Part shown: piece by piece, positions 1-9,011 of the stretch
Position numbering within the stretch: the first letter of the stretch is position 1
Layout: each line of letters begins with the position of its first letter
Source: Gemmatimonadota bacterium
Lineage (GTDB): Bacteria > Latescibacterota > UBA2968 > UBA8231
DNA length: 9,011 nt
Direction: 5' to 3'
NCBI GenBank assembly: GCA_002712305.1
Contig: PATE01000082.1
Span: 34,062-43,072 of the forward strand
Notes under the pieces: generated by a model
What the model saw: only the letters and a program-made list of their open reading frames with translations
What the model was told of the DNA's origin: nothing
Database searches by the model: none
Program-made: the position numbers and the translations under genes

Positions 1-1
1 G

Positions 2-64
2 CGACTGTTGCAGATCGTCGGGCGCAGTGTGAGTGAACTGACCCACGTCGCCCGATGGCGCTGA
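2..64 (+). CDS. C-terminal end of an upstream gene (partial, unidentified)
   Basis: The frame starting at base 2 is open from the window edge and ends at TGA 62-64, giving a 20-residue tail that ends in VARWR. The other two forward frames stop earlier, at bases 34-36 and about 30-32. The TGA lies inside the GAGGAGA ribosome-binding site of the next gene, a tight stop-to-start arrangement typical of operons, which is the main reason to think the frame is real. Twenty residues are too few to name a family. It would be expected to belong to the same polysaccharide locus as the exporter downstream, but that is inference from position only. Confidence 0.3.
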   Translation, partial: RLLQIVGRSVSELTHVARWR

Positions 65-72
65 GGAGAATC

Positions 73-1227
73 ATGAGTCACTTGATCCATACAAGCCGCA
101 TGAGCAGGGGATGGTGCTGGCTCTGGGTTGCGACCGTCATCGGCTGTGGATCCACCGCGCCTCCCGTCACCGACGTGGTCCAAGCTCCTGCCCCACAGGA
201 GCGGGAGTTTCCCATGGATCCGGCGCGACGGTCCTTTACAGAGCGACTGGGGTTCCCGGAGTACATCATCGGCGTCGGAGACGTGCTGGAACTGACCCTC
301 CGCGATCTCAGCCTGACCCGAGAAGAAGTGACCGTCCGTCCCGACGGCAATGTGTCCTTCTCTCTGCTGGAGAATGTTTCGGCAGGTGGGCGAACACCCA
401 CCGAACTCGACGAGGCCCTGACGACGGCCCTGGCTCAGTTCCTGAGGTCGCCGAAGATCGATGTGCGGGTCACCGAGTACAACAGCAAGATGGTGTCCCT
501 CCTCGGCGCGATTTCGGTCACCGAGCGGTCCAGTTCGCAGATGGGACAGGGACGATACCCCCTGAAGGGGAAGACGACACTTCTCGACCTGATCCTCAAT
601 GCAGGCGGGGCGACACCCGATGCGCAGTTGGACAATGTGACCCTCGTTCGAGACGGCTCGTCCTACAAGATCGACCTGCAAAAGGTTCTGCGAACCGGAG
701 ATCCTCGGGAAAACGCGGTCCTGCAGGGTGGGGACATCGTCATCGTCCAGGGGGCGAGCTTGCGCAGCAAGAAGGTGATCGTGCTCGGAGAGGTCGCCAA
801 TCCGAGTGTGTACATGTTCCCAGAAGATGCACGGGTGATAGAAGCTCTGAGCCAGGCGGGCGGTCTGACCGACGACGCGGTTCGCAATGACATCCGGTTG
901 ATTCGCGTGGAAGATGGAGAGCCGCGGATGTATGGCATCAACTTCGAGCGTCTCGCCACTCGCGGCGACTATCGACAGAACGTGCCTTTGCGTAACGACG
1001 ATATCATTTTCGTGCCTCGCAGCTTCCTCGGCGACGTGAACGACGTCATCACGCGCATCGAACCCTTGCTGACGGTGTTGCTGCTGCCCGCCAGCTATCG
1101 GGATCTCTACACGACCGGTGGCGGCCTGCGGGTCGATACGGGTGAACCCGACTCGGGCATCGACTTCACACGCACTTTGCCCGGCACTGCCAAACCTGCG
1201 GGGAATGGGGATGACGAGAATGAGTGA
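73..1227 (+). CDS. Polysaccharide export outer-membrane lipoprotein (Wza-type, PES + SLBB)
   Basis: This is a polysaccharide biosynthesis/export protein that would form the periplasmic and outer-membrane channel for capsule or exopolysaccharide. ATG 73 is preferred over ATG 55 because GAGGAGA (63-69) lies just upstream, giving 384 residues. The N-terminus has basic residues, a hydrophobic stretch and a lipobox-like VIG-C with the lipidated Cys at residue 25. The export domain starts near residue 64 (YIIGVGDVLEL, then VRPDGNVSFSLL) and runs to about 135. Two SLBB-type beta-grasp modules follow, at about 140-226 (YPLKGKTTLLDLILNAGG) and 234-314 (VIVLGEVANPSVYMF, then VIEALSQAGGL). A hydrophobic or amphipathic helix at about 322-342 could be the membrane-inserting C-terminal helix seen in Wza, followed by a 40-residue Gly/Asp-rich tail. 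Family assignment is firm. The exported sugar is unknown. The stop overlaps cysK. Confidence 0.92.
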   Translation: MSHLIHTSRMSRGWCWLWVATVIGCGSTAPPVTDVVQAPAPQEREFPMDPARRSFTERLGFPEYIIGVGDVLELTLRDLSLTREEVTVRPDGNVSFSLLENVSAGGRTPTELDEALTTALAQFLRSPKIDVRVTEYNSKMVSLLGAISVTERSSSQMGQGRYPLKGKTTLLDLILNAGGATPDAQLDNVTLVRDGSSYKIDLQKVLRTGDPRENAVLQGGDIVIVQGASLRSKKVIVLGEVANPSVYMFPEDARVIEALSQAGGLTDDAVRNDIRLIRVEDGEPRMYGINFERLATRGDYRQNVPLRNDDIIFVPRSFLGDVNDVITRIEPLLTVLLLPASYRDLYTTGGGLRVDTGEPDSGIDFTRTLPGTAKPAGNGDDENE

Positions 1228-2167
1228 CTCGAGGCCTGTCGCCTCGATCCTCGACGCCGTCGGATCTACGCCCTGCCTGCCGCTGAGAAGGATTGCTCCT
1301 GCGTCGGCACGATTGTTTGGCAAGCTCGAATCGCTGAATCCAGCCGGAAGCGTGAAGGATCGCATCGGCGTTTCGATGATTCGGGCCGCCATCGAAGCAG
1401 GCTCGTTGCGCAAGGGAATGACGATCGTCGAGCCCACCAGCGGCAACACGGGGATCGCTCTGGCCATGGCGGCGGCGGCCATGGGATTTCCGCTGTTGCT
1501 CACGATGCCCTCCCACATGAGCCATGAGCGGGTAGCCGTCATGGCCGCCTACGGCGCTCGAATCATCCTCACGCCCGCTGAGCAGGACATGGACGGGGCG
1601 ATCCGTCGTGCACATGAGATCGTTGCGGAGGATCCAGAGAGTCACTTCATGCCGCAGCAGTTCGACAATGCGGCCAATCCCGATGTCCACCGTCGCACCA
1701 CAGGTCCAGAGATCCTCGAGGCCGTCGGCGCCTCGTCCTTCGATGCCTTCGTTGCCGGCGTCGGCACGGGCGGAACGATCACCGGTGTCGGGCAAGTCCT
1801 GCGTCGCCAACACCCTGAGACCAGGATCGTGGCAGTTGAGCCTTCGGCCTCTGCCGTATTGTCCGGCGGTCCAGCCGGAGTCCACGGGATTCAGGGGATC
1901 GGAGCGGGCTTCGTGCCTCACGTCCTGGATCGTCAACTGATCGACGAGGTCATGACGATCGACGAAGAAGAGGCCTTCGCCATGACTCGCCGGCTGGCGC
2001 GCGAGGAAGGTCTGCTCGTCGGCCCGTCGGCGGGAGCGAATGTGGCGTCGTCGTTACGTTTGATCGAGCGGGATGGACTTACAGGTACGGTGGTCACGAT
2101 CCTCTGCGACACGGGCTTTCGCTACTTCAGCGTCGATGGGTTCATCGACGATCCAACGGCCAGCTGA
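1220..2167 (+). CDS. cysK: Cysteine synthase (O-acetylserine sulfhydrylase), PLP-dependent
   Basis: The enzyme makes L-cysteine from O-acetylserine and sulfide in the cytoplasm. The 315-residue protein matches the usual CysK length. Visible signatures are NPAGSVKDR with the PLP Schiff-base lysine at K46, the substrate loop TSGNTG at 73-78, the PLP-phosphate loop GVGTGGT at 180-186, the CysK-type segment HGIQGIGAGFVP at 222-233, and GPSAGA at 268-273 with Ser270 where the family places the serine contacting the pyridine nitrogen. There is no C-terminal CBS domain, so it is not cystathionine beta-synthase. ATG 1220 gives an ATGAGTGA overlap with the exporter gene, suggesting translational coupling. 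ATG 1211 and ATG 1205 are in frame and cannot be excluded, since none has a strong ribosome-binding site. The segment MPSHMSHER replaces the more usual MPETMSLER. CysK and CysM are hard to separate by eye, but the GIGAGF motif favours CysK. Confidence 0.93.
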   Translation: MSDSRPVASILDAVGSTPCLPLRRIAPASARLFGKLESLNPAGSVKDRIGVSMIRAAIEAGSLRKGMTIVEPTSGNTGIALAMAAAAMGFPLLLTMPSHMSHERVAVMAAYGARIILTPAEQDMDGAIRRAHEIVAEDPESHFMPQQFDNAANPDVHRRTTGPEILEAVGASSFDAFVAGVGTGGTITGVGQVLRRQHPETRIVAVEPSASAVLSGGPAGVHGIQGIGAGFVPHVLDRQLIDEVMTIDEEEAFAMTRRLAREEGLLVGPSAGANVASSLRLIERDGLTGTVVTILCDTGFRYFSVDGFIDDPTAS

Positions 2168-2174
2168 GCTGGCT
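2158..2174. terminator. Small inverted repeat between convergent genes (possible weak terminator)
   Basis: Bases 2159-2173 form a perfect 15-base inverted repeat, GCCAG CTGAG CTGGC, with one further G-T pair outside. It spans the cysK stop and ends on the first base of the stop codon of the convergent metalloprotease gene. As RNA it could fold with a 5-bp stem and 5-base loop on either strand. There is no U-tract on either side, so it does not meet the usual definition of an intrinsic terminator. It is the only structure in the 5-base gap between two converging operons, so a bidirectional role is possible but unproven. Confidence 0.25.
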
Positions 2175-4734
2175 AACGCATCTGCAGCCCCTTGCGCATC
2201 AGTCGTCCTTCCGGCGTGTCCACAACAAACACGTAGACCCCCGTGGCCACTGTGTGGCCATCGCGATCGCGACCGTCCCAGCGAACCACCAGTCGCCGAC
2301 CTGCCTGCACAGCGGGCATTAGGGGCACAGATCCTACGCGCTGTCCCAGTACGTTGTAGACGAACAGATGGGCCGTCCCGGGGCCACCGGCGATGAGCTC
2401 AAGCTGTACTTCAGGATTAAAGGGATTCGGGTAGAGCGCTGAGAGCGCCCACGTCGTCGGTTGTGTCGTATCCTCGACGATGACTGTTTCCACATCGGGC
2501 GACTCGACCACGGCGATCCCGCGCGGGCCACCTGCGGCCTGATAGACACCCAGGATCTGGGTTGTGCCCGTGTCGATGACGTGAATTTCGTCTGAGCTGG
2601 CGGACGTCACGTAGAGTCGTTCACCATCTGGCGACAACGACAACCCGCGGGGGTCGTTGCCAACGCCGACTTGGTCGATGATCGCACCCGACGACGCTTC
2701 GAGTACAAGCAGTAGACCGTCAAGGTGTGCCGTCAGGAACAACAGGTCACGCGTCGGGTGGGCCAGGACCGCGAAGGTTCCCTGGACACCAAGGTCCACA
2801 GTGGACACGGCACGGGTCTCATCATCTACCCTGCCCAGAAGACCCGAGTTGAAGCTCGACACATAGATGGTCGCGCCATCACCGCTTCGCGACAACGCGC
2901 GAGGCGACGTGGGACCTTGAAGGCGGTCCACAACTCGACCCGCGTCGAAAATGATGACCTCGTCCGCGCGAAGATCCGTGACATAGATATGACCGCTGGC
3001 GCCCGTGGTCACGCCATAGGGGCCGGCCGTGCTCTCGCTGATGATCCAGCTGGCGACGACGGCAAGTTCCTGTGTGTCTATGGCTGTGAGTCGTCCCACG
3101 TCTGAATTTGTTACATAGAGCGTGGTCCCATCTGCAGAGATCGTCATGTCGAGGGGGGCTGTTGCGACCGGAATTCGGGCGATGACGCGGAACGTTGCGC
3201 GTTCGACCACGACCACTTGAGATGCGGTCAGGTCGGCCACAAACACACGATTCCCGTCCAGGGAGGACACGATCTGAATCGGATCCTCACCGACGCTGAT
3301 TCGCGAGACCTCCCGATCATTTCCGGTGTCGAAGATGCGGACGGCACCCGCACTGCGCATCACGGCGAAGGCGAGGGGGGCGCCTGTGAGGGACACGACA
3401 TCGAAGTCGACCCATGTCGTTTGGCCCGGGAAGTAGGTGACACGTCCCTCAGTTCCCGTCGCCGCAACCCGATAGCGAATCTGACTGCCCACCGGTTGCC
3501 CTGGAATCTCGATAGCGTACGACTGCGCACCATTCGGTTGCATGGGAACCGACAGGTCCTCAATCTGACCACCGGCTTCGATCTGCATTGTCAGCAGAAT
3601 CTGCTCGACATCTGTCGCCTGGATCTCGACGCGATAGGGCCCCGCTGTATCCGGCGTATTGGAAGGGTGAGCGATGGAGGTGACCGATGGATATCCGGGC
3701 AGGGCCAATCCCGTCACAAAATCGATCCCGCGGAGGTTGCGCAGCGCGCCGGCAGGTAGGGTGATCACCTGCGCCAGCCCCTCCTCGGTGACATTGTCGA
3801 AGAACTCCTTCTGAATGTCCGTGGCCAGATTCGTGAAGATCCCGCCGAAGTTCTCCTCCGTGATACCGTGGCTGAAGGGTTCGATGCGAACCGTGTAATC
3901 GCCCGGAGCCAGGCCCCGCAGGGTGAAGGTTCCCGGCGACTCACGCCCGTGTTCGGCACCCGACAACGTGCTGATCAGGGATCCATCTACGCTCTGTGCC
4001 ACGACATGAGCGCCGAAGACGGGGTCACCTGAGGCGTCGGTGACGATCCCGGAAATGGTCCCACTGGAACGGGTGTGGTCAGACGTTGGATAGAGCGTGC
4101 TGATGCCAGCGATGTCGTCAGCGGCAAGCGAGGAAGCCGCGCCCGGTGTGCCTGAGTAGAAGGGGTTCATCGACGGCTGCGTCACCGCCGATCCGGCCAG
4201 AGGCGTATGATTGAGGCCGAAGAAGTGACCGATTTCGTGGACGGTGACATCGAGAAGGTCGATCTGATCGCCCACGGGTTCGATGGCGAAAGTGAAGTCG
4301 CGGCCATTGTAGATGATATCCGCATCTGTAATCGCACCGGTGGCGACATCGGAGTTCAGCCGTGTGACGGCGATGACGCCTGAGCCGGCCGGTGCGGACA
4401 GGGTGCGACCCGTCTCATCGAAGATGATCACGTTGCGTCGATCCCGGCGATTGGCTGTGGCCCCGGTTTCGATGCCTCCACTCTCGAAGACGATTCGCGA
4501 CGTAGGGACCTCAGTCCACACCTCGAAAGCCGCGTGGATGGCAGCAAAGGCGGCCTGTGACGGCATGTCATCCGATCCGGCGGCGCTCAGGATGTAGCGG
4601 ACCGTGTCTGTCGTCCACCTTAGTCCGACCGGACCATCATCGCCCTCGTAGGTCTGGATGAGGAATCCATTGCTCTGTGCACTCATGGTCAACACGAGTA
4701 AGGCCGCCGCCAGTGATCGCAATCGGAAGCGCAT
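2173..4734 (-). CDS. Secreted matrixin-type zinc metalloprotease with seven-bladed propeller and FlgD-like C-terminal domain
   Basis: This 853-residue multidomain exoprotein begins with a Sec signal peptide (basic MRFRLR, hydrophobic core to about residue 18, likely cleavage near 21). The catalytic domain (about 25-217) carries the metzincin zinc site HEIGHFFGLNH at 166-176 and a Met-turn PSMNP around M189, as in peptidase family M10A. A carboxypeptidase-regulatory-like beta-sandwich follows at about 224-285 (GTISGIVTDASGDPV, then GLAPGDYTVRI). Next come an Ig-like region at about 345-447, a YVTN/NHL-like propeller at about 454-742, and a FlgD-type Ig tail at 762-853 with YPNPFNP (768-774), VYNVLGQRV and GVYVFVV. 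Such tails act as secretion or sorting modules in the FCB group. The protein has no cysteine at all and no recognisable propeptide. It overlaps the upstream small secreted gene by one base (TGATG). Substrate and exact secretion route are unknown. Confidence 0.88.
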   Translation of the reverse strand: MRFRLRSLAAALLVLTMSAQSNGFLIQTYEGDDGPVGLRWTTDTVRYILSAAGSDDMPSQAAFAAIHAAFEVWTEVPTSRIVFESGGIETGATANRRDRRNVIIFDETGRTLSAPAGSGVIAVTRLNSDVATGAITDADIIYNGRDFTFAIEPVGDQIDLLDVTVHEIGHFFGLNHTPLAGSAVTQPSMNPFYSGTPGAASSLAADDIAGISTLYPTSDHTRSSGTISGIVTDASGDPVFGAHVVAQSVDGSLISTLSGAEHGRESPGTFTLRGLAPGDYTVRIEPFSHGITEENFGGIFTNLATDIQKEFFDNVTEEGLAQVITLPAGALRNLRGIDFVTGLALPGYPSVTSIAHPSNTPDTAGPYRVEIQATDVEQILLTMQIEAGGQIEDLSVPMQPNGAQSYAIEIPGQPVGSQIRYRVAATGTEGRVTYFPGQTTWVDFDVVSLTGAPLAFAVMRSAGAVRIFDTGNDREVSRISVGEDPIQIVSSLDGNRVFVADLTASQVVVVERATFRVIARIPVATAPLDMTISADGTTLYVTNSDVGRLTAIDTQELAVVASWIISESTAGPYGVTTGASGHIYVTDLRADEVIIFDAGRVVDRLQGPTSPRALSRSGDGATIYVSSFNSGLLGRVDDETRAVSTVDLGVQGTFAVLAHPTRDLLFLTAHLDGLLLVLEASSGAIIDQVGVGNDPRGLSLSPDGERLYVTSASSDEIHVIDTGTTQILGVYQAAGGPRGIAVVESPDVETVIVEDTTQPTTWALSALYPNPFNPEVQLELIAGGPGTAHLFVYNVLGQRVGSVPLMPAVQAGRRLVVRWDGRDRDGHTVATGVYVFVVDTPEGRLMRKGLQMR
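2510..3375 (-). repeat. Seven protein-level YVTN-type propeller repeats inside the metalloprotease
   Basis: Residues 454-742 of the metalloprotease contain seven degenerate repeats. The core strands are LAFAV (454), RVFVA (496), TLYVT (538), HIYVT (582), TIYVS (622), LLFLT (664) and RLYVT (706). The spacing is 42, 42, 44, 40, 42 and 42 residues. Most blades continue with a second strand such as VRIFD, VVVVE, LTAID, VIIFD or IHVID. This regular period is what a closed seven-bladed beta-propeller requires. The similarity is at protein level only, and I see no near-identical DNA repeats, so this is an old duplication. A protein- or glycan-binding role is inferred from the fold class. Confidence 0.85.
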
Positions 4735-5324
4735 CAGCGGGGCCCGGCGGGAAGGCCGACAGTGAGATCGATTCTCTCAAGCAGGTCTGTCAGTAGATGA
4801 GTACCGGTTGCCGCGACGGGTTTCCGGGTGCCCAGATCGAGACGCTGCATGCCATTTAACGACTGGATCGCCCGGGCAGGACGGCCCGCCTCCCGGACAA
4901 CCTGGAACTTTGCCTGTCCCAAGCCGATCGGCCAGTGGCAACCCGCCTCATCGGCCGTCGACAGGAAGAGAATCACCTCTTCCCCCTCATGAAAACGGGG
5001 CATGCCGGAGATTTCGAAACGACGGCCTTCGGCGACACCCCCAGGTAGCAGGACGTCGATCGTGTCGGGCCAACCCTCGCTTGGTGTCTCCGTCACACGG
5101 GTCTTCATCACCCGCGTGAGCGCGAGTCGGATCTTCGTGACGGGTGTCTGCTCATCGACGACCGAGTGTGACCGGTCTACGATGACGCCCTGATAGATGT
5201 AGGAGGCCCGCTCGCTGAGTTGCTCAACGTCCAGATACTCCACGGTCGAAGCTCTCGCGGTCCCCGCACAGGTGATCAACAACAGGAAAAACCACGACAG
5301 ACGCCGCGGGTACTGATCCAACAT
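4734..5324 (-). CDS. Small secreted protein of unknown function, co-translated with the metalloprotease
   Basis: I do not recognise a named family. From ATG 5324 the product is 196 residues; an in-frame TTG at 5336 would add four. A clear Sec signal peptide is present: basic YPRR, hydrophobic WFFLLLITCAG, and a signal-peptidase I type site TARA|S after residue 25. LITC is a poor lipobox because Thr precedes Cys, so lipidation is unlikely. The mature part begins with STVEYLDVEQLSERA and contains ISGMPRFHEGEEVILFL (105-121) and a GLGQAKFQVV stretch (134-143), suggesting a compact beta-rich domain. The mature protein has one cysteine, C129 (EAGCHWP). The stop shares its A with the metalloprotease start (TGATG), so the two are probably translated together. 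A partner, inhibitor or chaperone role is inference from this coupling only. Similar short secreted proteins near predicted metalloproteases are, to my memory, not functionally characterised. Confidence 0.72.
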   Translation of the reverse strand: MLDQYPRRLSWFFLLLITCAGTARASTVEYLDVEQLSERASYIYQGVIVDRSHSVVDEQTPVTKIRLALTRVMKTRVTETPSEGWPDTIDVLLPGGVAEGRRFEISGMPRFHEGEEVILFLSTADEAGCHWPIGLGQAKFQVVREAGRPARAIQSLNGMQRLDLGTRKPVAATGTHLLTDLLERIDLTVGLPAGPR

Positions 5325-5400
5325 GGTCAGATCCAATCGATCTCGGGTTTGCGCACAGTGGCTCTTAGACGTCGCAGGATGTGTTTTCGTTGCACAAAAT

Positions 5401-6492
5401 CTAGCGAATGAGCGATTCCACGATCACGTCGTGAAGCCGTGGTCGAAAGGCGAGAAACCGTTCGTTCTGCCTTGTCGGATGCACTCGGTTGGTCAGCAAG
5501 ACGACGTAGATCTCCTGCACGGGATCGATCCAGATCGACGTGCCGGTGAAACCTGTGTGGCCAAAGGCGCGCTCACTGAATTTGTCGCCACCGGGGCACC
5601 CCTGGTGGGCCGTATCCCATCCGAGGGCGCGCGTCGAACCCTCGACGATCTGCTGTTGCCGTGTGAATTCTGCCAGGCCCCGGCCAGTTATGGGGCCCGT
5701 GTCGGTCGGTGTCAGTAGCAGACGGGCAACGTGCTCGAGATCGGGCAGGGGAGCAAACAGACCCGCGTGGCCCGCTACACCATCGAGCAGAAAGGCGTTC
5801 TCGTCGTGCACCTGGCCACTGACCACTCGTCCACGCCATGGGCAGTTCTCAGTGGCCGCACAATCGTCTGGTTGCACTCGCGGTTCGCTGGCCGTCACTG
5901 GAAGAAATCCGGTGGAGGACATCTGGGCGGGAGAATACAGATGGCGACAACACAACTCGTCGAGTCGAAGCGTTCCGTCTAGACGCTCGAGCAGGTCACC
6001 CACCAGAATGGGTCCAATATCGCTGTAGAGGGAAGCCTCTGCTGGCCCGGCCTTCATCGGGGCGTGCACAAAGTGCTCCATCGCATCCCGTCGAGTCGAA
6101 GGCTCCGTGACCTTGTTTGCGGAGAGTTGATCGCGCAACCTCAGTCCTGATGGCAGTCCTGCTGCATGAGCCAGCAGGAGTCTGATACTGAGGCCCGCCT
6201 TGTCTGGGGGGTAATAACCGGGGAGAAGTGATTCGAGCGGGGCATCGATGTCCAGTCCTTCTTGCCACCGGACCATCGTCAACCAGGTTGTGGCCAGGAC
6301 TTTCGTCAACGACGCCAGGTCGAAGTGCGTGTCCATAGACATGGCTCGCCGGGTGGGCTCAAGGGCCGCAGATCCCAGTACACACCGTTGGGACTCACCA
6401 CGGGCACGACCAAAGGACAGGCAGATTCCGGGGACGACACCCGCATCGATCGCTTCCTGGCACATGGTCGTTACGCCGTCCAGATCGCTCAC
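5401..6492 (-). CDS. Serine hydrolase of the beta-lactamase / PBP4B-EstB superfamily (S12-type)
   Basis: This is a class C beta-lactamase-fold serine hydrolase. Family members act as DD-peptidases, esterases or peptidoglycan-fragment hydrolases, and the substrate here is not deducible. The triad of motifs is intact: S61-x-x-K64 (FDLASLTK), Y156-S-D158 in the YxN position, and H312-T-G314 in place of KTG. The segment VHDENAFLLDGVAGHAGLF is characteristic of the YfeW/EstB-like branch. GTG 6492 is chosen because GAGGGAG (6498-6504) sits 5 bases upstream, giving 363 residues. The longer GTG 6531 start would place its AGGGAG directly against the start codon and would run into the divergent promoter. 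There is no signal peptide from either start, so the product looks cytoplasmic, unlike most penicillin-binding proteins. Acetyltransfer or hydrolysis of recycled muropeptides would fit that location but is speculative. It ends 76 bases before the next minus-strand gene and probably leads that operon. Confidence 0.85.
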   Translation of the reverse strand: MSDLDGVTTMCQEAIDAGVVPGICLSFGRARGESQRCVLGSAALEPTRRAMSMDTHFDLASLTKVLATTWLTMVRWQEGLDIDAPLESLLPGYYPPDKAGLSIRLLLAHAAGLPSGLRLRDQLSANKVTEPSTRRDAMEHFVHAPMKAGPAEASLYSDIGPILVGDLLERLDGTLRLDELCCRHLYSPAQMSSTGFLPVTASEPRVQPDDCAATENCPWRGRVVSGQVHDENAFLLDGVAGHAGLFAPLPDLEHVARLLLTPTDTGPITGRGLAEFTRQQQIVEGSTRALGWDTAHQGCPGGDKFSERAFGHTGFTGTSIWIDPVQEIYVVLLTNRVHPTRQNERFLAFRPRLHDVIVESLIR

Positions 6493-6497
6493 ATTTT

Positions 6498-6504
6498 CTC
6501 CCTC
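6498..6504 (-). promoter_or_regulatory. Ribosome-binding site that sets the serine hydrolase start
   Basis: The minus strand reads GAGGGAG here, with 5 bases before GTG 6492. This is the best Shine-Dalgarno match near this gene's 5' end. It argues for GTG 6492 rather than the in-frame GTG 6531. Confidence 0.65.
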
Positions 6505-6524
6505 AAGTTGAGCCGCTACGCTCG

Positions 6525-6553
6525 TTGACACTCCCTTAGCGCCTTGTTACATT
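6525..6553 (+). promoter_or_regulatory. Sigma70-type promoter for the MerR-Fe-S operon, with extended -10
   Basis: A consensus -35 box TTGACA (6525-6530) is separated by exactly 17 bases from TACATT (6548-6553), a 4-of-6 match to the -10 box. TGT at 6545-6547 immediately precedes it, matching the extended -10 TGn. Transcription would start near 6560, in the AT-rich TTTAAAATA stretch, leaving a leader of about 20-40 bases that contains AGGGAG (6565-6570). The spacer is 17 bases, not the 19-20 typical of promoters activated by DNA distortion by MerR proteins, so repression or another operator position is more likely if the gene regulates itself. The match is by eye. Confidence 0.65.
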
Positions 6554-6598
6554 CGCTTTAAAATAGGGAGATCCGTCGAATTGTTAGAACGCTGTTGT

Positions 6599-7060
6599 AT
6601 GCAAATCGGCGACCTGGCCGAACGCGCTGGCGTGTCCACGCGCACGATCCGCTATTATGAAGAGCTCGGTATTCTCGGGCCCGAAGAGCGGTCGGATGGC
6701 GGGTTCCGGCGATACTGCGACGATCAACTTCGGCGTCTGCAGATGATCCAGGGACTCAAGAGTCTTGGATTCGAACTCGAACAGATTCGGCAACTGTTTA
6801 CGTTGCGGAATGAGACCGAGACCGGCGGTCAGTTAGCCCATCAAATGATCGACATCCTGCGAGGTCAGCAGGAGGCGATCGACAGTAAGATCCAGCAATA
6901 TGTCGAGTTGCGCGAGCGGACGACCCGAGGCATCGCGGTTCTTCAGGACTGTCAGTCCTGTGACATTCGTGTCTTCGAACGAGATTGTCACAACTGCGAA
7001 GTATACCAACGCCACGAGGAAGTGCCTGATCTCGTGGAATGTGCTATCTTTGGGCAATAG
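6599..7060 (+). CDS. MerR-family transcriptional regulator with a C-terminal cysteine cluster
   Basis: The 153-residue protein starts with a canonical MerR winged-helix domain (MQIGDLAERAGVSTRTIRYY, then GGFRRY around 34-39). A long dimerisation helix spans about 75-115. The C-terminal effector loop has C118-x2-C121-x8-C130-x2-C133 and a further C148. Length and loop position match SoxR (154 residues, [2Fe-2S] ligands at 119-130), but the spacing differs from SoxR CxxCxC-x5-C. The x8 gap between C121 and C130 resembles the metal loop of mercury-type MerR, but the MerR Cys82 equivalent is absent. It likely senses a metal or Fe-S cluster; the ligand is inference. The gene leads an operon with an Fe-S carrier and a cysteine desulfurase, so it may control Fe-S assembly. 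ATG 6599 fits the family N-terminus but lacks a ribosome-binding site. TTG 6581, with AGGGAG 10 bases upstream, would add six residues. Confidence 0.88.
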   Translation: MQIGDLAERAGVSTRTIRYYEELGILGPEERSDGGFRRYCDDQLRRLQMIQGLKSLGFELEQIRQLFTLRNETETGGQLAHQMIDILRGQQEAIDSKIQQYVELRERTTRGIAVLQDCQSCDIRVFERDCHNCEVYQRHEEVPDLVECAIFGQ

Positions 7061-7096
7061 TGATTAGGCACCTCAGAAACGACGAATACAGATTCT

Positions 7097-7450
7097 ATGT
7101 CAGATACCGTAGAGACCAGTCAGATGGTCACAGTCTCCGACGAGGCGGCAGAGAAGATTCGTCTTCTCAATGAAGCCGAAGGGGGCGGTGATCAACGTGG
7201 ATTGCGCATGGCCGTCATCGGTGGAGGTTGTTCCGGGTTCTCCTACAAACTCGAGTTCGCCGAGGGCCCGATAGAGATGGACATGGTCATCGAATCGAAT
7301 GGTGTTCGGATCTTCGTCGACCCGAAGTCCAGTCTCTATCTGAATGGTGTGACCCTCGCCTTTGAAGACGGGCTCATGGGTTCGGGTTTTCAGGTCGTGA
7401 ATCCGAATGCCAGAACGACCTGTGGCTGCGGCGAGTCCTTCAGCATCTGA
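7097..7450 (+). CDS. erpA: A-type Fe-S cluster carrier / insertion protein (ErpA/IscA family)
   Basis: A-type carriers hold a [2Fe-2S] or [4Fe-4S] cluster in the cytoplasm and pass it to apo-enzymes. The 117-residue protein has the three conserved cysteines: C45 in GGGCSGFSY, and C109 and C111 in the terminal TTCGCGESF. The family core (VSDEAAEKI, GLRMAVIGGGCSGF, IFVDPKSSLYLNG, GSGFQVVNPNARTTCGCG) is complete. The ending NPNA-x-TCGCG-x-SFSI is closest to ErpA among the A-type proteins, but ErpA, IscA and SufA cannot be told apart confidently by eye. It starts 36 bases after the MerR stop. I see no Shine-Dalgarno sequence before ATG 7097; ATG 7124 is an in-frame alternative that would shorten the N-terminus. 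Its last 44 bases are overlapped by the cysteine desulfurase frame. The intergenic gap has no obvious promoter, so it is probably co-transcribed with the regulator. Confidence 0.93.
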   Translation: MSDTVETSQMVTVSDEAAEKIRLLNEAEGGGDQRGLRMAVIGGGCSGFSYKLEFAEGPIEMDMVIESNGVRIFVDPKSSLYLNGVTLAFEDGLMGSGFQVVNPNARTTCGCGESFSI

Positions 7451-8648
7451 GCCTTCACGTCGTCTGCCCGACGATCGTTCCGGCGGCTCGCTTCCCATAT
7501 ACCTAGATCATCTTGCCACAACCCCTCTGGATGCGCGCGTCCTGGAGGCGATGATCCCGTTCTACACCACGGATTTCGGCAACCCGTCCTCGGCCCATCC
7601 CTTCGGTTGGCGCGCGAAACAAGCCACCGAAGCGTCTCGCAGCGAAGTGGCCTCTCTCATCGGTGCTTCACCGAGAGAGATCGTGTTCACGTCTGGGGCG
7701 ACGGAGGCGAACAATCTCGCGCTACGGGGGCTCTTGGAGCGCGTGTCCGACCCCCACAACAGAGGCCACCTGATCACGGGCGTGACGGAGCATCCAGCGG
7801 TGCTCGATGTGTGCGATACCCTCGAATTACAAGGGGTCGACGTCACGCGTCTGCCCGTCGACGCGCACGGTCAGATCGACGCCGGTCAGTTGCGAGACAG
7901 TCTGAGGCCTGACACGTTTCTCGTGTCCCTCATGGCCGCCAACAACGAAATCGGGACGCTCCATCCCCTCGCCGAGATCGGCTCGATCCTGAGCGATCAC
8001 CCCGCCTTGTGGCACTGCGACGCGGCTCAGGCAGCAGGCAAGATTCCGATCGATGTGAAAGCGCTGGGCATCGACCTGCTGTCGATCTCAGCACACAAGC
8101 TGTATGGCCCCAAGGGGCAGGGGGCCCTTTATGTCTCTCGCCGCCGTCCCGCGATTCGGTTGGCCCCCCTGCAAGAGGGGGGAGGGCAGGAACGAGGAAT
8201 CCGGTCGGGCACGCTGAATGTGCCAGGCATTGTCGGACTTGGAACCGCCTGCGAGTTGGCCGCTTCTGAGATGCAGGGCGAAGCCGAACGTCTGCAAAGG
8301 CTTCGTGATCGACTCGTCTCCCATCTCACGACGAACCTGCCGCAACTGCGCATCAATGGCCACCCAGAGCAGAGACTCCCGGGCTGCGTCAGCATCTGCT
8401 TTGACGGGGTGGATGGTCGCGATCTGCTGCTTCAACTGCAGCAGGATGTGGCGCTATCCGCCGGCGCGGCGTGCGCGTCGGGTCACGCCGGGCCATCCCA
8501 TGTGTTGGCGTCGGTCGGCCTCAGCGACGAGCAGGCTGCATCGACGCTGCGATTCGGGCTGGGACGGGGAACCACGACACAGCAGATCGATACGGTGGCC
8601 GAGAGGGTTGTGGAGGTATGCACCCGTGTATCGGCTCTTGCGAGTTGA
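7407..8648 (+). CDS. iscS: Cysteine desulfurase (IscS/NifS, group I aminotransferase class V)
   Basis: This PLP enzyme removes sulfur from L-cysteine as an enzyme-bound persulfide, the sulfur source for Fe-S assembly and other thiolation routes. The 413 residues contain IYLDHLATTP (31-40), SGATEANN (96-103), the stacking histidine H129 in TEHP, ISAHK with the PLP lysine K231, GGGQERGIRSGT (258-269), and the long mobile loop SAGAACASG with catalytic C356. The loop is followed by GPSHVLASVGL. The loop length places it in group I (IscS/NifS) rather than SufS. ATG 7407 overlaps erpA by 44 bases and leaves about 30 residues before the conserved start, longer than usual. Rare-type starts GTG 7422 or CTG 7464 would shorten this, but neither has a clear ribosome-binding site. 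Whether it serves a general or dedicated pathway depends on genes outside the window, since no IscU or SufU scaffold is visible. Confidence 0.94.
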   Translation: MPERPVAAASPSASEPSRRLPDDRSGGSLPIYLDHLATTPLDARVLEAMIPFYTTDFGNPSSAHPFGWRAKQATEASRSEVASLIGASPREIVFTSGATEANNLALRGLLERVSDPHNRGHLITGVTEHPAVLDVCDTLELQGVDVTRLPVDAHGQIDAGQLRDSLRPDTFLVSLMAANNEIGTLHPLAEIGSILSDHPALWHCDAAQAAGKIPIDVKALGIDLLSISAHKLYGPKGQGALYVSRRRPAIRLAPLQEGGGQERGIRSGTLNVPGIVGLGTACELAASEMQGEAERLQRLRDRLVSHLTTNLPQLRINGHPEQRLPGCVSICFDGVDGRDLLLQLQQDVALSAGAACASGHAGPSHVLASVGLSDEQAASTLRFGLGRGTTTQQIDTVAERVVEVCTRVSALAS

Positions 8649-8725
8649 GTTTTCGTCTATAGCTTCACCAGTTGCTAAACCATCAAACGGATTCGCTGCA
8701 AGACAGCAAGATAGGAGAGTGTGGC

Positions 8726-9011
8726 ATGGCTCTGACATCGAGCCAGTTGCTTGATCAGGTAAAACAGTCGATCGATGAGGTCACTGCAGATCAGGTCAAG
8801 CGTGGACTACAGGCCGGAAAGATCCAACACATCGTCGACGTGCGCGAGCGCGACGAAGTCATGGATGGATATATCCCCGGCGCGCATCTGATCCCGCGAG
8901 GATTCCTCGAACTGAACATCGAAGACGATGTCACGGTGGATCGTGAAGTTCCCATTGTGCTGTACTGTGCCGGTGGCAATCGTTCGGCGTTGGCCGCGCG
9001 TGACCTGGTCG
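8726..9011 (+). CDS. Rhodanese-domain sulfurtransferase, N-terminal part (cut by window end)
   Basis: ATG 8726 has a strong ribosome-binding site, AGGAGAG at 8713-8719, six bases upstream. The first 95 residues are visible and the frame is still open at the edge. After a leader of about 18 residues comes a rhodanese fold: VTADQVKRGL (19-28), the family motif IVDVRERDE (36-44), GYIPGAHLIPRGFLEL (48-63), and the active-site loop VLYCAGGNRS with C81, which would carry a persulfide. The RGFLEL-x-IE stretch after IP resembles N-terminal rhodanese domains fused to MoeB/ThiF-type adenylyltransferases, so the full protein may be either a short single-domain sulfurtransferase or such a fusion. It lies 77 bases after the cysteine desulfurase stop. 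I see no clear promoter or terminator in that gap, so it may share the operon and receive sulfur from IscS. Confidence 0.85.
   Translation, partial: MALTSSQLLDQVKQSIDEVTADQVKRGLQAGKIQHIVDVRERDEVMDGYIPGAHLIPRGFLELNIEDDVTVDREVPIVLYCAGGNRSALAARDLV

Follow-up and report, generated by a model that had tools for sequence, protein, structure and literature searches.

A MerR-family protein with four fixed cysteines heads Fe-S and sulfur operons in two unrelated bacterial phyla, and this probably represents a little-known form of control. The protein is encoded within the window, that is, the whole stretch of 9,011 nucleotides analysed here, which forms the end of a contig (bases 34062–43072 of 43072) from a 4.77-Mb Latescibacterota metagenome-assembled genome. 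As a whole, the observations are best explained by a local MerR repressor of its own operon that would sense Fe-S, iron or sulfur supply, an explanation that we advance tentatively, with slightly less than even confidence.

The MerR protein and its cysteine site

The merR gene (6599–7060, + strand) encodes a protein of 153 amino acids (6599–7057), in which an N-terminal winged helix-turn-helix of MerR type (PF13411/PF00376) is joined to a MerR-DNA-bind region. All three Pfam MerR models exceed their curated cut-offs (MerR_1, 5.7e-20; MerR, 1.6e-15; MerR-DNA-bind, 1.7e-9), in agreement with the MerR-type regulator that an earlier note on this DNA had placed here. The Pfam matches are confined to MerR models, the Rrf2 domain (PF02082) being unmatched. 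None of the NCBIfam equivalog cut-offs for CueR, ZntR, CadR/PbrR, MerR, NmlR and SoxR is reached: the metal-efflux sensor models (CueR, ZntR, CadR, MerR) give 66–75 bits, compared with cut-offs of 143–168, and the SoxR model (TIGR01950) gives 50.6 bits against a cut-off of 116.9. The AlphaFold2 model of the monomer has a mean pLDDT of 93.6, with values of ~89–91 across the cysteine region, and contains the long dimerisation helix at residues 76–118. Its structural matches are CadR, PbrR, SoxR and CueR, with a Z score of 13.1 to CadR.

Cysteines are located at positions 40, 118, 121, 130, 133 and 148, with none between residues 41 and 117. Cys40, which resides in the DNA-binding half, is absent from the list in the earlier note, whereas the other five, as well as the CxxC-x8-CxxC spacing, were given there exactly as found in the translation. 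The codons of C118-x2-C121-x8-C130-x2-C133 span 6950–6997 (+ strand) and encode a candidate metal or cluster site that follows the dimerisation helix, and the comparison of the folds supports the earlier placement of a C4 site at a SoxR-like position. Cys118, Cys121 and Cys130 are each present in 48/48 aligned relatives, with identities down to ~26%, and position 133 is Cys in 47 and His in one, an invariance that is partly circular because the profile used to collect the aligned sequences covers the cysteine columns and most rows were chosen for the motif. Cys148, counted as part of the set in the earlier note, proves dispensable, since it is Cys in just 12 of the 48 relatives, and it was rejected as a member of the site. 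When residues 101–153 were shuffled, a C..C-x6..10-C..C pattern arose in 0.3% of trials; the cysteine pattern is more than chance. The four cysteines very probably bind a metal or a cluster.

Three untypical copies (L030, L068 and L076) were excluded from the 48 rows. The merR copy L030/L058, from genome G024 of the window's own family (f1), has Tyr in place of Cys121 and, in the DNA-binding half, a gap of four residues, reflecting either decay or an assembly error. In L068 and L076, both related MerR proteins from Bacillota, the cysteines are arranged differently, as CxxC-x4-C-x3-C. The C-terminus also matched a high-potential iron-sulfur protein (E ~1), a match that was set aside as chance.

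The motif offers no choice among Fe-S cluster, iron and zinc, because the C-x2-C-x8-C-x2-C spacing is also that of the RecR C4 zinc finger. An arrangement of the cysteines as a C4 zinc site of the RecR kind, whether structural or zinc-sensing, in a protein that responds to zinc or another cue in place of Fe-S status, is therefore a serious, if minority, possibility. One second-phylum member (see below) can be aligned with solved RecR chains over the motif, albeit with low scores, four such members weakly match the RecR model (best 5.8e-7 and 2.8e-5), and the single natural Cys-to-His change falls on the fourth ligand. In addition, Cd/Zn-bound CadR and the Pb sensor PbrR are among the best structural neighbours of the model. 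The window protein itself, however, finds no RecR match in NCBIfam or among PDB sequences. In metal-efflux MerR sensors, a ligand is located where the dimer helix begins, in the region matching residues 41–117 that is devoid of Cys here. Moreover, no zinc-efflux or uptake gene was recognised beside merR among the family members examined, and the neighbours are instead Fe-S and sulfur genes. It is this gene neighbourhood that gives Fe-S or iron a slight preference over zinc, and we regard a site for an Fe-S cluster or iron, rather than for zinc or thiol chemistry, as an even call.

Gene order around merR in two phyla

Within the window, merR leads a run of genes on one strand, merR-erpA-iscS-rhodanese/ThiF. 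A gap of 36 bp separates it from an erpA-like gene for an A-type Fe-S carrier (7097–7450, + strand), the product of which matches Fe-S_biosyn (5e-19) and TIGR00049 (5.2e-33) and scores 112.8 with the ErpA model against a cut-off of 117. The next gene encodes an IscS/NifS-type cysteine desulfurase (7407–8648, + strand; 443 bits, under the equivalog cut-offs); its ORF overlaps erpA, and the true iscS start probably lies downstream of the ORF start. Both neighbours had been named in the earlier note and are borne out by Pfam and NCBIfam profiles. The run ends with the start of a rhodanese-ThiF (MoeB/MoeZ-like) gene (8726–9011, + strand; Pfam), which is cut by the contig end and complete in relatives, where a rhodanese-ThiF fusion of ~395 aa is the last gene of the operon in 10/10 longer loci. 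Downstream of it, the relatives carry a TrmB-like methyltransferase gene (Pfam), followed by mraZ and rsmH (assigned by eye). Upstream of merR in the window lie cysK (1118–2167), a gene for a large secreted M10-type peptidase with a beta-propeller and a FlgD-like C-terminus (2173–4734, − strand), and a gene of beta-lactamase fold on the other strand. The peptidase gene adjoins one for a small protein that no Pfam model matches (4734–5336, − strand).

In family f1, merR is present in 23 of 25 genomes, with erpA directly adjoining and iscS following in 23/23, and the linkage is kept down to ~54% regulator identity. Of the two genomes without merR, G003 (L243) has an Rrf2 gene, an ATP-binding PP-loop gene (LarE-like by eye) and NifS together, and G005 lacks the close iscS as well. 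This clade alone constitutes weak evidence, because parts of the wider synteny, namely the downstream trmB-mraZ-rsmH order, are frozen in f1 too.

A scan of a genome collection for distant relatives led to a second, unrelated phylum, represented by 46 genomes, eight of which encode the protein at ~26–34% identity. In all seven loci whose downstream flank could be read, merR is directly followed by a NifU-like gene and then, on every contig that extends far enough, by NifS; the eighth contig (L067) stops after merR. The one NifU that was profiled contains NifU_N, BFD-like and NifU domains (Pfam). Thus, the recurrence beside Fe-S assembly genes that the earlier note had proposed as a check is observed, in an unrelated phylum and with another gene set. 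A NifU search of the same 46 genomes returned eight, namely the seven with merR-nifU and G144, so that merR and NifU co-occur in a 7/1/1/37 table (Fisher p ~1e-6, with genomes counted regardless of kinship). In G144, nifUS is found without merR, and an Rrf2/IscR-like gene is located directly after nifS. Within either clade, the linkage partly reflects common ancestry.

The frozen trmB-mraZ-rsmH order raises the alternative that merR merely adjoins the operon by frozen synteny and regulates itself or something unrelated. The sister families, in which merR has a different location and its promoter bears operator-like sites, are in keeping with this. We nevertheless consider it improbable, given the lead position of merR in the same-strand run, the short gap to erpA and the conserved promoter, and given that the second phylum has the same arrangement with different Fe-S genes. 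We expect, with good confidence, that MerR is a local regulator of this operon.

Relatives are also found away from Fe-S genes. In the sister families f3 and f4, orthologues of 43–47% identity keep all four cysteines away from erpA/iscS: merR is located between a purH-like gene and a gene for a sigma-70-type factor, and iscS comes after ftsY and is followed mostly by genes for an ApbC-like P-loop NTPase and a rhodanese. The signal may therefore be something else. The earlier note had held that cysteines kept next to metal-efflux genes would tell against its proposal; the f3/f4 orthologues go part of the way, keeping them without Fe-S genes, but no metal-efflux gene was recognised next to merR in the loci read, where many neighbours were judged by eye rather than by profile. 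Related proteins occur in 6/395 genomes of one further phylum, in 10/369 of a gammaproteobacterial class and as single loci elsewhere, for example in a Nitrospirota MAG (L065), and the loci read from these groups contain no recognised Fe-S assembly gene beside merR. A small protein of ~75 aa is encoded beside merR in nearly all of the gammaproteobacterial loci (L097, L102, L173-L175, L177-L181), with a consensus like GVIAPRF...HLLLVAY...GYxAQLVGM and no convincing Pfam match. In a tree of 54 sequences, the f1 and second-phylum groups fall into distinct clades, both of them supported, and unlinked groups lie in between. Because the tree is unrooted, the linkage may have been gained twice or may be old and have been lost several times.

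In two gammaproteobacteria, a TusA sulfur-carrier gene lies directly upstream of merR, and TusA is found between merR and the ~75-aa protein in L097 and L173. Together with the sulfur-transfer neighbours IscS and rhodanese-ThiF, TusA would suit a metal-free thiol or persulfide switch that reads sulfur flux from IscS and the rhodanese. This reading is unlikely, if marginally less so than frozen synteny, as a fixed distance between two CxxC pairs, and the replacement of one Cys by His, would be more typical of metal ligands.

The same genome also carries a suf operon, with SufB/SufD-type core proteins, an ABC ATPase and a cysteine desulfurase (Pfam), followed by SufU-like and PaaD-like frames (by eye) and then an Rrf2 gene. 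The MerR operon is thus a second, IscS-based sulfur-mobilising operon and not the only route. The presence of an Rrf2 gene at suf likewise argues that MerR is not the main Fe-S regulator of the cell, and a cell-wide replacement of IscR by MerR was rejected.

Promoter and operator-like sequences

Upstream of merR in the window, a -35 element TTGACA (6525–6530, + strand) and a -10 element TACATT (6548–6553, + strand) are separated by a 17-bp spacer. A TTGACA-17-TAyATT-like promoter precedes merR in 26 f1 loci (19 different sequences), and the spacer is 17 bp in 26/26, that is, wherever the promoter was found. The over-long spacer of 19–20 bp, a criterion that defines the classical activators (the MerR, CueR and SoxR mechanism) and not the whole MerR family, was not encountered. 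In the mer system, promoters with spacers of 16–18 bp are almost unaffected by MerR, whereas the 19-bp wild type is regulated (PMC11049809). The 17-bp spacer therefore speaks against classical untwisting activation and, by inference, for repression; that MerR acts mainly as a repressor is a reading we moderately favour.

In the merR promoters of f3 and f4, a palindrome ACTTTAACGT-N-ACGTTAAAGT is positioned between the boxes in up to three copies; five loci (L034, L040, L060, L062 and L063) show two or three copies of the ACYTTRACGTNACGTYAARGT type upstream of merR. The RpoD-like sigma factor that follows merR in L060, L063 and others is possibly MerR-controlled. The merR promoters of the second phylum bear ACCTTGACGT-TA-ACGTYARGGT-like repeats over the -35 element. 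When eight f3/f4 genomes were searched whole, the f3/f4 palindrome gave one or two sites in each of six, all at merR, and no site at two mismatches in the other two. Similarly, exact or one-mismatch matches to the g7 version, ACTTACGTTCACGTCAAGT, occur at merR only in five f1 genomes searched whole. A wider regulon was rejected, as the 21-bp and 19-bp operator patterns matched merR promoters only, with the exception of one three-mismatch match each in G018 and G024; in G024, a control pattern scored as often as the operator pattern. Control looks local, because operator-like sites lie essentially only at the promoter of merR itself.

For the lineage of the window, a MerR-type dyad in the spacer was sought and rejected, no centre being clearly above column-shuffled controls (best z ~2.3 over 20 centres). 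When single sequences were scanned, a palindrome was conspicuous in most loci of f3 and in some of the second phylum, but not in f1.

Proposed control and comparison with known systems

We suggest that a MerR dimer would sit on the merR promoter and control its own operon (merR-erpA-iscS-rhodanese/ThiF), with few or no other targets. Repression would be achieved by occupying or distorting an otherwise strong promoter with 17-bp spacing. Each protomer would have one site, formed as in the SoxR sensor loop by the four cysteines that follow the long dimer helix; through its occupancy, this site may inform the DNA-binding half of the supply of Fe-S clusters, iron or sulfur. The operon would then be off when supply is sufficient and on when it is short. 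The fully specified proposal, in which an Fe-S cluster or iron on CxxC-x8-CxxC makes MerR a local feedback repressor of Fe-S/sulfur operons at a normally spaced promoter in at least two phyla, is correspondingly more doubtful.

SoxR, the well-studied [2Fe-2S] protein of the MerR family, reads redox stress through a cluster motif of CxxC-x-C-x5-C. The window protein shares with it the MerR fold (Z 12.5 for 2zhh), a similar length and the position of the cysteines just after the dimer helix, but departs from the SoxR motif with its CxxC-x8-CxxC, from the SoxR promoter with its 17-bp spacing, and from the SoxR target with an Fe-S operon in place of soxS. CadR, PbrR, CueR and ZntR are nearest in fold and profile score; the window protein differs from them in the absence of Cys at the start of the dimer helix, the missed equivalog cut-offs and the lack of a recognised efflux gene nearby. 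With the zinc finger of RecR, which is a recombination protein, it shares the motif spacing, yet the resemblance goes no further than this short motif and the sequence-score matches are limited to second-phylum members.

An IscR-type protein is usually expected at the head of Fe-S operons. The proposed likeness to IscR and other Rrf2 proteins is that of a local regulator at an Fe-S assembly operon, and the one merR-less nifUS locus of the second phylum has an Rrf2 gene; the window protein nonetheless belongs to an unrelated domain, and its genome keeps a separate Rrf2 at suf. The suggestion of the earlier note that a MerR-family Fe-S, iron or zinc sensor controls the operon therefore holds in part: fold, C4 site, recurrence and the Rrf2 gene of the merR-less nifUS locus speak for it, whereas the RecR-like spacing, the suf Rrf2 of the same genome and the unlinked f3/f4 orthologues weaken the case for Fe-S sensing as such. 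In the open-access literature searched, no study was found that describes a MerR protein linked to Fe-S operons.

The set assembled here comprises 23 genomes of one family, eight of a second phylum and the unlinked relatives. If the proposal is true, it would represent a second use of the MerR fold, sensing Fe-S or sulfur supply for assembly genes in the place of IscR: a MerR-type counterpart of IscR that dispenses with classical untwisting activation.
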